The notes under the pieces were generated by a model. It saw nothing but the letters and a program-made list of their open reading frames with translations. It had not been told where the DNA came from and made no database searches. Source: Brevibacillus humidisoli (GTDB taxonomy: Bacteria; Bacillota; Bacilli; Brevibacillales; Brevibacillaceae). Taken from it: a DNA stretch of 64,000 nucleotides. This document shows positions 1 through 64,000 of this stretch, one piece after another (the stretch's first letter is position 1; each line of letters starts with the position of its first letter). The stretch covers positions 4,049,970 to 4,113,969 of the forward strand of contig NZ_CP087263.1 in NCBI RefSeq assembly GCF_020923435.1, in the 5' to 3' direction. A program made the position numbers and the translations under genes.

Positions 1-190
1 GAATCTGCATGATGATTGTCTCATGGGCCTGGTCCCAGCCGCTCAGGTTGATCCACGGAAGCTGCGACAAGATGATTTTGGCTGTCGACAGATACGGTAT
101 CGCTACGGCCCCTGCTGCCGTTGCGGCAATCATCACGGCTGCCAGCAGAAGGCTGCAAAACAGAAGCAGAGGGAACAGCGACAAGCGCAC
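1..190 (-). CDS. FecCD-type ABC permease, partial (BtuC-like)
   Basis: N-terminal fragment of an iron-siderophore/B12-type ABC permease; the gene runs off the left edge. The proposed start is a GTG whose upstream GAAGGA is spaced 7 bases away. The first ~30 residues form a hydrophobic segment (LFPLLLFCSLLLAAVMIAA), followed by the loop that in this family leads to the first conserved helices. It lies about 40 bp downstream of the substrate-binding lipoprotein on the same strand and shares its cobalamin riboswitch, so B12 import is the likely role. Only 63 codons are visible, so family assignment rests on context plus the N-terminal pattern. Confidence 0.72.
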   Translation of the reverse strand, partial: MRLSLFPLLLFCSLLLAAVMIAATAAGAVAIPYLSTAKIILSQLPWINLSGWDQAHETIIMQI

Positions 191-230
191 GGTGCGATCC
201 TTCAACTCCCCGGTCGCTTTCTTCCGTACC

Positions 231-1238
231 TTACTGATAGAGGACGTTGTATACATCTTCTACACCATTGACGACATACTGGGTAACGGCAGTCAAGTGT
301 TTGCCAGGCACGGTCACGACACGACTTTCCTCTACGGCGGCTACGTTTTTCAGGATCGGATCATTCCGCAGTGTTTCTGCGAAGTTGGGGTGCCCTGGAT
401 TCCAGTCGCTCAACAGGATCACGTCTGGATTTAGTTCAACCACCTTTTCCAGGGAGATTTGCTTCCAGCCCTCGATGCCCGCCTCGGCAGCCAGATTAAT
501 CCCGCCCGCCCTGGTGATGATATCGTCATTGGACGTACCTTTTCCGCCCGTGTAGCCATCGGGCGTGTAGTTGAGCACAGTGGGGCGATCATCGATCTTC
601 TCCACCTTCTCGGCGACAGCGGCCAGCCGGGCATCCATGTCGGCGACGATTTGCTTCGCCTTCTCCTCTTCTCCTACCACTTTGCCAATCGTCAGGATAT
701 TTTCTTTCATCTGGTCAATGGAATCGACAAACGAAAACATAAACACGGTCAAACCGGCATCACGCAGTTGTTTGACGACATCCGGCGACGTATAGCTGGC
801 GACTAAGACGAGATCGGGATTGAGCGCAATAATCTGTTCTGCATTGGAGCTCTCGATTTTAGCCGCAATGTCATCTGTCTGTCCAGCAACGTTGGAAATG
901 CCCGGATCGGTCGAGTACTGGGTGACGGCGACCAGACGCTGTTTATCCACCAGCGAGAGCAAGATCTCATCGGTCCCCAGCGTGACGGAAGCAATCCGTT
1001 CCGGCCGCTTTTCGATTACAACCTCCGCCCCGCTGCCATCTGCCAGTGTGACTGGAAAGCCAGTTTGTTCTCCTTCCCCAGACGTCGCACTCGACGGACT
1101 TGGCTGCTGTGCCGATGGCTGACTTGCAGACCCTGCAGACTGACCCTGCGGAACAGATTGTGCCTCATCGCTCCCGCAGCCAGCCAAGGCGATCAACAGG
1201 AAGACTGCCATCAACAGACTGATCCATTTTTTGTACAT
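231..1238 (-). CDS. Cobalamin-type ABC transporter substrate-binding lipoprotein (BtuF-like)
   Basis: Periplasmic-binding-protein-like lipoprotein of the helical-backbone metal/B12 family, 335 aa. I start at the ATG preceded by GGAGGT with 7-base spacing; an upstream in-frame start would add 12 residues that do not fit a signal peptide. The signal peptide ends in a lipobox LAGC (Cys21), followed by a Ser/Gln/Pro-rich linker to about residue 65. The BtuF/FecB-like domain follows, with the characteristic phrases RIASVTLGTDEIL, LNPDLVLV and LNPDVILLSDW. It would bind the ligand outside the membrane and hand it to the permease that begins next. Placement behind a cobalamin riboswitch and an intrinsic terminator supports corrinoid as substrate. 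A siderophore-type ligand would be the alternative without that riboswitch. Confidence 0.88.
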   Translation of the reverse strand: MYKKWISLLMAVFLLIALAGCGSDEAQSVPQGQSAGSASQPSAQQPSPSSATSGEGEQTGFPVTLADGSGAEVVIEKRPERIASVTLGTDEILLSLVDKQRLVAVTQYSTDPGISNVAGQTDDIAAKIESSNAEQIIALNPDLVLVASYTSPDVVKQLRDAGLTVFMFSFVDSIDQMKENILTIGKVVGEEEKAKQIVADMDARLAAVAEKVEKIDDRPTVLNYTPDGYTGGKGTSNDDIITRAGGINLAAEAGIEGWKQISLEKVVELNPDVILLSDWNPGHPNFAETLRNDPILKNVAAVEESRVVTVPGKHLTAVTQYVVNGVEDVYNVLYQ

Positions 1239-1272
1239 GATTATGACCTCCATCCGATTGTCCGTACCAAAC

Positions 1273-1311
1273 AAAAAAGCATTTCCAACCGGGCAGTGTG
1301 GTCAGAAATGC
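1273..1311 (-). terminator. Rho-independent terminator of the B12 riboswitch platform
   Basis: On the minus strand GCATTTC pairs with GAAATGC around a loop that can itself fold, followed by TTTTTT. It sits between the cobalamin aptamer and the binding-protein start, so the riboswitch probably works by transcription termination when adenosylcobalamin is bound. Confidence 0.75.
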
Positions 1312-1387
1312 CAGTTCAGCCATGAGAATGAATCATCTCGAAACACCCTCACACTTCCCTATCACCCGTAGGTTGCACGTGAATCGC

Positions 1388-1530
1388 GAACAGGCAGGTC
1401 TCCTGACTCAGGTTCATCACTCCTCTGTGCCTTCCCGAACGTATTCAGTGGCTTCATCCAGGGGAACTCACCTTTACAGTGGCGGGGACCGTGTCGGGTT
1501 ATGCACCGAATTCCCTATTAAGCATGGACA
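1388..1530 (-). promoter_or_regulatory. Adenosylcobalamin riboswitch aptamer
   Basis: Read on the minus strand this has the hallmark blocks of the cobalamin aptamer in order: AATAGGGAA, GGTGCATAACC, CCCGCCACTGT, GAAGCCACTGAA and the B12 box GAGTCAGGAGACCTGCC. The B12 box is a near-perfect match to the family consensus. It lies about 150 nt upstream of the BtuF-like gene and is followed by an intrinsic terminator, so B12 should switch off the uptake operon. Limits are approximate. Confidence 0.95.
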
Positions 1531-1596
1531 TGCACCTGTTCGATGGTTATCCGTTTATCCGTCATAATCATAATACGGGAACGTCCGGTTTGTCTA

Positions 1597-2478
1597 TCAG
1601 CTTTGCCGCGTCATGAACACCTGCTCCACAGTGGGTTGAAACCCTGCTGTTGTGAGAAGCTGAACCAACCGCTGACGGGAGGCCGGCAGGTTAAACGTAC
1701 TGCGGCGGCAGGACAGATCGTAAGGAGCAAACAGTTCTGTGAGCGCTGTGCGGATAATCCCGTCAGCATCATCCACTTCCGGATGTGCATCGCACTGCAG
1801 CAGAAAGATCGCCTGCACCGCCCCCGCTTCGTCATAGACCCGTCTATATAAGGCGAATCCAACAACTGCCCCCTTCTGATCGATGACTAGCAGTCCCTCT
1901 CCCTCTTTGGCACTTTGCCATTGGGTCTGCCACGGTGCCAGTCTTGGGTAAAACGGGAGCAGCCCCACTTCACGGGGTGTCACTCTGCGAATGGTGTAGA
2001 GATCCTCACCGCTTTGTGCAAACGGTTCGGCTGTAAATGGACCGGTTCGTTCCAGAAATAAGAGTCGATCGACGACCTGGTAGCCCATTTTGCGATAGAG
2101 GGAGATCGCTGACTCGTTTTGAACAAAAGCCTCCAGGGTTGCCGTGTCCACTCCCTCCTGCTCATACCGTTCCAGGGCGGCTTTGATCATGATTTCTCCG
2201 ACGCCCTTGCCGCGCCACTCAGGAGCCACACAGGTGCCCCCGTTCCACGCCACTTTCCGGCCATGGATCGTCCGCAGCCCGCTCAACGTCAGTCCGGCTG
2301 GCCTGCCTTCAATACATGCGACGACCGATAGCGAGGGGGATAAATCCTCCTGCCCCATCCGGCTGACGAACTTGTCTGCTGTCGTCGACGCATCTACGTA
2401 GTATCCAGTGAACCCTTTGTTCCAGGCTGTAACCGCTTCTTCCAACGTACACTCTGTCAAACGTTTGATCTGAACCAA
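1597..2478 (-). CDS. GNAT family N-acetyltransferase
   Basis: Probable acetyl-CoA-dependent N-acyltransferase of about 293 aa, target unknown. A TTG start is chosen because GAGGAG precedes it by 8 bases; the longer reading adds 20 residues without a ribosome site. The central GNAT motif A is clear (GTCVAPEWRGKGVG, near residues 81-94), followed by the ALERYEQEG helix and the NESAISLYRKMGYQ motif B. The length is about twice that of a single domain, and the C-terminal 130 residues look like a second, diverged GNAT-like half. It is transcribed toward the B12 operon but separated from it by the riboswitch, so it is probably an independent unit. Confidence 0.85.
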   Translation of the reverse strand: MVQIKRLTECTLEEAVTAWNKGFTGYYVDASTTADKFVSRMGQEDLSPSLSVVACIEGRPAGLTLSGLRTIHGRKVAWNGGTCVAPEWRGKGVGEIMIKAALERYEQEGVDTATLEAFVQNESAISLYRKMGYQVVDRLLFLERTGPFTAEPFAQSGEDLYTIRRVTPREVGLLPFYPRLAPWQTQWQSAKEGEGLLVIDQKGAVVGFALYRRVYDEAGAVQAIFLLQCDAHPEVDDADGIIRTALTELFAPYDLSCRRSTFNLPASRQRLVQLLTTAGFQPTVEQVFMTRQS

Positions 2479-2973
2479 CCTTCCCACTCCTCTCCATCTT
2501 AGGCAAGCACATGCACCTATGTGTTCTCTCACCCACAACCAATATTTTACGTTAAAAATATTTTAATCCTATAAGGCTCTCCTTTCAATCCTTTTCCCGA
2601 ACCTTCCCACTTCGTTGAACCTCCTTCATTGAGCGTTCTTTCGTCGATCCGTACTGTCGCCTGATGATTCAGTGAGGGGAGGGTGATCCTGACAATGCCG
2701 ATTTTCGTCGCTATCCTTTGGTTCGGATGAAAGGCTTTTACGGCTTGTTCTTCAGTAAGGCACTGCTTTCTCTCATAGTCTCTGGCTCAACTTCCTGTCC
2801 ATCTACGAAAAGGACAACATACGATATTTTGTTTGTTCAGCGTATATATAGAAAAAACAGACTATTTGGAAAGGATTTTTCTGCAAATAATCGAATAATT
2901 TTGAATGTAAGCGTTTGCCTGAACATTGACCTATGACGCTTGCCCTAAAAAATGCATAAAGGAGGCTTCGTAC
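2479..2973. other. Intergenic region between divergent genes; weak cre-like box
   Basis: Carries the divergent promoters of the GNAT gene (minus) and the CstA gene (plus). TGTAAGCGTTTGCC at 2906-2919 matches the CcpA cre pattern at 10 of 12 informative positions, which would suit a carbon-starvation transporter. An 11-codon open frame (2695-2730) has a good upstream GGGAGGG. I see no RNA gene or repeat. Confidence 0.4.
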
Positions 2974-4704
2974 ATGTCAATCGGTATTGCTGTCGTCGGA
3001 CTGCTCTGCTTTTTCTTCGGTTATCAGTTTTACAGCAAGTTCATCGCCGAGAAAATCTACCGATTGGATCCAACCTTCGTCACCCCTGCCCACCGCTACA
3101 AGGACGGTGTGGATTTCGTCCCGACGAAGAAAGAAATCTTGTGGGGGCACCACTTCACATCCATAGCTGGAGCTGCCCCCATACTCGGTCCGGCTATCGC
3201 CGTCTACTGGGGATGGCTGCCTGCTTTTCTCTGGGTCGTCCTAGGCACGATCTTCGCAGCAGGTGTGCATGACTTCGGAACCCTGGTCATCTCGGCCCGA
3301 CACAAAGGCCAGTCAATGGGCACCCTCGCAAACCGCATCATCGGCCAGCGTGCTAAAATGCTCTTCTTATTCATCATTCTCATCCTTGTGCTGATGGTGA
3401 ATGCGGTGTTTGCCTGGGTGATCGCCAACTTGTTTATCTCTTTCCCCGCTTCTGTCCTGCCGATTTTCATCGAGATCCCGCTTGCCATCTGGATCGGCTA
3501 TCGCGTCTATCGTTCCGGCGGAAGCTTGCTGCTTCCCTCAGTCATCGCGCTGGTCGTGATGTGGGGCACAGCTGTCGTCGCCAGCTATGTGCCTGCTCTG
3601 CAGATCAACTTCGTCGACTACCTGGGCGGTGCCGAAGCGGCAAACGTCTTTATGGGGCTGAACGCCACCGAGACTACCTTTTTGATCTGGATCGTAGTGC
3701 TGTTCGTATACTGTTTCTTCGCTTCCAGCCTGCCGGTCTGGACCTTGTTGCAGCCGCGGGACTACATCAACTCGCACCAGTTGATCATCGGGCTGATTGT
3801 CCTATACCTGGGCCTGTTGTTCCTGGCTCCTGAGGTCACGGCACCAGTCGTCAACTCCAGTGCCAACGACGTATCCTGGTGGCCTCTCTTGTTTATCACC
3901 ATCGCCTGCGGTGCGATATCCGGTTTTCACGGACTGGTCTCGTCCGGCACTACGTCCAAGCAGTTGGATAAAGAGACAGACGCCCGCTACGTCGGCTATC
4001 TCGGGTCGGTCGGTGAAGGGATTCTCGCTCTGATCTCCGTCATTGCCGTTGCCACTGCTTTCTCCGTAGTCGATTTTTCCAGCAAATACGCCTCTTTTGC
4101 CGATGCCAGCAAAAACGGCTTAAGCTCTTTCGTCAATGGCGCAGCCAATCTGGCCAGCGGACTGGCGATTGATCCGACGCTTGGCAAGACGATCGTCGCC
4201 GTGGTTGTGGTTAGCTTTGCCGCGACCACTCTGGATAGTTCGGTACGGCTGATGCGCTATATCATTGCAGAAATCGGCAGTGAATACAAGATCAAAGTAA
4301 TTACCGGCAATCGAACCGCTACAGCGATCGCCGTTCTGGCCAGCGCAGCGTTGGCACTAACACCGGGCGGCGCCAACGGGTTTGGTTCCGGCGGTTATCA
4401 CCTCTGGCCGTTGTTTGGGACCTCCAACCAGCTGTTAGCCGGCATCTCGCTCTTGATCGTCACGATCTGGCTCAAACGATTGGGCCGCAACTACCTGCCG
4501 ACGCTGCTGCCGATGTTGTTCATCCTGTTCGTTACGATCTGGGCGATGGCTCAGCAGGTGTTTACCCAGTGGATGGGCCAGGAAGGCAAAATGCTGCTGT
4601 TCTTCCTCGGTGCCGTCATCCTCGTCTTCGCCGCCTGGATCGTCCTCGAGGCCGTCCGAGTATTTGCCACTGGAAAAGATTATTCCAAGGACATTCCGGG
4701 CTGA
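2974..4704 (+). CDS. CstA family carbon starvation protein (peptide/pyruvate-type transporter)
   Basis: Polytopic membrane protein of 576 aa in the CstA/BtsT family, whose characterised members import peptides or pyruvate. The start is set at ATG 2974 behind AAAGGAGG; the longer frame adds 16 unlikely residues. Family phrases include the N-terminal GYQFYSKFIAEKIY, HHFTSIAGAAPILGPAIAVYWGW, DFGTLVISARHKGQS, GFHGLVSSGTTSKQL and GGYHLWPLFGTSNQLLAG. About 14-16 hydrophobic segments are visible. It is shorter than the ~700-aa enterobacterial CstA, as is usual in Bacillales. It heads a cassette with a thioredoxin-like protein, a cory-CC-star protein and an ArsA-like ATPase, with an intercistronic hairpin after it. 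Substrate is not shown by the sequence. Confidence 0.93.
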   Translation: MSIGIAVVGLLCFFFGYQFYSKFIAEKIYRLDPTFVTPAHRYKDGVDFVPTKKEILWGHHFTSIAGAAPILGPAIAVYWGWLPAFLWVVLGTIFAAGVHDFGTLVISARHKGQSMGTLANRIIGQRAKMLFLFIILILVLMVNAVFAWVIANLFISFPASVLPIFIEIPLAIWIGYRVYRSGGSLLLPSVIALVVMWGTAVVASYVPALQINFVDYLGGAEAANVFMGLNATETTFLIWIVVLFVYCFFASSLPVWTLLQPRDYINSHQLIIGLIVLYLGLLFLAPEVTAPVVNSSANDVSWWPLLFITIACGAISGFHGLVSSGTTSKQLDKETDARYVGYLGSVGEGILALISVIAVATAFSVVDFSSKYASFADASKNGLSSFVNGAANLASGLAIDPTLGKTIVAVVVVSFAATTLDSSVRLMRYIIAEIGSEYKIKVITGNRTATAIAVLASAALALTPGGANGFGSGGYHLWPLFGTSNQLLAGISLLIVTIWLKRLGRNYLPTLLPMLFILFVTIWAMAQQVFTQWMGQEGKMLLFFLGAVILVFAAWIVLEAVRVFATGKDYSKDIPG

Positions 4705-4716
4705 TCCAGATACGGG

Positions 4717-4740
4717 AAGGAGCCGCCCATGCGGCTCCTT
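4717..4740 (+). terminator. Intercistronic hairpin after CstA gene
   Basis: AAGGAGCCGC and GCGGCTCCTT form a perfect 10-bp stem with a CCAT loop, followed by a broken U tract (ATCTTTT). It probably terminates part of the transcription or protects the 3' end of the CstA message, lowering expression of the genes that follow. Confidence 0.6.
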
Positions 4741-4761
4741 ATCTTTTGGGAGATGGTAGCG

Positions 4762-5193
4762 ATGGAAAAGGTGCATGTGCTGTTTGTACGGGAAGCGGAA
4801 CAGCAGATGTCCAACAGCGGCTGCTGCGGCCGTCTCTCCGGTGATCTAATCAACCTCTCGGAAGTGACTGGTGAGCGATTGTTCCGCGAACGCCGCCAGA
4901 TCATGGAGGAGATGGGCCTCCTCTACCGCCGACTGGATGAACAATTCGGGGAGCAAGTGGAGTTGGATGTCATCGATCCACGCAACATCATTCTGTTCGT
5001 GGTTGTTTTGTGGCGGCAGTGGCGCAGAAAAAAAGTGCCGCTGTCGCAGATGCTGATGCACTTCAGCCGTGGATTTCATACAAAAGCGATCTTTGTCAAC
5101 GGCGAACTAGTCGCTGCCGGGGAGATCCCCCGGTATGATCTGATTGCTGACAAAGTTTTGCAAATGCTAACCAGGCAGCGAGAGAGGAAGTGA
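4762..5193 (+). CDS. Small thioredoxin-like protein with a CC pair, unknown function
   Basis: A 143-aa soluble protein that I do not recognise by name. The start at ATG 4762 is preceded by GGGAG at 9 bases; an upstream ATG lies inside the terminator-like hairpin and is unlikely. It begins with a beta strand (VHVLFVREA), then SGCCG at residues 20-24 where thioredoxin-like proteins carry their redox cysteines, a long charged helix, a hydrophobic stretch NIILFVVVLW and a C-terminal strand pair AIFVNGELVAAGEIP typical of that fold. It lies between CstA and the CC-star gene, 4 bp before the latter, so the three small genes form one unit. A redox or metal-handling role is inference. Confidence 0.6.
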   Translation: MEKVHVLFVREAEQQMSNSGCCGRLSGDLINLSEVTGERLFRERRQIMEEMGLLYRRLDEQFGEQVELDVIDPRNIILFVVVLWRQWRRKKVPLSQMLMHFSRGFHTKAIFVNGELVAAGEIPRYDLIADKVLQMLTRQRERK

Positions 5194-5197
5194 AGCG

Positions 5198-5461
5198 ATG
5201 GAGATCAGAGAACGTTGGAAGACGCTGATGCAGGGTTACGAAGAGCTCTTTTACGTCCGCTACCGCAGAGAGATCAGACGGGAAATCCGCAACGAAGAAG
5301 ATCTGTTCCTCTTGCTCTGCTTTTCCGAAATGCTCGGATTGCCCAACCCGGTCTCGTACTATACGCTGGAGCTGTATCCAGCCATCTACGAACGTTTCCA
5401 CGAATGGCATACGCGGATGGGTATGGAGCGCTCACCGCTTGATGACATTCGCTGCTGTTGA
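5198..5461 (+). CDS. cory-CC-star protein
   Basis: An 87-aa protein with the layout of the cory-CC-star family: an N-terminal FYVRYRREIRREIR segment, a middle helix (LFLLLCFSEMLGLPNPVSYYTLEL) and a C-terminus that ends exactly in Cys-Cys followed by the stop. From memory, proteins of this family are repeatedly found beside ArsA-type ATPases, as here, and have no assigned biochemical role. The terminal CC pair could bind metal, form a disulfide or serve as a tag recognised by the ATPase; none of this is shown by sequence. It starts 4 bp after the thioredoxin-like gene, and the ArsA gene follows after about 90 bp. Confidence 0.8.
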   Translation: MEIRERWKTLMQGYEELFYVRYRREIRREIRNEEDLFLLLCFSEMLGLPNPVSYYTLELYPAIYERFHEWHTRMGMERSPLDDIRCC

Positions 5462-5552
5462 ATGAGGACAGCGCAACGGGGCAGCGAATCAAGCATCCGT
5501 ATCCGCCTGCGTCGCTCAGATCAGCACGGTATGCCGGAAAGGGGAATTGGCC

Positions 5553-6482
5553 GTGAAACACTACCTGCAGAGAAAAGTTGTGTTCTTCGGCGGCAAGGGC
5601 GGGGTGGGCAAGACGACCACCTCTTCTGCTTTTGCCCTGCGTGCCGCCGATCATGGAAAAAAAACCTTGCTTGTCTCCACGGACCCCGCCCACAATCTGC
5701 GCGACATCTTTGAGCGGCAGGTCGGACAGGAGCCGACGCAGCTGAGAGAGAATCTATGGGCGCTGGAAATCGATCCACACCACGAATCACACCGCTACAT
5801 CGCATCGGTCAAGGAGAACCTGCGAAAAGTGGTCAGCGTGCAGATGATGAATGAAATCGAGCGGCAGATCGATATCGCCCATGTCTCCCCCGGTGCTGAC
5901 GAATCGGCTCTGTTTGACCGGATCGTCGAGATCATCCAATGGATTGAGACCGATTTTGACTTGATCGTCTTCGACACCGCCCCGACAGGACATACGCTCA
6001 GGTTGTTGTCGCTGCCGGAGTTGATGGGTGCCTGGGTGGACAGTATGCTGTCGCGCCGCCAGAAGGTGATGAGCATGCGGGAGACTTGGCTGGAGGAAGC
6101 GGCTCCTGCCGAAGACCCGATCTATGAGATTCTGACCGCCCGCAAGCTGAAGTTCGCTCGCGCTCGAGAAGTGATCCTCAATGCCAAGCTGACCGCCTTT
6201 TCGTTCGTACTCACCCCGGAGCGGCTGCCGATTGCCGAGACGACACGGGCATTGCCTGTTTTGCAAAAGTATCAGGTACCCGTCGATACCCTGGTTGTCA
6301 ACCGGGTGATTCCCGACGAGGCGGACGGCGAGTTTATCCGACGTCGGCGCGAGCAGGAGAGGAAGTACCTGACCGAGATCGAACAGCAATTCAGCCGTTA
6401 CCGGATCGTCAGGATTCCCATGCTGGAGCAGGATGTGGCCGGATTGGAGGCGCTTGATACCATCGCTGGCCACTTGTTTTGA
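5553..6482 (+). CDS. ArsA/Get3-family ATPase
   Basis: Soluble P-loop ATPase of 309 aa in the ArsA/TRC40 family. I start at GTG 5553, which has AAAGGGG 8 bases upstream, rather than the TTG two codons earlier. The deviant Walker A GGKGGVGKTT lies at residues 13-22, switch I in STDPAHNLRD and switch II/Walker B in VFDTAPTGHTLRLL. It is a single-domain protein, unlike the tandem E. coli ArsA, and no arsenite genes (arsB, arsR, arsD) are near. In this setting it may act on the CC-star protein or help handle a membrane protein, by analogy with Get3, but this is inference. Confidence 0.9.
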   Translation: MKHYLQRKVVFFGGKGGVGKTTTSSAFALRAADHGKKTLLVSTDPAHNLRDIFERQVGQEPTQLRENLWALEIDPHHESHRYIASVKENLRKVVSVQMMNEIERQIDIAHVSPGADESALFDRIVEIIQWIETDFDLIVFDTAPTGHTLRLLSLPELMGAWVDSMLSRRQKVMSMRETWLEEAAPAEDPIYEILTARKLKFARAREVILNAKLTAFSFVLTPERLPIAETTRALPVLQKYQVPVDTLVVNRVIPDEADGEFIRRRREQERKYLTEIEQQFSRYRIVRIPMLEQDVAGLEALDTIAGHLF

Positions 6483-6550
6483 CTTCGCACTCATACAATT
6501 TACAAATGCCGCAACCATTGGTATAGTGTCAGTAGACCAACCACATACTC

Positions 6551-6648
6551 GTTTCGGGGAGCTGGGTGAGCCTGGCTGAGAGGGTACCCGACAGGTACCG
6601 ACCCGTCAAACCTGATCTGGGTAATGCCAGCGGAGGGAATGAAGCTTA
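6551..6648 (+). promoter_or_regulatory. TPP (THI-box) riboswitch
   Basis: Contains the conserved thi-box blocks in order: GGGGAGCTGGGTGAGCC, CTGAGAGGGTACC, ACCGACCCGTCAAACCTGATC and TGGGTAATGCCAGCGGAGGGAA. The closing 3' block is a near-perfect consensus. An intrinsic terminator follows 40 nt later and then the five-gene thiamine operon, so TPP should terminate transcription. Confidence 0.97.
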
Positions 6649-6688
6649 CCATTGTAACAACCCAGGTTGTTATTGTGCGAATCCACAG

Positions 6689-6713
6689 GCTGCCCGCTAA
6701 TGGCAGCTTTTTT
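6689..6713 (+). terminator. Attenuator terminator of the TPP riboswitch
   Basis: GCTGCC pairs with GGCAGC across a 7-nt loop and is followed at once by six T. It is the expression platform between the aptamer and the first thiamine gene. Confidence 0.85.
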
Positions 6714-6776
6714 CATTGCTCTTTGGTGGCGCAGCAGCTAGATTGCCGTGTAGGCAAAAGAAAGGAGATCACGCAG

Positions 6777-7064
6777 ATGCCAATCGTGAATGTAGGTTTT
6801 CAAGTTCTTCCCAAGGTGGCCGATGGCAGCAGCTATGCGGTCGTCGACAAGGCGATCGAGGTCGTGCAGCGATCTGGTGTGAAATACGAAGTGGGCGCCA
6901 TGGAGACCGTGATGGAAGGAGAGCTTGACCAACTGCTGGAGATCGTCAAACGGGCCCAGGAAGCCTGCATCGCCGCAGGTGCTTCCGAAGTGATGACCCA
7001 CATGAAGATCCATTACCGGCCCGAAGGAGTCAGCATGGATGAAAAGCTGGAAAAATACCGGTAA
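6777..7064 (+). CDS. MTH1187/YqgV family thiamine-binding protein
   Basis: A 95-aa ferredoxin-fold protein of the MTH1187/YqgV group (DUF77), members of which bind thiamine. The start ATG has AAAGGAG 8 bases upstream. Family features are the opening strand PIVNVGFQVLP, the SYAVVDKAIEVVQRSGVKYEVGAMETVMEG core and the closing EVMTHMKIHYRPEG. It is the first gene behind the TPP riboswitch and overlaps the permease gene by 26 bp. It probably sequesters or delivers thiamine-type ligands in the cytoplasm; the exact ligand is not shown. Confidence 0.88.
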   Translation: MPIVNVGFQVLPKVADGSSYAVVDKAIEVVQRSGVKYEVGAMETVMEGELDQLLEIVKRAQEACIAAGASEVMTHMKIHYRPEGVSMDEKLEKYR

Positions 7065-7854
7065 GCGAAGCCTCATAGACGATACCCCGCTTACCCGTTG
7101 GGTGTCCATCTTCTTGCCTGGCGGTGTGATGCTGGTACTGTTGATCCTCTGGGAATGGCTGGTGGCCATCACCCGGATTGAAAAGTGGATTCTTCCCAAG
7201 CCGTCGCACATCGTACAGTCGCTCTGGGAGTCGCGAGCACTGATCGCTCAGCACAGCGTACAGACCATCTACGAAGCCCTGCTGGGATTGGCCATAGCGA
7301 TCGTGATCGGAGTCGCGATTGCCGCGATCATCGACAGCTCAGAGTGGCTGCGCAAAGCGTTCTACCCGCTGCTGATCATCTCCCAGACGGTCCCGATTAT
7401 CGCTGTGGCACCGCTCTTTTTTATCTGGTTCGGCTATGGCATCCTGCCCAAGGTGGTCGTCGTCACTCTAGTCTGCTTTTTTCCAGTGGCGATTAATGTG
7501 GCAGACGGGCTGCGGCTCGTCGATCGCGACACCCTGCGGCTGATGGCGTCGATGGGCGCAGGCCGCTGGCAAATCTTCCACATGGTGAAGCTGCCGGCGA
7601 CACTGCCATTTTTCTTTTCCGGGATGCGTATCGCCGGTACCTACAGTGTGATGGGGGCCGTGATCGGCGAGTGGCTGGGAGCGAGCAAAGGACTGGGCAT
7701 CTTGATGACCCGCTCGTCACAGTCGTTCCTGACTGACCGGGTGTTTGCGACGATCGTGGTGATCACCCTGCTCAGCCTGGCTATCTTTGCTCTGATCGAG
7801 GGAGCCGCCCGCTTGTTGATGCCTTGGCATTATCGGCAGAAGCCTTCACCCTAG
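7039..7854 (+). CDS. thiX: ABC transporter permease for thiamine precursor (ThiX-like)
   Basis: Inner-membrane permease of 271 aa in the SsuC/TauC class. About six transmembrane segments are visible. The cytoplasmic EAA loop reads RLMASMGAGRWQIFHMVKLPATLPFFFSGMRI, with the GAxxxxxFxxVxLP-type spacing that contacts the ATPase. It overlaps the thiamine-binding gene and is followed by a ThiY-type binding protein and an ATPase, giving the ThiXYZ arrangement that imports N-formyl-4-amino-5-aminomethyl-2-methylpyrimidine, a thiamine breakdown product. The TPP riboswitch supports this substrate class over sulfonates. Confidence 0.85.
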   Translation: MKSWKNTGKRSLIDDTPLTRWVSIFLPGGVMLVLLILWEWLVAITRIEKWILPKPSHIVQSLWESRALIAQHSVQTIYEALLGLAIAIVIGVAIAAIIDSSEWLRKAFYPLLIISQTVPIIAVAPLFFIWFGYGILPKVVVVTLVCFFPVAINVADGLRLVDRDTLRLMASMGAGRWQIFHMVKLPATLPFFFSGMRIAGTYSVMGAVIGEWLGASKGLGILMTRSSQSFLTDRVFATIVVITLLSLAIFALIEGAARLLMPWHYRQKPSP

Positions 7855-7952
7855 CGCCGACCGAAACGAAGCGAAGCAAGGAAAGATCAGAAGGAACCAT
7901 CTGAATGATGCAACGATTGCATGCAAACGACGAAAGGATAGGAGACAAAAAG

Positions 7953-9020
7953 ATGAACAAGAATGGAAAAGATTTGTTTGCACCGCTGCTGGCACTGGGA
8001 CTCTCGTTAGCGCTGGTGGTGACCGGCTGTGGCGGCGCGGAGCAATCCGCACCGAAACAAGAGACGACACCAAACCAAGGGGGGACTCCGTCCACAGAAG
8101 CTCCAGCAGAACCGCAAAAAGTGACAGTCATGCTGGACTGGCTGCCCAACACCAACCATACCGGTCTCTACGTAGCCAAAGAAAACGGCTATTACGAGGA
8201 GCAGGGGCTGGATGTGGAAATCGTACAGCCGGGCGAAGGCAGCACAGCCGACCAACTGGTAGCCGCCGGAAAAGCAGATTTTGGCATCAGTTACCAAGAA
8301 GCAGTCACCCAGGCACGGGCAACTGATATCCCGCTCGTTTCCATCGCAGCGGTGATCCAGCACAACACCTCTGCCTTTGCCTCACTGAAGGAGGCTAACA
8401 TCAGCTCGCCCAAAGATTTCGAAGGAAAACGCTACGGCGGCTGGGGCTCGCCAGTCGAGGAAGCCGTACTGCAAGCGGTGATGGAAAAAGCAGGCGCCGA
8501 CTTTACCAAAGTAGAAAACGTCACGCTTGGAGTCGCCGACTTCTTTTCTACCATCGGGCGAGATGCCGACTTTGAATGGATTTACTACGGCTGGGACGGT
8601 GTCGAAGCGAAGCGAAGCGGCATGGAACTCAATCTGTTGATGCTCAAAGACCTGGACCCTGCGCTCGACTACTACACACCGGTGATCGTCACCAACGAAC
8701 ATCATATCGCCGAGCAACAAGAACTGGTCAAAAAGTTCGTCGCCGCTACTGCCAAAGGGTATCAGTTTGCTATCGAACAGCCGGACCAAGCAGCGGACAT
8801 GCTGCTCAAAAACGCCCCGGAATTGAATGCGGACTTGGTCAAAGCAAGCCAGGAGTGGCTGAGTGGCAAGTACCAGGACGATGCTGACCAATGGGGCATC
8901 CAAAAGCAAGAAGTGTGGGAACGCTATGCCAAATGGATGTTTGAGCGCGACCTGATCCCAAAGATGATCGAAGCGGACAAGGCCTTTACCAACGAGTTTT
9001 TGCCTGAGCCGTCCAACTAA
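7953..9020 (+). CDS. thiY: Thiamine-precursor ABC transporter binding lipoprotein (ThiY/NMT1 family)
   Basis: Extracytoplasmic binding protein of 355 aa. The start is ATG 7953 behind AGGAG; an earlier ATG adds 16 residues that do not fit a signal peptide. The signal sequence ends in lipobox VTGC, followed by a Pro/Thr/Glu-rich linker. The NMT1/THI5-like domain begins at VTVMLDWLPNTNHTGLYVAK and includes the ThiY-typical WIYYGWDGVEAKRSG around residue 215. ThiY proteins bind the formylaminopyrimidine product of thiamine degradation. The gene lies between the permease and ATPase genes and shares the TPP-riboswitch transcript. Confidence 0.9.
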   Translation: MNKNGKDLFAPLLALGLSLALVVTGCGGAEQSAPKQETTPNQGGTPSTEAPAEPQKVTVMLDWLPNTNHTGLYVAKENGYYEEQGLDVEIVQPGEGSTADQLVAAGKADFGISYQEAVTQARATDIPLVSIAAVIQHNTSAFASLKEANISSPKDFEGKRYGGWGSPVEEAVLQAVMEKAGADFTKVENVTLGVADFFSTIGRDADFEWIYYGWDGVEAKRSGMELNLLMLKDLDPALDYYTPVIVTNEHHIAEQQELVKKFVAATAKGYQFAIEQPDQAADMLLKNAPELNADLVKASQEWLSGKYQDDADQWGIQKQEVWERYAKWMFERDLIPKMIEADKAFTNEFLPEPSN

Positions 9021-9077
9021 TAACCAGTGAACCAGAAGAACGATAAAACATCACCCGCATAAAGGAGGGAGCTGCGG

Positions 9078-9866
9078 ATGACCGATGAAAAACTAGCGAT
9101 ACGAGGAATAAGCAAAACGTTCCCTGGCAAAGGGGTTTCTCGTGTCCGAGCACTGCAAGATATCTCCCTGTCGGTCCGACAGGGGGAGTTCGTCAGCCTG
9201 ATCGGCCCGAGCGGATCAGGGAAAAGCAGCCTGCTGGACATCATCGCCGGTCTCTCGCTTCCCGACGCTGGTGATGTACTGATCGATGGCCGCTCCAAGG
9301 CCGGAGAACGCGGCCACGTCAGTTATATGCCGCAGCGGGATGTGCTGTTTCCATGGCGAACCATTCTAGACAATGTGATCGTCCCGCTGCAGATTCAAGG
9401 AGTGGAAAAAAAGCAGGCACGAGAAGAAGCGACCCGCCTGCTGCCCGTGTTTGGATTGGAGCAGTTCGCTGCCAGCTACCCGCACATGCTGTCCGGCGGG
9501 ATGCGGCAGCGCGCCGCTTTTTTGCGTACTTACCTGTGCAAAAAAGAATTGATACTGCTGGATGAGCCGTTCGGCAGTCTGGATGCACTCACCCGGATGC
9601 AGATGCAGCAGTGGCTGCTCGGCATCTGGCAGCAGTTCCGCCATTCCGTGTTGCTGGTCACGCATGATGTGGATGAAGCGATCCTCCTCTCCGACCGGAT
9701 CTATCTCTTATCCGCACGTCCCGGAGAGATCGTCGCCGAAGTGGACGTACCTCTGCCACGGCCGCGGGAGCCGGTGATCACGACCGATCCCGCCTTTTTA
9801 TCCATCAAATCGAGACTGCTCCAACTGCTGCAGGAAGCAGTCTTTTCCAACGTGGTGGATTCGTAA
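9078..9866 (+). CDS. thiZ: ABC transporter ATP-binding protein (ThiZ-like)
   Basis: Cytoplasmic ATPase of 262 aa, SsuB/TauB class. Walker A is GPSGSGKSS, the Q-loop lies in MPQRDVLFPW, the signature is LSGGMRQR, Walker B is ELILLDEPFG and the switch His is in LVTHDVDEA. AAAGGAGG precedes the start. It follows the binding-protein gene by about 60 bp and would energise the ThiX-like permease. Confidence 0.88.
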   Translation: MTDEKLAIRGISKTFPGKGVSRVRALQDISLSVRQGEFVSLIGPSGSGKSSLLDIIAGLSLPDAGDVLIDGRSKAGERGHVSYMPQRDVLFPWRTILDNVIVPLQIQGVEKKQAREEATRLLPVFGLEQFAASYPHMLSGGMRQRAAFLRTYLCKKELILLDEPFGSLDALTRMQMQQWLLGIWQQFRHSVLLVTHDVDEAILLSDRIYLLSARPGEIVAEVDVPLPRPREPVITTDPAFLSIKSRLLQLLQEAVFSNVVDS

Positions 9867-9974
9867 CATGCATTCTTTTCTTTCCTTGGCAGCAACGATT
9901 GGTCGCGAAATCACAACCACCGTGGTTTTGACGACTACAAGTTCTTACGAATACAAAAGGAGGAGAAATCTCCG

Positions 9975-10616
9975 ATGATGACACACCGTTATCTCCTCTT
10001 TTCCGGAGGCAATCTCGGGGACTGGGCGCTTGACGAAGTGCAGGAGGGTGATGTGCTGGTCGGCGTTGACCGCGGGGCGCTCTTTTTGCTGCAGCACGGT
10101 ATCGTTCCAGCCTATGCCGTCGGAGATTTCGATTCCGTAAACGAGGCAGAACGAAGCCAGATCGAGCAGCAGGTAGCGAGCGTTGCGTCCTGTGATCCGG
10201 TGATGAAAGACCTGACCGATACGGAGATGGCCTTCCGATGGGCGCTCACACAGCAGCCGACGGAAATCATCCTGCTCGGTGCGGTAGGCAGCCGCCTGGA
10301 CCACACACTGGCCAATCTCCACCTGCTGGTCGAAGCGCAAAAGGCAACTGTGCCCTGCAGGATTGTCGACGAGAAAAACGAGGTGCTGCTCGTTGATGGC
10401 ACCGCACAGATCAAAAAGAGGCGCTACCGCTATGTCTCCCTGCTGCCGCTCAGCACACAGGTTACCGGCATTACGCTGGAGGGATTTCTCTACCCCTTGC
10501 ATCGCGCAACACTAACCATCGGCCAGTCACTCGGGATCAGCAACGAATTGCTGGGTTCACACGGTACGGTCAGCGTCGAGTCCGGACAACTCTTGCTCAT
10601 ACAGAGTTTGGATTAG
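9975..10616 (+). CDS. thiN: Thiamine diphosphokinase
   Basis: Transfers pyrophosphate from ATP to thiamine to make TPP, 213 aa. Hallmarks are GDFDSV near residue 50, KDLTDTE near 76, GSRLDHTLANL and the C-terminal GISNELLGS that lines the thiamine site. A GGAGGAG precedes the start at 9-base spacing. As last gene of the TPP-riboswitch operon it lets the cell convert salvaged thiamine directly to cofactor. In B. subtilis thiN stands alone, so its place in this uptake operon is informative. Confidence 0.95.
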   Translation: MMTHRYLLFSGGNLGDWALDEVQEGDVLVGVDRGALFLLQHGIVPAYAVGDFDSVNEAERSQIEQQVASVASCDPVMKDLTDTEMAFRWALTQQPTEIILLGAVGSRLDHTLANLHLLVEAQKATVPCRIVDEKNEVLLVDGTAQIKKRRYRYVSLLPLSTQVTGITLEGFLYPLHRATLTIGQSLGISNELLGSHGTVSVESGQLLLIQSLD

Positions 10617-10711
10617 CCGATATGCATTGTCTTGGGTTCGACTTAGATTCGCAAACACCTGCAACGTATCCGCACCAGAACACGTCTACATCAACAAAGA
10701 GGAGGTGCGCG

Positions 10712-12727
10712 ATGAAACGGAATCGTTTTTACTTTTTAACCATCCTTACGTTCCTGGTTGCACTCTCTGCCGGTTATTGGAACGGGTGGGGAGTGCGATC
10801 GGCTGACGATGGATATCTCTTGACTGATCAGCCCCATGCCTTTGCACAAACAGCGGATCAAACGACTGCTCCCAAGCAGGTAGAGCCGCTGCCGGTAGTG
10901 GGGTCCTACAACAATCTAAAAGCACTACTGGAAGAAGCGGAGAAAACCCGTGAACGGGTGTACCGTTACCGGGGAGTCAAAATGGCCCTCGAAACAACTG
11001 CTTCTGCCCCTGCCAGCAGCGAAGCCCAAGCAAAACAGGCAGCACCCTCGGCCGACTCAGGCATGGCCGCAGATTACTCGGGCACCAATGTTCAGGTTGC
11101 CGGCGTCGATGAATCCGACGTGGTCAAGACAGACGGTTCTTATCTGTATCTGGTGCGCAATCAACAGGTCGTTGTGGCACAGGCCACTCCCGCAGATCAG
11201 CTAAAGGTCGTCAGCACCCTCAATTACGCAGAAGAAGATCTCCGACCAAGTGAGCTGTACGTGGATGACAACTACCTGGTGGTGATCGGACATGATGCCG
11301 AACGGATCTCCAAAATTCCCTACCACCGCGAGCAGGTAAAAGCCATCGTCTATGATCTGCGTGACAAAACGAAGCTAAAACAGGTCAAAGAGGTTGCGCT
11401 GGAGGGTCACTATGTATCGTCCCGCAAGATCGGCTCTGCTCTCTATCTCGTCGCCAACCGATGGATCGACTCCCACTGGATTTTAAAAGAGCAGACGCAA
11501 CTGCCTGCCCCGGTGTACAGCGACTCGGCCAGCGGCGATGAGCCGATCCCGGTTGACTATGGCGATATGCGTTATTTCCCTGATTCGATCGAGCCGAACT
11601 ATCTGTTGATCGGCGGCATCAATCTGGATCGAATCGATCAGGAGATGCAGGTCTCCTCCTATCTGGGAGCGGGTGAAAATATCTACGCCTCACCTGAGCA
11701 CTTGTACGTAGCAGTGACCGATTACGAACTCAAGGAGACCTTTTTTATCGAACAGCCACCTGAGCAAAAGACACGGTTTTACAAGTTTGCTCTCCATGAC
11801 GGTACAACGGAATACCTGGCAAAAGGGGAAGTCCCCGGCCGCATCCTCAATCAGTTTTCGATGGATGAACACGACGGCTACTTCCGTGTGGCCACGACCA
11901 AAGGAGAAGTCTGGCGCACCGATGAGCATACCTCGAAGAACAACCTGTACATCTTGGACGACAGTCTAGCCTTGAAGGGCAAAATCGAGGACATCGCACC
12001 AGGCGAAAAAATCTACTCGGTCCGATTTATGGGCGACAGAGGATACATCGTAACGTTTAAGAAAGTGGACCCGTTGTTTGTGATCGATCTGAAAAACCCG
12101 GAGCAGCCAAAGATTCTCGGAAAACTGAAGATTCCCGGCTACAGCGATTACCTCCATCCCTACGACGAAAACCATCTGATCGGCTTCGGAAAAGACGCAG
12201 TGGAAGCCTCACGGGAAGGGGAACCAGGATCGGGCTCAGACACAATCGCCTTTTACCAAGGCATGAAGGTCGCTCTGTTTGACGTCAGCGATGTCAGCCA
12301 TCCGGTGGAAAAGTACAGCCTGATCATCGGCGATCGCGGCACCGATTCGGAACTGCTGCACAACCACAAGGCACTGCTTTTCTCCAAAGCGAAAAACCTG
12401 CTAGCGTTCCCAATCACCGTCAGAGAAATCCCGGAAAGCGTCAAACAGTCCAAAGCGCGTGACGTGACACGCTACGGCGAGTTTACGTTCCAGGGTGCCT
12501 ATGTCTACCAACTGGATCTCGACAAAGGCTTTACCCTGCGCAAAAAGATTACCCACCTCACAGAGCAGGACATGCTGAAGTCGGGTGACGGCTGGTACGA
12601 CAGCGAACGCAATGTGGAGCGAATCCTGTACATCGGCGACAAGCTGTACACCCTGTCTTCTTCGATGATTAAAGCACACGACCTTGACACGTATCAAGAA
12701 GTGGGAAGTCTCGCCCTGTCCGATTGA
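10712..12727 (+). CDS. Secreted beta-propeller domain protein (COG4880 type)
   Basis: A 671-aa exported protein. The start is ATG 10712 behind GAGGAGG; the longer frame adds 30 unlikely residues. Residues 1-25 form a signal peptide or membrane anchor (RFYFLTILTFLVALSAGYW), followed by a low-complexity linker. From about residue 115 (TNVQVAGVDESDVVKTDG) to the end is the beta-propeller region of the family described as distantly WD40-like, with repeated strand patterns such as YLYLVRNQQVVV, YIVTFKKVDPLFVIDLKNP and VALFDVSDVSHPV. No catalytic function is known to me. It begins 96 bp after thiN with its own ribosome site and is probably a separate unit. Confidence 0.82.
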   Translation: MKRNRFYFLTILTFLVALSAGYWNGWGVRSADDGYLLTDQPHAFAQTADQTTAPKQVEPLPVVGSYNNLKALLEEAEKTRERVYRYRGVKMALETTASAPASSEAQAKQAAPSADSGMAADYSGTNVQVAGVDESDVVKTDGSYLYLVRNQQVVVAQATPADQLKVVSTLNYAEEDLRPSELYVDDNYLVVIGHDAERISKIPYHREQVKAIVYDLRDKTKLKQVKEVALEGHYVSSRKIGSALYLVANRWIDSHWILKEQTQLPAPVYSDSASGDEPIPVDYGDMRYFPDSIEPNYLLIGGINLDRIDQEMQVSSYLGAGENIYASPEHLYVAVTDYELKETFFIEQPPEQKTRFYKFALHDGTTEYLAKGEVPGRILNQFSMDEHDGYFRVATTKGEVWRTDEHTSKNNLYILDDSLALKGKIEDIAPGEKIYSVRFMGDRGYIVTFKKVDPLFVIDLKNPEQPKILGKLKIPGYSDYLHPYDENHLIGFGKDAVEASREGEPGSGSDTIAFYQGMKVALFDVSDVSHPVEKYSLIIGDRGTDSELLHNHKALLFSKAKNLLAFPITVREIPESVKQSKARDVTRYGEFTFQGAYVYQLDLDKGFTLRKKITHLTEQDMLKSGDGWYDSERNVERILYIGDKLYTLSSSMIKAHDLDTYQEVGSLALSD

Positions 12728-12865
12728 GCAAAAAGTTTGTCAATTAGTCACATGCAGCGCAGCCACACTGCTCTCCATGTATGGTAGGATTAGACCTATT
12801 GCTGTCAAGCAGGCGGTAGTTTCTGTAAAGTGACGGCAAGTTGTGCGAAATAGCTGCTTTTGTAG

Positions 12866-12871
12866 TATAAT
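12866..12871 (+). promoter_or_regulatory. Probable -10 box of the trhO promoter
   Basis: A perfect TATAAT about 50 bases before the trhO start. The best -35 (TTGTGC) is 19 bases upstream, longer than ideal. Confidence 0.5.
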
Positions 12872-12921
12872 AGCAGGTATTGCACATCATCTATCCTGCA
12901 AATAGATGGAGGTATTTGAAA

Positions 12922-13884
12922 ATGGAACAGCAACAAAAACCGTACAGAGTCTTGCTCTACTACAAGTATGTGCCGATTGAGGACCATGAGCAGTTTGCAC
13001 AGGAGCATCTGACATTCTGCAAGGAGCTGGGTCTCAAGGGACGGATTCTGGTAGCACCGGAAGGAATCAACGGCACCGTATCCGGCACGGTTGAACAGAC
13101 ACAGATTTACATGGACACTATGCACCAGGACTCTCGCTTCGCCGACATGGTTTTCAAGATTGACGAAGCAGACGGGCATGCTTTTAAAAAGATGTTCGTA
13201 CGCCCGCGCAATGAGTTGGTTACCTTCCGCCTGCCGGAAGACATCAACCCCAACGAATTGAGCGGCAAACGCCTCTCCCCTAAAGAGTTCTACGAGATGC
13301 TGCAGCGCGAGGATGTCGTCGTGCTGGACGGACGCAACACGTACGAATACGATATCGGACACTTCCGCGGCGCGATTCGCCCCGATGTGGAATCGTTCCG
13401 TGAGTTCCCGGAATGGATCAAAGAGAACTTCCAACAGTTTAAGGATAAAAAAGTACTGACCTACTGCACCGGCGGAATCCGCTGTGAAAAACTGACGGGA
13501 TTGCTGCTGAAAGAAGGTTTTCAGGATGTGTACCAACTGCACGGCGGGATTGTCACCTATGGCAAGGACCCGGAAGTGAAAGGGCATTTGTTTGACGGGA
13601 AGTGCTACGTCTTTGACGAACGGATCTCCGTACCGATCAACCAGGTGGAAGATGTTGTCGTCGGCAAGTGTTATCACTGCGGAAAACCGGAAGATCGCTA
13701 CGTCAACTGTGCCAACCCGGAATGCAACCTGCAGCATATCTGCTGTGAAGAATGCGAGAAAACCTATAAACGCTCCTGCTCGCAGGAGTGCCGTGAACAC
13801 AAGCGGAACCGCTATGTGCTGGAGCAAGAGGCAAACCAAGCGACAGCAAAAGAAGAACGGCAGGTTAGCAAAGTAGGCTCCTGA
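12922..13884 (+). CDS. trhO: Oxygen-dependent tRNA uridine(34) hydroxylase (rhodanese-like)
   Basis: TrhO hydroxylates U34 of certain tRNAs to 5-hydroxyuridine using oxygen; 320 aa. I use ATG 12922 with GGAGG upstream. An N-terminal acylphosphatase-like domain (residues 8-100) is followed by a rhodanese domain whose active loop [10 protein letters not shown] places the catalytic Cys at 182. The C-terminal part is Cys-rich ([28 protein letters not shown]), probably zinc binding, as in the Bacillus form. It stands alone between a promoter and a strong terminator. Confidence 0.94.
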
Positions 13885-13945
13885 CATGTAGACGTCTGAC
13901 ATCTGGGCTGAACAGCGAAGCGCTGTTTTGCTGCTGCCATCGTAC

Positions 13946-13986
13946 ACACCGCAGAACATATCGATGTTCTGCGGTGTGTTTTTTGT
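13946..13986 (+). terminator. Strong intrinsic terminator after trhO
   Basis: A perfect 14-bp stem (ACACCGCAGAACAT with its complement) around an ATCG tetraloop, then GTTTTTT. A smaller ACAGCG/CGCTGT hairpin lies just before it at 13911-13929. Confidence 0.93.
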
Positions 13987-14078
13987 TATCGTCAGACACG
14001 TTCATCACTGCTCATGCCGGTTAAGAGTTGATCGTGTTCGATCAGATTCTCCTTGCGCGCACCAACGAATTCGATTAT

Positions 14079-14121
14079 TATCTAATTAGATTTTCATTAA
14101 ATTAGATTCATATCTAAATAA
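14079..14121. promoter_or_regulatory. Two adjacent AT-rich palindromes, possible operator
   Basis: ATCTAATTAGAT at 14080-14091 is a perfect 12-bp palindrome. Some 10 bp later AATTAGAT and ATCTAAAT form an imperfect inverted repeat with the same half-site. They lie 70-110 bp before the MFS gene, where a TetR- or MarR-type repressor could bind. No regulator gene is adjacent. Confidence 0.4.
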
Positions 14122-14190
14122 AATGAACAAACTTCTAAAACCGATCTTCGTTTCTACGAATCGTCATCACCTGGAAAAGGGGCATCGCCA

Positions 14191-15480
14191 ATGTGGAAGA
14201 ACCGAAATCTGTGGATTTTAATGATCGCCGAGGGAGGCTCCGGACTGGGCATGTGGTTTGGAATCATCGGCAATCTCGAGTTCTTACAGCAGATGGTCCC
14301 TTCCGATTTCCTGAAAGCGGCGATTCTGCTGTCCGGCTTGTTCGTCGGCACGTTGACCGCTCCATACGCTGGCAGCGTGATTGACCGTCAGGGCGGCCAA
14401 GCGGTCATGGGTTGGTCCGGGATCGCCCGCGTATGCGGGCTGTTGTTCATGTTTCTCGCTCTTGCCACTGATTCGGTCGGCTGGATGGTTCTGTTCATGG
14501 TTGTCAACGGAGTGGCTGCTAGCTTCTATCTGCCGGCGCTACAGTCGTTGATTCCCTTGATCGTCGAGGAGAAGCACCTGGTGGCGGCAAACGGGCTGCA
14601 TATGAACGTGGCTACCTTCTCCCGGATCGCTGGTACCGCCTTGGCCGGGCTGCTGCTGACTGTGACTGACTTGGTTGGCATGTATCTGGTGGCCATGTTT
14701 GGCTATCTCTTTCTGGTCCTCCTCACTCCATTTCTACGTATCGATAGAGGCGAGACCGGGAAAGCTGCTCCGGCGAGAGGACAAGAGGGTATTCCCGCCT
14801 GCGATCGCCCACCACAGGAACCTGCCGCAGCAGTAGCAGATACGGGGCACCGCTTTGCCGATTTGCTTCCCGTATTGCGAGCGTCTTCCATGGTGCCACA
14901 GGTACTGCTTCTCTCTTTTGTGCCGCTGACTCTCTTAGGTTGTTTCAACTTAACAGTGATCGCGATTAGCGAGCAGACAGCCGACCCCTCGATCAAAGGA
15001 CTGCTCTACACGACAGAGGGGATCTGTGCCATCGCGGGAACGTTTGCGGCCAGGATGCTGTCGCACAGACGGAATCAGATCTATGTGATGACCGTCTCTG
15101 TTTTGCTCGTCGGTCTCGCTTATCTCTCTCTCACTTTCGCCCAGCACTGGCCTTTTTATCTCACCAGTTTTGCCGTAATGGGTTTGGGTGTAGGCAGTTT
15201 TTTTCCGCTCTCTGCAGCTCTGTATCAGCAACAGATTCCCAAGCAGTTTCACGGACGCTTTTTTTCGCTGGTCGACATGATGGAAAACAGCTACTTCTTG
15301 TTTGTGATGTTGACCGCTGGTCTCCTGCTAGACACGATCGGACTGAGCCTGATGGCCCTCAGCATGTCCAGTTTCTCTCTCTGTATCATTGGCTATGTGA
15401 TCGTCCGGCAGCTATGGCGATTGCCCCGTTCACATCAACGGACAGCAGGACTGGATGGCGATATAAGCCAGCAGCCGTAA
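14191..15480 (+). CDS. MFS transporter
   Basis: Major facilitator superfamily permease, 429 aa, of the macrolide-efflux-like subgroup by its opening NRNLWILMIAEGGSGLGMWFG. Twelve hydrophobic segments are visible in two halves, separated by a charged, Pro/Ala-rich loop (about residues 185-225). The loop between TM2 and TM3 (APYAGSVIDRQGG) carries the degenerate MFS motif A. AAAAGGGG lies upstream of the ATG. Substrate is unknown. It is a single-gene unit with palindromes in its upstream region. Confidence 0.85.
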   Translation: MWKNRNLWILMIAEGGSGLGMWFGIIGNLEFLQQMVPSDFLKAAILLSGLFVGTLTAPYAGSVIDRQGGQAVMGWSGIARVCGLLFMFLALATDSVGWMVLFMVVNGVAASFYLPALQSLIPLIVEEKHLVAANGLHMNVATFSRIAGTALAGLLLTVTDLVGMYLVAMFGYLFLVLLTPFLRIDRGETGKAAPARGQEGIPACDRPPQEPAAAVADTGHRFADLLPVLRASSMVPQVLLLSFVPLTLLGCFNLTVIAISEQTADPSIKGLLYTTEGICAIAGTFAARMLSHRRNQIYVMTVSVLLVGLAYLSLTFAQHWPFYLTSFAVMGLGVGSFFPLSAALYQQQIPKQFHGRFFSLVDMMENSYFLFVMLTAGLLLDTIGLSLMALSMSSFSLCIIGYVIVRQLWRLPRSHQRTAGLDGDISQQP

Positions 15481-15529
15481 TTCAGCCCTAACGATCCTGC
15501 GTCTATCGTGATCTCCCCTCCAAATGAAT

Positions 15530-15564
15530 CGGCCCTGCCTTCCCTATCGTGGAAAGCAGGGCCG
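15530..15564. terminator. Hairpin between convergent MFS and sigma-factor genes
   Basis: CGGCCCTGC pairs with GCAGGGCCG, extended by TTCC/GGAA. No U tract follows on either strand, so it may block 3' exonucleases rather than act as a classical terminator. Confidence 0.45.
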
Positions 15565-15595
15565 CCCCATGCATCGACTCAATCAGAGACGGGTA

Positions 15596-16570
15596 TCAGT
15601 CGGAGCCGTCACTATCTTCTCTGGGGACCTGCGGGAGGTGCCGCAGCTTGTCAGGGTTCATGATCAGGTAGATCTCCGCAATCTGTCCTCCCTGCAGTTT
15701 ATAGCTGAACACACTCCAGTACTTACTGCCTTCTGAAATCAACAGTCCCGGACTGCCGTTTACATTGACGATCTGCAGGCCAATATTTGCAGCCCGCTTC
15801 TGCGCCACTCCCAAGAGAAAGGCGACGACACGCTCCCGACTGTAGATCGGACGCAGAGCTGCCCTCACCTTGCCTCCGCCATCGGAGTACAAGACGGCAT
15901 CATCCGACAGGAAACGAAGCAAGGCTTGGGCATCTCCACGCCGGATCGCCGTGATGAATCCACGCAGCAGCTTCTCGTTTTCCTCATAAGGCACCTCCTG
16001 CTGGGGATGCTCGTGGGCCAGCTTCTGCCTAACCCTGCTAAAAATCTTCCGACAGTTTGCCTCCGTCTTGCCGACAATCTCGGCAATCTCCGAGTAGTCA
16101 AACTGCAAAACTTCACGCAGGACAAACACCCCTCTCTCAACAGCCGTCAACTGCTGCATCAAGGTCACGTAGGCAATAGACAAGCTGTCACGGGAGATGA
16201 CCTCCTGCAGCGGATCATCATCTTGCTGAAGGACGAGAGGTTCCGGCAGCCACGGGCCGACGTACACTTCCCGCTGTTTCTGTGCCGATTTGAGGTGGTC
16301 CAGACAGCGGTTGGTCACCATTTTACACAGATACGCTTTGATGTTGGAGATATGCTCCTGATGGATCCGACCCATCATCGCAAACGTCTCCTGAACAATG
16401 TCTTCTGCATCAACGACCGTGCCCAACATCCGATAGGCCAGTGAAAAGAGCAATGGTTGATATCTCCGGTACAACTCTACTGTATCGATAGCGCCATCAC
16501 CTCTTGTTCTATATAGTAAGCAGCGTGAGCACACAGGAAGCGGCTTGCCTTCCGCTGGACAGGGCAGCAT
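15596..16570 (-). CDS. ECF41-type RNA polymerase sigma factor (SigJ-like)
   Basis: Extracytoplasmic-function sigma factor with fused C-terminal SnoaL-like domain. Sigma region 2 is LLFSLAYRMLGTVVDAEDIVQETF, region 4 is LTAVERGVFVLREVLQFDYSEIAEIVGKTEANCRKIFSR, and the C-terminal domain carries the ECF41 signature DGGGK within VLYSDGGGKVRAAL. In this group that domain tunes sigma activity in place of an anti-sigma factor. The start is uncertain: the frame is open to ATG 16570, overlapping the oxidoreductase by 62 bp, but the family N-terminus (ELYRRYQPLLFSLAYRML) begins just after the oxidoreductase stop. There AAGAGGTGAT is a good ribosome site but no ATG, GTG or TTG is correctly spaced. Confidence 0.87.
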   Translation of the reverse strand: MLPCPAEGKPLPVCSRCLLYRTRGDGAIDTVELYRRYQPLLFSLAYRMLGTVVDAEDIVQETFAMMGRIHQEHISNIKAYLCKMVTNRCLDHLKSAQKQREVYVGPWLPEPLVLQQDDDPLQEVISRDSLSIAYVTLMQQLTAVERGVFVLREVLQFDYSEIAEIVGKTEANCRKIFSRVRQKLAHEHPQQEVPYEENEKLLRGFITAIRRGDAQALLRFLSDDAVLYSDGGGKVRAALRPIYSRERVVAFLLGVAQKRAANIGLQIVNVNGSPGLLISEGSKYWSVFSYKLQGGQIAEIYLIMNPDKLRHLPQVPREDSDGSD

Positions 16571-17816
16571 CAGCCAGCAGTCCCTCGGCAGTCAGCCAGT
16601 CCCCAGCGAGGTAAAGACCGGGAATATCGGCAACCGAGGATGCTTCTGCTGTGACGGATGTCGGTTCAACCCTCGGCAAGCGGTGCGACACGGTAATAGC
16701 TGGCAGATAGCGGCTGGTCAACACTTCCCTCCGCCACCCAGGCTGGAGCTGATCGAGAAACGATTCCATTTCCTGTCTATGTCCTGCTGCATCCTGCTCC
16801 TCCCCCGTTCGCAGATACTTGAACAGATGAACCACAGCGTGCTGACGGTCCCGACTTAACCTGGCCGCTGCCGAGTGGTTGGAAAAGTAAAGCGAACGGT
16901 CCAAATCGAGTGCAAACGAGGTGTCGGGTCTTGGCAGTCTTTTACATGCGATGTCCAGACACGCCCCTTTCACCGGGATCATGGCCTCCCCGAGTGCCGC
17001 AAGCCGTGATGGCACCTCTTGCCGCAGCAGCTTGACAGTACCTGGCGGTGGAAGTGTGGAGATGACTGAGCGAGTATGGAATGCGTGTCCATCAGCCGTG
17101 GTTACGATCATCTCCGGTGCCGTGCCGCCGATCGCTGTAACCTGTCTTTTTTGGTGGACCGTCGCTCCCGCTGCCACTGCTTGCGACAGCAGACCATCCA
17201 CTAACTGCTGCCAACCACCATGTAGGTAGAGGGCTCCTTTTGCGGAGAGCTTCACCTGTCGGATGGCCGCAGCGGCGCTAGTCAACTCCGGCTCATTGGT
17301 ATAGGTGGCCAGCCGGGAGATCGCATAAAAAAGCTGCTTCACACTCTCCGATTGAAACTGCTGCTCTACCCAGTCATGCAGGCTGATTCCTTGGATCGCA
17401 TCCGTGTCTACCCTCGGAAGCCGACTGATCAAACGGATCAGCTCCTTTTTCTCCCGCCAGGAGAATAGCTTGGAGGTAAGCAGAGAGACCGGTGAAAGCG
17501 GCATCTCGTATACCCTCTCTCCCATAACCAGCTTGCCGGAGATGCCAGCCGTTCCCCCTTTTGGAATCACGCCAAGCTCGCACAGTACGTTCATTCCCGC
17601 CCCCTGTTTGTACAGCGCATGAGGGCCCAGATTAAACAGGCATCCCTCCCGTTCCTCCGTCATGGCGCGCCCTCCCAGATGATCTGAGCGTTCCAGGAGC
17701 AGCACCTGTTTTCCTCGTCTGGCCAACCAGGTGGCCGCCGTTAAACCTGCCAAGCCACCCCCGATAACCACTGTGTCCCACGGCTTACCCTCCCACCTGG
17801 CGGGTGTGGTCGTCAT
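16509..17816 (-). CDS. FAD-dependent oxidoreductase (phytoene-desaturase/amine-oxidase fold)
   Basis: A 435-aa flavoprotein. ATG 17816 has GGGGAGGA upstream; a longer frame adds 10 residues. The dinucleotide-binding fold is VVIGGGLAGLTAATWLARRGKQVLLLERSDHLGGRA at about residues 15-50, and the C-terminal FAD motif is LYLAGDWLTAEGLLADAALSSGRQAA. The middle resembles protoporphyrinogen oxidase/phytoene desaturase relatives but has no diagnostic substrate residues. It lies immediately upstream of, and overlaps, the ECF41 sigma gene, and its promoter has the ECF41 consensus, so the sigma factor probably drives both genes. Confidence 0.86.
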   Translation of the reverse strand: MTTTPARWEGKPWDTVVIGGGLAGLTAATWLARRGKQVLLLERSDHLGGRAMTEEREGCLFNLGPHALYKQGAGMNVLCELGVIPKGGTAGISGKLVMGERVYEMPLSPVSLLTSKLFSWREKKELIRLISRLPRVDTDAIQGISLHDWVEQQFQSESVKQLFYAISRLATYTNEPELTSAAAAIRQVKLSAKGALYLHGGWQQLVDGLLSQAVAAGATVHQKRQVTAIGGTAPEMIVTTADGHAFHTRSVISTLPPPGTVKLLRQEVPSRLAALGEAMIPVKGACLDIACKRLPRPDTSFALDLDRSLYFSNHSAAARLSRDRQHAVVHLFKYLRTGEEQDAAGHRQEMESFLDQLQPGWRREVLTSRYLPAITVSHRLPRVEPTSVTAEASSVADIPGLYLAGDWLTAEGLLADAALSSGRQAASCVLTLLTI

Positions 17817-17850
17817 CAGAGTCCTCCCCTTTGCATCCTTTTGCAAACAA

Positions 17851-17877
17851 GACGAGAAAGAAGTGAGATTTGTGACA
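17851..17877 (-). promoter_or_regulatory. ECF41-type promoter before the oxidoreductase gene
   Basis: On the minus strand TGTCACA (-35) is followed by exactly 16 nt and CGTC (-10), 35 nt before the oxidoreductase start. As I recall, this is the consensus reported for ECF41 target promoters. It implies autoregulation of the oxidoreductase-sigma pair. Confidence 0.75.
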
Positions 17878-18001
17878 CATGATCAGAAAACGAGAAAACA
17901 ATCGAACCAACTAACACGCATGCAAGTGATGAACCTCATCCAGATCTGGGTATTCACCCTCATTTGTTTTATACTATACCTGTACCTCTATCGATCGGGA
18001 A

Positions 18002-18826
18002 GTGAGAGATTTGCTGCAGATAACCGAGTTTGACGCGATCACCTGCGCCCGGACGACAGTGTCCGGGGGCGGAATAAAGCTTGACGTCTACTTGTACTTT
18101 ATGGACGGGTTGTTGGTGGATACCGGACCGAGTCGCATGAGCCGTACACTGATTCCGTTTTTCCAAGACAAGCCGATCGAGCAAGTCGTCCTAACCCATC
18201 ACCATGAAGACCATACCGGCCTGGCTAGATGGATCGAGCAAAACCTCGGCATGACTCCGTATATCCATGAAAAAGGCATCCCCCTCTGCCAGCAGCGGCC
18301 ATCCCTTCCGCTCTACCGCCGACTGTTCTGGGGAGGCCGGGAACCGTTTCAGCCGCAGCCCGTGCCCTCCACTGTGGAGACGGAACATTACCAGTTCGAA
18401 GTGATCCATACACCCGGCCATGCCGACGATCATATCTCGCTGCTCAACCGTGAACAAGGCTGGTTGTTCAGCGGCGATTTGTTCGTTACGTCACGTCCCA
18501 AAAGCTTCTTTTCCTTTGAAGCAGCACCGCAGATCATTCGCTCACTGCGCAGCATCTTGTCCTATGACTTCTCCACCTTAATCTGTTCACATGCCGGCGT
18601 TCTGTTCGACGGGAAAAAAATGATTCAAACAAAGCTAAACTACCTGGAAGAAGTAGTCGGACAGGTAACCGCACTCTACGAGCAAGGCCTAACGGCCAAG
18701 CAGATCCGCCAACGCCTGTTCCCCCAGATCCATCCGATGCAGCTGCTGTCCGGTTTTGAAAACTCGCCTGAACATCTGATTCGATCGATTGTACGTGAGC
18801 TGGAGGTGGAAAGAAACCAACCCTGA
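18002..18826 (+). CDS. MBL-fold metallo-hydrolase
   Basis: Metallo-beta-lactamase-fold hydrolase of 274 aa. The metal motif HHHEDHTG is at about residues 65-72, followed by HTPGHADDH near 139 and the GDLF aspartate; the late metal His is in CSHAG. The start is a GTG with a weak ribosome site; a TTG four codons later is an alternative. The C-terminal region (ITALYEQGLTAKQIRQRLF-like helices) resembles the extra domain of glyoxalase-II-like relatives. Substrate unknown. It reads away from the oxidoreductase gene and has its own terminator region. Confidence 0.85.
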   Translation: MRDLLQITEFDAITCARTTVSGGGIKLDVYLYFMDGLLVDTGPSRMSRTLIPFFQDKPIEQVVLTHHHEDHTGLARWIEQNLGMTPYIHEKGIPLCQQRPSLPLYRRLFWGGREPFQPQPVPSTVETEHYQFEVIHTPGHADDHISLLNREQGWLFSGDLFVTSRPKSFFSFEAAPQIIRSLRSILSYDFSTLICSHAGVLFDGKKMIQTKLNYLEEVVGQVTALYEQGLTAKQIRQRLFPQIHPMQLLSGFENSPEHLIRSIVRELEVERNQP

Positions 18827-18904
18827 CGCGGGGCCATTCGTTGGCAGATGTCCTGCAGAGGTCCAGACAGGAAACAACTTGACCGGCTCCTTGTCGAAAA
18901 CAAA

Positions 18905-18928
18905 AAAGCTCGGAGATTGCCGAGCTTT
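18905..18928 (-). terminator. Terminator for ung
   Basis: AAAGCTCGG and CCGAGCTTT form a 9-bp stem. On the minus strand the U tract CTTTTTTG follows. It may also serve the converging MBL gene, though the plus-strand U tract is broken. Confidence 0.85.
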
Positions 18929-18931
18929 CCT

Positions 18932-19606
18932 TTACATATCCGGGATCTGCCAGTCGATCTGCTCACTGCCGATGCTCTTCAAGAATTGATTGGTCCTAGA
19001 GAATGGTCTGCTGCCGAAGAACCCCCTGTTGGCAGAAAACGGGCTGGGATGGGGGGAACTGATAATATGGTGGTGCGGAGCCGTTATGAGTTCACGTTTC
19101 TCCTGAGCGTTCTTGCCCCATAAGAGAAAGACCACTGGTTTTTCGCGCTCGTTGAGGATGGAGATCACCCTGTCTGTAAACTTCTCCCAGCCTATCCCCC
19201 GATGCGAGTTGGCAGCACCGCGCCGTACGGTGAGGACAGCGTTGAGCAACAGCACCCCCTGCTCAGCCCATCTGACGAGGTAACCGTTGTTGGGAATGGT
19301 ACAGCCCAGATCTTGCTGCAGCTCTTTAAACATATTCTGCAGGGACGGCGGGGTGGCCACTCCCGGCTTGACGGAAAAGCTTAGCCCATGAGCCTGCCCC
19401 GGCCCGTGATAAGGGTCTTGACCGAGGATCACCGCTTTGGTGTCGGCATACGCCGTGTAGTGCAGCGCGTTAAAAATGTCGTACATATCCGGATAGATCG
19501 TTTTCGTCCGATACTCTTCTACGAGAAACTGCCGCAATTGCAGGTAATACGGCTTCTCAAACTCGTCCTGCAGGAGCGGTCCCCAGTCATTTCGCAATAT
19601 CTTCAT
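18932..19606 (-). CDS. ung: Uracil-DNA glycosylase (family 1)
   Basis: Removes uracil from DNA at the start of base excision repair; 224 aa, the usual length. The start MKILRNDWG is chosen over a frame 69 codons longer; AGGTGAT lies upstream. The water-activating loop is [18 protein letters not shown] with the catalytic Asp in GQDPYH, and the DNA-intercalation loop is [13 protein letters not shown] with the catalytic His. It ends 4 bp from its terminator and is convergent with the MBL gene. Confidence 0.96.
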
Positions 19607-19725
19607 CTCATCATCACCTATAAAAGCAAAGTGTCCATCCATACCAACCATTATAACAAAAACTGGACATGCACGACTGAAGGGTTGGCTGGAGTATCCC
19701 CGCAAACCGCAAAAGGGGCAAAAAA

Positions 19726-19749
19726 GGGCTGTTGAGGAATCAACAGCCC
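19726..19749 (-). terminator. Terminator of the ehu operon
   Basis: GGGCTGTTGA and TCAACAGCCC form a perfect 10-bp stem with a GGAA loop; on the minus strand it is followed by CCTTTTTTG. It lies 60 bp after the ehuA stop. Confidence 0.92.
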
Positions 19750-19809
19750 AATGAACGGTAAGCGTATACCCTATATCTGTCTGTTTCGAAAAGGCAATGC
19801 AGCCCTCTA

Positions 19810-20631
19810 TCACGGATTGAGGAACCGACTGAGGAACGACTGCAGCCGTTCACTCTGCGGGTTCTCAAAGATTTGCTGCGGCGGACCTTCTTCTACGATC
19901 AATCCGCCGTCGGTAAAGATGACGCGGTCCGCTACGTCTCGCGCGAAATCCATCTCATGTGTGATCAGCATCATCGCCATTTCGCCCTCTTCGGCAATCT
20001 CCTTGATAACAGAGAGGACCTCGCCTACCAACTCTGGGTCGAGCGCAGAGGTGACCTCGTCAAACAACATCACCTTGGGACGCATCACCAATGCTCGCGC
20101 GATGGCCACCCGCTGTTTTTGCCCCCCGGAAAGCTGAGCCGGATAGGCATCCGTCTTGTCCGCCAGACCTACCTTTTCCAGCATGCTGACGGCCCGCTGC
20201 ACGGCTTCCTCTTTGGACAGCCCCAAGACGCGGATCGGTGCCTCAATGCAGTTGCGCAGGATTGTCATGTGCGGAAAGAGATTGAAGTGTTGAAACACCA
20301 TCCCGATATTGCCGCGAATCCGATGCAGATGCTTTTCATCAGCACGTACCAGCTTGCCGTTCACTTCTTTGTGCCAGAGCATCTCGCCATCTACCTCAAT
20401 CGTGCCTGAGGTGGGCTCCTCCAATGTCATTAACAGACGAGCCAGCGTCGTCTTACCTGATCCGCTGGGCCCGATCACGGCCACTTTTTCCGAAGGAGCG
20501 ATGTCCAGATCAATCCCCTTTAGAATCTCCAGATCACCAAATTTTTTGGTTATTCCCCGGTAGCGCACCATGGGCCGCTGACTAACCGTTTCCTGGACCT
20601 CATCGTGGTAATGCTCCAGTGCCATGCTCAT
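19810..20631 (-). CDS. ehuA: Ectoine/hydroxyectoine ABC transporter ATPase EhuA
   Basis: Cytoplasmic ATPase, 273 aa, of the polar amino-acid class. Walker [11 protein letters not shown]-loop in [17 protein letters not shown], signature [15 protein letters not shown], Walker [14 protein letters not shown] and His switch [12 protein letters not shown]. The insert after the Walker A domain ([24 protein letters not shown]) is longer than in GlnQ and is typical of EhuA. It is the last gene of an EhuB-C-D-A operon importing compatible solutes for osmoprotection or as carbon and nitrogen source. Confidence 0.9.
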
Positions 20632-20677
20632 ACCCTCACATCCTTTTTTGGATTTTTCGCTTCTTTGATGCCAACCG

Positions 20678-21328
20678 TTACCGCTGCAAACGTGCTTCCA
20701 GCCGTCGTACCAGAAGCGACGAAGGATAGCTTAACAGGAGGAAGATCAGACCGACCAGGGTAAACGGCTCAACGTATTCGAACGTCTGGGAACCAATGAT
20801 CTTAGCGGTTTGCAGCAGTTCCACCAGCGTAATCGCCGACAGGATCGGTGTGTCTTTAAACATCACTAGCAGATAGTTCCCCATCACCGGTATGATCGGG
20901 GGAATCGATTGCGGCAAAATAACTCGGAGCCAGGTCTGTGCCCGCGTGAAGTTAAGCGCCGTCGCTGCTTCCCACTGGCCCTTGGGGATGTTGTCGATCC
21001 CCGAACGATACACTTCTGAGAGATAGGTGCTGTAGTGAAGACCTAATGCAATCGAACCAGTGGTAAAGGCCGATAGCGAAATTCCAGTCCATGCAGGCAT
21101 GGCGTAATACAAGAAAATCACCTGTACCAGCAGCGGGGTGCTGCGGACAAACTCGACAAACCCAACGGCCGGCAGCGAGAGCAGACGGTTGGAAGACCGC
21201 CTCGCCAGTGTCAGCAGCAACCCGAATACGACAGAAATCACAAACCCGACAAACGTTGCAGCAATGGTTACTAGTGCCGCTTCAAGCAGTTTGGGCAGGA
21301 TTGAGAAGGCGTAATTCCAGTCCCACAT
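20678..21328 (-). CDS. ehuD: Ectoine/hydroxyectoine ABC transporter permease EhuD
   Basis: HisM/GlnP-type permease, 216 aa, about five transmembrane helices. ATG 21328 is preferred to the adjoining GTG because GGGGAGGT is 8 bases upstream. The EAA loop reads [30 protein letters not shown]. It begins directly after the ehuC stop (TAGGTGATG), so the two are translationally coupled. Confidence 0.88.
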
Positions 21329-21331
21329 CAC

Positions 21332-21973
21332 CTACGACCTCCCCGCTGCGGCTTTTCGCTCGATGAAACGGACCGCAAGTGTCAGAATGTAGGCAATGAT
21401 GAAGTAAATCACCAATAGCGAGCCCAGGATCATCGTCGACTTGTCGATGTACGTGGTACTCAGCAGCATGGCCTCGGCTGTCAAATCGTTGAGCGTAATC
21501 AGCGAGACAAGTGCTGTTCCTTTGAGCAGTTCAATCAACAGGTTGCCAAAGGGCGGAATCATCCGTACAAACGCCTGTGGCAGGATGACCACTCTCATCC
21601 GCTGAAACGGTGTCATGTTGAGGGCAATCGAGGCTTCCCACTGGCCTTTTGGTATCGCCAAAATGGCGCTGCGCACGATCTCTGATCCGTACGCCCCGTA
21701 GTTAAGGGCAAAAGCGAGAACCGCCACCACCATCGTAGGCAGCGTCACACCCAACAATGGCAGCACATAGTAGAACCAGAAAAGTTGGACAAGCAGCGAG
21801 GTGCCGCGAAAGATTTCCACGTAGACAACTGTCACCTGTCGTACGATCGCGTATTTGGAAAGGCGGGAAAGACCCGCAACAATAGAAATGATAAGAGCAA
21901 AAAAGGCGGAGTACAGCGTTACTTCCACCGTAACAATGATTCCGTTCCATAAAGCAGGCAGTAAATCAATCAT
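21332..21973 (-). CDS. ehuC: Ectoine/hydroxyectoine ABC transporter permease EhuC
   Basis: HisQ/GlnP-type permease, 213 aa, partner of EhuD. Hydrophobic helices flank the EAA loop ASIALNMTPFQRMRVVILPQAFVRMIPPFGN. It lies about 100 bp after the binding-protein gene, with a hairpin between, and abuts ehuD. Confidence 0.88.
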   Translation of the reverse strand: MIDLLPALWNGIIVTVEVTLYSAFFALIISIVAGLSRLSKYAIVRQVTVVYVEIFRGTSLLVQLFWFYYVLPLLGVTLPTMVVAVLAFALNYGAYGSEIVRSAILAIPKGQWEASIALNMTPFQRMRVVILPQAFVRMIPPFGNLLIELLKGTALVSLITLNDLTAEAMLLSTTYIDKSTMILGSLLVIYFIIAYILTLAVRFIERKAAAGRS

Positions 21974-22032
21974 GCTGTTAATCGGACTCCAACCTCCTTA
22001 GGCAAAAGTGGAAAATCAATGGAAGCGGACAA

Positions 22033-22053
22033 TGCCCCCTGTCAGCGGGGGCA
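22033..22053 (-). terminator. Intercistronic hairpin between ehuB and ehuC
   Basis: TGCCCCC pairs with GGGGGCA. There is no U run, so it more likely stabilises the ehuB message upstream or reduces permease expression, as is common after binding-protein genes. Confidence 0.5.
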
Positions 22054-22075
22054 AAGTCCATCTTGATTCCAGCAG

Positions 22076-23002
22076 TTATTCCGGTTTGCAGAGCTTCTCA
22101 GCGGTCATATCGCCCGGCAGCTCTTGTTCCGTAAAGCCAAATGGCTTGATAATGTTCAGCAGTTCGCCTGATTCTTTCAGTTTTTTCAGTTCCGCATTAA
22201 ACGCTTCGCGAAGAGCTGTATCCTCCTGACGGAACGCAGTGGCACCATAGCCACGGACCCCTTTCCCGTCAATCACCGGCTGGTCAAAGTCCATCACCCG
22301 CTCCAGAGTGTCATCATTTGCTGAGTCAAGCACTGCCTGCAGCGAAGGACCGGTCATCGTAATAGCGTGTACACGATCAGATTGCAGGGCCTTTATCGCC
22401 GCGGGTTGATCCGGAACGATCACGATTTGATCCTCAGCGGCACCCATTTTCTTCAAGTAGCCCTCTTCAGCCGCGCCAGCCATAACAGCAACTTTGGCCT
22501 CTTTGTTGTTGACGATATCTTCATAGCTCTTCAGGTTGAGCGGATTTCCCTTCTTCACCGCCAGCGCCTCACCGATGCTGTACTCTGGCTCAGCAAACGC
22601 GACAGATTTGCAGCGATCCGGCGTGATGTACATTCCGGCCGTGATCATGTCAAAGCGTTTTGCCTTCAGACCCGGAATCAGTGCACCAAACTCGACGAGT
22701 ACCGGTTCCATCTCCTTGACGCCCATCTTGTTCAGAATCGTACGTGCGATTTCTACGGCCTCACCTGTCAGTTTGCCATTCTCATCTTTGTATGCGTAAG
22801 GCTTCTCATTGGCAAAACCGACCGTTACTTTTCCAGCGCTCTTAATTTTTGCAAGCGTCGTTTCTGCCGACTGTTCTCCCGATGATGAGTCACCTGACGG
22901 CTGGTCTCCGGTTCCTGCCTGACTGCCGCTCGTCTGTGTGCCGCAGCCGACTAGAACCCCCACCATCATCAATGTGATAAGCATGTGAAAAAATTTTTTC
23001 AT
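22076..23002 (-). CDS. ehuB: Ectoine/hydroxyectoine-binding lipoprotein EhuB
   Basis: Extracytoplasmic binding protein of 308 aa. The start MKKFFHML has GGGGGAG upstream; the longer frame adds 11 residues. Lipobox LVGC is followed by a Gly/Ser-rich linker. Family phrases characteristic of EhuB are VGFANEKPYAYK, GEAVEIARTILNKMG, EFGALIPGLKAKRFDMITAGMYITPDRC and RGYGATAF. It is the first gene of the operon and its promoter region contains a perfect 10-bp inverted repeat. Confidence 0.92.
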   Translation of the reverse strand: MKKFFHMLITLMMVGVLVGCGTQTSGSQAGTGDQPSGDSSSGEQSAETTLAKIKSAGKVTVGFANEKPYAYKDENGKLTGEAVEIARTILNKMGVKEMEPVLVEFGALIPGLKAKRFDMITAGMYITPDRCKSVAFAEPEYSIGEALAVKKGNPLNLKSYEDIVNNKEAKVAVMAGAAEEGYLKKMGAAEDQIVIVPDQPAAIKALQSDRVHAITMTGPSLQAVLDSANDDTLERVMDFDQPVIDGKGVRGYGATAFRQEDTALREAFNAELKKLKESGELLNIIKPFGFTEQELPGDMTAEKLCKPE

Positions 23003-23047
23003 CGCTCTGGCTCCCCCCAATAATTTTTTATGCATGTTATAGGCTAT

Positions 23048-23080
23048 AATAATGGCACTATTTCAAATATTGCCATTATT
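23048..23080. promoter_or_regulatory. Inverted repeat in the ehuB promoter region
   Basis: AATAATGGCA and TGCCATTATT are perfect complements around a 13-nt spacer, 45-80 bp before ehuB. The repeat overlaps candidate promoter elements on the minus strand (TTGAAA at 23061-23066, TATAAC near 23036-23041). It looks like an operator for a dimeric regulator. No ehuR-like gene lies nearby. Confidence 0.55.
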
Positions 23081-23587
23081 TGAAGCGCGAGACTACGTCC
23101 GGGTCTGGAAGGTATGCGTTTATCATGAAGGTCTTCGAGGGTGACAGTCGGAGTAAATGACAGAGGGTGCAACGCCGTTCTTATTTACCTGACTTTTATG
23201 GTAACAAAATTCCAATCGATCCTCATCCTTGATATAGCGGAATTATTCCGGCTGAAACCGGCTCACCCAATTTCAGCAAGCATTACCCGGGGGATCCCCC
23301 TTTTTCTTCCTGTATCCTCTCATATACTCCCATATCGTCCCAATAGACACCGCGCTGCTACTGGGCCCCAAGCGAAGCACTACGCTAGGTAGCACCAGCG
23401 CCCACCGCAAGGCAGCAGAAGTCTCTCGTGTTGGGCCAGCCACCCTCTCCCGGTCCAACAACTCATGAGAGCAAAGGTTGGGCGAACGTAGGGCAGGGAC
23501 GGTTGTTTTCCCGTCTTGTTTGTCTTATGGTGCACCTGTGGAGTATAATTTCGTAAGAATGATAGAAAAAAGGAGAGGAAATCGCCT
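23081..23587. other. Intergenic region with structured, unidentified sequence
   Basis: No convincing protein gene. GGGGGATCCCCC followed by TTTTT (23292-23308) resembles a plus-strand terminator. Between 23349 and 23478 two strong secondary structures can be drawn: GCGCTGCTAC with GTAGC...AGCGC, and TGTTGGGCC with GGTCCAACA enclosed by CTCTC/GAGAG. Near 23520-23549 lies a probable lepB promoter. The middle may encode an RNA; I match it to no family. Confidence 0.35.
23520..23549 (+). promoter_or_regulatory. Probable lepB promoter
   Basis: TTGTCT and a perfect TATAAT separated by 18 bases, about 40 bp before the lepB start. Confidence 0.6.
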
Positions 23588-24145
23588 GTGAAGATGGTGA
23601 GTGAGATCTGGAGCTGGATTCGTTCTCTGGCAATCGCTTTGGTGTTCGCTTTACTGATCACGATTTTCGTATTTCAACCATATAAAGTAGAAGGACATTC
23701 TATGGAACCTACCCTGCAGGATCAGCAGCGTATCTACGTTTCAAAGCTGCCGCATACGTTCTCGTATCTGCCGGACTATGGGGATGTCGTGGTGATTGAC
23801 AGCCGGACCAATCGTGAGCGAACCTTTGTCGATGAAGTGAGTGAAACGCCGCTGATACAACTGGTCACAGGGGTAGAGGGACACTTTCTATATGTAAAAC
23901 GAGTGATCGGGAAGCCAGGCGATGTGTTGGAATTTAAGAATCACAAGGTGTATCGAAATGGAACCGCGTTGGACGAACCGTATATAAAAGAAGCGATGGA
24001 TTATGTAGCTGACGGGAAATGGGTTGTTCCAGAAAACCACGTATTCGTCATGGGTGACAATCGCAACAACAGCAAAGACAGCAGAGATATTGGGTTTATC
24101 CCTCTCGATCACGTACTGGGAACCAAGATCGACTTCTCTCTATGA
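23588..24145 (+). CDS. lepB: Type I signal peptidase
   Basis: Membrane-anchored serine protease that removes Sec and Tat signal peptides; 185 aa, the usual size for the Bacillus SipS type. A single N-terminal transmembrane helix (about residues 12-29) is followed by the catalytic Ser38 in GHSMEPT and the general base Lys104 in YVKRVIG; the box MGDNRNNSKDSR is the conserved domain E. A GTG start at 23588 lies 7 bases after AGGAGAGGA; ATG two codons on is possible. Confidence 0.95.
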   Translation: MKMVSEIWSWIRSLAIALVFALLITIFVFQPYKVEGHSMEPTLQDQQRIYVSKLPHTFSYLPDYGDVVVIDSRTNRERTFVDEVSETPLIQLVTGVEGHFLYVKRVIGKPGDVLEFKNHKVYRNGTALDEPYIKEAMDYVADGKWVVPENHVFVMGDNRNNSKDSRDIGFIPLDHVLGTKIDFSL

Positions 24146-24171
24146 GCGACATCACATGAAGAAATTCCAAG

Positions 24172-24202
24172 CCGCCTCAGATGTTTTCGAGGCGGTTTTT
24201 TT
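24172..24202 (+). terminator. Terminator after lepB
   Basis: CCGCCTC pairs with GAGGCGG across a 10-nt loop and is followed by seven T. Confidence 0.9.
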
Positions 24203-24349
24203 GCTCCTCCTTATCGTTGGTGCGGCCATACAGTCCTTCGCCCTTTGTTCCAACATCCATTTTGGGCTGACAGGCAGTACATTCGCCGTTTCCGCGATTG
24301 TTCAGACGCAATACCATATCCTATACCAACGAGAAGTGGAGGGTATCGA

Positions 24350-24793
24350 ATGTCTACAACCTTGGTCCGTCAGAGGGCTTTGCGATTAGTCGGGAAACCG
24401 GTTGGTATTACACGCAGGGATGGTACCGGGATTGATGGCGTATTGTGCCGAGTGGGAGTCAACAATCTCTTTTTATTGGTCTTTCTAATCGATGATGTAT
24501 TTCCACTCATCCGGATCCCGATAAACCAAGTTCGATCCATACGCCGGTTCCCCAACTGCCCTCGTAATACGACAACCACACAAACTGCTGCCGCACGCAA
24601 TGCAAACACATGTAATACGACACGCAACACTCCGACGCGGAACGTTGTGACACGCAACACTCCGACGCGGAACGTTGTGACACGTAACATTACGAACCGT
24701 AACATTACGAACCGTAACATTACGAACCGCAACGTTACAACACGCAATGCCACCATCCAACAGCGTCATACTCCGATCAATCGCTCTACCTGA
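24350..24793 (+). CDS. Small Asn/Arg/Thr-rich repeat protein, possibly spore coat
   Basis: A 147-aa protein that I do not recognise by name. The start ATG is 6 bases after GGAGGG; an upstream frame adds 35 residues without support. Residues 1-65 look like a compact beta-rich domain (ALRLVGKPVGITRRDGTGIDGVLCRVGVNNLFLLVFL). From about residue 75 the chain is low complexity with a five-residue beat of the form T/N-R-N-x-x (TRNTP, TRNVV, NRNIT), encoded by tandem 30-nt and 15-nt DNA repeats. CATATCCTA upstream fits a sigma-K -10 pattern but no clear -35 is present. Basic, Asn/Thr-rich repeat tails are common in Bacillus coat proteins; that role is inference. Confidence 0.6.
   Translation: MSTTLVRQRALRLVGKPVGITRRDGTGIDGVLCRVGVNNLFLLVFLIDDVFPLIRIPINQVRSIRRFPNCPRNTTTTQTAAARNANTCNTTRNTPTRNVVTRNTPTRNVVTRNITNRNITNRNITNRNVTTRNATIQQRHTPINRST
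24625..24745 (+). repeat. Tandem coding repeats (30-nt and 15-nt units)
   Basis: A 30-nt unit containing ACACTCCGACGCGGAACG occurs twice, followed by a 15-nt unit (ACGAACCGTAACATT and variants) three to four times. All units are multiples of three and keep the reading frame, adding whole pentapeptides. Confidence 0.85.
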
Positions 24794-24842
24794 GATCGCA
24801 CATCTCCTCAGCGGCCGTTCACCCTTCCTGTTCCTTTTTCAA

Positions 24843-24872
24843 GACCAACCGGTCTCGGTTGGTCTCTTTTTT
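24843..24872 (+). terminator. Terminator after the repeat-protein gene
   Basis: GACCAACC and GGTTGGTC form an 8-bp stem with a 6-nt loop, then TCTTTTTT. Confidence 0.88.
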
Positions 24873-24888
24873 CCTTTACATGAATAAA

Positions 24889-24921
24889 AAAGCTGTGGAC
24901 ACTACTAGTGTCAACAGCTTG
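24889..24921 (-). terminator. Terminator after glnS
   Basis: AAGCTGT and ACAGCTT, extended by GACAC/GTGTC with single mismatched bases; on the minus strand the stem is followed by TTTTTTATTC. It lies 23 bp after the glnS stop. Confidence 0.88.
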
Positions 24922-24943
24922 ATGACTCAACGCCGAAGCGTCG

Positions 24944-26605
24944 TTATCCTTTCTTGGGATCAAACGAACTCTTGAGCGGCACAATCCGGTTAAAGACGAG
25001 CTTCTCAGGAGTTGTGTATTTCGGGTCGACATGAAAGTATCCGTGTCGGAAGAATTGGTACTTGTCTTCTGGAGCAGTCTCTTTCATGTTCGGTTCCACA
25101 AAACCGTGGGTAATCTCCAAGGAGTCGGGATTGAGCAGGTCGAGCAGCGACTTGTCTGCCTTATCGTCGGCATCGATGATCAGTGAATCGTAAAGCCGGA
25201 ACTCCGCGGGAACTGCGTGCTTGGCTTCCACCCAGTGAATGGTTCCCTTTACTTTGCGCCCGGTAAATCCAGTGCCGCTCTTAGTCTCGGGATCGTACGT
25301 GCAGTGTAGTTCGACCACGTTCCCTTCCTCATCCTTGATCACATCGACGCACTTGATGAAGTAGGCATGTTTCAATCTCACTTCGTTCCCGGGGAACAGC
25401 CGGAAGTACTTGCTCGGCGGGTTTTCCATGAAATCGTCTTGTTCGATGTAAATCTCCCGAGAGAACGGGATCTGCCTGATCCCCATCTCCGGATTCTCTG
25501 GATTAATCTCTGCGTCAAGCATCTCTACCTGGTCTTTTGGGTAATTGACGATGACCACCTTGAGCGGGCGGAGAACGGCCATGGTCCGCGGCGCTTTCAG
25601 CTTCAGGTCTTCACGGACGAAATGCTCCAACATCCGGACGTCGACTACGCTGTTGCTTCTGGCTACACCGATCTCACGAGCAAATGTGCGGATCGCTTCT
25701 GGGGTGTATCCTCTGCGGCGCAGCCCGGAAATCGTCGGCATCCGTGGATCATCCCAGCCATCGACTACTTTTTCCTCTACCAATTGCCGTAAATATCGCT
25801 TGCTCATCACCGTGTTGGTTAGATTTAATCTGGCAAACTCGTACTGTCTCGGTTGGTGCTCCATCTCCGTTTCGCGCACGACCCAGTCATACAACGGACG
25901 ATGATCCTCAAACTCCAAGGAACAGAGAGAGTGGGTGACGCCCTCAATCGCATCCTCGATCGGGTGGGCAAAGTCGTACATCGGGTAAATGCACCACTTG
26001 GTTCCGGTGTTGTGATGAGGCGTATGGGAGATCCGGTACAGGACCGGGTCCCGTAAGTTGATGTTGGGCGAAGCCATGTCGATCTTGGCCCGCAGCACCT
26101 TTTCACCGTCCTTGAACTCACCGCTCCGCATCCGTTCAAACAAGTCCAGGTTTTCCTCGACCGAGCGATTGCGGTAAGGGCTCTCCTTCCCCGGTTCGGT
26201 CAAGGTCCCGCGCATCTCCCGGATCTCCTCAGCCGACAAGTCACAGACGTAGGCCATTCCCTTTTTGATCAGCAGCACAGCCCGGTTGTACATTTCCTCA
26301 AAGTAATCGGACGCGAAGTAGAGCCCGTCCCATTCAAAACCGAGCCACTTCACATCTTCCTTGATCGCTTCTACGTACTCCTTGTCTTCCTTGAGCGGGT
26401 TGGTATCGTCAAAGCGAAGGTTGGTCTTTCCCTTGAATTCATCCGCCAGTTCAAAGTTGAGGCAAATGGCTTTGGCATGTCCGATATGCAGATACCCGTT
26501 TGGTTCCGGGGGAAAGCGGGTCACGATCTGATCCACTTTGCCAGACTGCAGATCCTCTTGTATGATCGTTCGGATAAAGTTGGAGGAAGCCGATTTGTGT
26601 TCCAC
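24944..26605 (-). CDS. glnS: Glutamine--tRNA ligase
   Basis: Charges tRNA-Gln with glutamine; 553 aa, the usual bacterial length. The start is GTG 26605 with AAAGG upstream; the frame is open 29 codons further but without a ribosome site. The class I motifs are clear: HIGH in [14 protein letters not shown] and the KMSKS counterpart VMSKR. The tRNA-binding GlnRS features [37 protein letters not shown] and the C-terminal beta-barrels are present. Most Firmicutes make Gln-tRNA indirectly with GatCAB, so a full-length GlnRS is notable. It has a sigma-A promoter (26664-26692) and its own terminator. Confidence 0.96.
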
Positions 26606-26940
26606 TGTTATCAACCTTTCACATACGTTAAGTCGTCGATTCCTGCAATGTATTCTTCTACTCATAATACTGTGTCCATCAGCAGAGTTCAACTTTGACT
26701 CTCAGACATACCATCCACTAGTTGACATCCCCTTTGATTCCACTTCAGACGTATCCCCAGCCTAGCCGGTCTGACCCCCCTACATGTACTGCTTTTTTCC
26801 ATGTCGAGATATACATATGGAGGAAAAATCCTGTACCTCTCGAAAATGAAGTCGGTTATGATGTAAACATAGCTTGGCAAATCCCTTCGTATCCCTTACT
26901 CTTATGGAGTGAATGGATCCCCTAGGACAGGTGAGAGAAC
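26606..26940. other. Intergenic region between divergent glnS and diguanylate cyclase genes
   Basis: Apart from the glnS promoter I see no gene, repeat or riboswitch. It presumably also holds the promoter of the diguanylate cyclase, which I cannot place with confidence. Confidence 0.4.
26664..26692 (-). promoter_or_regulatory. glnS promoter
   Basis: On the minus strand TTGAAC and TATTAT are separated by 17 bases, leaving a leader of about 50 nt before the GTG start. Confidence 0.68.
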
Positions 26941-28314
26941 ATGAATATAAAGTCCGGTATGCGATTAATGATGCAAAACGTGGTAATCCTTGCTGTCTTT
27001 GCGGTTTATATTTTTTTAAAATTGAAATTTTTCCCAACCGACTTTTATGTGCTGGGCCAGGCACTCAATGTGATCATGATGATCTTCCTCTATCTGGTGG
27101 TTCAACCTGTCTGGTTGGGGACTTTCCAAGCGCAGAAGCGAATGATGATTTACGTTGTCGCTGCCTTGGCCTCTATTCTCAGTATTCTATGGGACATCGA
27201 AGGTTATCAGTCCGACAGCGGTTTGTTTGTCATCGACTTGTATCTGATTCCCGTGATGATCCTAACCATCTATACCAACCTGCGAACGGGGTTAGGCTTA
27301 ACTCTGGTATTAGCCCTGTCTGATCTACTGATCAAAACGTTCTCTATGAGCTTTTCTCTCTATGCGCTGCTGGAAACGTTGATGGTATTTGCTACTTATG
27401 GCTTGGTCATCTTTTTGGTGAGCAAGACGGTCAAAGCAAGAGAACAGCTAAACAGCAAGCACAACATTCTGGTTCAAAACTCTAACGCATTGATCATGGG
27501 AGCCACCAGCGAGGGAAAAATCGATCTCTGCAACGATCAGATGGCTTCCTTTCTTCAGATGGAACGCTCAAAAGTATTGGGGCAGTTTTTTTGGGAGCTG
27601 CAAAAACAACTGGACCATTCCGAACAGAGACGGGTCATTGAGCTTTTGCATGATGCCGATTGCCATAACAGTGAAATCACCCTGTCCATGCATGACCAAA
27701 CATACAGCTTTTTCTGTGAACGATATGAAGTAAACGATGATGGCTTGGTAGGTGGATCCTCCATTGTTCTGCGAAACATAACGGAGCAAAAGGAAATGGA
27801 AAAGAGGCTTCATCAACTGGCCACGACCGATGAATTGACTGGGTTGAACAATCGCCGCCATTTTGAACAACTCTTCCTGACGGAGATTGACCGCTCCAAA
27901 CGATATGAGCATCCGCTGTCGCTGCTGATGCTGGACATCGATCACTTCAAACAGATCAATGATACGTATGGCCATATCGTCGGTGATGAGGCATTAAAAG
28001 AAGTTGCCCATACGTTGAACCGTTCACTCCGAGCCACGGATATTTCCGCTCGTTTGGGCGGAGAAGAATTTTGCGTGCTGCTGCCGGAGACTAATGAACT
28101 GGAGGCAAGGCAAGTAGCAGAAAGAATCCTGGAGGAAATCCGCAAGCTGGAAGTGGCCGCCGACTCAGAGACTGTGAAGCTTACCATCTCCATCGGAGGA
28201 ATTACCCGAACCTCGGATTTTCATTACTTGGAGATGCTCCAATCAGCCGACCAGGCCCTCTATCAAGCGAAGCACAACGGTCGCGATCAGTATGTGGCCG
28301 AATCTGCGCCATAA
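26941..28314 (+). CDS. Membrane PAS-GGDEF diguanylate cyclase
   Basis: Makes cyclic di-GMP from two GTP; 457 aa. Five to six transmembrane helices occupy residues 13-160, a PAS-like domain residues ~172-283 (ending IVLRNITEQKEMEKRL) and a GGDEF domain residues 293-455. The active site is GGEEF at 373-377, with DELTGLNNRRHF before it. An RxxD inhibitory site (RATD, 364-367) lies five residues before GGEEF, so product feedback inhibition is expected. AGGTGAG precedes the ATG. The gene converges with the fructosamine kinase gene with only 8 bp between stops. Confidence 0.94.
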   Translation: MNIKSGMRLMMQNVVILAVFAVYIFLKLKFFPTDFYVLGQALNVIMMIFLYLVVQPVWLGTFQAQKRMMIYVVAALASILSILWDIEGYQSDSGLFVIDLYLIPVMILTIYTNLRTGLGLTLVLALSDLLIKTFSMSFSLYALLETLMVFATYGLVIFLVSKTVKAREQLNSKHNILVQNSNALIMGATSEGKIDLCNDQMASFLQMERSKVLGQFFWELQKQLDHSEQRRVIELLHDADCHNSEITLSMHDQTYSFFCERYEVNDDGLVGGSSIVLRNITEQKEMEKRLHQLATTDELTGLNNRRHFEQLFLTEIDRSKRYEHPLSLLMLDIDHFKQINDTYGHIVGDEALKEVAHTLNRSLRATDISARLGGEEFCVLLPETNELEARQVAERILEEIRKLEVAADSETVKLTISIGGITRTSDFHYLEMLQSADQALYQAKHNGRDQYVAESAP

Positions 28315-28322
28315 AAAGTGGA

Positions 28323-29207
28323 TCAGCCAACATAGCGTGTAAGGATGCGGTCAATCGAGCTTCCATAAGATTCACCAAACAGGTTGAGATGGACAAGCAG
28401 GTAAAAGAGTTGGTACAATGGCTTCCTTTCCTCGTAGTGCGGCGAGAGCGGCTGGAACTGTTGATAGCTTTGGTAAAACAGGTCGGAAAACCCGCCGAAC
28501 AGTTCGGTGAAAGCCAGTTCAAACTCATAGTGCCCATAAAAGGCAGACGGATCAATCAAATAGGGGCGTCCATAAGGTCCAACCAACCAGTTGCCTCCCC
28601 ACAGGTCTCCGTGCAGCAAAGCGGGAGTTCCTTCTTTGGGAAGCCATTTTTCGATGTTCTCCATCAGATGTAACAGTCGTTTTCCACGCTGGACTGGCAT
28701 ACGTCCGGATTGTTCGGCCCTTTTCATCTGCGGCAGGAGTCGACATTCCCGGTAATAGTCTGTCCAGCGCTGGTACCAGCCGTTCTTTTGCGGCAGTCTC
28801 CCTATGTAGGTGTCCGTCTCCCATCCAAACCCTGGCCCGGGAGTCTGGTGCAGCGCGGCAACGCTCCTGCCCAACTGTGCATCGGTGATGGACGTTTTTT
28901 CCCCCTCGATCCATTCCAGGATCAGCAAGCCTCCCCGACCGTGATCGTCTTCGTGCACACCATAAACCAAGGGGACAGCAACCGTCTTTGACTGTCTGAT
29001 CCGCTCCAGACCTTCTGCTTCCTTTGCAAAAAACCCCGAGGGAATGTTCTGATTCCACTTGACACAATATTCTTGTTCAGCCGTTCTAACGTAATACACC
29101 TCATTGATGTCGCCACCTGTGACAGGACGGATTTCATTTATCGCTGATGTGTCTCCGATCGTTCGCAGCGTCTGGGCGAGTTTCGTCTGAGTCAGCTGCC
29201 GGCGCAT
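28323..29207 (-). CDS. Fructosamine kinase family protein
   Basis: Phosphotransferase of the fructosamine-3-kinase family, 294 aa, which phosphorylates ketoamines on glycated amines and protein so that they break down. The family elements are the N-terminal VTGGDINEVYYV nucleotide loop, the KWN lysine, LLILEWIEGEK, the catalytic loop LLHGDLWGGNWL and the metal-binding DPSAFYGHYEFELAFTELFGGF. GAGGTGG lies upstream of the ATG. Confidence 0.92.
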   Translation of the reverse strand: MRRQLTQTKLAQTLRTIGDTSAINEIRPVTGGDINEVYYVRTAEQEYCVKWNQNIPSGFFAKEAEGLERIRQSKTVAVPLVYGVHEDDHGRGGLLILEWIEGEKTSITDAQLGRSVAALHQTPGPGFGWETDTYIGRLPQKNGWYQRWTDYYRECRLLPQMKRAEQSGRMPVQRGKRLLHLMENIEKWLPKEGTPALLHGDLWGGNWLVGPYGRPYLIDPSAFYGHYEFELAFTELFGGFSDLFYQSYQQFQPLSPHYEERKPLYQLFYLLVHLNLFGESYGSSIDRILTRYVG

Positions 29208-29292
29208 CCTACCACCTCAACTTTATAGGCATACTGAGTGATCGTATGGGACAGATAGGTTATGTAGGTTATTGGTTACTGGGTTTTGGTTG

Positions 29293-29751
29293 TTACAGGT
29301 TGTCCAGGTCAATGTCATCCTCGGAGATCACCCTGATCCCGTTTCTCTCCAAGAGGGCCGTGGTCACACCCACTCCGTCTTTCTTTTCTCCACGGAACGT
29401 CCCATTGTAAATAAACGAACTCCCGCAGGATGGACTGTGCTCTTTTAACACAGCCTGCTTCGCACCTACCGATAAAGCCAGCTTCAGGGTCTGCTGCGCG
29501 CCTTTGAGGAATTCCTCCGTCACATCACACCCGTTTATGTCGATCACGCTCGCTTTTCCATCCAGAACATCATATCCGTCGCCACCGACGATCTCGGCAG
29601 GCGGACGGGGGGTAGGAAGGCCGCCGAGCTGTTCCGGGCAGACCAGTACAGCCTTGCCTGCTTGTAGCAATTGATCAAGCTGTTCCACATGAGCATCATT
29701 TCCATCGTAGCGAGTAGCCAGGCCGGCCATACAAGAACTGATGAGGATCAT
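29293..29751 (-). CDS. DUF523 domain-containing protein
   Basis: A 152-aa protein of the DUF523 family, function unknown. I start at MILISSC, behind a GGTGG-type site; the longer frame adds 10 residues. The family pattern is complete: SSCMAGLATRYDG at the N-terminus, VCPEQLGGLPTPRPPAEI, LKEHSPSCGSSFIYNGTF and EDDI near the C-terminus. The conserved Cys residues (SSC, VCPE, SCG) suggest metal or cluster binding. It is transcribed toward the fructosamine kinase gene with about 85 bp between. Confidence 0.9.
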   Translation of the reverse strand: MILISSCMAGLATRYDGNDAHVEQLDQLLQAGKAVLVCPEQLGGLPTPRPPAEIVGGDGYDVLDGKASVIDINGCDVTEEFLKGAQQTLKLALSVGAKQAVLKEHSPSCGSSFIYNGTFRGEKKDGVGVTTALLERNGIRVISEDDIDLDNL

Positions 29752-29920
29752 CGTTTCGTTTCCACCACCTTTGCGGCGCACCGATTGGCTGAATGGTTAT
29801 CCCAACCCATGCAGTCTACATGAGGGAAACCAGTCGATTAGAACAACCAGCTATTTTCGGCGCAGTGCGAGATGCGATTTCTCTTGCTCCCCTTGATTGT
29901 AGCAGATTGGAAAAACAAAG

Positions 29921-29941
29921 AGGAGAGCGTCGCTCACCTCC
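29921..29941 (-). terminator. Terminator after the M23 lipoprotein gene
   Basis: On the minus strand GAGGTGAGC pairs with GCTCTCCTC (one mismatch, triloop), followed by TTTGTTTTT. Confidence 0.65.
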
Positions 29942-30003
29942 CTGTGATTATTCTGCTCTACGTGGCAACAATTCCAAATTAGGTTATGACAAATCGTTTC
30001 GCT

Positions 30004-31023
30004 TTACGGTGCCACTACCTGCCCACGTAGCGGGTCCAACCCATCTGATAAGCGAATCCGCAGCGATCTCCCTTTCACAAGATCCGCATCATCAGCGACA
30101 TGAAAATGGATGTGCGGTTCGCTGGAGTTGCCGGAATTGCCGCACAAACCTAGGAGGTCGCCTGCTTCCACCACATCGCCCGGCTTTACCCGGATCGATT
30201 GATGCTGAAAGTGGGCCAACAGACTGTATTCTCCCCTGCCGTGATCGATGACGACATAATTGCCTGCTGGCTGTTCCTCATTCATCTCGCCAACCGGCTC
30301 ATTGTCGGGAACATCGTTGACTACCTGCACCACCGTTCCAGAGGCCGGGGCGAGCACCTCTTGGCCGAAAGCGTGATAGCTCTCGTTATGGGTTGGGTCG
30401 CCCTGGTACGACATCCCATCCTTGACAATGATAAAGTCGTAAGCATAACGCTGACCAGGATAGGCGTAATGATAGTTGACCAACACATTGCGACCGCCCC
30501 AATAGGTCATCCACTCCCCCTGGAAAGGAAGCCTGTACTCGGTCTGCGTCAAAGCAGCGTCTGTATCTGGATAGGATTGCAGCCGGTTTACTTGCAGCCC
30601 GACGATTGTTCCTGTCTGATCAAAGGCCGCCATCATCCCTTTTGTGCTGCTCTGGTCAATCCAGACATACATGTCCAGCCCGTTTTCCGTCAGCTTTGAC
30701 TGCAGCGAAAACGATGTCACATCTTCCACGAACTGGGCTGCGATCAAACGAAACTGATCATAAGTGACCGCCTCCCGAAACTCCTGCCCAGTTTGCCTGT
30801 AGATTTGCTCGAATTGTTGATTGAGCAGAAGCTGTGGCAAATCTTCCCGCATAACCGCCTCTCCCTTCTCGTTATCTGATTGTTGGCCTTGTTCGACTGC
30901 CTGCTGGCCTGTTTCCCGCCGCTCATCTGGACCGAGTCCGATCCATGACGACCCATTCTCACAAGCAGACAGGATAATGCCAGCCATCATGACTACAGAG
31001 AGAGTAGACATCACTCTTTTCAT
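30004..31023 (-). CDS. M23-family peptidase-like lipoprotein
   Basis: Exported lipoprotein of 339 aa. The second of two adjacent ATGs is used because AGGA sits too close to the first. Lipobox LSAC, a Gln/Glu-rich linker, then a region resembling DUF3887 (NQQFEQIYRQTGQEFREAVTYDQF) at about residues 65-150. The C-terminal M23 domain has RYAYDF, APASGTVVQVVNDV, the NYVVIDHGRGEYSLLAHFQ strand and the catalytic EPHIHFHV. The first metal-ligand motif is modified from the usual HxxxD, as in several family members. It probably trims peptidoglycan outside the membrane. Confidence 0.86.
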   Translation of the reverse strand: MKRVMSTLSVVMMAGIILSACENGSSWIGLGPDERRETGQQAVEQGQQSDNEKGEAVMREDLPQLLLNQQFEQIYRQTGQEFREAVTYDQFRLIAAQFVEDVTSFSLQSKLTENGLDMYVWIDQSSTKGMMAAFDQTGTIVGLQVNRLQSYPDTDAALTQTEYRLPFQGEWMTYWGGRNVLVNYHYAYPGQRYAYDFIIVKDGMSYQGDPTHNESYHAFGQEVLAPASGTVVQVVNDVPDNEPVGEMNEEQPAGNYVVIDHGRGEYSLLAHFQHQSIRVKPGDVVEAGDLLGLCGNSGNSSEPHIHFHVADDADLVKGRSLRIRLSDGLDPLRGQVVAP

Positions 31024-31105
31024 CATTTCCTCGTCTTTTCTCGGTCTTGGTGTAGAATCCTAACTAAGCGTAACGACAAATGTTCCATACTGCAGAATGT
31101 CCCCC

Positions 31106-31729
31106 TTAAGGTTGTGTACCCTCATTCAAAAATTCAGTTAATTGGTACATTGCCGAGTCAAGATCATCAAAGTATTTCTCAATTTTTTTCTCGTTGTGTG
31201 CCTCAGTGATATCCTCTTGATATAGTATTAAATTATAGAGGTTTAACTCTGCTCTATCATCACTTTTAGGATAAAGTAAAGACTCTACCTGATTAATAAG
31301 TTTCCCCAACTCAGTTAATTCACGCGATTCAATATCACGCTCCTGAGTGAGGTATTCGGAAGTTTTATATGAGATGATGTTTAATCTTGCATGAGCTTTT
31401 TTGATGTTATTAATCGTTTTCTCACTATAGGACTGAGATAGCCGGTATGAAACAATATTTCGAACACTATCATATATACTTCTCCGTTTATTTCCACTCT
31501 CAAAACCGTTGATATAAGACCGCAAGCGGTCACTTTTTTCTGAATATTCTTGGTTATTATCTGCCAACCAATTATTGATATGTGCAAGGAACATTGCATG
31601 CAGATAAACATGTTCAGCGTAATTATAGGTAATACCATGAACCTCTGCTTTAGTTAAAACATATTCGTCATTACTACAACCTGACAATATCGCACACAGA
31701 ATAAACAGTAGGAAGTTCAACCGATACAT
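31106..31729 (-). CDS. Orphan lipoprotein, AT-rich gene
   Basis: A 207-aa predicted lipoprotein that I do not recognise. ATG 31729 follows GGAGG; the longer frame adds 11 residues. Lipobox LSGC is followed directly by a mostly helical, Asn/Tyr/Ser/Glu-rich chain with no visible enzymatic motif. The gene is clearly more AT-rich than its neighbours and uses AAT, ATA and TTA codons freely, which points to recent acquisition together with the adjoining insertion sequence region. Confidence 0.7.
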   Translation of the reverse strand: MYRLNFLLFILCAILSGCSNDEYVLTKAEVHGITYNYAEHVYLHAMFLAHINNWLADNNQEYSEKSDRLRSYINGFESGNKRRSIYDSVRNIVSYRLSQSYSEKTINNIKKAHARLNIISYKTSEYLTQERDIESRELTELGKLINQVESLLYPKSDDRAELNLYNLILYQEDITEAHNEKKIEKYFDDLDSAMYQLTEFLNEGTQP

Positions 31730-31820
31730 GTTTGTAACCTCCATTTTAATGAGATTTTGCAATTGTGTTATTTTAATGCTGATAACGCCAAAAACTTATC
31801 ATACACTTACAACAAACAAT

Positions 31821-31844
31821 GGTGTCTCTCTTAAGAGAGGCACC
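31821..31844. repeat. IS1182 left terminal near-palindrome
   Basis: 24 bp with one mismatched pair, centred on TTAA. The same 24 bp recurs at 33391-33414, so in addition to inverted-repeat ends the element carries a self-complementary block at each end. Confidence 0.85.
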
Positions 31845-31845
31845 C

Positions 31846-31892
31846 AGCCTGTAGACAAAGTTCCGTAAGGAACAGGGTCTGCAGGCTTTTTT
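31846..31892 (+). terminator. Terminator-like hairpin in the IS left end
   Basis: AGCCTG/CAGGCT, AGAC/GTCT and GTTCC/GGAAC stack into one long imperfect stem with a GTAA loop, followed by TTTTTT. It would stop transcription coming from outside before it reaches the transposase gene. Confidence 0.7.
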
Positions 31893-31945
31893 GTTGAATA
31901 TAGAACATGTTACGTTTTCAATAGTTATTTTTTAGGGGTGGCATT

Positions 31946-33421
31946 ATGCTTAATAAGCAAGAGGCCGAGGGCCGTTATCAGATATCTGCATTCTCTTTAG
32001 ATGAGTTGGTGCCAAAAGATCATCTCGTAAGAAAAATTGAAAATGCAATCGACTTTTCATTCATCTATGACTTGGTGGAAAGCCTCTACTGTCATGACAA
32101 TGGCAGACCCAGTGTTGACCCTGTAGTCTTAGTCAAAATTGCTTTCATCCAATATATTTTTGGAATTCGTTCCATGCGACAAACGATTAAAGAGATCGAA
32201 ACCAATGTCGCCTATCGGTGGTTTATTGGCTATGACTTCAGTCAGCCCATTCCACATTTCACGACCCTAGGTAAGAACTACGTTCGCCGTTTTCGGGATA
32301 CTCAACTCTTCGAGTCGATCTTCCTTCGCATATTGGAGGAGGCGGTACATCATGGATTCGTGAAGCCTGACGTGCTTTTCATTGATGCTACGCATGTAAA
32401 AGCCAGTGCGAATAAGCATAAATACGTGAAAGAAATCGTTGAAGAACAAGCCAAGAAATATCAAGAGCTACTGGACGAAGAAATCAATCAGGATCGTATT
32501 GCACATGGAAAGAAGCCCCTTGAAAAAAAGACAGTAACTTCGAAGAAGGAGGTGAAGGTCAGCACAACTGACCCGGATTGCGGATTGTTTGTAAAAGGGG
32601 AAAAAGAACGTGTTTTTGCTTATAGTTTTCATACAGCATGTGATCGAAATGGATTTGTGCTTGGCGCCAGGGTAACGCCAGGCAATGTGCATGACAGTCA
32701 GGTTTTTGAGGATGTTTTGAATCAAGTGCGACAGACGTTTGCACAGCCTCAAGCTGTGGCAGTGGACTCGGGATACAAGACGCCTTACATCAGTAAAACA
32801 CTCCTTGATGACCAGATTCGCCCCGTTATGCCCTACACAAGACCACGCACCAAAGAAGGTTTTTTTAAAAAGCACGAATATGTGTATGATGAATATTTCG
32901 ACTGCTACATCTGCCCGAACGAGCAAATCTTAACATATGAGACAACAAACAAGGATGGGTACCGTATCTATCGATCAAATTCTCAAGTTTGCCGAAGTTG
33001 TCCGTTTTTGAAACAATGCACGGAAAGTAAAGACTACACAAAGAGAGTGAGTCGCCACATCTGGGCTAATTACCTCGAAGAGGTAGACCACCTCCGGCAT
33101 ACCGAGGAAAACAAACAAATCTATAGCAAACGGAAAGAAACGATTGAACGTGTATTCGCTGATATGAAGGAAAAGCATGGCATGCGTTGGACGACCTTAC
33201 GAGGACTGGAGAAGGTCACGATGCAGGCGATGCTTGTTTTCGCTGCCATGAACTTAAAAAAAATGGCGACCTGGCTATGGAAATCAGGTCGCCAAAAGGT
33301 GAAGGATCAAAACACCTTCGGTATTTTCATCAAATTATTAAACAAACGCCCTCTGCTGTTCGTTCAGCGAGGGAGTTTGTCTGCAATCTGGGTGTCTCTC
33401 TTAAGAGAGGCACCATTGTAA
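31946..33421 (+). CDS. IS1182 family transposase
   Basis: DDE transposase, 491 aa. N-terminal DUF772-type domain (RKIENAIDFSFIYDLVESLY, DPVVLVKIAFIQYIFGIRSMRQTIKEI), DDE core with FIDATHVKASANKHK, AVDSGYKTPY and the glutamate region IERVFADMKEKHGMRW. A Cys-rich insert CRSCPFLKQC lies between the second Asp and the Glu. AGGGGTGG precedes the ATG. The frame is intact, so the element may be active; the last ~10 residues are encoded by the terminal repeat. Confidence 0.95.
   Translation: MLNKQEAEGRYQISAFSLDELVPKDHLVRKIENAIDFSFIYDLVESLYCHDNGRPSVDPVVLVKIAFIQYIFGIRSMRQTIKEIETNVAYRWFIGYDFSQPIPHFTTLGKNYVRRFRDTQLFESIFLRILEEAVHHGFVKPDVLFIDATHVKASANKHKYVKEIVEEQAKKYQELLDEEINQDRIAHGKKPLEKKTVTSKKEVKVSTTDPDCGLFVKGEKERVFAYSFHTACDRNGFVLGARVTPGNVHDSQVFEDVLNQVRQTFAQPQAVAVDSGYKTPYISKTLLDDQIRPVMPYTRPRTKEGFFKKHEYVYDEYFDCYICPNEQILTYETTNKDGYRIYRSNSQVCRSCPFLKQCTESKDYTKRVSRHIWANYLEEVDHLRHTEENKQIYSKRKETIERVFADMKEKHGMRWTTLRGLEKVTMQAMLVFAAMNLKKMATWLWKSGRQKVKDQNTFGIFIKLLNKRPLLFVQRGSLSAIWVSLLREAPL
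33391..33414. repeat. IS1182 right terminal near-palindrome
   Basis: Same 24-bp near-palindrome as at the left end, here inside the last codons of the transposase gene. Confidence 0.85.
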
Positions 33422-33975
33422 TAGATTTTAACCTCAATATTGCCCATTCGTTTTTAATGATGGAAGGTATTCAATCTTCCAGTCCCAACTAAGTGAGAAA
33501 CCACCTGCTCCCCTAGCTGCATCTCACCAATCCCTGTAATGTAAAAGTCAGTAAGTGTGATAGGCGCAAGTTTTCTCAAACAATTGCTCAACACTATGTC
33601 TAATTACTAATTAATGTAACTCCATTATAATGTTTATAGTTTCGATCATTTTTTGGTTATTTGTTTTTTTAGAAAATTGGGAGATTATGATTCGCTGAGT
33701 GTAAAAGAAGTAAAAGTTATGTTCATGGAATAAACATCCAGTATTAATAATATCATCCTTCTCCAGTCTGAGCAACAACTACCTCGATTAACATGACCCT
33801 TAATACAGACAAATACAGAATAAGTGAAAAATGGTTTCGAAATGTGGAGAAAAGCTGACAAAAAAGGGTATGCGTTGGAGAGAGCAAGCGGATTAACATA
33901 TTTATTCGCCTGCAGACTAACAATAACAGGCAGGATGGAGTCAATGGAGTTAGACAACTCCAGAGGAGGAATCAG
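33422..33975. other. AT-rich gene-free stretch
   Basis: About 550 bp with no supported gene. Short frames on both strands lack ribosome sites and recognisable products. A TATAAT near 33625 has no obvious partner. The base composition matches the island to its left rather than the GC-richer genes on the right. Confidence 0.5.
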
Positions 33976-34839
33976 ATGACAGACACGATCATTCCCGTAA
34001 CGTCAACAGCAAGTGGCATCGGCAAAGAAGTTGCCCCAGACCTCTACAGCCTGACTGTCCAAATCGTCAATGTCTGTTTTGTCGGTCATCCACAGCAAGC
34101 TGACGAGTGGGTTCTCGTGGACACCGGCATGCCAGGTTCAGCCGAACGGATCGTCGCGGTAGCAGCAGAGCGGTTTGGGACAGACAAGCGGCCTGGGGCG
34201 ATCATCCTGACGCATGGACATTTTGACCACGTCGGAGCAGTCAGAGAGTTGGCGGAGCAGTGGGATGTTCCGGTGTATGCCCATGAACAGGAACTGCCAT
34301 ATCTGACCGGAAGATCCGATTACCCCCAACCCGACGGAAGTGTGGAAGGCGGCCTCGTCGCCAAACTGTCCCCTTTGTTTCCAAACGAGGGGATTGATCT
34401 CGGCGAGCGGATACACAAGCTGTCTGCCGACGGGACCGTGCCCAAACTGCCTGGATGGCGCTGGATTCATACACCGGGACACACGCCCGGCCACGTGTCG
34501 CTGTTTCGGGAGGAGGATCGCGCATTGATTGCCGGCGATGCCTTTGTCACTGTGAGACAGGACTCCCTGTACAAAGTAATCGCACAGGTAGAAGAAATTA
34601 ACGGTCCACCCCGCTATCTGACCACAGATTGGCAGGCCGCCTGGGAATCGGTCAAACAGCTAGCCGCACTGCAGCCAGCCCTGGCAGTGACAGGACACGG
34701 ACTGCCGATGTCGGGAACGCAGCTGTCACGAGGCCTAGAGCAGCTTGCCCGAGAGTTTGACCGTGTCGCGGTTCCCGATTACGGGCGTTTTGTAAAAGAG
34801 GAACGAAGCGAAACGAATGAAGCGGAATGGATCCTGTAA
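33976..34839 (+). CDS. MBL-fold metallo-hydrolase
   Basis: Metallo-beta-lactamase-fold hydrolase, 287 aa. Metal ligands HGHFDHVG (about residue 76), HTPGHTPGHVS (about 166), GDAF and the C-terminal GHGLP. The length and the opening LYSLTVQIVNVCFVG with a VDTGMPGS strand fit the YflN/glyoxalase-II-like Bacillus group. GAGGAGG lies 5 bases before the ATG. Substrate is unknown; it marks the return to GC-rich sequence after the IS island. Confidence 0.87.
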   Translation: MTDTIIPVTSTASGIGKEVAPDLYSLTVQIVNVCFVGHPQQADEWVLVDTGMPGSAERIVAVAAERFGTDKRPGAIILTHGHFDHVGAVRELAEQWDVPVYAHEQELPYLTGRSDYPQPDGSVEGGLVAKLSPLFPNEGIDLGERIHKLSADGTVPKLPGWRWIHTPGHTPGHVSLFREEDRALIAGDAFVTVRQDSLYKVIAQVEEINGPPRYLTTDWQAAWESVKQLAALQPALAVTGHGLPMSGTQLSRGLEQLAREFDRVAVPDYGRFVKEERSETNEAEWIL

Positions 34840-34851
34840 CGAATCTTTGCT

Positions 34852-35400
34852 TTAAAAATCGAAGGCCCCTTCCTCCAACGGCTGAATCACGCCGCAAGCC
34901 AAGCGTTTGCCTGCGTCACCGGCCGGTTGAGTCCGATAGTCGTCAGGGTTTTGGTGAATGATCACCGCTTTGCCGATAATATCGGCTACACGGAACCGAT
35001 TGGTGAAAAAGCTCATCGCAGCATATCCATTGTTGGAGAATAGGACGGGGAAGTCTCCAGCATGATTTCCATGCGGCTGGTTGGTCGGATTCCAGTGTTC
35101 CCCTGCTGACTGAAACGGATCATCCGGCCGGCCTACTTCACAAGTACCATTTTCGTGAATATGGAACCCATGGGGCCCGATGGGGTCCCGAGTCTCCGTG
35201 CCGGGTTGGTACGGAGGAAGTCCGTTCACCTTGACATACACCTCAACTCCCCCGGGAACATCGGTAAACACCACAACTCCATTCAGATCAGGGGCAAGCG
35301 GCCCGCCGGTAATCCATGCAAATGCACGCCGAGGCGGGCGGGTGACAGGCAGATATGATCCTACCGGAACATGTTTGATCGGGATAAGATACCCGTACAT
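34852..35400 (-). CDS. Copper/zinc superoxide dismutase family protein
   Basis: A 182-aa Cu/Zn-SOD-fold protein. All metal ligands of the active enzyme can be placed: two His in GFHIHE, the bridging His in GEHWNP, zinc His and Asp in PHGNHAGDFP and the copper His in IIHQNPDD. The disulfide Cys pair (NGTC, ACGVI) and the active-site Arg (GKRLACG) are also there. No signal peptide or lipobox is visible, unlike Bacillus YojM, which as I recall lacks some copper ligands. GGAGG precedes the ATG. It converges with the MBL gene. Confidence 0.88.
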   Translation of the reverse strand: MYGYLIPIKHVPVGSYLPVTRPPRRAFAWITGGPLAPDLNGVVVFTDVPGGVEVYVKVNGLPPYQPGTETRDPIGPHGFHIHENGTCEVGRPDDPFQSAGEHWNPTNQPHGNHAGDFPVLFSNNGYAAMSFFTNRFRVADIIGKAVIIHQNPDDYRTQPAGDAGKRLACGVIQPLEEGAFDF

Positions 35401-35553
35401 AAAAAAACCTCCACGAATGATGTGCCGTTATTGACCTACTTCATCCTATGTGGAGGACAGGTGCCTGGTTCATTCCCAGAAATGCTATGTTTCACTTGGT
35501 TGTACGCAGCAGCACGGAATGGGCTTGCCCCAGCGACCTAACCATCTTCATGC

Positions 35554-36393
35554 TCAGCCTCGTCCCTCGTTTTCCCGGTACCGTCCGAGACGGTCGATAC
35601 TGAGTCGAGCATCGGCCACACTGGTTGTCTCCAGCGTCCAGAAACCGCGATAACCCTGCTCACACAAGAAAGAAACCACCTGCGGAAACGGGATTGCTCC
35701 TTCTCCCACAGCCAGATGATCATCATGCTCACCTCTGTTGTCGCTGAGATGAAGCGCCAGCAGGTGAGGAAGCACCTGACGCAGCGATTCCAGCACGTAG
35801 CCCGGGCGAATCAGATGAGCATGTCCCACGTCGTAAACAATCCCCACACGAGAGTCGTCCATCCCTTGACAGATGGAGACCAGATCATCCACATTCCAGC
35901 CGAGCACGCCAGGATAAGGCGGAACGTTTTCCAACGCCAAACTAATCTCTGTTCTATCCGAGTCAGCAAGCAGCTGCTGCAGAAAATGTATGACCCGCCG
36001 CACCCCCTGATCGCGGCAAACGGGATCGAGGTGGTCCCGTATCTGTCCGACGTGCATCACCACATGCGAACATTGCAGTTCTCCGACCAGGTGCAGACAG
36101 CGGCGCATCAACTCGACCGAGTGATCGCGCTGCGCCTGCTCCTCGGCAGCCGGATTGCAGCGGCTGATCGGGGCGTGAAGCGACCAGCGCACCCCTTTTT
36201 CCCGTCCCCACTCTGCCAATGTGGATACTTGCTCCTGTGTCCACTCCAGTATCTCCGCATGATTGCCTTCACACATCAGTTCAATCGACGTCCAGCCATC
36301 CGCCACCAATTGGTCAACCGCCTCCCGCAGTGGCAGCTCAAACAATGCGTACGTGGAGATGGCATAGTCAGCTCCATTCGCCTGCACCTGCAT
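35554..36393 (-). CDS. Sugar phosphate isomerase/epimerase family protein (TIM barrel)
   Basis: Xylose-isomerase-like TIM-barrel protein, 279 aa. Typical elements are WTSIELMCEGN, RWSLHAPI, SHVVMHVGQI, LALENVPPY, the metal site VGIVYDVGHAHL and ALHLSDNRGEHDDHLAVGEGAIPF. This family includes isomerases, epimerases and endonuclease-IV-like enzymes; the DVGHAH and HLSDN motifs suit a sugar-phosphate enzyme. It is the last gene of the ABC operon, 13 bp after the permease, so it likely processes the imported compound. Confidence 0.85.
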   Translation of the reverse strand: MQVQANGADYAISTYALFELPLREAVDQLVADGWTSIELMCEGNHAEILEWTQEQVSTLAEWGREKGVRWSLHAPISRCNPAAEEQAQRDHSVELMRRCLHLVGELQCSHVVMHVGQIRDHLDPVCRDQGVRRVIHFLQQLLADSDRTEISLALENVPPYPGVLGWNVDDLVSICQGMDDSRVGIVYDVGHAHLIRPGYVLESLRQVLPHLLALHLSDNRGEHDDHLAVGEGAIPFPQVVSFLCEQGYRGFWTLETTSVADARLSIDRLGRYRENEGRG

Positions 36394-36405
36394 CGGCTAT
36401 CCCCC

Positions 36406-37209
36406 CTACTTCATTCCGCTATGGATAAAACTGTTCAAGAACTGGCGCTGAAACAGCAAAAAGGCGAGCAGCAGAGGAAGGATCACCATCACCGTAGCAG
36501 CCGTTACCTCTGCCCACTGTGCCCCGGTTTCAAACGATTGCGCAAAGATCGCCAGTCCGACCGTCAGCGGCCGATTCTCCACCGAGTTGGTGATAATCAG
36601 CGGCCACAGAAAGTTATTCCAGTGGTAGCTGACAGAGACCAGCCCAAAAGCGACATAGGTTGGCCGGGCCAGGGGAATGTACAGTTTCCACAAGACCTGC
36701 CACCACCTGCATCCCTCCATACGGGCCGCCTCTTGTAGCTCATAAGGGATCGTCTTAAACACCTGTCGCAACAGAAAAATGCCAAAGGCGGAAGCAAAAT
36801 AGGGCATCATAATGCCAAGCTTGGTATCAATCAGCGACAGATCCCGCAGGACATTGTAGTTGGGAAAGATCAAGATGTCAGGAGGCACCATCAGTTGAAC
36901 CAGTACCAGGATAAACAGCACATCCCGCCCCCAAAACCGCAGTTTGGCAAAAGCATAAGCCGCCAGCGTTGCCGTAACGAACTGGACGACCAGCACTCCT
37001 GCCACGATCAGAAACGTATTGAGATAATACTGGGCAAAGGGAGCGGAGTTCCAGACATGAATAAAGTTGTCAAAGGTGAACTCCAGCGACAAATCCCACG
37101 TAATCGCCTTCTCACGCGGCCGAAACGCGGTCCACATCGCCCAGAGCAGCGGAAACAGCCACAGCAGTGCCAATACGTACATCGCCAGATCGGTGATGCG
37201 TCGCAGCAT
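36406..37209 (-). CDS. Carbohydrate ABC transporter permease (UgpE-like)
   Basis: MalG/UgpE-type permease, 267 aa, about six helices. The start MLRRITD follows GGAGGTGG; the longer frame adds 15 residues. EAA loop: EAARMEGCRWWQVLWKLYIPLARPTYVAFGLV. It pairs with the permease upstream. Confidence 0.88.
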   Translation of the reverse strand: MLRRITDLAMYVLALLWLFPLLWAMWTAFRPREKAITWDLSLEFTFDNFIHVWNSAPFAQYYLNTFLIVAGVLVVQFVTATLAAYAFAKLRFWGRDVLFILVLVQLMVPPDILIFPNYNVLRDLSLIDTKLGIMMPYFASAFGIFLLRQVFKTIPYELQEAARMEGCRWWQVLWKLYIPLARPTYVAFGLVSVSYHWNNFLWPLIITNSVENRPLTVGLAIFAQSFETGAQWAEVTAATVMVILPLLLAFLLFQRQFLNSFIHSGMK

Positions 37210-37222
37210 CCTGCCACCTCCC

Positions 37223-38116
37223 TCAGTTGTAATGTATCTTTTTATCCATACCAAAAAATTGCACAGCGGCGATCAACAGCAAAATCACGATCATGACGAA
37301 CGTTAGCGTGGCAGCCATGCCTTGATCCCAGAAGGTAAAGGCATGTTCGTAAATGTAGTAGAGCAGCAGACTGCTTGCATTGTCCGGCCCGCCCTTGGTC
37401 ATGATCACCAGGTGATCCACCAGTTTGAATGAATTAGTGGTGGCGATAATCATCACGAACAAGGTAGTCGGCATCAGCAGGGGAAACGTCACCCGGCGAA
37501 ACACCGTCCAGGGCCGTGCCCCGTCCACGGAAGCTGACTCGTACAGTTCCTGGGAGATGTTTTGCAAGCCGGCCAGATAGAAGATCATGAAGTAGCCCGC
37601 CTCTTTCCACACCACCATGATCACCATCGCCCACATCACCAGATCCTGATCGCCTAACCAGTTAAGCTGGTCAAGCCCGATCCATTGCAGAACATGGCTG
37701 AGTGCCCCATACTCCGGCGTGTAGATAAACAGCCAGATATTGGCCGCGGCAATCATCGGCAGAACGGTAGGGTAAAAATAGGCCGTGCGGATAAACCCTT
37801 TTCCCCGCAGCACGTGGTTGGCGTACAGAGCCATCAGCAGCGCGAGCACCATGCTGGTCGGAACGGTCCAAAGCGCAAACCAGAGATTGTTGGTGATCAC
37901 CTTCCAAAACACGTCATCTTCCAGCATCCGTTTGTAGTTGTCGATCCCGTTAAAAAGCGGCTCTGGGGTACCCAGATCCGCTTGATAAAAGCTGAGCAGC
38001 ACAGTTTGAATGACGGGATAAAACGTAAACAGGACGAGGAAGATGAGAGAGGGAAGGAGGAGCAGCCAGGCGTATGCATTTACCTTGAACGATGCCAATC
38101 GTTGTTCTCTCTCCAT
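37223..38116 (-). CDS. Carbohydrate ABC transporter permease (UgpA-like)
   Basis: MalF/UgpA-type permease, 297 aa. The EAA loop is ESASVDGARPWTVFRRVTFPLLMPTTLFVMII. GGGGGAG precedes the ATG; 13 bp separate it from the next permease. Confidence 0.88.
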   Translation of the reverse strand: MEREQRLASFKVNAYAWLLLLPSLIFLVLFTFYPVIQTVLLSFYQADLGTPEPLFNGIDNYKRMLEDDVFWKVITNNLWFALWTVPTSMVLALLMALYANHVLRGKGFIRTAYFYPTVLPMIAAANIWLFIYTPEYGALSHVLQWIGLDQLNWLGDQDLVMWAMVIMVVWKEAGYFMIFYLAGLQNISQELYESASVDGARPWTVFRRVTFPLLMPTTLFVMIIATTNSFKLVDHLVIMTKGGPDNASSLLLYYIYEHAFTFWDQGMAATLTFVMIVILLLIAAVQFFGMDKKIHYN

Positions 38117-38143
38117 TCGTTCTCCCCCATTTTCTCTCAGGCT

Positions 38144-39496
38144 TTATTGGTTGAATGGTGCCAGTACCTTTTCGGCCTCTTCCTGTGCTTTCCGCAGGGC
38201 TGCCGCCGGGTCAAGCTGACCGGTGATCGCCGCCTGAAGACTGTCGTTTAACGCTTTGGTGACTCTGCCATTGTTGTGGGTGGACAGTTCCGCATGGGCG
38301 TATTCCAGCTGATCGCGGGCAACCGCTGCTGCCGGGAAATCTGCTACGTACGCGTTCATCTTGTCGGTCTCATACGCCGATTTCCGCGTGGCCACATATC
38401 CGGTATCCATGCTCCACTGGGCAGCACGCTCCGGTTCGGTCATAAACCGGATAAACTTCCAGGCTGCCTCCTGTTTCTGCGCGTCAATTCCTTTAAAGAT
38501 GTAAAAGTTTCCGCCACCGGTCGGGCTGCCATACGTTTTCTTGGCCGGGAGATAGGCGACGCCGAAGTCAAAGGTTGCGTTGTTTTTCACGTTGGTCAAG
38601 TTTCCTGTGGTATGGTACATCATGGCTGTCTTGCCCTCCAGGAAATCGGACGGGACGGTTGCCCAGTCGATCACACCTTCCGGCATCACTTTGTGTTTCT
38701 TGGCCAAATCGACCCACAACTGCAGAGCTTCTACATTTTCCGGGGTGTCAAAAAATACCTGTTTGCCGTCTTCAGACATCATGTTCTTCCCATTTTGCAG
38801 CGCAAACGCCTGGAACATCCAGTAGGTAAATCCGGAGGTTGGGATCTCTACTCCCCACTGTCCGTCCTTGGTCAATTTTTGTGCGTATGTGACCAGCTCG
38901 TCCCAGTTTTGCGGTGGTTTTTCCGGGTCTAAGCCAGCATCGCGAAACGCATCCTTGTTGTAGTAAAGAACGATCGTACTTCTCTGAAACGGGATGCTGT
39001 AGGTTTTGCCGTCCACCTGCGAGTTGGCCATAAAGCCGGGGTAGAAGTCGTTGAGGTACTCATTGCCTCCGTCCTTGGCGACAAAATCGTCGAGGGGAAT
39101 GACTGCATCCATGTCCAGCATCGTGAACAGCTCTGTAGAGAGCATAACCGCTACATCAGGCGGGTTGTTCCCTTGTACGGCAGCCTGTACTTTGGTGGTT
39201 GTGTCCTGGTAGCTGCCAGTATAAACAGGCTTAACTACGATATTGGACTGCTGTTGATTAAACTCGGCGGCCATCTGGTCGATGATCTTGGTCAGCGGTC
39301 CACCGACGGCTACCGGGTAGAAAAAGGTGAGCTCCACCTTCTCTTGTCCGGCCGCCTCTCCGTTTTGCTTGGTTTGCTCCCCGGTTTCTCCAGAGGTGCT
39401 GGTGCTGTTGGCTGGCGTCGTACCGTTTGAGCAGCCGACAACTGCCAATGTGAAGATGATCATGATCAGCAGCATGCTTCTTACGATTTTACCCAT
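38144..39496 (-). CDS. Extracellular solute-binding lipoprotein (UgpB-like)
   Basis: Binding protein of 450 aa, signal peptide with lipobox VVGC and a Thr/Ser/Gln-rich linker. Several stretches parallel E. coli UgpB, for example STIVLYYNKDAFRDAGLDPEKPP and GYVATRKSAYE near the C-terminus, so glycerol-3-phosphate or a diester is a candidate ligand, though other sugars remain possible. Its start overlaps the end of the ATPase gene. Confidence 0.85.
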   Translation of the reverse strand: MGKIVRSMLLIMIIFTLAVVGCSNGTTPANSTSTSGETGEQTKQNGEAAGQEKVELTFFYPVAVGGPLTKIIDQMAAEFNQQQSNIVVKPVYTGSYQDTTTKVQAAVQGNNPPDVAVMLSTELFTMLDMDAVIPLDDFVAKDGGNEYLNDFYPGFMANSQVDGKTYSIPFQRSTIVLYYNKDAFRDAGLDPEKPPQNWDELVTYAQKLTKDGQWGVEIPTSGFTYWMFQAFALQNGKNMMSEDGKQVFFDTPENVEALQLWVDLAKKHKVMPEGVIDWATVPSDFLEGKTAMMYHTTGNLTNVKNNATFDFGVAYLPAKKTYGSPTGGGNFYIFKGIDAQKQEAAWKFIRFMTEPERAAQWSMDTGYVATRKSAYETDKMNAYVADFPAAAVARDQLEYAHAELSTHNNGRVTKALNDSLQAAITGQLDPAAALRKAQEEAEKVLAPFNQ

Positions 39497-40626
39497 AGCT
39501 CAATCTTCTCCTTATCGTTGGATTGAACGGGCAGACGTTCACCCGACTGTTGGTCAAACAGGACGATTTGTTCCGGTGCAAACACAATATCCAAGACTTC
39601 CCCCACTTTAACCGGCCACTGCCCATTCCACTTGGCCTTCCAGCACTCACGCCCCAGCATAAACCCCACGATCGTTTCCGATCCCAGCAGTTCCACGCTG
39701 CGGACAGTGACACAGAGTTGATGATGATTGGTATAGCGCATCTCGCCCGTTGCCGGCAGCAGGGACTCAGGGCGAATGCCGAGCACCACCGGCGTACCAT
39801 CCGTAAATCCCTCCGTGCCTGCCAGCGGGATAAACAGGTCCACCTCCTGCTCTACCAGTTGAATCCCTGTCTGACTGCCCTGCTGTCTCCATACTCCGTT
39901 CACGGTATTCATGGGGGGAGCCCCCATAAACTGGGCCACGAACAAGTTGGCCGGCTGATTGTACACCTCAAGAGGTTTTCCAACCTGTTGAAGCTGACCA
40001 TCACGCAAGATCATCAGGCGGTCTCCCATCGTCATAGCCTCTACCTGATCATGTGTGACGTAGATCATCGTAATGCCCAGGCTTTGCTGGAGTTGTCGAA
40101 TCTCCGAACGCATCTGCCCTCTCAGCTTGGCGTCAAGATTGGAAAGCGGCTCATCCATCAAGCAGATCGGATGCTGACTGACGATGGCCCGTCCCAGTGC
40201 AACCCGCTGTCGCTGCCCTCCTGAAAGCTCGCGTGGTTTGCGATTCAACAGATTGGCTATCCCCAGCATCTCGGCTGCGTGCTGCAGTCGTTTTCTCTGC
40301 TCTTCTTTTTGCACCCGTCGCACCTGAAGCCCGAACAAGATATTCTCCTTCACCGTCATATGCGGGTACAACGCATAGTTTTGAAAGACCATTGAGATCC
40401 GTCGTTTGCTGGGCGGCACATGGTTCATCACGACTCCGTCGATCAAAAGTTGTCCTGAGCTGATTTCCTCCAGACCGGCAATCATGCGCAGCGTCGTCGA
40501 TTTTCCGCATCCGGAAGGACCAACCAGAACAAAAAACTCGCCCGGACGGATGTCGACACTGATGTCTTGCACTGCCTGCTGTTTCCCATACAGCTTGCTG
40601 ACAGATCGCAATGCGACCTCTGTCAT
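39481..40626 (-). CDS. ABC transporter ATP-binding protein (UgpC/MsmX-like)
   Basis: CUT1-class ATPase, 381 aa. Walker A GPSGCGKST, signature LSGGQRQRVALGRAI, Walker B ICLMDEPLSNLDAKLR, His switch YVTHDQVEAM, then a C-terminal TOBE/OB region (GIRPESLLPATGE). The start at MTEVALRSV is preceded by GAGGGG. First gene of the five-gene operon, an unusual order because the ATPase precedes the binding protein. Confidence 0.9.
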   Translation of the reverse strand: MTEVALRSVSKLYGKQQAVQDISVDIRPGEFFVLVGPSGCGKSTTLRMIAGLEEISSGQLLIDGVVMNHVPPSKRRISMVFQNYALYPHMTVKENILFGLQVRRVQKEEQRKRLQHAAEMLGIANLLNRKPRELSGGQRQRVALGRAIVSQHPICLMDEPLSNLDAKLRGQMRSEIRQLQQSLGITMIYVTHDQVEAMTMGDRLMILRDGQLQQVGKPLEVYNQPANLFVAQFMGAPPMNTVNGVWRQQGSQTGIQLVEQEVDLFIPLAGTEGFTDGTPVVLGIRPESLLPATGEMRYTNHHQLCVTVRSVELLGSETIVGFMLGRECWKAKWNGQWPVKVGEVLDIVFAPEQIVLFDQQSGERLPVQSNDKEKIELWVKS

Positions 40627-40718
40627 CCCGATCCCCCTCATCTTTTTGACCTGCTATCACTACCATAGCAATCTCGTCTAAATGAACCGTTTTGGCATCG
40701 TTAAGATTTCGTAGACCT

Positions 40719-41848
40719 CTACTCCCCTCCTTTTCCCGGCGTCACCTTGATTTCGATCGGGGGAGCTGCATACAGCCAGGTCCCTGTCTGGGTGGCAACG
40801 GCTGACCATAGACCAGCCAAGACCTTCCCCGGTCTAACTGCCAGTACGGATGTTTTATCCTCCCTGACAGTCACGGCTCCCTCCTGATCAACCAACAGCC
40901 GAATGACCCCCTCACCGTCCCTTCAGGGAAGCGGTACATCCCCTCGCCGCCGCCAAGCGTTTCCTCATCCCCGATGTAAAACCCGCTCAGATCGATTGAC
41001 TGTTCGGAGGCGTTGGTGATTTCGATGAACTCACCGGTACTTTCATCAAACAACGGGTCATTAACTACCTCTGTGATCAAAAGGCCGTTACTCTCCGGTT
41101 CTTCGAGCGGTGGTGGTTCCTCATCGGAGAACGTCGCTTCGCCCGGCGTAGGCTACTGTGAGATGAAGTCACGGGATGCGTCACCGGTCAGATAGTACCG
41201 CTGCAGCGATTCTCCCAGTTGAGCAAGCGGAGGCGCTGCTTTGACGATCTGTCCGCCAAACTCGGTATCATTGATGTACGGTACGTAATCGATCACATTC
41301 AACTCCTGATCCATCAGCAGCACATCATCGCCACTGTTGGCCAGGATTACAGTTCCCTCGGCCCACTCGGCCGCCGTCAGATTGGGGACCTCTGGATCGT
41401 CGAGCGGATTGTAGCGCTCAACTTGGGGGAACTCGTAGTCAGGTGTATAATCGTACTTCTCCTTGTTGATCAGTGACGACTGCGCGACCACGATAGAACG
41501 GCCCGCTTCTATCGCCGCTCCTGCCGGAAAGGCAAACATCCCCTCGCCGCCGCCCTCGGTCTCCTCATCCCCCAACAGATAGCCGCTGATATCGATGGGC
41601 TCGCTGCCCAGGTTGGCAATCTCGATATATTCGGTTCCGTCATCGGAGCCTTCCGCGTTGTACAAGATTTCTGAGATGACCAGCGTCCGTACCCTTTCAT
41701 CGCTACCAACGTGGCTGCTCTCCTGAGAATATGCCTGCCCGGCAACCGGAAAGCCGCTTATCCACGTGCTTGCTGCCAGAAAACCAATCAGCAGCTTTTT
41801 GCTCCATGGTTGCTTGTGATGTTGAGCACTTGTCGTCAATTGCCTCAT
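40719..41848 (-). pseudogene. Broken lamin-tail-domain secreted protein gene
   Basis: Signal peptide (LLIGFLAASTWISG) and a first lamin-tail domain (LVISEILYNAEGSDDGTEYIEIANLG ... GDEETEGGGEGMFAFP) run to an in-frame TAG at 41153-41155. The same frame continues beyond it with PTPGEATF and a second lamin-tail domain (LLITEVVNDP, EFIEITN, GDEETLGGGEGMYRFP). A second lesion follows at a run of five G near 40910: one missing base would explain why the frame ends at 40871 while the +1 frame stays open for about 65 codons to a TAG at 40719-40721. Two independent lesions argue for a pseudogene. The first 231 codons could still yield a one-domain secreted protein. Confidence 0.8.
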
Positions 41849-41886
41849 TCCTCCCCAAATGCAGATTCCATTCCATCCGTATGGAC

Positions 41887-42675
41887 CTAGTCGATCGGAA
41901 GCTCGGCCATCGTCGGCAGGATAAAGTCAGGCACGATGTCCGTCTGCCGCAGGTCTTCTCTGGTCGTCACGCCGGTGAGCACCAGTGCCGTCATCATCCT
42001 GCTGTTGCGGCCCAGCAAAATATCCGTCTCCAACCGGTCGCCCACCACCAGGCACCGCTCGCCGGGAATGCCCAGCATCTGCTGCACCCGCTCCGCATAG
42101 AAGGCAGAAGGTTTGCCCGTCATCGCATACCTGCGCTGCGCCGCCGCCGCCTCAATCGCTTTGGCTAAAGCCCCTGTATCCGGAATCGCTCCTCCTGGTA
42201 CCGGACAGGCCGGATCAGGGTTGGCGACGATCAACTTGGCCCCGTTGAGCAGTGCGTTGATCGCGTCACACAGCTTGGCATAGGTAAAAGTACGGTCCAA
42301 GCCCAGCAGGACGTGAGTCGCTTCTGCCGGTACCAACGTCTGCTGAACCCCAAGCCTGTCCAATTCCTCTGCCATCGCTTCCTCCCCGATCAGCAGAACA
42401 TTGGCTGAGGGGGCTGCATCACGGAAGTAGAGAGCTGCCGTATACGCAGCCGTAACGATTTGGTCGTCACTCACATCTACTCCCATCGCCCGCAGACGGC
42501 TTGCGCACTGTTCCCGTGTCTGAATGGTCGTATTGGTTACAAACATCACCCGCTTTCCCCGCTTTTGCAGGATGGTCAGTGTTTCCCCAACTGCGGGAAG
42601 CAATTGACCTCCGATAAAAATCGTTCCGTCTAAATCAAAAAGGTAGGCGTCAAATCTGGTCGCGCACTCTGCCAA
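41887..42675 (-). CDS. HAD-IIA family hydrolase (NagD/AraL-like)
   Basis: Phosphatase of the NagD-like HAD subfamily, 262 aa. A TTG start at 42675 (AAGGGG 9 bases upstream) is preferred; a more upstream TTG lies inside a terminator-like hairpin. Motif I FDLDGTIFIGG (nucleophile and acid Asp near residues 14-16), motif II FVTNTT, motif III Lys in TGKPSAF and motif IV VGDRLETDILLGRN. It may hydrolyse a sugar phosphate; in B. subtilis the relative AraL lies in the arabinose operon. Confidence 0.88.
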   Translation of the reverse strand: MAECATRFDAYLFDLDGTIFIGGQLLPAVGETLTILQKRGKRVMFVTNTTIQTREQCASRLRAMGVDVSDDQIVTAAYTAALYFRDAAPSANVLLIGEEAMAEELDRLGVQQTLVPAEATHVLLGLDRTFTYAKLCDAINALLNGAKLIVANPDPACPVPGGAIPDTGALAKAIEAAAAQRRYAMTGKPSAFYAERVQQMLGIPGERCLVVGDRLETDILLGRNSRMMTALVLTGVTTREDLRQTDIVPDFILPTMAELPID

Positions 42676-42695
42676 ACTGGATGTCCCCTTCGCAT

Positions 42696-42785
42696 GAAAA
42701 TAAAAAATGCCCTCATGCAGCAATAGCAAACGTTTAGAACCTTTCCATCTACAGGTTCCGTCTCTTGCTATTCCTGGATGAGGGC
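42696..42785 (-). terminator. Structured leader with terminator before the HAD gene
   Basis: GCCCTCAT/ATGAGGGC and AATAGCAA/TTGCTATT stack with an internal loop, enclosing a GAACCT/AGGTTC hairpin. On the minus strand the structure is followed by ATTTTTTATTTT and then the HAD ribosome site. It may end xylose-operon transcription or act as an attenuator for the HAD gene. Confidence 0.6.
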
Positions 42786-43020
42786 TTTCTCTTATACTCT
42801 GACCCAGAACTTTCTCTGATTCACTTGTCTACGGTTCCTAAGGTACCACTGGTTTGTTAAGCTTGTATGAAGGTAGCATAGCGTTACGGTAAAGGTTGGG
42901 AGAACATTCTCACGCTTTTGAAGATAGGGCTTTACGCAGGATCGATACAGACAAACTCCCTCACTGCCGTACGTGTTGCGGAGGGAGTTTGTCTCACACT
43001 TTTAAAACTGCCCACAAAAA
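42786..43020. other. Intergenic region with a 14-bp inverted repeat
   Basis: Between the Gfo/Idh stop and the HAD leader. AGACAAACTCCCTC (42949-42962) is a perfect inverted repeat of 42981-42994 around an 18-nt loop. The 14-nt arm is identical to a stretch just inside the right end of the IS1182 element (33369-33382). No gene seen. Confidence 0.5.
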
Positions 43021-44010
43021 CTACATCCTGACGACCGTCCCATTCCTTAAAGACTCATAGCACGCATCGATGACACGCATGTTCCGGATAGAGCTCTCCC
43101 CCGGATAGATCGGGTCTCGACCCTCGACAATGGATTGCGAGAGGTGCTCCACTTCCATCTTGTATTGGTCATCAGAGATATATTCTTCTCTTCGTTCGCC
43201 ATCCTTCTCCACCGCAACCACCCCTTCTCCACCATGCAGATCAGGCCGGTAAGCACGGGGAACGGTGATCCGTCCTTTTGTCCCAACGATCTCATACATA
43301 TTGCGGAACGTCATCTCGAAGCTGCAGTCAAACATAGCGTTCATTCCGTTTTCCAGCGTAAGCGTGGCAAAAGCGGAAGTATCCACTTGATACTGTGGAT
43401 CGATCTGGCCGTGTACCTGAATGGAGACAGGCTCGGATTGCAAAACGTGGCGAATGGAATGAATGCAGTAGCAGCCAATGTCATAGATACTGCCGCCGCC
43501 TTTGGCCGCATCCATGCGGATGTTGCCCTGCGGCTGGTCCAGGTAAAACGAGAAGCTGGCCCGCATCAGTTTTACCTCTCCTATCTCTCCAGAAGCGATG
43601 ATCTCTCTCACCCGCTGATGCTGCGGATGGAACTGATACATAAACGCTTCCATGAACGTCACCTTCTGCTGACGGCAGAAGCTGACCATCTCCTCTGTCT
43701 CTGCTGCCGTCAGCGCGGCCGGCTTCTCGCACAGGATGTGCTTGCCGGATTTGGCGGCCTCGATGACCCACTCCTTATGCAGATGATTGGGGAGGGGAAT
43801 GTATACTGCGTCTACTTCCGGGTCGCGAAGCATCTCTTCGTAGTTCTCATACGATTTGGGTATCCCCAACCGTGCCGCGACCGCTGCCGCTTTCCCGCTG
43901 CCACTGGCGATCGCCGTCACCTGTGCGTTCCGCGACCGCCGAATCGCCGGAATCAACGCCGTATGTGCGATATGGGCTGTACTCAGGATTCCCCACCGGA
44001 TAACCGTCAT
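43021..44010 (-). CDS. Gfo/Idh/MocA family oxidoreductase
   Basis: NAD(P)-dependent sugar oxidoreductase family, 329 aa. ATG 44010 has AGGAGGT at 7-base spacing; the frame is open much further without support. N-terminal dinucleotide fold IRWGILSTAHIAHTALIPAI, VDAVYIPLPNHLH and the catalytic ILCEKPAA lysine; the second domain has YDIGCYCIHSIRHVL. It is the last gene of the xylose operon, so a xylose-type dehydrogenase activity is possible, though the family acts on many sugars. Confidence 0.88.
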   Translation of the reverse strand: MTVIRWGILSTAHIAHTALIPAIRRSRNAQVTAIASGSGKAAAVAARLGIPKSYENYEEMLRDPEVDAVYIPLPNHLHKEWVIEAAKSGKHILCEKPAALTAAETEEMVSFCRQQKVTFMEAFMYQFHPQHQRVREIIASGEIGEVKLMRASFSFYLDQPQGNIRMDAAKGGGSIYDIGCYCIHSIRHVLQSEPVSIQVHGQIDPQYQVDTSAFATLTLENGMNAMFDCSFEMTFRNMYEIVGTKGRITVPRAYRPDLHGGEGVVAVEKDGERREEYISDDQYKMEVEHLSQSIVEGRDPIYPGESSIRNMRVIDACYESLRNGTVVRM

Positions 44011-44029
44011 AGATCGTACCTCCTTTATT

Positions 44030-45529
44030 TTACCCGCGAAAAGCTGATAGCGCGCCATTGATCTCTCTAGTCTGATGGTACACCCGTTTATACACGCTGT
44101 ACAGATTGTGGTATCGCTCAACGTTCTCCTTGATTGGCTGATGAGTGGCAACAGGCTGTATGAAACGCTCTGCACACTCCTCCAGGGAAGAAAACCATCC
44201 GCAGCCGTAGGCCGCCAGCATGGCCGCACCGACCCCCGGCCCTTGTTCACTGGCAAGTTTGACGATCCGGGCATTAAAGATATCTGCCTGCATTTGCAGC
44301 CACGTCCGGTTTTTGGCACCGCCGCCAATGGAGATGATCGTATCGATCGTTTTTCCGCTCTTTCGGAAGATCTCTACACTCTCGCAAAGAGAGAAGGTAA
44401 TGCCCTCGATCACGGCACGCACAAAATCTATTTTTCGGTGAGCAGCATCGAGTCCGATAAAACTTCCCCTTATGACAGCGTCTGCATGCGGTGTCCGTTC
44501 CCCTACCAAATACGGCGTATAAAGCAGCCCGTTTGACCCTATCGGTACCTGATCTACTCCGCTTAAGAGCGTGTCAAAATCCTCCTGTTCCGCGAACACC
44601 TGCTTGAACCAGCTCAAGCTGTGACCAGCCGACAACGTAACGCCCATCGTGTAGTAGGCATTTTCTTTCGCATGGTTAAAGTAGTGAACTCTTCCTTGAA
44701 AATCACGCGCTTTGCTTGCTTCGTAGGACAGGATGACACCAGACGTTCCGATGCTGCACAGCGTCTTGCCGTCTGATAGAATGCCGGAGCCGATTGCGCC
44801 GCAGGCGTTATCCGCACCGCCGGCAAACACTTTGGTTGCAGGCGACAGTCCTGTCCGCTCCGCGAAGGCAGGGGTGATCGTGCCGACGCATTGATGGGAT
44901 TCAACCAACGGCGGACACAGTCCGGGGTCCAGATCGAGCAGCTCGCAAACGGTTGTGCTCCATGTTTTTTCTGCCACATCCAACAGCAGCGTACCCGCGG
45001 CATCCGAATACTCCGTTTCGATCGTCCCTGTCATCCGATAGCGCAGGTAATCCTTAGGCAGGAGGAACCAGGCAGCCTGTCTGAAGAGTTCCGGCTCATG
45101 CTCTTTTACCCATAGCAGCTTAGGCGGGGTAAATCCCTCCAGCGCAGGGTTTTTGGCAATCTCCAGCAGACGTTCTCTGCCCACCCGCTCATAAATCTGT
45201 TGGCACTGCCGGGAGGTCCTGGTATCGTTCCAGAGAATCGCGTTGCGCAATACCCGTTTCTGTCTATCCAACAGCACCAGGCCGTGCATCTGCCCAGAAA
45301 AGCTGATCCCCTCAATATCCGCCACGTTCCCTGCAAACTGTCGAACCAACTCCCCCATCGCTTGGGTCGTCTTTTCCACCCATGCCTCCGGAGATTGTTC
45401 GCTGTACCCGTGCTTCTCCTGGATCAATGGATAGGAAGCCGAGACCTCCCCGCATACTTGCCCCTCCTGACTGAGCAGCAGCACTTTTACCGCACTGGTC
45501 CCCAGGTCGACTCCGATTACGTATTTCAT
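44030..45529 (-). CDS. xylB: Xylulokinase
   Basis: Phosphorylates D-xylulose to xylulose 5-phosphate; 499 aa. FGGY-type motifs: GVDLGTSAVKVLL at the N-terminus, ISFSGQMHGLVLLD, GGADNACGAIG, and the nucleotide region IISIGGGAKNRTWLQMQADI. It follows xylA by 7 bp in the xylose operon. Confidence 0.96.
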   Translation of the reverse strand: MKYVIGVDLGTSAVKVLLLSQEGQVCGEVSASYPLIQEKHGYSEQSPEAWVEKTTQAMGELVRQFAGNVADIEGISFSGQMHGLVLLDRQKRVLRNAILWNDTRTSRQCQQIYERVGRERLLEIAKNPALEGFTPPKLLWVKEHEPELFRQAAWFLLPKDYLRYRMTGTIETEYSDAAGTLLLDVAEKTWSTTVCELLDLDPGLCPPLVESHQCVGTITPAFAERTGLSPATKVFAGGADNACGAIGSGILSDGKTLCSIGTSGVILSYEASKARDFQGRVHYFNHAKENAYYTMGVTLSAGHSLSWFKQVFAEQEDFDTLLSGVDQVPIGSNGLLYTPYLVGERTPHADAVIRGSFIGLDAAHRKIDFVRAVIEGITFSLCESVEIFRKSGKTIDTIISIGGGAKNRTWLQMQADIFNARIVKLASEQGPGVGAAMLAAYGCGWFSSLEECAERFIQPVATHQPIKENVERYHNLYSVYKRVYHQTREINGALSAFRG

Positions 45530-45536
45530 CTGCCGA

Positions 45537-46868
45537 TCACCCGCTTACTGCGTTCGGCACATCCAGCAGATACTGATTGAGAAGCGACTTGATTCGCTCC
45601 AATCGACCAGACGTATTCCGGATCTCCGTCAACTGCATGGCATGTGCCTCCAGCTTGTGAAAGTTGGCTTTCCCCTCAACGATCTCTTTGCCGATGCCTT
45701 CGGAGTAGCTGGCGTATCGCTGGGCGATCAGATCTTCCAATACGTTGTCTTGGATTAGGCGATGGGCTGCCAGCAATCCGATGGCGAAGCTGTCCATCCC
45801 GGCGATATGGGCATAAAAGAGATCATCCGGCTCAAACGATCCTCTTCTCACTTTTGCATCAAAGTTCAATCCGCCTCTTCCCAGTCCGCCATTCTGCAAA
45901 ATCTCGTACATGGCAAGGGTGGTCGCGTACAAATCGGAAGGGAACTCATCTGTATCCCACCCCAGCAGCAAGTCTCCCTGGTTGGCGTCGACGGAACCAA
46001 GCATGCCATGCAGCCGGGCAACTCGCAGCTCGTGTTCAAACGTATGTCCGGCCAGCGTGGCGTGATTGGCCTCGATATTAAACTTGAAGTGATGATGCAG
46101 GTCATAGGTTTGCAGGAAAGCCAGCCCGGTGGCGACATCAAAATCATACTGGTGCTTGGTCGGTTCCTTCGGTTTCGGTTCGATCAGGAACTGCCCGTCA
46201 AATCCGATCTCTTTTGCGTAGTCGACCGCCATGTGCAGGAAGCGGGCGAGATTGTCCAATTCCAGCTTCATATCGGTATTCAGTAAGGTTTCGTATCCTT
46301 CACGGCCACCCCAGAACACATAGTTTTCTGCCCCCAACTCTTTACCGATTTCCAGCCCTTTTTTCACCTTGGCGGCAGCATACGCAAACACATCGGCATT
46401 GCAGGAGGTGGCGGCGCCATGGACAAACCGGGGGTGCGAAAACATGTTGGCCGTGTTCCAAAGCAGCTTGGTCTTGCTGGTTTTCATGTACTCCTTGATC
46501 ATCGAGACAATCGTGTCCAGGTTCTGATACGTCTCCCGCAGCGTGCTTCCCTCCGGTGCGACATCCACGTCGTGGAAACAGAAAAACGGCACTTGCAGCT
46601 TTTCAAATAGTTCAAACGCTGCTTCCACACGGGCTTTGGCCAAATCGATCCCCTGGAAGCGATCCCATGACCGCTGCATGTTGCCCGCTCCAAACGGATC
46701 CGTGCCATCATGCGTAAACGTATGCCAGTAGGCCACAGCAAAGCGGAGGTGTTCCTCCATCGTTTTTTCGCCCACTTTAGCTTGTGGGTTGTAGTACTTG
46801 AACGCGAGCGGATTTTTCGATTTGGGTCCTTCGTATTGGATCTGATCGATATTTTGGAAATAAGCCAT
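45537..46868 (-). CDS. xylA: Xylose isomerase
   Basis: Converts D-xylose to D-xylulose; 443 aa, the class II length. ATG 46868 is used although the frame extends 97 codons further. Catalytic His in [11 protein letters not shown], metal site [28 protein letters not shown] and [19 protein letters not shown]. It lies between the M24 gene (29 bp upstream) and xylB. Confidence 0.97.
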
Positions 46869-46897
46869 CGCTGATTCCTCCCCCTCTTGGCATCGTA

Positions 46898-48019
46898 TTA
46901 TATCTGATAAATAGCTGGTCGCCGCATCGTCTTGCCTGAAGAAAGCGGCACATCGATCTGCGGCCAACTGCCGTTGGACACGGTGACAACTTCCGCCCCC
47001 GTTGCTCCAACCAAGATCGTATCTTCCGACTTTGTTCCGCGGATCGAAGGATTCCAGGCAAACGCCTGATTGGGCAACACCTGATAACGCTGCGGCGGTG
47101 TAATCAAGTAGTCGCGATTTCGATATCCGATCGCTCCTCCCTGATGATGCCGCACCCATTCCCCGTCAAAGCCCACTTCCGCATACAAGGCTTTTACACG
47201 CTCAAACAATTGGTCAGTATAAACCCCTGGTCGTGTGGCATCAATCATCTCAGCATCAATCATGGCAGTCGCGACAAAGGTTTTGCCAAGATCGTCAGGC
47301 GGCTGCCCCACACAGACCATCCTCGTCAAGGCGATTATCAGTCCTTTGTACCGGACACAAGCTACCACCATGCCCTTTTTGCGTAATGGCTGAGCTGTCG
47401 GAGTGGGATGGCGGTAGGAATCAAGCCGCTCATCACAGGCAACTAACGTGACAGTAGGGATCAGCCCCTGCGATAGATAGATATGATGCAAACCAGCTGC
47501 AATATCCCATTCTGTCTGTCCGGGCCGCAAGCTCATGCAGTACTGTTCGGTCAAGCGGGCCACCTGCTCTCCCGCGTATCGGTACCGTTCCACTTCCAAC
47601 TCCGTCAAAGCAAATCGCAGTCCCGCCAACCTGCTTTCCAGGATCATCCCATCCACCAGTTGATCAGTAGCCACCCTGCCGTCCCCTATGATCCGTCTTA
47701 CCTGGGAGGCGATCTCGTCGTACCATGGGTACTCCACCATGGTGAACGGCAGATCATACACTTCTTCTCTCGCTATTCTCGGCATCTCAATCGTATTGGC
47801 GAGCAGATAGCACTCCTGATCGGTGACTAGCAGTGCACACTCGCCCGCTTCGCTGTTGTACGGAATGCCGTTATGGCCGCCGCTGGTCAACCAGGCAAAG
47901 GAATCCTGGCGCTGCAGAAAAACGGCATCGAATTGATTGGCTTCCATAAAGCGCCTGACCCGCTTCAGCTTCTGTTCTACATCCCTCACTCTGTCGATAG
48001 CTGTTTCTTTCGTTTCCAT
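46898..48019 (-). CDS. M24 (pita-bread fold) protein with missing metal ligands
   Basis: A 373-aa protein with an aminopeptidase P-like N-terminal domain and a C-terminal M24 fold. Of the five metal ligands of Xaa-Pro peptidases, the two Asp positions are Ala ([14 protein letters not shown]), one Glu is Asn (FAWNPSI), while the His ([10 protein letters not shown]) and the last Glu (TKSEDT) remain. The pattern resembles the metal-free creatinase branch rather than an active peptidase. It sits between xylH and xylA within the xylose operon. Its function in pentose use is not known to me. Confidence 0.83.
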
Positions 48020-48058
48020 CGCCTCCTCTCTGCTTCGCCCCTTTCCGCCGTCGCCTTG

Positions 48059-49237
48059 CTAGGCCGTTTGCTTCTTGCTGGAGATGTCAATCCACACCGC
48101 TACGATCAAGATCAGCCCTTTTACGATAAACTGCCAAAAGGTTTCGATATTCATCATGCTCATGCCGTTATCGATACTGGCCATGATCAGGGCTCCGATG
48201 ATCGCACCTACGATGTTTCCTCTTCCGCCCATCAGACTGGTTCCGCCAATCACGCATGCAGCAATGGCATCCAGTTCGTACATCTCACCCGCACCAACCG
48301 TTGCTGCATTCAGCCTGCTAGTCAAAATCACACCGGCCACCCCGGCGAGCGCACCCATCAAGATGAAAACAGACAGCACATTCCGCTTGATGTTGATTCC
48401 CGACAGCAGAGCTGCCTCTACGTTGCCGCCGATGGCGTACACGTACCTGCCGAACGCTGTTTTCACGGCGAGAAACAGGAAAACTGCAGCCAGCAGGAGG
48501 ACGATCAGCATCGGGACGGGGATGCCGTAGTAGCGATTTAACATGTAAGTGAGCAAGAGAATGAAGAGCGAGTACATCGTCACTTTCCCGTAATCGATGA
48601 GCGCCGGCGGCACATGCAGGCCTAGCCGTTCCCGTTTTTTCCGGGTACGGGCCGTCCAGCCGTACAGCAACAAAATGCTGAGGGCGGCCAATCCGTACCC
48701 CAAGCCGTAAGGGAGGTAACTGTTCCCGATCTGCTTAAAGCTTTCCTCCAGCGGGGCAATGGTCTGTCCCTTGCTGAGACCAATGAGGCCCCCCCGGAAA
48801 ATCAGCATACCGCCCAATGTGACGATGAAGGCGGGTACCGCCCGGTAAGCAACCCACCATCCCTGCCACAACCCCAAAATCGCTCCGACAACCACGGCAG
48901 AAAGCACGACCAAATAGGTGTCCCATCCGTACCAAACCTGTAGAATCGCCGCAATCCCACCGGTTAGTCCAACCATGGAGCCTACCGACAGATCGATATG
49001 TCCCGCCACAATCACCAGCGTCATGCCGATAGCGAGGACAGCGATGACCGACATCTGGGTGAACAGGTTGGAGAGGTTTCGCGAAGAGAGGAACTCACCG
49101 CCCGTACAGACGCCAAAGATGATCGCGATGATCACCAGTGCGATGACCAGTGTGTAGGACTGCAGATCAAAGGTAAAGCGAAGCCCGCTTTTTTGCTTGC
49201 TCTGCGTACTGTGTTGTCTGGACTGTTCAAGATTCAC
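48059..49237 (-). CDS. xylH: D-xylose ABC transporter permease
   Basis: RbsC/XylH-type permease, 392 aa, with about ten to eleven helices and the family phrases VLAIGMTLVIVAGHIDLSVGSMVGL and GGNVEAALLSGINI. GTG start with GGGGGGATAA upstream, overlapping the xylG end by 11 bp. Confidence 0.93.
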   Translation of the reverse strand: MNLEQSRQHSTQSKQKSGLRFTFDLQSYTLVIALVIIAIIFGVCTGGEFLSSRNLSNLFTQMSVIAVLAIGMTLVIVAGHIDLSVGSMVGLTGGIAAILQVWYGWDTYLVVLSAVVVGAILGLWQGWWVAYRAVPAFIVTLGGMLIFRGGLIGLSKGQTIAPLEESFKQIGNSYLPYGLGYGLAALSILLLYGWTARTRKKRERLGLHVPPALIDYGKVTMYSLFILLLTYMLNRYYGIPVPMLIVLLLAAVFLFLAVKTAFGRYVYAIGGNVEAALLSGINIKRNVLSVFILMGALAGVAGVILTSRLNAATVGAGEMYELDAIAACVIGGTSLMGGRGNIVGAIIGALIMASIDNGMSMMNIETFWQFIVKGLILIVAVWIDISSKKQTA

Positions 49238-50747
49238 GCTTTATCCCCCCTGTCGCATAGGCCATGATCTTTTCTTGTGTCGCCTCTTCCCTTGAAAGTT
49301 CACCGGTGATGCTGCCTTCACACATCACGAGAATCCGATCCGACATGCCGAGCACTTCCGGCAATTCCGACGAGATCAACACGATACCCACTCCCTGCTC
49401 GGCCAGTTCATTGATGATCTTGTAGATTTCGTACTTTGCCCCCACATCGATTCCCCTTGTCGGTTCATCCAGGATCAGAATCTTGGGGTCGTTCAACAGC
49501 CATTTGCTGAGCACCACTTTTTGCTGGTTGCCGCCACTCAACTGACTTACCTTCGCTTTGAGGTCAGCTGCTTTCAGCTTCATCTTCCGGGTCATCTGGT
49601 CGGCATGCTTCACTTCCAAGGCATCGTCAATGACCCGAAACTTCATGACCTTCCTGAGGGAAGCCAGTGTGGAATTCTGAATGATATCCATGCCCAACAC
49701 CAGCCCATATCGCTTACGGTCTTCCGAGACATAAGCGAGTCCGGCCCGGATGGCATCGGCAGGAGTACGGATGGCAGCCTCCCGCCCCTCGATTTTGACC
49801 GTTCCTTGCTGTTTTCCGTTGAATCCCCCAAACAAGCTGGTAAAAAGCTCTGTTCTACCTGAACCCATCAAGCCTGAGATGCCCAGGATTTCTCCTCGAT
49901 TCAGCGAAAACGAAACATTGTGGATCACGGTTTTTCCCGTATCCGCTTTGGTGACGCTGTAATTCTTCACGTCCATGATGGTAGGGCCAACTGCACGCCG
50001 CTGGTATGGAAACAGTTCTGTCAGCTCCCTGCCGACCATCTTGGTTATGATTTTTTCTTCCGTCAGTTGATCGATCGGATCGGTGCTGATCGTTTTCCCG
50101 TCCCTCAGCACGGTAACGGCGTCAGCGAGCTCCATCACTTCGCCCAGTTTGTGCGAGATGTAAATACAAGTGACCCCTCTTGCTTTCAGCTCCCGCAAGA
50201 TGCTTTTCAATATCTCAACGTCACTCTCTGTCAAAGCGGCAGTGGGTTCATCCAGAATCAACAGATCCGCTTTTTTGGTAAGCGCCTTGGTAATCTCGAC
50301 CAGTTGCTGCTTGCCTACCGTTAGATCACCCACTTTGGTTTCTGGATCAATCTCCAGTCCCATTTGATCCAGCCATTTTTGGGCTTCCGCGTACAGTTGA
50401 TTCCAGTCGATCAGTGGACGTCTCATCAGTTCATGGCTAAGAAAGATATTTTCCGCCACCGTCATCTCCGGAACCAGTGCCAACTCCTGATAAATGATCG
50501 CGACACCAGCATCTTGCGACTCTTTGATCGTACGAAACGCCACTTCACTCCCGTTGATCACGATCTGTCCTTCGTAGGTGCCGGACGGGTATAGTCCGCT
50601 CAAAATCTTCATCAGTGTTGATTTCCCGGCACCATTCTCACCGCAAAGTGCATGAATCTCCCCTTTGCGCACGGAAAACGTTACGTTATCCAAGGCGCGA
50701 ACTCCTGGAAACTCCTTGGTTATTCCTTTCATCTGAAGTGCGTACAT
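49227..50747 (-). CDS. xylG: D-xylose ABC transporter ATPase (tandem domain)
   Basis: Two ABC domains in one chain, 506 aa. First domain: [40 protein letters not shown]. Second domain has the degenerate Walker [17 protein letters not shown] usual in this family, [15 protein letters not shown] and [19 protein letters not shown] precedes the ATG. Confidence 0.94.
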
Positions 50748-50784
50748 GTGCCTGTAACCTCCTGACGAGTAAAGGGGAAGGGAA

Positions 50785-50813
50785 AGGGGGGATTCGTGAA
50801 TTCCCCCTTTTCG
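50785..50813 (-). terminator. Hairpin between xylF and xylG
   Basis: A 13-bp stem (AAAGGGGGGATTC with its complement, one G-U pair) with a two-base loop. The weak U tract suggests partial termination or protection of the xylF message, giving excess binding protein over membrane parts. Confidence 0.6.
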
Positions 50814-50846
50814 CTCCGAGGTCGAAGAGACCCCACTCCCTGGTCG

Positions 50847-51971
50847 TTATGGACGCGATGGACGCTGATCTTCCGGTACGTTTTTGTAAACGTCGTCATA
50901 GGAGTGGAAACCGTCCTTGATCACTGTATCGATCATATTCTCTTTGTCTACCATGATCGGGTCCAGCTTGATAAACGGTACATCGATCTTACCGTTGTTG
51001 ACGGCCCCTGACGCCTCCACCTTTTCTCCTTTGGCCAGCTGCACGGCTACTTCAGCAGATTTTGTTGCGATTGTCTTGATCGGCTTGTACACCGTCATCG
51101 ACTGTGTTCCTTCTACAATGCGCTGCACCGCCGCCAAGTCGGCATCCTGTCCCGATATGGCCACCTTTCCGGCCAAACCTTGAGCGGCAAGCGCCTGGAT
51201 GGCACCACCTGCCGTACTATCATTGGAAGCGACAATCGCATCGATCTTGTTTTGATTCGCCGTTAAAGCGTTTTCAATAATCGTCAGCGCTTCTGAGGCC
51301 TGCCAGTCTTTGGCCCATTGGTCGCCGACTACGGTAATGTCACCCTTGTCAATCAGCGGCTGCAAGATATTCATCTGTCCTTCTCTAAACATCTTTGCAT
51401 TGTTGTCAGTCGGAGAACCGCCAAGCAGGAAATAGCTCCCCTTCGGCACCTGCTTCACGATGTACTCTGCCTGCATTTCTCCCACCCGTACGTTGTCAAA
51501 GGAGACATATGCGTCAATGTCCGAATTGTTGATGAGCCGGTCGTACGCCAAAACAGGAACGCCCTCCTGCTTTGCCTGATCTACGACAGTCGACAATGCG
51601 TCGGAGTTATTGGCTATGATGACCAGCACGTCGATCCCTTGCGACAGCATGTTCTGGATTTGCGACAACTGTTTCGCGTCTTCTCCGTTCGCCGATTGAA
51701 CCAGCACTTCCGCTCCCAGTTCTTCTGCTTTCTCAACAAAAATATCCCGGTCGTGCTGCCAGCGTTCCAGTGTCAGGTCAGATACGGACAGTCCGATCTT
51801 GATTTTTTCGGCCTGGCTGTCTGCCTCACCCGCCTCCTGACCATTGCTCTGATCGGCAGGATTGGTACCGCTTCCATTTTGCGGCGCAGCATCTTGCCCG
51901 CAGGCCGACAACACCAATGATAAAACCAAAACCAAGCAAATAGACCATACAGACTTTACCGCATGTTTCAC
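50847..51971 (-). CDS. xylF: D-xylose-binding lipoprotein
   Basis: Extracytoplasmic sugar-binding protein, 374 aa. GTG start after GGGGGAG. Lipobox LSAC, Asn/Gln-rich linker, then the XylF domain: IGLSVSDLTLERWQHDRDIF, ANGEDAKQLSQIQNMLSQGIDVLVIIANNSDAL, YDRLINNSDIDAYVSFDNVRVGEMQA and AIVASNDSTAGGAIQAL. First gene of the xylose operon, under XylR control. Confidence 0.95.
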   Translation of the reverse strand: MKHAVKSVWSICLVLVLSLVLSACGQDAAPQNGSGTNPADQSNGQEAGEADSQAEKIKIGLSVSDLTLERWQHDRDIFVEKAEELGAEVLVQSANGEDAKQLSQIQNMLSQGIDVLVIIANNSDALSTVVDQAKQEGVPVLAYDRLINNSDIDAYVSFDNVRVGEMQAEYIVKQVPKGSYFLLGGSPTDNNAKMFREGQMNILQPLIDKGDITVVGDQWAKDWQASEALTIIENALTANQNKIDAIVASNDSTAGGAIQALAAQGLAGKVAISGQDADLAAVQRIVEGTQSMTVYKPIKTIATKSAEVAVQLAKGEKVEASGAVNNGKIDVPFIKLDPIMVDKENMIDTVIKDGFHSYDDVYKNVPEDQRPSRP

Positions 51972-52014
51972 CCAACATCTCCCCCTTGCTCTTGTTCAGA
52001 TAGTTTGTAACTTT

Positions 52015-52050
52015 CATACGCATTATAACAAAGGGAAACTTTGTTTGTCC
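52015..52050 (-). promoter_or_regulatory. xylF promoter
   Basis: On the minus strand TGGACA and a perfect TATAAT (52022-52027) are 18 bases apart. The -35 box lies within the XylR operator, so repressor binding should exclude RNA polymerase. Confidence 0.7.
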
Positions 52051-52068
52051 ATTGGATAAACAAAGTTT
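52036..52068. promoter_or_regulatory. XylR operator
   Basis: Near-perfect palindrome: AAACTTTGTTTGTCCA and TGGATAAACAAAGTTT, 15 of 16 pairs complementary around one central base. The core TTGGATAAACAAA is the same as in Bacillus xyl operators. It lies between xylF and xylR and can control both. Confidence 0.88.
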
Positions 52069-52190
52069 ATAATTTTTTCATGACCTGTGCTACAATGAGT
52101 GAGAGGCGCAAGAATTTTTGGATAGTACCAGCATATAACAGGATTTCAAATGACCCGTTAAACCAGATTACGTTAATTAGGTGAGAAAAG

Positions 52191-53369
52191 ATGATCACAT
52201 GGAATCAGCATTTAGTGAAGAAGAGCAACAAATCCCTTGTGCTGCAGACCGTCAAAGAACAGGCTCCGCTGTCTCGCGCGGACATCTCGCAGCGTTCCGG
52301 ATTAAACAAGGGTACGGTTTCATCGCTCGTACATGAGCTGATCGAAGAGCAATTAATCTACGAGATCGGCCCAGGCGAATCAAGCGGCGGCAGAAGGCCC
52401 GTCATGCTGCTGTTCAACCAGCTGGCGGGATATGCTGTCGGGATTGACCTGGGTGTCAACTACATTCTGGGCGTATTGACGGATCTGCAGGGCAACATCG
52501 TCAAAGAAACCAGTGTGAACTGCAGCAGTTCTACCTTTGAAAGCATGATCCAGCACCTCAAGGAGACGATCCAGTCGCTCATCGATGCTGCTCCCGACAG
52601 CTACTATGGTATTGTCGGCATTGGCGTTGGCGTGCCGGGCATCGTCGATAAAGAAGGGGAAATCCTGCTGGCCCCAAACCTTGGCTGGCGAAACATTGAT
52701 CTCAAAGAGCAGATTGAACAGCACTTCCATCTTCCGGTGATCATTGACAATGAAGCCAATGCAGGGGCATACGGTGAGAAAAAGTTCGGCGCCGGACAAG
52801 ACGTGGACAATCTCGTCTATATCAGTGCCGGTATTGGCATTGGCGTCGGCTACATCTTTAATGGTGAGTTGTATCGGGGTCTCAACGGTTTCTCTGGGGA
52901 AATGGGTCACATGATCATAGAAGTCAACGGGAAACCCTGTCGCTGCGGAAGCAAGGGGTGTTGGGAACTGTATGCTTCCGAACAGGCACTGCTCACTGAA
53001 GCAGAGCAGTTGAAACCGCTTGGGCAGCAATCAGAAAAGCCATCATTGGAAACGTTGCTTGAGTTGGCCCGCCATCGCAACAAGGAGGTGCTGCAGTTAT
53101 TTGAGCATATCGGCAGCTACCTGGGATTTGGGATCAACAATATCATCAACTCTTTTAACCCGCAAAAAATCGTCATCGGCAACCGATTGGCGATGGCTGA
53201 GGAATGGCTGAAAGAACCGGTTGAACGGGTTATTGAAAGCCACACCCTGCCGTTTCACCGTGTGGATTTGCAGCTTCATTTTTCAAAACTGTCTACCTAT
53301 TCTGCTGCGCTTGGGGTTTCCGCCTTTGCGACGGAAAATTTTCTGAGAGCAGAGCTGCATGAGAAATAG
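52191..53369 (+). CDS. xylR: Xylose repressor, ROK family
   Basis: DNA-binding repressor relieved by xylose; 392 aa. Residues ~15-70 form the winged HTH (APLSRADISQRSGLNKGTVSSLVHELIEEQLI); the ROK sugar-binding domain starts at AVGIDLGVNYILGVLTD and includes the zinc-site pattern CRCGSKGCWE. Divergent from xylF across the operator. Confidence 0.94.
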   Translation: MITWNQHLVKKSNKSLVLQTVKEQAPLSRADISQRSGLNKGTVSSLVHELIEEQLIYEIGPGESSGGRRPVMLLFNQLAGYAVGIDLGVNYILGVLTDLQGNIVKETSVNCSSSTFESMIQHLKETIQSLIDAAPDSYYGIVGIGVGVPGIVDKEGEILLAPNLGWRNIDLKEQIEQHFHLPVIIDNEANAGAYGEKKFGAGQDVDNLVYISAGIGIGVGYIFNGELYRGLNGFSGEMGHMIIEVNGKPCRCGSKGCWELYASEQALLTEAEQLKPLGQQSEKPSLETLLELARHRNKEVLQLFEHIGSYLGFGINNIINSFNPQKIVIGNRLAMAEEWLKEPVERVIESHTLPFHRVDLQLHFSKLSTYSAALGVSAFATENFLRAELHEK

Positions 53370-53540
53370 ATAGGGACGAACATTACTGGGGTTGGTTGCA
53401 ATACCGTAGGGGAAAAGAGAGCTTGACGGTATTTAGCTTTGCACGTACAGAGTGGGGGCGCAAAGAGAAAAACAGGTAAGCTCGGCTCGTGCCAGTGCCT
53501 GCGGGGAAGCCGGGATGACCGATAAACCGAAATGAACAAA

Positions 53541-53574
53541 CCGGAACTCCTTTTCTACTTGGAGTTCCGGTTTT
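53541..53574. terminator. Bidirectional terminator between xylR and eda
   Basis: CCGGAACTCC and GGAGTTCCGG form a perfect 10-bp stem, followed by TTTT on the plus strand. The eda stop codon lies in its loop, so the last eda codons form one arm. Confidence 0.85.
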
Positions 53575-54205
53575 GTTCTGCACAAATCTGGCGGTATCTC
53601 TCTACAAACTGGCGTGCTGCCTGTTCAATCTCTTGTGGGGTTTGATAGTTGTACAGCGCACTGCCTATGCCTACGCTGACGGCCCCGCTGCGGAAGTAAT
53701 CTTCCATGTTGTGCAGGTCTACGCCGCCGGTCGGCATCAGCGGGATATGTCCCAGCGGCCCTTTTACATGTTTGAAATAGTCGGGTCCAAGTGTTGCTGC
53801 CGGAAATACCTTGACGACGTCTGCTCCCAGCTCATAGGCGGCCAGGATTTCTGTCGGGGTCATCGCCCCTGCCGCTACCGCAACGCCATATCGATTGGCC
53901 ATCTTCACTACGTCCTCTTTGACCACCGGGGTTACGATAAAATCGGCTCCCGCCTCGATCGCTCGTTTCGCGGTTGGCGCGTCAAGTACCGTACCCGCAC
54001 CGATTAGCAGCGAACGGTCAAACTGTTCTTTTAATCGTTGGATACAGGCAAAACCATCAGCCTGTTCCACTGTAATCTCAACCGCTTCAATACCGGCCTG
54101 ATGCAGCGCAGTTACGATCTGTGAGACTGTATCCGGCTTCATTTTGCGCATCACCGCAACAATCCCTGCTCGCTGCAGCCCTTGCAGTGTCTCTACCCGC
54201 TTCAC
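53555..54205 (-). CDS. eda: KDPG/KHG aldolase
   Basis: Splits 2-keto-3-deoxy-6-phosphogluconate into pyruvate and glyceraldehyde 3-phosphate; 216 aa. Features: GIVAVMRK, AVEITVEQADGF with the catalytic Glu, LLIGAGTVLDA, the Schiff-base Lys in DVVKVFPA and PLMPTGGVDLHN. GTG start after AGGGGG. Last gene of the hexuronate operon. Confidence 0.96.
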   Translation of the reverse strand: MKRVETLQGLQRAGIVAVMRKMKPDTVSQIVTALHQAGIEAVEITVEQADGFACIQRLKEQFDRSLLIGAGTVLDAPTAKRAIEAGADFIVTPVVKEDVVKMANRYGVAVAAGAMTPTEILAAYELGADVVKVFPAATLGPDYFKHVKGPLGHIPLMPTGGVDLHNMEDYFRSGAVSVGIGSALYNYQTPQEIEQAARQFVERYRQICAEQNRNSK

Positions 54206-54226
54206 CTTGAGTCCCCCTCCGCATGA

Positions 54227-55243
54227 TTAGTCTAAAGATAGCACGGCCTTGATCAACTGCCGGTTCCCCTGGATCTCGCCAAAACGCTCGGCTGCCGCTG
54301 CAAACGGCACGGTCTCCGAGATGAAACGGACCGTATCGATCTTTCCTTGTTCCATATTGCGAATCACGTATTGGAAATCTTCTATCGTCGCGTTGCGGCT
54401 CCCCATCAACGTCAATTCTTTTGCATGGAAATCCGGGTCTGAAAAACTGATCTGGTCTTTGACCAGCCCGACGAAAACCAGCTTGCCCCCGTGAGATACA
54501 AGGTCAAACGCGTACATCATCGACCCCTTGTGCCCTGTCGCATCGAACACAATCGTGGGGTACTCTCCGTTGTTTACCTGCAGGATCCTCTCCGCCGGCT
54601 GGTTTGACGCCAGGACCGTATGATCGGATTCCGCCCACTGCTGGCAGAATTGGAGCCGCTCTATACTCATATCCATCGCAATCACATTGGCTCCCTGCAG
54701 TTTGGCAAACCGGGCCACGCCTAACCCAATCGGTCCCGCCCCGATCACCAGCACGGTCTCCCCAGGCTGAATCGCCGCCCTGCGCACTGCGTGGGCGCCG
54801 ATACTGAGCGGTTCCACAATCGCTGCTTCTTCCCATGTAAGATCGTGTACCGGGATCGCATGCGAAGCCGGCACCTTTATCCACTCTCTCATTCCACCAT
54901 CCAGATGGACCCCTAATACACTCATCTTGGTGCAACAGTTGGTTTTGCCGCTGCGGCAAGCCACGCAATTCCCGCAGTGCATATAGGGAACAACCGACAC
55001 CTTATCTCCTTTTTTGACGGTGGAAACAGCCCGCCCTACTTCGGAGACCTCACCAGACAACTCATGACCGAGAATCCGGGGATAGGTGAAAAACGGCTGA
55101 TTCCCGTTGTAGGCATGAATGTCTGTACCACAGATACCAATTCGCTTTACCTGCAGGATTACTTCATCATCCGCCGGATGGGCAGGCGCTTCCGTTTCTA
55201 CCAGCTCCATTTTCCCCGGTTCCTGACACACGATCGTCTTCAC
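54227..55243 (-). CDS. Zinc-dependent alcohol dehydrogenase (uronate/polyol type)
   Basis: Medium-chain dehydrogenase, 338 aa. GTG start at VKTIV with GGAG upstream. Catalytic zinc ligands GICGTDIH and GHELSGEV, structural zinc cysteines CGNCVACRSGKTNCC, and Rossmann motif VIGAGPIGLGVARFAKLQG. It resembles YjmD-type and L-galactonate dehydrogenases. Position between uxaB and eda suggests oxidation of a hexonate or related sugar acid entering the KDG route. Confidence 0.87.
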   Translation of the reverse strand: MKTIVCQEPGKMELVETEAPAHPADDEVILQVKRIGICGTDIHAYNGNQPFFTYPRILGHELSGEVSEVGRAVSTVKKGDKVSVVPYMHCGNCVACRSGKTNCCTKMSVLGVHLDGGMREWIKVPASHAIPVHDLTWEEAAIVEPLSIGAHAVRRAAIQPGETVLVIGAGPIGLGVARFAKLQGANVIAMDMSIERLQFCQQWAESDHTVLASNQPAERILQVNNGEYPTIVFDATGHKGSMMYAFDLVSHGGKLVFVGLVKDQISFSDPDFHAKELTLMGSRNATIEDFQYVIRNMEQGKIDTVRFISETVPFAAAAERFGEIQGNRQLIKAVLSLD

Positions 55244-55273
55244 TGCTCTCCACCCTTTCCATGTCAAAGCATA

Positions 55274-56821
55274 CTACTGCAGCCCGGTAACGCCCCAGCC
55301 GCTCTCTTGCAAGGCGGCGCGAATCCCGTGCTGCTCGATTGCGACGAGCTGCTCCGCCACTTCTTTTACCAGGCCGTCAACTTGGGTCAAGTCATGGCCC
55401 CAGAGGCTCTCCTGTGCCAGACATGCGGCGACCACCTGCTCTGCCACCGGTTCGATCTGGTCCACATCCTTCCACAGCGCTTCCATCTTTTGCAGGAAAT
55501 CGCCATGATCCCTGATTTCGTACTCACCGCCGTCGCGCTCTCCGATATAACGATCTGTCTCTATCCGTTTGGGTCGGTAAAAGGCGAGCAAGGCAGCTAA
55601 CCCAAACACAAGCCCCCTCGGCAGCTGTCCTTTCTTTTCTCGATATGCCAACAGACTAGGCAGCACCCTTGTTTGAAACTTGGACACACCGTTCAGGCTG
55701 ATATCCAGCAGGCGATGATGCAGATATGGATTGGCGAAGCGCTCCAGCACATCGTCGATATAACAAAGTGCCCGATCCCGATCGATACCGCGCAGTGTTG
55801 CCGTGATTTCCTCTGTCATCACGTCCAGCACATACTGTTTGAACAGCGGGTCCTCAACCGCTTCTTTCACCGTAGTTGCTCCGCCCAAAAAGGCAACGGC
55901 AGCCATCAGCGTATGAGGCGCATTTAACAGCTTAACTTTTAGCTCCCGGTAATCGTCGATCCGGTCAAAGTAGACACGCAGTCCGGCTTTGTCAAACGGC
56001 AGTTTCTGCTGTACCTGCTGCGGCCCCTCAATTACGAACAAGTGGTAAGGCTCTGCCGCTGTCAGCAGCTCGTCTCTGTAGCCGAGCCGTTCTTGATAGC
56101 GTTGCGCTTCACTATGCGGATACCCGGTCACAATCCGATCCACCAGCGTGTTGCAAAAGACGCACGATGTTTCTACCCAGTCGAGAAACGAATCGGGCAG
56201 CTGCCAGTACACTGCGACCCGCTGGCACAACTGCTTCAGGACCGCCCCGTTTTCCTCAACCAGTTCGCAGGGCAGGATGATCCAGCCTCTGTCAGGTGCT
56301 CCTCGGAAATGTTGATAACGGTGGTACAAGAGGGCGACCAGCTTTCCGGGAAACGACAGCGGCGACTGATCGGGATCATACGGCTCCTCCAGAAACTGCA
56401 GCCCTGCTTCCGTCGTGTTGGAGATAAGAAACTCAATAGATGGCGATTCTGCCGCCTGCAGCGCTTCCGACCAATTCTCATAGGGGTTGATCCCTCTGCT
56501 GATCGAGTCGATCACTTCCAGCTTCTCGACTGCCCTCCCCTGCTCCATACCGCGCAGGATCAGCGTATACAAACCGTCCTGCCGATTTAGCTTCGGCACC
56601 ACTTTTCCCCGAGGCGTTGGCTGGATGGCCGCTACTCTGCCGCGAAAGAGACCTTGTTTGTTCATTTCATGGATCATCCAGTCAATAAAACCGCGCAAAA
56701 AGTTGCCCTCGCCGATCTGCAGCACACGCTCCGGCAAGTCGGCATGCGGTGTGTAGTCCAGCTCTTTTGCCGCAGCAGCGGAGGCGCTCTCGCGGTTTAA
56801 AACTGGCAGGTTTTGCTCCAT
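55274..56821 (-). CDS. uxaB: Tagaturonate reductase
   Basis: Mannitol-dehydrogenase-family enzyme interconverting tagaturonate and altronate; 515 aa. N-terminal VLQIGEGNFLRGFIDWMI, then FLISNTTEAGL and the catalytic region LKVKLLNAPHTLMAAVAFLGG with the conserved Lys. C-terminal helical domain HHRLLDISLNGVSKFQTRVLPSL. GTAAGGAG lies upstream. It overlaps no neighbour and follows uxaA by 13 bp. Confidence 0.94.
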   Translation of the reverse strand: MEQNLPVLNRESASAAAAKELDYTPHADLPERVLQIGEGNFLRGFIDWMIHEMNKQGLFRGRVAAIQPTPRGKVVPKLNRQDGLYTLILRGMEQGRAVEKLEVIDSISRGINPYENWSEALQAAESPSIEFLISNTTEAGLQFLEEPYDPDQSPLSFPGKLVALLYHRYQHFRGAPDRGWIILPCELVEENGAVLKQLCQRVAVYWQLPDSFLDWVETSCVFCNTLVDRIVTGYPHSEAQRYQERLGYRDELLTAAEPYHLFVIEGPQQVQQKLPFDKAGLRVYFDRIDDYRELKVKLLNAPHTLMAAVAFLGGATTVKEAVEDPLFKQYVLDVMTEEITATLRGIDRDRALCYIDDVLERFANPYLHHRLLDISLNGVSKFQTRVLPSLLAYREKKGQLPRGLVFGLAALLAFYRPKRIETDRYIGERDGGEYEIRDHGDFLQKMEALWKDVDQIEPVAEQVVAACLAQESLWGHDLTQVDGLVKEVAEQLVAIEQHGIRAALQESGWGVTGLQ

Positions 56822-56834
56822 TTTGCCACTCTCC

Positions 56835-58361
56835 TTACAGGGTCACACCATCTTTGAAAATGGCAATCTCTTTGTATCCGTACTGTTCGTTTTTCGTCCG
56901 CTCCTTGCCCGTGGCGAGATCCAGCAGGTACCCAAACAACTCATCCGTAACCTTTTCCATGGAACCGTTGTCCAATAGTTTTCCAGCGTTGAAATCGATC
57001 CAGTTTTTCTTCCGCTCGTACAACGCGGTATTGGTTGAAATCTTCACCGTCGGTACCGGTCCGCCAAAAGGGGTGCCTCGTCCTGTTGTGAACAGCACCA
57101 TTTGACAGCCTGATGCGGCAAGAGCCGTAACCGAAACCAGGTCATTTCCCGGTCCCTGCAGCAAGCTAAGGCCGGTGGCGCGTATCCGCTCACCGTATGG
57201 CAGCACGTCGTCGACGCGGGCAAACCCGCCTTTTTGGACACAGCCGAGCGATTTTTCCTCCAGCGTCGTAATGCCGCCTTTTTTGTTTCCAGGCGATGGA
57301 TTCTCATAGACGGGCATGTCGTACTTGATAAAGTACTGCTTAAATCTGTTCACCAGCTCTACGATTTGTTCAAACACCTGCTCATCTTTAGCCCTCTCCA
57401 TCAGGATCGTCTCCGCCCCAAACATTTCAGGCACTTCCGTCAGTACCGTGGAGCCGCCAGCTGCGATCAGTTTGTCAGAAAAAGCGCCGACGAGCGGATT
57501 GGCGGTGATGCCGGACAATCCGTCTGAACCGCCGCATTTCAACCCCACTTTCAGCTTGGAGACCGGTACTTCCTCGCGGGTAAACTGTGCTGCGTATGCA
57601 GCCAGCTCCTGGATCAGTTCCAGTCCCGCCTCCATCTCATCTTCTACCTGCTGCACGCTTAAAAACTTGACTCTCTGCTCATGATGCGGCCCAATCACGT
57701 CCCGGAACAAATCGATGTAATTGTTTTCACAGCCAAGCCCCAGCACGAGCACGCCGCCGGCATTTGGATGCTGCACGAGTCCGGCCAAAATCTTTTGTGT
57801 GTACACCAGGTCATCACCTAGCTGAGAACAGCCGTACGGGTGCGGGAAATGATGCACGCCGTCCAGGTTGTCTGCCTGAATCATCTGGTTGGCCGTGCGA
57901 GCCAAGTTTTCCGCCACTTTGTTGATGCATCCGACGGTGTTGATGATCCAGATCTCGTTGCGGATGCCGACATCGCCATTCTCCCGCACATAGCCGGCAA
58001 ACGTCGCGTCTCCCCTCTGATCGGCAGGAGTTAGCTGCTCGGACTTCGGCAAATAGACATACTCCAGTTCGCCTTCCAGATTGGTTTTCACGTTGTGCGT
58101 ATGCACCCACTGCCCTGGGAGGATATCGGTAGTCGCGTGTCCGATGGGAAAACCGTACTTGATGATGTTGGAGCCTGCAGCGATGGGCTCACAAGCTATT
58201 TTGTGGCCGCTCGCGATCTCTTCCTTTACCTCGAGCCTATGGCCGGCGACCTCTATCATGTCTCCCGGTTGCAGATCCTGCAAAGAGACCCATACATTGT
58301 CCGCTTGGTGGATTTGGATTGCTTGGTGGATTTGGATTGCTTGCCGTTTTCCGCTTGTCAC
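56835..58361 (-). CDS. uxaA: Altronate dehydratase
   Basis: Dehydrates D-altronate to 2-keto-3-deoxygluconate; 508 aa. N-terminal SAF domain (about residues 20-100, ending HTHNVKTNLEGE) and the long UxaA C-terminal region with GCINKVAENLAR, GCSQLGDD, GLGCENN, GLKCGGSDGLSGITANPLVG and GRGTPFGGPVPT. GTG start after GAGGTG. Near the N-terminus an 18-nt tandem duplication gives the repeated AIQIHQ. Confidence 0.94.
   Translation of the reverse strand: MTSGKRQAIQIHQAIQIHQADNVWVSLQDLQPGDMIEVAGHRLEVKEEIASGHKIACEPIAAGSNIIKYGFPIGHATTDILPGQWVHTHNVKTNLEGELEYVYLPKSEQLTPADQRGDATFAGYVRENGDVGIRNEIWIINTVGCINKVAENLARTANQMIQADNLDGVHHFPHPYGCSQLGDDLVYTQKILAGLVQHPNAGGVLVLGLGCENNYIDLFRDVIGPHHEQRVKFLSVQQVEDEMEAGLELIQELAAYAAQFTREEVPVSKLKVGLKCGGSDGLSGITANPLVGAFSDKLIAAGGSTVLTEVPEMFGAETILMERAKDEQVFEQIVELVNRFKQYFIKYDMPVYENPSPGNKKGGITTLEEKSLGCVQKGGFARVDDVLPYGERIRATGLSLLQGPGNDLVSVTALAASGCQMVLFTTGRGTPFGGPVPTVKISTNTALYERKKNWIDFNAGKLLDNGSMEKVTDELFGYLLDLATGKERTKNEQYGYKEIAIFKDGVTL
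58303..58338 (-). repeat. 18-nt tandem duplication at the start of uxaA
   Basis: The unit GCTTGGTGGATTTGGATT occurs twice head to tail without change and keeps frame, adding six residues before the SAF domain. Confidence 0.9.
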
Positions 58362-58391
58362 ACTTTCACCTCTTCTCGTTTGCTGTAGCTG

Positions 58392-59675
58392 TTAGAACAG
58401 TTCGGACGGCAGCCAGAGTGAGATGCTGGGTACAAAAGCAATCACCAAGGCCGCTATGATCAAAAGAGCGAGGAAGGGAAGACTCTCTTTGGCGAATTCC
58501 TCGATTTTGGTACCGGTGATCGAACAAGTCGTAAACATGATCGTGCCGAGCGGCGGGGTGAGCGTGCCAATGCTTAAACACATAATGAAAAAGATCCCGA
58601 AATGAACCGGATCGATCCCATACGCCTGCAGCATCGGCATGAACAATGGCGTCAAGATGATCAGCGCCACATTCCCTTCCACAAACATCCCCACGATCAG
58701 CAAGAAAAGCAGCACCACGACAAAGAACATCTCTGGAGACGAGATTATCCCAACCATAAACTGCGTCAATGTTTGCGGTACCTGTTCAATGGTCAAAATC
58801 CAGGCAAAGGCAGACCCGGCGGCCATGATAATCAGGATCGAAGCCGATGTGTGGACCGTCTCGACCAGCGCATCCAGCAGGTGCTTCGGCTTCATCTCCC
58901 GATAGATCAGCAGACCCAGCAACAGCGCATACAACACGGCGATCGCTCCTGCTTCTGTCGCACTAAAGATCCCGAAGCGAATCCCGCCGATAATAATCAC
59001 CGGAAGCAGGATGGCCAGTATCGCGTCCTTGAAGGAACGAAAGAACTCTCCTCCCGTAACCCGTTCTTTTTTATCCGTCTCAAAGTTCTGTTTTTTCGCA
59101 ACAAAATGAACGTACAGCATCATAACGAGGCAAAGCACGATGCCTGGAACGATACCAGCGAGGAACAGCTTCCCGACCGAAACATTGCCGACATACCCAT
59201 ACATGATGAGCGCGATGCCCGGTGGGATGATCGGGGTAATCAGCGAAGAAGCAGCCGTCAAAACGGTTGAAAACGACTTCGGATATCCACGTTTCACCAT
59301 CTCCGGCACCAGCACCTTGGACTGCATCGCCGCATCTGCAATATTGGAACCAGACAACCCGCCCATCATCGTACTGAGGATCACATTTACCTGGGCCAAG
59401 CCGCCGGGCAGCGGTCTGGTAATCACCTGGGCGAAGTTTAACATCCGGTTGGTAATCCCGGTGTAGTTCATCAAGATGCCTGCGGTGATAAAGAATATGA
59501 TCGCCAACAGCGGAACGGATTCAATTCCGCCCACCATTCGTTGGATCAGGACAGCGCCGGAAAAAGAATCACTGGTCAAAAAATAAATCGACGAACTGGC
59601 GATCAAGGCAAACGATATCGGGACGTTGATCAAAAACAGGACGAGCAAGACGATAAGGGTAATGGTTAGTGTCAT
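58392..59675 (-). CDS. TRAP transporter large permease (DctM type)
   Basis: Large membrane subunit of a TRAP transporter, 427 aa, about twelve helices. Start at MTLTITLIVL with GGGAG upstream. Family phrases: VPLLAIIFFITAGILMNYTGIT, MMGGLSGSNIADAAMQSKVLVPEM, SSLITPIIPPGIALIMYG and GTLTPPLGTIMFTTC. Starts 2 bp after the DctQ-type gene's stop. Confidence 0.94.
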   Translation of the reverse strand: MTLTITLIVLLVLFLINVPISFALIASSSIYFLTSDSFSGAVLIQRMVGGIESVPLLAIIFFITAGILMNYTGITNRMLNFAQVITRPLPGGLAQVNVILSTMMGGLSGSNIADAAMQSKVLVPEMVKRGYPKSFSTVLTAASSLITPIIPPGIALIMYGYVGNVSVGKLFLAGIVPGIVLCLVMMLYVHFVAKKQNFETDKKERVTGGEFFRSFKDAILAILLPVIIIGGIRFGIFSATEAGAIAVLYALLLGLLIYREMKPKHLLDALVETVHTSASILIIMAAGSAFAWILTIEQVPQTLTQFMVGIISSPEMFFVVVLLFLLIVGMFVEGNVALIILTPLFMPMLQAYGIDPVHFGIFFIMCLSIGTLTPPLGTIMFTTCSITGTKIEEFAKESLPFLALLIIAALVIAFVPSISLWLPSELF

Positions 59676-59677
59676 CG

Positions 59678-60160
59678 TTAGCAGCTCCCTTCCTTGCTTC
59701 GTTTCCACGGCCCCGTCTCAATCAACCTGCGTGTAAAATGAACGGTCGACAGGATGGCGCCAAAGGGAACGGCCAGATCGATCAGCTGATAACTAATCCC
59801 CAGTACCGGTGTCACTTTTTCCCCTGCCTGTGCCATCAACTCGTAACCCAGTACAAGCAGAATCCCGATCAGCACGTAATAGATCACGCCCGCACGCAGC
59901 ATCTGGGACACAGCGGAAAGAGGCTTTGGCAGCTTCCGTACAAAGTAGTCGATGCCGATATGGCCATCCCGCTTCATCGTCGAACTAATCCCGACAAAAA
60001 CGAGCCAGACGAACAAGCCAAGCGTAACCTCTTCGGCCCAGGCGATCGGACTGTTCAGCACAAAGCGGCAGAACACATTTACGATGGTTAAGAGAATAAT
60101 CCCGGTCAAGCTGACGACCGAGAGGACATCATCAAGTAAGACCAACCATTTTTTCAGCAT
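59678..60160 (-). CDS. TRAP transporter small permease (DctQ type)
   Basis: Four-helix small membrane subunit, 160 aa, with the family core AWAEEVTLGLFVWLVFVGISSTMKRDGHIGID. Works with the large permease and binding protein. Confidence 0.92.
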   Translation of the reverse strand: MLKKWLVLLDDVLSVVSLTGIILLTIVNVFCRFVLNSPIAWAEEVTLGLFVWLVFVGISSTMKRDGHIGIDYFVRKLPKPLSAVSQMLRAGVIYYVLIGILLVLGYELMAQAGEKVTPVLGISYQLIDLAVPFGAILSTVHFTRRLIETGPWKRSKEGSC

Positions 60161-60220
60161 ATGGATCCCCTCCCGAGAAGAGGAAGCCTTTTGAAAACAG
60201 GCTCCCTCTCACACTTTGGA

Positions 60221-61273
60221 TCAGCGATTCTGAAGCAGTTCTTGTACCGTCTCATACAGATTGGGGGACCATTCAGGAAATGCGGTGTAGACACTCTTCG
60301 CTTTCTCCTTGAATGCATTCAGATCCACTTCGTTTACGGTAATTCCCTGCTGCTTGAACTCTTCCAGTACTTTTGCCGACTCCTGCTCGACGATCTCTTT
60401 TGCGTACTCGCCCGCTTCGTCGCCTGTTTCCTTGAGAATCTTCACCAGATCTCCCGGCATCGTCTCCAGGAATTTGGTTCCGGCGATCCATGGGCTAATA
60501 ATTTTGGTATGCTCGGTCAGTGCCAGATATTTGGCTACCTCATGCGTTTTGGACCCCTGCAATACCGGCAGCGGGTTCTCCGCACCATCTACAAGCCCCT
60601 GCTGCAGAGAGGTATACAGATCGGCCAACGGCATCGGGGTCGGCGTTGCTCCTAGTGCTGTAAAGGAGTTGATGTACATGTTATTGTTGGGCACCCGGAT
60701 CTTCATCCCTGCCAAATCTTCCGGTGTCTTTACTTCCTTCACGGTCATAAGATGACGCTTCCCGTAGATCGTATTGGTGGTGACAATGTCCACGCCCTTG
60801 TTGTTCAGTTGAGACTCCAGATCCTGAAACCAATCCGTTGTCGTCAGATAAAACAAATCATCAAAATCCTCAGTCAAATAAGGAGCTGTCAAAATCCCCA
60901 GATCGGGAACGTAATCCATCAAAAAGTCGTAACCGGTCAGGATGACGACATTATTCCCCATGATCGCCTGCTCCACTACATCCTTTTCAGAGCCCATCTG
61001 GGAACTTGGGAACAGTTTTAATTCCAGCTGCCCGTTGCTGCGCTCTGCCGCCAGCTCTTTCCATTTATTCGCCAGCTTGTCAATGGGTTCGCCAGGCTGG
61101 TTTCCATACGCGATGTTGACCACGTATGTTTTGCCCTCTGCACCTGCGTCCGGACTTTCCGTGTTTCCTGCATTTTCTGCGCCTCCTCCGCTATTGCCGG
61201 AAGAGCAAGCCGCTAAAGCAAATGTAAGTACGATCGATAGAACGATACTTCCCCATTTCCCAAGTTTCTGCAT
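60221..61273 (-). CDS. TRAP transporter substrate-binding lipoprotein (DctP type)
   Basis: Binding protein of 350 aa, lipobox LAAC, Gly/Asn/Ala-rich linker, then the DctP fold: VEQAIMGNNVVI, LTAPYLTEDFDDLFYL, the conserved Arg in GMKIRVPNNNMYINSFTALGATPTPMPLADLYTSLQQGLVDGAENP, which clamps the ligand carboxylate. With the adjoining uronate genes, a hexuronate is the likely ligand. Binding to a Na+-driven permease is usual for the family. Confidence 0.93.
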   Translation of the reverse strand: MQKLGKWGSIVLSIVLTFALAACSSGNSGGGAENAGNTESPDAGAEGKTYVVNIAYGNQPGEPIDKLANKWKELAAERSNGQLELKLFPSSQMGSEKDVVEQAIMGNNVVILTGYDFLMDYVPDLGILTAPYLTEDFDDLFYLTTTDWFQDLESQLNNKGVDIVTTNTIYGKRHLMTVKEVKTPEDLAGMKIRVPNNNMYINSFTALGATPTPMPLADLYTSLQQGLVDGAENPLPVLQGSKTHEVAKYLALTEHTKIISPWIAGTKFLETMPGDLVKILKETGDEAGEYAKEIVEQESAKVLEEFKQQGITVNEVDLNAFKEKAKSVYTAFPEWSPNLYETVQELLQNR

Positions 61274-61307
61274 GTTTGTAAAACCCCTCTTTCTCGTTCT
61301 CTTCTAG

Positions 61308-61323
61308 TTGAATACGTTTGCAA
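61308..61323. promoter_or_regulatory. CcpA cre site before dctP
   Basis: On the minus strand TTGCAAACGTATTCAA fits the cre consensus at every position. It overlaps the probable -10 box TATTCA of the promoter (TTGATC, 17 bp), so CcpA would repress the uronate operon in the presence of preferred sugars. Confidence 0.8.
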
Positions 61324-61380
61324 TACCTGATGATCAAACTTGTTCGCCTTCCTCCTCCATCTCTCACCTCCACTGCAGAA

Positions 61381-61396
61381 TCAAAGCGCTTACAAT
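61381..61396. promoter_or_regulatory. Second cre site between kdgK and dctP
   Basis: ATTGTAAGCGCTTTGA on the minus strand contains the strong cre core TGTAAGCGCT with one mismatch at the 3' end. It lies 108 bp upstream of dctP. Confidence 0.65.
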
Positions 61397-61429
61397 CACA
61401 CCTGTTGCTGCCGCCCTTGGCGGCGTTGT

Positions 61430-62380
61430 CTATCGGTCTACCACGACTTTTTGACCGAGAAAAACCTTTACTTCGTCCATGTACGGCAGGCCTTCGTTGT
61501 CACCTGAGACGCCTACCACCAACGCACCCACCGCATTCGCCAGCTGCAAACAATCCCGCAGGTTCCACTGATGCAAGAGTCCATACAGATATCCTGCGGC
61601 AAACCCATCTCCTGCACCAACCGTATCCACAACCTTGCTGACAGCCGCAGCAGGGGAGTGCATAACCTGGTTGTGCCGACTTGCGATAGCTCCCCGCTCT
61701 CCCTGCTTCAACACGATGTGATCAATCCCCAGGCTCTGAAAAGCCTGAAACACCTCATCCGGCTCAGATGTTCCGACGAGAATCTGAGCCTCCTCTTCCC
61801 CTGTCAGCACGACATCGAGAAAAGGCATGAGCGCCAGCAGCTTCTGCCGTGCCTTCTCTGCACTCCACAGTTTCAAACGGATATTGGGATCAAAGGTCAC
61901 TGTTAAACCATTCGCTTTGGCCAGCTTGACCGTATGAAGCAGCACCTCGTAATTGCTCTCGCACACAGCCGGAAAAACCCCTGAGATATGCAGAATCCTG
62001 GCTTGTTTCAGATAATCGGCATCGATATCTTGCGGAGTCATCGAGCTGGTCGGCGATTGCTGCCGGTAGTAATAGGAGTTGGTTCGGCCATCTTCGAATA
62101 TCTCTTTGAAATAAACAGAGGTAGGACATCCATCCACGAACTGCACCTGTGAAGTGTCGATCCCTTCTCCCCGCACAAAGTTTAGGGCGAACCGACCAAA
62201 CTCATCATTCCCCAAGCGGCTGATCCAGCCCGCTTTCAGACCTAATCGGGCACAGCCGATGATCACATTTAGCTCTGCTCCACCCACCTTCTTTTCAAAG
62301 GAATGGACAAAGCGCAGGGGTCCCGTAGTAGACGGGTTCATCGCGATCAACGCATCCCCTATGGTTATCACGTCCAACAA
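61430..62380 (-). CDS. kdgK: 2-keto-3-deoxygluconate kinase (PfkB family)
   Basis: Phosphorylates KDG to KDPG, the substrate of Eda; 316 aa. TTG start after AAGGAGAG. N-terminal GGAELNVIIGCARLG, the SYYYRQQSPTSSMTP lid and the PfkB C-terminal signature VDTVGAGDGFAAGYLYGLL with the catalytic Asp. Context with uxaA and eda supports KDG over other sugars. Confidence 0.92.
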   Translation of the reverse strand: MLDVITIGDALIAMNPSTTGPLRFVHSFEKKVGGAELNVIIGCARLGLKAGWISRLGNDEFGRFALNFVRGEGIDTSQVQFVDGCPTSVYFKEIFEDGRTNSYYYRQQSPTSSMTPQDIDADYLKQARILHISGVFPAVCESNYEVLLHTVKLAKANGLTVTFDPNIRLKLWSAEKARQKLLALMPFLDVVLTGEEEAQILVGTSEPDEVFQAFQSLGIDHIVLKQGERGAIASRHNQVMHSPAAAVSKVVDTVGAGDGFAAGYLYGLLHQWNLRDCLQLANAVGALVVGVSGDNEGLPYMDEVKVFLGQKVVVDR

Positions 62381-62428
62381 TCGTATCTCTCCTTATCCAT
62401 CAACAAGTCTTTGATCCATTTCCAAACG

Positions 62429-63430
62429 TCAGGTTGAACTTCGAATGATAAGTTCGGGTGTAAATCGATAGACCCGCCCCTCGTCCTGCCTGCCCTCTTT
62501 GACTTGCCTCAAGAGAAGTTCACCCGCCCTCTTGCCAATCTCAAATGCCGGCTGACGGACGGTTGTCAGCGGTGGGTCGTAAATTTCCGAAAAGGATACA
62601 TCGTCAATGCCGACCAGTGCCAGTTGATCTGGTATGGCCAGGTTAGCCGCTTTGGCAAACTTCAGAATCTCCATCATCGTCAAATCATTCCCTGCAATCA
62701 GCGCCTCTGGAGGATCAGACTGCGCAAACATACGCTGCAGCGTTTGCTTCATGTCGGAGATTTCCACACCTGCGTAATCACTTTCCCGTACAGGGAGGCT
62801 GTGTTTGTTCAGACTCTTTTTAAATCCGTTAATCCTCTCCATCCGCGGGGTGATGTTGCGATGCAGGGATGTGGTAATCATGCCGATTCGTCGATACCCT
62901 TTACTGATGAGGTGATCGACAGCCAGCTCAGATGCCCTCTCGTTATCCAGCAAAACTGTATCCACTCTGACATCCTTCACGATCCTGTCCACGAAAACAA
63001 GCGGATACTTCTCTTCCACCATCGATTCGTAGAGCTCCATGTTTCCCCCGGTCGGGAACACAATCAGTCCGTCCACCTGCTTGGCCCGCAGCATGTCGAT
63101 ATAGTTCTTCTCCGCTTCCGGGTTGTCATCGGCATTGCAGACAATCACGTGAAAGCCGGATTCTCTGCAGAAGTCTTCTATCGAGCGAATCACCTGAGTC
63201 GAAAACGTATGCAAAATATTGGCGACAATCACACCAATCGTCGAGGTCTGTTTTTGCTTCAAGCTTTTTGCGACATAGTTGGGCCGATACTGTAGCGTTT
63301 CGATAGCGTTTTCAATGCGCAGCTTCGTTTCCTCACTCATGTACTCGAAGCGATTGTTGATATACTGGGATACTGTGCTTTTCGAGACATTTGCCATGGC
63401 GGCCACTTCGGCCATTGTTACTCGTTTCAT
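62429..63430 (-). CDS. LacI family regulator of the hexuronate cluster (KdgR-like)
   Basis: LacI/GalR repressor, 333 aa. HTH with hinge at residues 1-60 (VTMAEVAAMANVSKSTVSQYINNR, YRPNYVAKSLK), then the sugar-binding core ending RQPAFEIGKRAGELLL. It is the first gene of the cluster and has tandem palindromes in its own promoter. As the only regulator here it probably senses KDG or a related acid. Confidence 0.91.
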   Translation of the reverse strand: MKRVTMAEVAAMANVSKSTVSQYINNRFEYMSEETKLRIENAIETLQYRPNYVAKSLKQKQTSTIGVIVANILHTFSTQVIRSIEDFCRESGFHVIVCNADDNPEAEKNYIDMLRAKQVDGLIVFPTGGNMELYESMVEEKYPLVFVDRIVKDVRVDTVLLDNERASELAVDHLISKGYRRIGMITTSLHRNITPRMERINGFKKSLNKHSLPVRESDYAGVEISDMKQTLQRMFAQSDPPEALIAGNDLTMMEILKFAKAANLAIPDQLALVGIDDVSFSEIYDPPLTTVRQPAFEIGKRAGELLLRQVKEGRQDEGRVYRFTPELIIRSST

Positions 63431-63444
63431 AACAGCTCCTCATC

Positions 63445-63471
63445 ACTAAATCGATTTAGTAAACCGGTTTA
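63445..63471. promoter_or_regulatory. Tandem LacI-type operators
   Basis: ACTAAATCGATTTAGT (63445-63460) and TAAACCGGTTTA (63460-63471) are perfect palindromes sharing the half-site TAAA-CG. They begin 15 bp before the regulator start. The spacing of centres, 13 bp, would put two repressor dimers on overlapping faces. Confidence 0.75.
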
Positions 63472-63569
63472 GGGAGATTATAAAATAAAGCGCATACAAA
63501 AACAAGAGAAAAGATGAACCGAACTGCACCTGCATCAACCGGCATGGGCTAGGGGGCAGTCGCTTTCTC

Positions 63570-63616
63570 GCAAAAAAACACCCTTGCGATAAGAAAGCTC
63601 TTACCGCAAGGGTGTT
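63570..63616 (-). terminator. Terminator of the peptide/TPR unit
   Basis: AACACCCTTGCG pairs with CGCAAGGGTGTT and the inner TAAGA/TCTTA extends the stem; on the minus strand TTTTTTT follows. Confidence 0.9.
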
Positions 63617-63644
63617 CCCATGTTCGGCCAACTTGTTGTACGGC

Positions 63645-63770
63645 TTACCAGTCTGGCTCGACGAGTACAACCGCGTTATTTGCTTGTCCATTTTGATTCG
63701 GCACTGTTGTAGGCATCGCAGTTATACTGAAAAGCAAAGCAAAAGCCAATACAGATAACCATTTTTTCAT
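63645..63770 (-). CDS. Secreted Phr-like signalling propeptide
   Basis: A 41-codon gene with AAAGGAGG at ideal spacing. The product has a classic export signal (MKKWLSVLAFALLFSITAM) and a hydrophilic tail of about 20 residues ending VVLVEPDW. It starts 21 bp after the stop of a probable TPR regulator gene and is followed by a terminator, which is the organisation of rap-phr type pairs: the propeptide is exported, trimmed to a short C-terminal peptide, re-imported and bound by the TPR protein. The mature peptide and its target are inference. Confidence 0.7.
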   Translation of the reverse strand: MKKWLSVLAFALLFSITAMPTTVPNQNGQANNAVVLVEPDW

Positions 63771-63791
63771 GCGATAAACCTCCTTTGCCCT

Positions 63792-64000
63792 TTAATTGTC
63801 ATCATAGCATATATTTACTATTAATTCCATATGTTCGAAGGATAAATTTTTTTCGTATATCCGATGGTGCTTCAGGAAAAGGCCGACACACTCGATCACC
63901 TTTTCCGAAGCTCCCAGTTTTCGATAGAACGAAATGCTTTGCAGCAGGCTGTTGAACCCTTCATCGGTGAGTCCTATGGAAAGCTGGCACATCCCCTTTT
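63792..64000 (-). CDS. C-terminal end of a TPR regulator (RRNPP/Rap-like), partial
   Basis: The last 68 codons of a gene that continues beyond the right edge. The chain is helical with a TPR-like beat: LLQSISFYRKLGASEKVIECVGLFLKHHRIYEKN. An internal ATG lies directly against AAGGGG with no spacer, so it is not the start. The short secreted-peptide gene behind it points to a peptide-sensing TPR regulator; whether it is a Rap phosphatase or a DNA-binding member cannot be told from this part. Confidence 0.6.
   Translation of the reverse strand, partial: KGMCQLSIGLTDEGFNSLLQSISFYRKLGASEKVIECVGLFLKHHRIYEKNLSFEHMELIVNICYDDN

Follow-up and report, generated by a model that had tools for sequence, protein, structure and literature searches.

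A probable two-gene quorum-sensing pair of the cluster 8 / subfamily 08 type with an EPDW-ending propeptide on the chromosome of Brevibacillus humidisoli

The window analysed here is a stretch of 64,000 nucleotides, contig positions 4049970-4113969 (C1) of the single-contig, 4.91 Mb genome of Brevibacillus humidisoli. At its far end lies a two-gene operon on the minus strand, the first gene of which runs past the window edge and was completed from the adjoining sequence (window-equivalent coordinates below). The operon comprises the following features.

63792-64000, minus strand: 3' part of the receptor gene (C-terminus of a 417-aa protein with HTH and TPR parts), with its TAA stop at 63792
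G000:C1:4113761-4115014 = L003:3762-5015, window-equivalent 63792-65045, minus strand: complete receptor gene, with an ATG start
63778-63786, minus strand: ribosome site of the propeptide gene, AAAGGAGGT, read from the sequence
63645-63770, minus strand: gene of the 41-aa, putatively exported propeptide MKKWLSVLAFALLFSITAMPTTVPNQNGQANNAVVLVEPDW, an ORF with counterparts beside 125 of 132 homologous receptors
63648-63671, minus strand: codons of VVLVEPDW, in which EPDW forms the conserved core of what is presumed to be the mature signal (from an alignment of 21 EPDW-type propeptide tails)
63574-63619, minus strand: intrinsic terminator (from its folding energy), which ends the two-gene operon ahead of a LacI-family gene

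The first-pass annotation had described a 41-codon gene with a good ribosome site, placed 21 bp behind an upstream gene and followed by a strong terminator, and each of these elements is borne out by the sequence. The receptor TAA and the propeptide start are exactly 21 bp apart, and the terminator is a hairpin of 20-21 bp with a T run behind it; its folding energy is -31.7 kcal/mol (z = -6.7), a stability that none of 200 shuffles reached. A simple terminator scan did not pick it up. A regulator gene had been noted nearby but terminated off from the pair: this is the LacI-type gene, which lies past the terminator with a PfkB sugar-kinase gene and a TRAP binding protein gene alongside. The genes around the pair have transporter and metabolism functions, and no phage genes were seen in the region read.

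The upstream gene had been taken for a TPR regulator from its C-terminus, and the full protein agrees with this. Pfam places an HTH_3 domain at residues 10-61 (E = 2.2e-14), and the HTH is intact and conserved across the receptor family. The Pfam TPR models stayed below their cut-offs on the single receptor sequence; a profile built from 31 relatives matched consensus TPR proteins in four stretches (E = 8e-15), and the same profile matched the SinR HTH (6.5e-11) and ComR (8.8e-6). A structural model of the Brevibacillus thermoruber orthologue, which is 62% identical to the receptor, shows five HTH helices and then nine helix pairs (built with 13 relatives; mean pLDDT 89.7, pTM 0.79). The TPR part of this model superimposes on NprR with a Z of 19.3 over 292 residues and on Rap with a Z of about 19, both ranking near the top, and AimR aligned to the model over nearly its full length. 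The structural searches did not single out the RRNPP proteins, and unrelated TPR proteins scored equally high in Z, so that these matches support the fold and the architecture but not by themselves the function. Both domain types are found in the protein once it is read beyond position 64000.

The presence of the HTH bears directly on how the pair is to be classified. Rap-Phr or a related RRNPP system had been proposed from the gene arrangement; the RRNPP-like part of this proposal stands, and the Rap-Phr part does not, as the receptor is an HTH-bearing transcription factor. A receptor of the Rap type would act by protein-protein contact, for example as a phosphatase of Spo0F, and not on DNA. 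Its TPR fold does resemble that of Rap, and many members of the family adjoin Spo0E-like genes of the sporulation phosphorelay; the intact HTH, conserved family-wide, makes this mode of action very improbable here. DNA-binding and protein-contact roles can nevertheless coexist in one protein, as in NprR of the Bacillus cereus group.

The second gene was followed across a collection of 132 distinct receptors, encoded on genomes, plasmids and phages. The propeptide has a basic start and a hydrophobic stretch (Kyte-Doolittle rule) resembling a signal sequence, and candidates at other loci were defined as ORFs of 28-70 aa with the same two properties that start between -50 and +130 bp from the receptor stop. 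Such an ORF lies beside 125 of the 132 receptors, whereas random anchors within these loci have one in 153 of 1,202 cases; requiring a good ribosome site gives 99/132 and 18/1,202, and requiring a tail motif of the family 108/132 and 3/1,202. The tail classes were named after the sequences had been viewed, which makes the motif count a descriptive one but leaves the ORF count untouched. For seven of the 132 receptors, one close relative (L019) among them, no propeptide candidate was found. The signal-peptide-like start initially seen on the small ORF is in this way a conserved trait of the family, and the comparison of short ORFs at homologous loci extends the conservation to the tail.

The tails fall into several classes: DPG followed by an aromatic residue or His (50 of the 125), [E/D]P[D/E]W with close variants (21), xPW (14-17), DPxG (11) and PEPW (about 10). 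The tail of the pair under study is EPDW and has no DPG. In the alignment of the 21 EPDW-type propeptides the tail is conserved and the part preceding it is variable. Some relatives carry two tail copies inside one propeptide (ADPDWVKFVITFADPDW, VDPDWKRVIIATVDPDW), and two propeptide genes, or two signal copies in one propeptide, occur at L022, L023, L025 and L026. These features point to the PDW-containing tail as the likely functional unit of the propeptide. In two other relatives (L219, L226) the propeptides are 59 aa long and bear an internal repeat, LAIDVPYKNSNNDSLLAVDVPYGIS, ahead of a DPGY tail.

When the tail classes are mapped on a receptor tree built by a quick maximum-likelihood method, 12 changes suffice to explain their distribution; the minimum possible is 5, and shuffled labels needed 67 on average, with none of 200 shuffles as low. 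The propeptide tail type tracks the receptor lineage. The EPDW class accounts for one change and lies entirely on one side of a single branch, the support of which, 93, is just under the threshold of 95; the receptor under study belongs to a starred set of 26 rows (95 threshold) that contains all 21 EPDW rows, three of the DPG type and two unclassed. These observations also weigh on a different explanation of the small ORF, namely that it encodes some other short secreted peptide, bacteriocin-like or membrane-active, to which the HTH regulator is unrelated. Bacteriocin loci too can have short secreted peptides beside XRE regulators, and the pairing as such would fit. A tail that is conserved while the preceding part varies, that follows the receptor tree in its class and that is duplicated in tandem within a single propeptide speaks against it, as does an operon that holds no immunity, modification or transport gene, and we consider a bacteriocin-like product extremely unlikely.

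A secreted signal sensed by its neighbour is the favoured reading, and the dimensions of the pair agree with it. The RRNPP signature has been defined as adjacent genes for an exported and processed propeptide of 10-100 aa and a TPR receptor of 250-500 aa, the activity of which changes when the mature peptide binds its TPR domain (PMC10075063). The propeptide (41 aa) and the receptor (417 aa) lie inside these ranges, and the two genes, 21 bp apart here, are kept side by side at 125 of the 132 homologous loci. Receptor relatives at E <= 1e-20 are present in 28 of the 39 genomes of the family. The named ones are Brevibacillus species, class-wide and phylum-wide searches recovered the receptor family only in Brevibacillaceae, and one more genus with it came from a search within the family of G064. 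Relatives are also present on Brevibacillus phages.

The assignment to a subfamily hinges on a plasmid. Brevibacillus laterosporus LMG 15441 has been reported to carry on a plasmid one AloR-AloP system and one novel system of cluster 8 (Bernard 2023, PMC10075063), and its plasmid pBRLA33 has two candidate receptors, at 9893-11191 and 11580-12992. An AloR13-type reference was recovered through the published mature peptide SHGRGG: a propeptide with this ending is preceded by a 470-aa receptor and followed by a Spo0E-like gene, in keeping with the published AloR13 layout (PMC7425212), and this gene (ORF L138:2693-2920) served as the Spo0E reference in the neighbour survey. Over its length the AloR13-type receptor shares 45% identity with the product of 11580-12992, which identifies the latter as the AloR and leaves the receptor family under study as cluster 8; the receptor under study aligns with the other product, that of 9893-11191, at 34% identity over 96% of the query. 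Cluster 8 is called subfamily 08 in FoldTree, and its peptides are reported to have a DPG motif in common with those of AimR, widespread though not obligatory (PMC12700828); the DPG-type tails across the receptor family fit this description. Elimination and the reported motif leave cluster 8 / subfamily 08 as the probable home of the family. A literature search, which was not exhaustive, found no experiment on a subfamily 08 member.

Membership of the AloR-AloP systems of Paenibacillus polymyxa had been the first guess from the literature, and there is something to be said for it: the gene order, the architecture of an HTH with nine TPRs and the host families are the same, and AloR-like proteins have been reported in Brevibacillus (PMC7425212). 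The guess was rejected on direct comparison, in which the AloR13-type receptor matched the receptor under study at 25% identity over 91 residues of the HTH region only; a profile comparison stops at the HTH region as well. The published criterion for an AloR is an identity to AloR13 of 30% or more over 80% (PMC10075063), and the receptor under study falls below this. Full-length members of its family are, moreover, absent from polymyxa-type genomes, the AloR13-type receptor resembles the other pBRLA33 receptor, and the genome under study carries AloR-type receptors of its own, all of which makes a polymyxa-type AloR-AloP identity highly improbable. The pair is very probably an RRNPP quorum-sensing module of two genes that belongs to the predicted type called cluster 8 / subfamily 08.

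The genome holds further systems. A second pair of the same family lies at G000:C1:4381316-4382578 (L005), with a receptor 37% identical and a propeptide ending in KPYVYDPGH. AloR13-type receptors are found at G000:C1:576328-581073, 2280920-2282164 and 4603753-4605049, among them three in a row and one broken copy, so that two or more RRNPP subfamilies occur together in the cell. The pair also has phage and prophage copies, on the Brevibacillus phages Sundance and SecTim467 (L051, L052) and on IMG/VR contigs (L162-L171); most of them are of the DPG type and have a Spo0E-like gene downstream at a distance of a few hundred bp, and in SecTim467 an AloR-type receptor follows directly behind the copy of the pair.

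Over the whole sample a Spo0E-like gene lies within 1.2 kb after the receptor at 46 of 132 loci, and beside the EPDW-type pairs at none of 21. Beyond closely related species pairs, no neighbours are conserved across the EPDW branch except one secreted protein. This protein, of about 235 aa or in a shortened relative, matches no Pfam family and lies behind the pair at four related loci (L162, from about 1941, L023, L026 and L049).

Upstream of the receptor gene, at window-equivalent 65123-65134, the palindrome GGAAGGTATTCC overlaps the -35 (TTCCCA) of a promoter that was also flagged by a promoter scan, and its start lies 31 nt ahead of an extended -10, TGCTATGAT. Scored alone this short palindrome is not beyond chance (p = 0.43), and its weight lies in its position, which is common to relatives. 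GGWAA-N3-TTWCC or GGAA-N4-TTCC occurs at -76 to -89 in 9 of 21 EPDW-type loci, mostly with an extended -10 at +31, compared with 3 of 111 loci of the other classes, and in seven of 15 aligned loci the distance from the palindrome start to the best -10 is exactly 31 nt. For 16 branch members the best palindrome scores average 8.81, against 7.43 (sd 0.15) for shuffled sequences, the members being related and not independent. The position of the palindrome, across the -35 of the receptor gene, suggests autoregulation in the EPDW branch. Because the site covers the -35 we favour autorepression altered by the peptide, the direction of the switch being a guess from the position of the site; AloR13 is an activator that is silenced by its peptide (PMC7425212). 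A separate propeptide promoter was also considered and is not claimed: an extended -10-like TGCTATGAT lies inside the 3' end of the receptor gene, with no convincing -35.

The intergenic region with the palindrome is common to the receptor gene and its divergent upstream neighbour, a potassium-channel gene, and this divergent arrangement is not conserved. The potassium-channel gene (Ion_trans_2, RCK/TrkA_N; L003:5378-6402, plus strand, window-equivalent 65408-66432) seemingly consists of two frames with a 4-nt overlap, possibly a frameshift or a sequencing error.

By the precedent of the RRNPP family, the propeptide would leave the cell by Sec and be cut outside it, releasing a C-terminal peptide about 5-8 residues long that ends in EPDW. 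The mature peptide would return through an oligopeptide permease and bind in the TPR groove of the receptor, changing the binding of the HTH to DNA; the most likely first target would be the pair's own promoter, at GGAAGGTATTCC.

The signal had initially been thought possibly new. A prediction of the subfamily dates from 2023 (PMC10075063) and the mention of its DPG peptides from 2025 (PMC12700828); what is new concerns the EPDW branch, in which [E/D]P[D/E]W replaces DPG, no Spo0E-like gene is adjacent (0/21) and the palindrome is found in 9/21 promoters. Tentatively, and with the balance tilting slightly the other way, the branch may form, within subfamily 08, a line with a function of its own that is no longer part of the sporulation (Spo0E) circuit, autoregulates through a GGWAA-N3-TTWCC operator of its own and controls a distinct regulon, with no cross-talk to the DPG-type pair and the several AloR systems coexisting in the cell. 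The pair offers a compact chromosomal test case that is self-contained: an operon of two genes, with a predicted operator and a predicted signal that ends in EPDW. The family-wide match between tail class and receptor clade and the tandem signal copies recommend it for studying how peptide-receptor specificities split.

Set against the known systems, the pair is closest to cluster 8 / subfamily 08 (PMC10075063, PMC12700828), with which it has in common Paenibacillaceae hosts, an HTH with nine TPRs, a receptor gene followed by that of a putatively secreted propeptide, and an occurrence on chromosomes, plasmids and phages, in addition to the relative on pBRLA33 and the family-wide DPG-type tails. 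Unlike cluster 8 at large, the EPDW branch ends in [E/D]P[D/E]W rather than DPG plus an aromatic residue, has no adjacent Spo0E-like gene and bears a distinct palindrome in its promoter. AloR-AloP of Paenibacillus polymyxa (PMC7425212) resembles the pair in gene order, architecture, a propeptide that would be exported and many copies per genome, and a Spo0E-like neighbour occurs in part of each family, whereas the receptors are alignable over the HTH region only and the AloP13 peptide SHGRGG has neither PDW nor DPG. The arbitrium system AimR-AimP likewise combines an HTH with nine degenerate TPRs and is reported to have the DPG motif in common with subfamily 08 (PMC12700828), but the pair under study is chromosomal and its match to the NCBIfam AimR model covers the HTH only (15.8 bits against a cut-off of 70, E = 0.005). 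NprR-NprX and Rap-Phr have in common with it the TPR superhelix (structural Z about 19) and, by prediction for the pair, an exported C-terminal signal; their receptors are, however, not among the best sequence-level TPR matches of the receptor, their peptides are unrelated, and Rap has no HTH where the receptor under study bears a clear HTH_3.
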